Source of the DNA: Clostridia bacterium
GTDB lineage: Bacteria; Bacillota_A; Clostridia; Lachnospirales; Cellulosilyticaceae
Reading direction: 5' to 3'
NCBI GenBank assembly: GCA_029239935.1
Contig: JARBTY010000213.1
Coordinates: 1 to 5,224, forward strand
Length of the DNA stretch: 5,224 bases
Position 1 is the first letter of the stretch, and each line of letters starts with the position of its first letter. The position numbers were made by a program, and so were the translations under genes. The notes below the pieces were generated by a model. It saw nothing but the letters and a program-made list of their open reading frames with translations, searched no databases and was not told the DNA's origin. Shown here in pieces: positions 1 to 5,224 of the stretch.

Positions 1-86
1 ATAATACCTACTAGGGTGACAATAATAGCGATGCTAAGGGTTATTCGGTTTGTTATTTGATTGCGTAAGCGTTTTTGTTTGACCAT
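1..86 (-). CDS. N-terminus of a probable membrane protein (partial, runs off left edge)
   Basis: An open frame begins at ATG (84-86, minus strand) and runs off the window after 28 codons. An AGGAG ribosome binding site lies at 95-99, about 8 nt before the start, which supports both the start and the reality of the gene. The peptide opens with a strongly basic stretch (MVKQKRLRNQ, then ITNR) and passes into a hydrophobic run (about residues 15-28, with LSIAIIVTLVGI). This looks like an uncleaved first membrane segment with a cytoplasmic basic N-terminus. Such N-termini occur in chemotaxis receptors, sensor kinases and diguanylate cyclases, but also in many other membrane proteins, so I assign no function. 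It lies downstream of the iron operon on the same strand, separated by about 200 bp, and probably has its own promoter. Confidence 0.6.
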   Translation of the reverse strand, partial: MVKQKRLRNQITNRITLSIAIIVTLVGI

Positions 87-156
87 ATATATCTCTCCTA
101 TTAAATAGTATTTTGATTAATGTGTTTTTTAAATTTTAAGATGAACCGATTGTATC

Positions 157-162
157 ATTATA
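157..162 (-). promoter_or_regulatory. Possible -10 element for the left-edge gene
   Basis: The minus strand reads TATAAT at 162-157, about 70 nt upstream of the start codon at 86. A second -10-like TACAAT follows at 154-149. No convincing -35 hexamer lies at 16-18 bp from either, and the surrounding DNA is so AT-rich that a chance match is likely. Apart from this and the hairpin noted at 247-284, I see nothing recognisable in the 87-285 spacer. Confidence 0.25.
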
Positions 163-246
163 TAAGTAAGAAATGGAGTATATATAAAGAAAGTTAAGTG
201 AAATGAAATGTTTAAGATATTTTTCTTAATTCAAACACAAATGATG

Positions 247-284
247 CCCTCACCTTATGTTAAGAAGAGGACATTATGAGAGGG
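247..284 (-). terminator. Weak hairpin after the iron operon, possible terminator
   Basis: CCCTC at 247-251 can pair with GAGGG at 280-284, and ATGT at 257-260 with ACAT at 271-274, giving an interrupted hairpin right after the last permease stop codon. In the minus direction it is followed only by a mixed T-rich stretch (CATCATTTGTGTTT) without a proper U-run. It is therefore a poor match to an intrinsic terminator, and partial read-through into the next minus-strand gene is possible. Confidence 0.3.
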
Positions 285-285
285 G

Positions 286-1293
286 TCATTTTCTAAGTAG
301 CAAATAGATAAAATACGGTGCACCTATCAGTGCGGCCATGATACCGGCTGGAATGCCAGCAGATGCTGTTAAAGTACGGCCTAGAGTATCGGCGAAGAGC
401 AGTAACCACCCCCCTATCAAAATAGCAATAGGAATAAATAGCTGATTTCTAGGACCAATAAGTGTTTTAGCCAGATGTGGTGCCATAAGGCCAATAAATG
501 TAATGCCCCCTGTGACGGAGACCGCAGAAGCAGCCAAGGCGACAGCAGTTATCAGTAGTATAATCCGTTCCTTTTGAATAGATACCCCAAGTCCGATAGC
601 TGCAGGTTCACTGAGGCCAAGGAGATTGAGGCGGCTGGCCTTATACAGCGTAAAGGGAATGAGGATGACTAGCCAAGGGAGAATAGCCCAGATAAAAGGC
701 CAGTCAGCACCCCATATACTTCCTGCTAACCATTTAGCAATAAAATCTACTTTTTCCCGTTCAGCAGATGAAATAAGTACAATCATGATACCAGAAAGCG
801 CAGTTGAAAAACCTATCCCAATAAGGACTAATCTATTAGGCTGCACGCCTTCATTCTTTTTATAAGAAAATGCATATATAATGCCGGCTGTTAAAAAGGC
901 TCCAATAAAAGCAACCAGCGGGAGCAGATAGGTAAAGGCACCTGCTTTTATGGGGAAAAATAAAAATAAAACGGCAATAGCTACCCCAGCGCCGGAGTTA
1001 ATACCGATAATACCAGGATCAGCCAAATCATTACCGGTAACACCTTGCAAAATTGCACCCGATAAAGCAAGGGCCATACCTGCAAGAAGGGTAATGATAA
1101 TACGGGGCAGTCTCACAGAAAACAAAACAAACTCTTCTTTAAAGGTTCCCTCCCCAAGAAGGGTAGGAAGGAGCCTGTCATAGGACAATGAAGAGTAGCC
1201 AAGCCCCATGCTGATAATGATTGTTGCGATGATAAGCAGCGTAAGACTGCCTAAAATAATCCGTTGTTTTTTTATCAGGGATGGATGAATCAT
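286..1293 (-). CDS. fhuG: Ferric-siderophore ABC transporter permease, FecCD family (FhuG-like)
   Basis: This is the second membrane subunit of the siderophore importer. It should pair with the upstream permease to form the channel through which the ferric chelate enters the cytoplasm. The protein has 335 residues, normal for the FecCD/BtuC family, and is mostly hydrophobic with about ten likely membrane helices. Family motifs are in order: RLPR at 61-64, a QGVTGNDLADPGIIG block at 83-97 (with GND where the partner has RNP), the ATPase-coupling segment SEPAAIGLGV at 228-237, and GGITFIGLMAPHLAK at 262-276. Its ATG overlaps the stop of the preceding gene as ATGA (1290-1293), which suggests translational coupling. 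A GGAGG at 1306-1310 lies about 12 nt upstream, rather far, but no better start exists before Met29. The family is certain; the fhuG symbol rests on the FhuD-like receptor and on gene order. Confidence 0.9.
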   Translation of the reverse strand: MIHPSLIKKQRIILGSLTLLIIATIIISMGLGYSSLSYDRLLPTLLGEGTFKEEFVLFSVRLPRIIITLLAGMALALSGAILQGVTGNDLADPGIIGINSGAGVAIAVLFLFFPIKAGAFTYLLPLVAFIGAFLTAGIIYAFSYKKNEGVQPNRLVLIGIGFSTALSGIMIVLISSAEREKVDFIAKWLAGSIWGADWPFIWAILPWLVILIPFTLYKASRLNLLGLSEPAAIGLGVSIQKERIILLITAVALAASAVSVTGGITFIGLMAPHLAKTLIGPRNQLFIPIAILIGGWLLLFADTLGRTLTASAGIPAGIMAALIGAPYFIYLLLRK

Positions 1294-2300
1294 AATAGGT
1301 TTTTACCTCCTTTAAGTACGATTAAAAGGAAGAACGGTAGGCCTACCATGGCGATGATAGCAACTAGGGGTGTTTCGTAAGGTGCATTGAGTGTACGGGC
1401 AATTGTGTCAGCAAAGAGCATAAAAGTACCGCCGCAAATGGCTGACATAGGGATGATGAAGCGGTAATCCGTTCCGGTCATGGTGCGTACCACATGGGGG
1501 ACGATAAGCCCGATAAAGGCCATATTGCCCACAAGAGCAACAGAAGCACCAGCAAGAAGGATAATGACCACAAACAACAAGGCCTTTATGTGAGTGGTTT
1601 TTTGACCAAGCCCCACAGCCACCTCATCACTTAAACTAAGTATTGTAAGCTGCCTGGCAAGTATAAGAGAGACTGCAATACCCACTAAAATGAAAGGTAC
1701 AATGACTTCCAGCTGGCGCCATGAAGTACCGATAATACCACCAGCCGTCCACATAGAAATGTCCTTTGAAAGCTTAAAATAAATGCCAATGCCCTCAGCA
1801 AGGGCTGTCAAAAAAGCAGAAATAGCTGCGCCAGCCAAGATAATACGAAAAGGAGAAAAACCTCCTCTTTTTAAACTGCCAATACCAAAGACCAAAGCGG
1901 CTCCTGCTGCGGCCCCAATAAAGCAGGCAATCATGATACCAAAGTAATTGATAGAAGGCATAAAGGCAAGGGTTACAGCTAAGGCTGCATTGGACCCAGA
2001 AGTTAGTCCTAACAGACCGGGGTCAGCAAGGGGGTTGCGGGTCATACCCTGCATGATCGCGCCAGATACCCCAAGTGCAGCCCCAACAAAAATAGCAGCC
2101 AGTTCTCTTGGAAGACGAAATTCTTGGATGATAGAAATATTTTTCCCAGAGGCATCAGAAGTAAGAGCCAGCCAAACATCACCTATCGTAATGTCAGCAG
2201 CTCCAAAGGCCATTGAGACCACAAACATGCCGATAAATATAATGAGAGCTGCAATGAATTTAAAGATGAAAGGGATGGAATGTTGATTTTTTAGTGTCAT
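1290..2300 (-). CDS. fhuB: Ferric-siderophore ABC transporter permease, FecCD family (FhuB-like)
   Basis: This is the first membrane subunit of the importer, 336 residues, full length for a single FecCD/BtuC-family permease (the E. coli FhuB double-length fusion is not seen). Membrane helices begin at about residue 12. Recognisable motifs are RLPR at 62-65, the signature QGMTRNPLADPGLLG at 84-98, the coupling-helix segment SDEVAVGLGQ at 224-233 that contacts the ATPase, and GNMAFIGLIVPHVVR at 258-272. Only 1 nt separates the lipoprotein stop (TAA, 2302-2304) from this ATG, and its ribosome binding site AGGA (2308-2311) lies inside the end of the lipoprotein gene. The two permeases clearly derive from a common ancestor and presumably form a heterodimer. 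Other ferric or cobalamin substrates cannot be excluded from the permease alone, but the Fur box and the receptor indicate iron. Confidence 0.92.
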   Translation of the reverse strand: MTLKNQHSIPFIFKFIAALIIFIGMFVVSMAFGAADITIGDVWLALTSDASGKNISIIQEFRLPRELAAIFVGAALGVSGAIMQGMTRNPLADPGLLGLTSGSNAALAVTLAFMPSINYFGIMIACFIGAAAGAALVFGIGSLKRGGFSPFRIILAGAAISAFLTALAEGIGIYFKLSKDISMWTAGGIIGTSWRQLEVIVPFILVGIAVSLILARQLTILSLSDEVAVGLGQKTTHIKALLFVVIILLAGASVALVGNMAFIGLIVPHVVRTMTGTDYRFIIPMSAICGGTFMLFADTIARTLNAPYETPLVAIIAMVGLPFFLLIVLKGGKNLL

Positions 2301-2301
2301 A

Positions 2302-3243
2302 TTAGTTTCCTAAAAAAACCTCTTCAAAAAAGGCTAATTGGTCTTCTAAAGTAATAGGGTCACTGAAAGAAGCAGATCTAGCATCAAGTTCAAATACGCG
2401 ATTATTCTTAACGGCAGGAATATTCTTGTAGGTTTCAGTTTCCTCGAATGAATGGTCAGCGTCTGGGTGTTTGCTGAAAATCACATAATCTCCGGCAAAG
2501 TCAGGGAGTACTTCGGCTGAAATCGCATAATACCCGGCTTCAAGAGCTGATTCTTTTACTTTTTCAGGCATTTCAAGCTGCATTGCCTGATAGAGAAGTT
2601 CAGTGCCGCGGGCCCAGTTATCGCCAAATACATAAAGCTGTTTTTCAAAGCTTTCAATGACAGATACCGTAGCATCTTCACCTATTTTAGCTCTGATTTT
2701 TTCGCCTGTACTTTCAGCACGTTTTTTAAAATCATTTACCCAGTCAAGGGCTTCTTGTTCTTTATTAACAAGCTTACCAATTGCAATGTGCTGCTCTAAA
2801 TAATCCAGTTTACCCCAAGTATAGGTTACAGTAGGCGCAATTTCATTTAATTTATCAAGGTTGTTGATATTTGATAAGGCAATGATAAGATCTGGCTCTA
2901 ATTCAATAATTTTCTCTAGGTTCTCATCAGATACTTCTTCAACATCTTTTAATTCTTCTGCAAAACGTGGATTCGTTTTTGACCAAACATCAATACCCAC
3001 GATATTAAGATCTAAGGCGACGGCATTACCAGTAAAACCAGAGAGTAAAATAACCCTTTGAGGGTCAGCTGGTACTTCAATAGGGCCTGTTTCAGACTCA
3101 TATGTAATGGTTTCGGATTTAGTTTCTAAAGGGGTGTCTTTTTCAGTAACGTCGCTTTGACTAGCAGTACTTTGACCGCCGCACCCGCTAATCAGTGATG
3201 CAAATGCCAGAAGGCATGGAATGAACAGATTTTTTATTTTCAT
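2302..3243 (-). CDS. fhuD: Siderophore-binding lipoprotein of the ABC importer (FhuD-like)
   Basis: This is the extracellular receptor that captures the iron-siderophore and delivers it to the permeases. The 313-residue protein starts with a lipoprotein signal: basic MKIK, a hydrophobic core, then lipobox ISGC with the lipidated Cys at 21. A polar Ser/Thr/Glu linker follows to about residue 50. The rest is a class III (helical backbone) periplasmic-binding fold, with the family start IEVPADPQRVILL at 55-67 and EPDLIIALSN at 116-125. The stretch ATVSVIESFEKQLYVFGDNW (191-210) followed by ARG, and later FAGDYVIFS (249-257), closely recall Gram-positive FhuD/FhuD2 hydroxamate receptors. Trp210 and Arg212 match the conserved GDNWxRG element, whose Trp and Arg contact ferric hydroxamates in FhuD2 as I remember it. 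The start has a strong AGGAG (3253-3257), 9 nt upstream. The hydroxamate assignment is from remembered similarity, not an alignment. Confidence 0.88.
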   Translation of the reverse strand: MKIKNLFIPCLLAFASLISGCGGQSTASQSDVTEKDTPLETKSETITYESETGPIEVPADPQRVILLSGFTGNAVALDLNIVGIDVWSKTNPRFAEELKDVEEVSDENLEKIIELEPDLIIALSNINNLDKLNEIAPTVTYTWGKLDYLEQHIAIGKLVNKEQEALDWVNDFKKRAESTGEKIRAKIGEDATVSVIESFEKQLYVFGDNWARGTELLYQAMQLEMPEKVKESALEAGYYAISAEVLPDFAGDYVIFSKHPDADHSFEETETYKNIPAVKNNRVFELDARSASFSDPITLEDQLAFFEEVFLGN

Positions 3244-3245
3244 TT

Positions 3246-4040
3246 TTAGTTTCTCCTTTTAGTTAAGTTATAAGTGACACACATAGGTTTATTTGTTCTG
3301 GGGTCTTGACCAATTACGGCGTCAATATGAAATACCTTTTTAAGTACCTCATGACAGATGACTTCCTCGCAAGTACCAGCTTTTATGATCTCGCCGTCTT
3401 TGAGAGCGATAATATAGTCCGCAAAGCGGGCAGCCTGATTGAGGTCATGAAGCACCATGACAATGGTGCGCTCCTGCTCGGTATTTAACTTTTGCAGCAG
3501 TTCTAAAACCTCTAGCTGATGGGCCATATCCAGATAGGTAGTGGGCTCATCAAGAAAAATAATATCAGTCTCTTGAGCAAGGGCCATAGCAATCCAAATT
3601 CTCTGACGCTGGCCTCCTGATAGGGAATCTACTGGGCGGTATTTAAAATCAGCAGTTCCGGTGACTTCTAAGGCCCAGTCAATAACCTCATGGTCTTTTT
3701 TTGTCAACCGGCCAAATCCGCTTTGATAGGGAAAACGGCCATAAGAAACCAGTTCTCCAACTGTGAGGCCACTGGCGCTTTCAGGGGTCTGAGGAAGAAT
3801 GGCCATTTTTTTAGCAAGCAGTTTGGTATTTTCCTTTGAGATATCCTTACCATCTAAAACAACAGTCCCAGATTGGTGAGAAATAATACGGGTAATCGCC
3901 TTTAGAAGTGTCGATTTGCCACAGCCATTTGAACCGATGATGGTAGTAATTTGTTTATCTGGAATCTCCACATTAAGGCTTTTGACAATTAAGTGTTCAC
4001 CATAACCAATGTTGAGATTGTTTGTATAGAGACGCGCCAT
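3246..4040 (-). CDS. fhuC: Ferric-siderophore ABC transporter ATPase (FhuC/YusV-like)
   Basis: This cytoplasmic ATPase powers the importer and is the first gene of the operon. All nucleotide-binding motifs are intact in its 264 residues: Walker A GSNGCGKST at 36-44, Q-loop Gln84 (LPQTPES), signature LSGGQRQR at 140-147, Walker B IIFLDEP at 160-166 with Asp164 and Glu165, D-loop TTYLD at 167-171 and H-loop His198 (VLHDLNQAARFAD). The LDEPTTYLDMAHQLEVLELL wording is typical of Gram-positive siderophore ATPases such as FhuC and YusV. The start at 4040 is set by a perfect GGAGG (4048-4052) 7 nt upstream. The stop is 2 nt before the lipoprotein gene. In some Bacillota one such ATPase serves several receptor/permease sets, so it may not be exclusive to its neighbours. 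Confidence 0.95.
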   Translation of the reverse strand: MARLYTNNLNIGYGEHLIVKSLNVEIPDKQITTIIGSNGCGKSTLLKAITRIISHQSGTVVLDGKDISKENTKLLAKKMAILPQTPESASGLTVGELVSYGRFPYQSGFGRLTKKDHEVIDWALEVTGTADFKYRPVDSLSGGQRQRIWIAMALAQETDIIFLDEPTTYLDMAHQLEVLELLQKLNTEQERTIVMVLHDLNQAARFADYIIALKDGEIIKAGTCEEVICHEVLKKVFHIDAVIGQDPRTNKPMCVTYNLTKRRN

Positions 4041-4076
4041 GATAGGACCTCCGATTATTGAAATAAGAAATCAATC

Positions 4077-4095
4077 GATAATGACAATGATTATC
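4077..4095. promoter_or_regulatory. Fur box (iron-responsive operator)
   Basis: The 19 bases match the classical Fur consensus GATAATGATAATCATTATC at 17 positions. In the Bacillus 7-1-7 view, 4082-4096 (TGACAATGATTATCA) differs from TGATAATnATTATCA at one base only. It lies about 7-25 bp downstream of the predicted start of the leftward iron-operon transcript, where bound Fur-Fe(II) would block transcription. It is more than 70 bp from the rightward promoter, so the nucleoside hydrolase is probably not under its direct control. Confidence 0.92.
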
Positions 4096-4108
4096 AATGA
4101 CGCCTTTA

Positions 4109-4137
4109 AGTATAAAGGTAGAATTGCCAGTTGTCAA
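4109..4137 (-). promoter_or_regulatory. Sigma-A type promoter of the iron-siderophore operon
   Basis: On the minus strand a perfect -35 TTGACA (4137-4132) is followed after 17 bp by -10 TATACT (4114-4109). The predicted start is near 4102, giving a leader of about 60 nt with the Fur box at its beginning. So strong a promoter fits a gene set held off by a repressor when iron is plentiful. Confidence 0.85.
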
Positions 4138-4170
4138 CCAATATCTTAATTGTAAAAATAAGGATTGGTT
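4136..4170. repeat. Imperfect palindrome between the divergent promoters
   Basis: AACCAAT at 4136-4142 is repeated inverted as ATTGGTT at 4164-4170. After one bulged A (4143), five more positions pair (4144-4148 with 4159-4163, one as T-G), around a 10-nt AT-rich centre. The arms overlap the last bases of the leftward -35 and the first bases of the rightward -35. This could be an operator for a regulator acting on both promoters, or a chance AT-rich palindrome. It is outside both predicted transcripts, so it is unlikely to act as RNA. Confidence 0.4.
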
Positions 4171-4197
4171 CACATCAGCATGACAATATGTTACAAT
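4169..4197 (+). promoter_or_regulatory. Extended -10 promoter for the riboswitch-hydrolase transcript
   Basis: A -35-like TTCACA (4169-4174; five of six bases match TTGACA) is 17 bp from TACAAT (4192-4197), which is preceded by TG at 4189-4190, an extended -10. The predicted start is near 4204, about 48 nt before the riboswitch aptamer, giving a leader of about 184 nt before the hydrolase start codon. Confidence 0.7.
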
Positions 4198-4251
4198 AAA
4201 AAAGCAATTGAATATTTAAATCCATAAATCTGCTGGCTTTGATTTGGCAGG

Positions 4252-4286
4252 ACTGGTTCGAGAACTCCCAGTATAAAAAACTAAGG
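4252..4286 (+). promoter_or_regulatory. preQ1-I riboswitch aptamer
   Basis: The sequence has the hallmarks of the small preQ1-I class. Stem P1 forms between ACTGG (4252-4256) and CCAGT (4268-4272). The loop begins TTCG and ends with C4267 directly before the 3' P1 strand, the place of the Cyt that pairs with preQ1 in known structures. The tail is the characteristic ATAAAAAACTAAGG (4273-4286), an A-rich strand that lies in the P1 groove. The pseudoknot P2 is short: G4262-C4281 and A4261-U4282 pair, and C4259-G4285 may close it as in the Thermoanaerobacter aptamer. Ligand binding holds CUAAGG in the pseudoknot, the same bases used by the antiterminator. The motif is recognised by eye; an Rfam covariance search would settle the class. 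Confidence 0.9.
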
Positions 4287-4319
4287 ATTTATAATGCTGT
4301 CATAAAGCGGTATCCTTGG
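4281..4319 (+). promoter_or_regulatory. Antiterminator stem of the preQ1 riboswitch
   Basis: CTAAGGAT (4281-4288) pairs over eight positions with ATCCTTGG (4312-4319), one of them U-G. The left arm is the tail of the aptamer and the right arm is the core of the terminator hairpin, so the structure excludes both the ligand-bound aptamer and the terminator. It should form when preQ1 is scarce and allow transcription of the hydrolase. This is a reading of complementarity, not of measured folding. Confidence 0.7.
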
Positions 4320-4333
4320 GTACGGCTTTTTTT
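4304..4333 (+). terminator. Riboswitch-controlled intrinsic terminator
   Basis: GCGGTATC (4307-4314) pairs with GGTACGGC (4319-4326) around a CUUG tetraloop (4315-4318), with one G-G mismatch and one U-G pair. AAA at 4304-4306 can extend the stem with the first Us. Seven Ts follow directly (4327-4333). With preQ1 bound, the antiterminator arm is trapped in the aptamer and this hairpin should form, stopping transcription 55 nt before the hydrolase start. That makes the switch ligand-OFF. Confidence 0.75.
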
Positions 4334-4352
4334 GTTATAAAAAAGCTGTACC
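4319..4352 (+). other. Long leader hairpin that reuses the terminator 3' arm
   Basis: GGTACGGCTTTTTT (4319-4332) pairs with AAAAAAGCTGTACC (4339-4352) over 14 continuous positions (one G-U), around a 6-nt loop. It takes up the terminator 3' arm and U-run and has no U-run behind it, so it is not itself a rightward terminator. It may lock the read-through RNA in the antiterminated form or protect the 5' end of the mRNA. Confidence 0.55.
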
Positions 4353-4387
4353 TGTTCTCAAATAAGAGAAAAGAAGAGGAAAAGAAG

Positions 4388-5224
4388 ATGGAAAAAAGAA
4401 AAGTTATTATTGATTGTGACCCAGGTATTGACGATTCTTTGGCGCTTATTTTAGCGTTGAGGTCACCAGAGCTAGAGGTTGTTGGTATTACGATTGTTGC
4501 TGGGAATGTTCCAGTCAAACAGGGGGGCGAAAATGCTCTAAAGGCACTAGAAATGGCAAAGGCACTTCATATCCCAGTGTATCTTGGAGAAGCAGGACCG
4601 CTTTCGAGAGAGCTTGTAACAGCTCAGGATACCCACGGCGAAGATGGTGTTGGGGAGTGCTTTTTTGCTAAGACTCAAAAAGCAGAAGTAAAAGAAGGGG
4701 CTGTAGATTTTATCATAGACACCTTAAATCAAAACAAGGAGATATCTATTATAGCCCTGGGGCCGCTGACGAATATTGCTAAAGCCTTGATGAAGAATAA
4801 AGAGGTATTTCAAAAGGTGGATCAATTTGTATCCATGGGAGGCAGCTTTAAAAGTCATGGCAATTGTTCTCCAGTAGCAGAGTTCAATTATTGGGTAGAC
4901 CCTCATGGGGCTGATTATGTTTATAAAAATTTGGGAAGACCTATACATATGGTCGGTTTAGATGTAACAAGAAAAATCGTGCTGACTCCAAATATTTTGG
5001 AGCTGATTAAACGGTTAGGTGGTGACTTGAGTCACTATATTGTAGCTATTACACGTTTTTATGTGGATTTTCATTGGGTACAAGAGGGCGTCATTGGATG
5101 TGTGATCAATGACCCACTGGCAGTAGCTTATTTTATTGAGCCCTCTATTTGCCAAGGGTTTACAGCCTATACAGAAGTTAGCTGTGATGGGATTGCCATG
5201 GGCCAATCTATAGTGGATGAAAAG
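4388..5224 (+). CDS. queK: Inosine-uridine-type nucleoside hydrolase, probable queuosine hydrolase (QueK-like), 3' end outside window
   Basis: The family (IU-nucleoside hydrolase) splits the N-glycosidic bond of nucleosides into base and ribose. The frame is open for 279 codons to the window edge; relatives have about 310-330 residues. The calcium-binding N-terminus DCDPGIDD is at 9-16 (Asp11 and Asp16 matching Asp10 and Asp15 of the Crithidia enzyme). DTHGEDGVG is at 81-89, ALGPLTNIA at 123-131, MGG at 150-152, and the ribose-binding NCSPVAEFN at 159-167 with Asn159, Glu165 and Asn167. The last calcium Asp is Asp242, but the usual HDP reads NDP (Asn241), so the catalytic His is absent. The start follows AGAGGA (4375-4380) by 7 nt. 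A preQ1 riboswitch with terminator precedes it, which argues for release of queuine from queuosine, as by C. difficile QueK, rather than purine or pyrimidine salvage. The family is seen directly; the queuosine substrate and the symbol are inferred from context. Confidence 0.85.
   Translation, partial: MEKRKVIIDCDPGIDDSLALILALRSPELEVVGITIVAGNVPVKQGGENALKALEMAKALHIPVYLGEAGPLSRELVTAQDTHGEDGVGECFFAKTQKAEVKEGAVDFIIDTLNQNKEISIIALGPLTNIAKALMKNKEVFQKVDQFVSMGGSFKSHGNCSPVAEFNYWVDPHGADYVYKNLGRPIHMVGLDVTRKIVLTPNILELIKRLGGDLSHYIVAITRFYVDFHWVQEGVIGCVINDPLAVAYFIEPSICQGFTAYTEVSCDGIAMGQSIVDEK

Follow-up and report, generated by a model that had tools for sequence, protein, structure and literature searches.

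A preQ1-I riboswitch ahead of a QueK-like nucleoside hydrolase gene in a Clostridia bacterium: the probable start of a queuosine-salvage operon

The window analysed here, a whole stretch of 5,224 nucleotides (positions 1 to 5,224 of contig JARBTY010000213.1 of a Clostridia bacterium), closes with a preQ1-I riboswitch aptamer, an intrinsic terminator and a nucleoside hydrolase gene in which the window ends; no gene intervenes between aptamer and hydrolase (Table 1). A promoter-like element ahead of the aptamer may serve the operon and is offered as a lead only. On the other side, a divergent operon of the iron-siderophore ABC transporter type, comprising two FecCD permeases, a binding protein and an ATPase, extends over 286-4040. 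It is preceded at 4082-4096 by a Fur-box-like site, TGACAATGATTATCA, with one mismatch to TGATAATNATTATCA, which we take to be the Fur-box motif. Shuffles gave a mean of 0.04 matches at two mismatches or fewer, at least one being found in 8 of 200.

Table 1. Features of the riboswitch-hydrolase locus, and the dehydrogenase genes found in relatives
Feature	Position	Strand	Basis and details
Possible operon promoter, TTCACA - 17 - TACAAT, extended TG	4169-4197	+	Consensus scan, 10/12 matches
preQ1-I riboswitch aptamer	4247-4290	+	RF00522, model positions 1-45 (full length), 51.8 bits, E 1.1e-8
Aptamer stem P1	4252-4256 with 4268-4272	+	Rfam model; also recovered in the energy fold
A-rich strand and CUAAGG tail of aptamer	tail 4281-4286	+	RF00522
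Antiterminator 5' arm, CUAAGGAU	4281-4288	+	Overlaps aptamer 3' strand; pairs with 4312-4319
Antiterminator 3' arm, AUCCUUGG	4312-4319	+	Same bases belong to the terminator hairpin
Intrinsic terminator hairpin and U-run	4304-4334 (hairpin 4304-4329)	+	10 pairs, -10.1 kcal/mol
Putative queK-like queuosine hydrolase gene	4388-5224, running past the window end	+	PF01156; 279 of 322 codons inside
Short-chain dehydrogenase genes directly behind qrtT in queL-less relatives (outside the window)	L064 9552-10208; L052 9548-10201; L037 2430-3083; L067 9552-10202		

When the whole window was searched with cmscan, RF00522 (PreQ1) was the sole Rfam 15 match at E ≤ 1, and its score stands well above the gathering cut-off of 39 bits. 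The hydrolase matches PF01156 (IU_nuc_hydro) with 297.9 bits against a cut-off of 34.2 (E 1.4e-88). Thus the preQ1-I aptamer, the terminator and the IU-type nucleoside hydrolase behind the switch, all three claimed in an earlier sequence-only reading of this DNA, are borne out by the covariance model, by the ten-pair hairpin with its U-run and by the Pfam match. The terminator was not listed by a mechanical terminator scan of the window, probably because of an internal mismatch in its stem.

The aptamer, the terminator and the alternative pairing all emerge from computation, and the energy calculation places an expression platform (4281-4288/4312-4319 together with 4304-4329) within reach of the aptamer 3' strand. 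Without ligand and without the 5' flank, the antiterminator is part of the minimum-energy form of 4247-4340, the whole having -17.2 kcal/mol; inclusion of the 5' flank switches the minimum-energy fold to the terminator form. For 4215-4340, the fold energy does not stand out from that of shuffled sequences (z -0.33). Of 56 relatives with an aptamer matched by pattern, 12 show CCTT(A/G)G and then five T (13 of 57 leaders including that of the window), the expectation being 0.09 per round in plain shuffles of all 57 tails. A strict terminator scan detected a hairpin with T-run in the leaders of 36 of 61 relatives; by the same scan the C. difficile locus has no terminator, an absence that is weak evidence. 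In 16 of the 61 leaders the aptamer lies 70 bases or less from the start codon, which is too short for the antiterminator/terminator design, and these leaders may act on translation instead.

The likely start of the hydrolase is ATG 4388, some 55 bases 3' of the U-run. A complete protein in the protein collection (P0001) is 100% identical to the window hydrolase and counts 322 residues from this ATG, the length of the C. difficile hydrolase as well. P0001 itself begins at a TTG 24 codons ahead (window 4316-4387); as TTG 4316 lies inside the terminator, that start is very probably a gene-calling artefact. The identity to the C. difficile protein is 73-74%. Among genomes, the nearest relatives by best segment are Clostridium punense (76%), C. 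tunisiense (75%) and C. hydrogeniformans (75%), followed at 74% by C. rhizosphaerae, a Peptostreptococcaceae isolate and C. difficile strain HC132, while proteins in the protein collection reach up to 81%. Some relatives are labelled purine nucleosidase in the sources.

In C. difficile, the hydrolase is the only PF01156 match found in the genome. Its gene has a preQ1 switch on the 5' side and, on the 3' side, genes for a 187-residue membrane protein and then a 229-residue protein, relatives of which the sources annotate as radical SAM proteins. The queK-qrtT-queL operon of this organism was reportedly described by Yuan et al. in PNAS in 2019. Gene order, switch and uniqueness suggest that the PF01156 locus is queK, a label that none of the database records consulted carries.

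The position of the window protein within its family was assessed with a tree of 37 rows, made up of 30 QueK-like proteins chosen from 81, RihA, RihB, RihC and four paralogues. A single branch, found in 90% of bootstrap trees, splits the 30 QueK-like rows from the seven other hydrolases; its support of 89/99 is under the starred level of the tree tool, and the outgroup branches are long. In a residue alignment of 88 rows, the four N-terminal metal-site aspartates are conserved throughout (88/88). The window protein shares Asn241 with 79 of 80 other QueK-like rows, the remaining row having a gap; at this position, which lies before the last metal-binding Asp, E. coli RihA, RihB and RihC and three paralogues have His. 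The one other paralogue in the alignment deviates at both positions, perhaps through misalignment; a further paralogue, L199, is absent from the residue table and the tree, and UriH from the alignment. As the QueK-like rows were picked by similarity to the window protein, Asn241 marks a clade. Taken together, 74% identity, the sole PF01156 match in the C. difficile genome and the tree identify the window hydrolase computationally as an orthologue of the C. difficile enzyme. The earlier suggestion of a QueK-like protein is thereby strengthened, the tree grouping it with QueK-like proteins and outside RihA/B/C.

The histidine before the last metal-binding Asp acts as a general acid towards the leaving purine, protonating its N7. 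This atom is missing from 7-deazaguanines, and queuosine is a 7-deazaguanosine. The exchange of this histidine for Asn241 would therefore fit queuosine as the substrate, since queuosine has no N7 to be protonated. This His-to-Asn exchange may serve as a simple sequence mark for separating queuosine hydrolases from ordinary nucleoside hydrolases. The window hydrolase shares with E. coli RihA, RihB and RihC the PF01156 fold, the DxDxxxDD metal site and the THG histidine. It differs from them in Asn241 in place of His, in Tyr-Trp after the AEFN motif (Ile and another residue in the Rih proteins) and in lying on the opposite side of the tree branch.

As the window ends inside the hydrolase gene, the evidence for an operon with qrtT and queL comes from relatives. 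A qrtT-like gene lies 3' of the hydrolase in 77 of 80 relatives (the exceptions being L041, L051 and L055), and queL lies 3' of it, in the same orientation, in 39. Both genes are present throughout the nine relatives whose identity is 70% or more. In the other 41 of the 80, queL was absent from the locus DNA examined; the neighbour table took 34 of these 41 loci, seven further Streptococcus loci being left out. A search for DNA beyond 5224 yielded no match in plasmid records and no relative among viral contigs.

We consider it highly probable that the window holds the start of a C. difficile-type queuosine-salvage operon under a preQ1 switch. In such an operon, QrtT would import queuosine, QueK would take the ribose off it to give queuine, QueL would convert queuine to preQ1, and preQ1 would pass to tRNA-guanine transglycosylase. 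When preQ1 is scarce, the antiterminator would form and the operon would be read; when preQ1 is bound, the aptamer pseudoknot would hold the 3' strand, so that the terminator could form and transcription would stop. The direction of switching, in which bound preQ1 locks the aptamer tail, is inferred from the proposed pairings, and queuosine is the presumed substrate of the hydrolase. In the same organism, qrtT and queL would be expected just beyond the window.

The hydrolase might also be a general purine or pyrimidine nucleoside hydrolase of the RihA/B/C or IunH type that stands behind a preQ1 switch by chance. It belongs to the same Pfam family, its best NCBIfam models are UriH and RihC, and the solved structures nearest to it are those of pyrimidine or inosine-uridine hydrolases (best E ~1e-50). 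However, the protein falls below all four equivalog cut-offs of the Rih/UriH type, reaching 41-53% of them (UriH 203 of 450 bits, RihC 201 of 382, RihA 196 of 433, ribosylpyrimidine nucleosidase 186 of 459). Moreover, the tree and Asn241 set it apart, and the gene neighbourhood of its relatives is that of queuosine salvage, all of which makes a general hydrolase very improbable. Still less credit can be given to the view that the riboswitch is a relic with no control over the hydrolase: the aptamer is full-length and above cut-off, no gene separates it from the hydrolase, and the antiterminator/terminator design recurs in the 12 relatives described above.

A different composition of the operon is somewhat more plausible, yet still unlikely. 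The locus could hold a queK-qrtT pair without queL, as in the Lactobacillales relatives, or a dehydrogenase in the place of queL, as in some Lachnospiraceae. The 41 relatives without queL in the DNA examined speak for this, as do the four in which a dehydrogenase lies directly behind qrtT. Against it, queL is present in every one of the nine relatives closest in identity, and a complete operon of the C. difficile type continues to be our preferred reading of the window.

The wider distribution of these genes was followed in 36 whole relative genomes (without L018), of which three have queL next to queK and 33 do not; these genomes are not mutually independent. By profile, QueL or a QueL-like protein (>200 bits) is encoded elsewhere in the genome in 8 of the 33. 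QueA is present in 29 of the 36. With 125 candidates scored per genome, a preQ1-I match at E ≤ 0.001 was obtained in 27 of the 29 QueA genomes (24 of the 27 reaching cut-off) and in none of the seven without QueA, an association with a Fisher value of 4e-6 in which kinship is not corrected. Five QueA-less genomes keep queK and qrtT and have a TGT scoring 346-362 bits, compared with at least 510 in 29 other TGT genomes. This suggests that these five use queuine directly; preQ1 sensing would then be useless. Six genomes (G022, G029, G030, G031, G033 and G034) have queK-qrtT with neither QueA nor a preQ1-I match, five of them with the low-scoring TGT; no TGT match was obtained in G029. G006, also without QueA, encodes QueL and QueH together with an ordinary TGT; this genome is perhaps just incomplete.

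Fourteen Lactobacillales (G008, G009, G010, G014-G017, G020, G023-G025, G027, G032 and G036) combine queK-qrtT, QueA, TGT and a preQ1-I match, with no QueL by profile and no close short-chain dehydrogenase. They raise the question by which route preQ1 is reached from queuine when neither QueL nor the dehydrogenase is found by profile. A second preQ1 switch in Lactobacillales was considered as a marker of an alternative lyase and rejected, the next gene being queT-like in the nine loci examined (L111, L113-L117 and L120-L122); all six genes tested behind the second match are PF06177 QueT. The gene behind queK in a Cetobacterium genome encodes a Vut_1 transporter (PF02592; L055 5569-7333). Elsewhere (L123 1275-2849), a preQ1-I match that stays below cut-off at 36.6 bits stands ahead of a QueL-like gene and of the gene for a second transporter of queuosine precursors (TIGR00697, 215.5 bits against a cut-off of 51).

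The dehydrogenase found directly behind qrtT in four queL-less relatives is a short-chain dehydrogenase (SDR) of about 219 residues, from a compact subfamily of about 217 residues containing YxxxK and TGxxxGIG, presumably the motifs of this superfamily; the L064 protein is 82-87% identical to those of L037, L052 and L067. Its occurrence was surveyed in 299 genomes of one family. QueK was found in 23 genomes and QueL (>390 bits) in 17; a weaker QueL-like protein (217-235 bits) and the SDR occur in 15 each. The 23 queK genomes divide into 15 with QueL, two with the QueL-like protein and six with SDR, none having two of these and none lacking all. The genome searches scored a capped number of candidates per genome, at most 10 in one of them, so that rare misses are possible. 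Within queK genomes the exclusion of SDR and QueL has a Fisher value of 1e-5, or 4e-5 without G026, in which SDR was first noticed, kinship not being corrected; across all 299 genomes, 0 shared against ~1.6 expected is not significant alone. The QueL-like subfamily occurs in G172 (C16), G261 (C5) and 13 other genomes, and its gene is not adjacent to queK in the two that bear queK.

Nine of the SDR genomes lack QueK, and in eight of them a QPTR-like gene lies no more than 1.5 kb away. A clustered QPTR-like reading frame was available in seven of these eight, and all seven match PF02592 Vut_1, the family of queuosine-precursor transporters; both SDR-adjacent QPTR proteins tested match the NCBIfam transporter model TIGR00697 below its cut-off. 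In a class sample of 391 genomes, SDR was found in 23, two of which (G026 and G243) are shared with the first sample, and in all 23 it has Q genes within 1.5 kb, a QPTR-like gene in 20 and queK-qrtT in three. Thirteen queK loci of this sample comprise eight adjoining queL, three adjoining SDR and two (L231 and L232) with neither within 1.5 kb. Over both samples, 36 distinct SDR loci (L128-L142 and L201-L221) include 28 beside QPTR, five beside queK-qrtT and three with no Q gene within 1.5 kb (L129, L130 and L137; in L130, queK is ~7 kb off). Dehydrogenases behind the second preQ1 switch of three lactobacilli, only 25-28% identical to this subfamily, were not counted.

This gene context makes it very likely that the SDR acts in queuosine salvage. 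It is quite possible, if a little short of probable, that it is an unrecognised salvage enzyme replacing the radical-SAM queuine lyase QueL. As a guess, it could use NAD(P)+ to oxidise the cyclopentenediol moiety of queuine, after which preQ1 would leave by elimination, and it would then be a candidate lyase without an iron-sulphur cluster. In the open-licence literature, a short-chain dehydrogenase in connection with a queuosine precursor transporter was not found, and neither was QueL2 with queuosine; matches for queuine salvage together with short-chain dehydrogenase were unrelated by title, and a prior mention is possible. The SDR subfamily is more novel than the window locus, and it raises the question whether a dehydrogenase can stand in for QueL.

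The closest known system is the preQ1 operon of C. difficile, in which, according to the accessible part of the source, queK, qrtT and queL follow a preQ1-I riboswitch (PMC11477304). The interpretation offered in the sequence-only reading is supported, neither the covariance search nor the tree having refuted it. Since the arrangement is already known, the window locus adds one more instance to an established system. The two loci are alike in riboswitch class, hydrolase family, length of the protein and the placement of the hydrolase directly behind the switch; they differ in organism and in the terminator, seen in the window locus and not by strict scan in C. difficile. For Enterococcus cecorum, too, the available portion of one paper refers briefly to a nucleoside hydrolase gene with a preQ1 riboswitch in front of it, which it names as a site of prophage insertion (PMC10117131). 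A preQ1 switch before a hydrolase, regarded as unusual in the sequence-only reading, is therefore less so in view of what these partial sources report (PMC11477304; PMC10117131). In the accessible text of a preQ1 review, a word-start search returned none of the terms hydrolase, queK and qrtT (PMC11625349). The preQ1-I switches of queCDEF, queT and yhhQ have the same aptamer and, in the transcriptional type, terminator control, as described in that text (PMC11625349), whereas the first gene behind the window switch is a nucleoside hydrolase. The window locus is very probably a further example of the known queuosine-salvage arrangement, in which the hydrolase recovers the precursor from scavenged queuosine. 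It extends the C. difficile way of recovering tRNA-modification precursors to another lineage close to Clostridium, and its leader provides a terminator-type preQ1 switch open to study.
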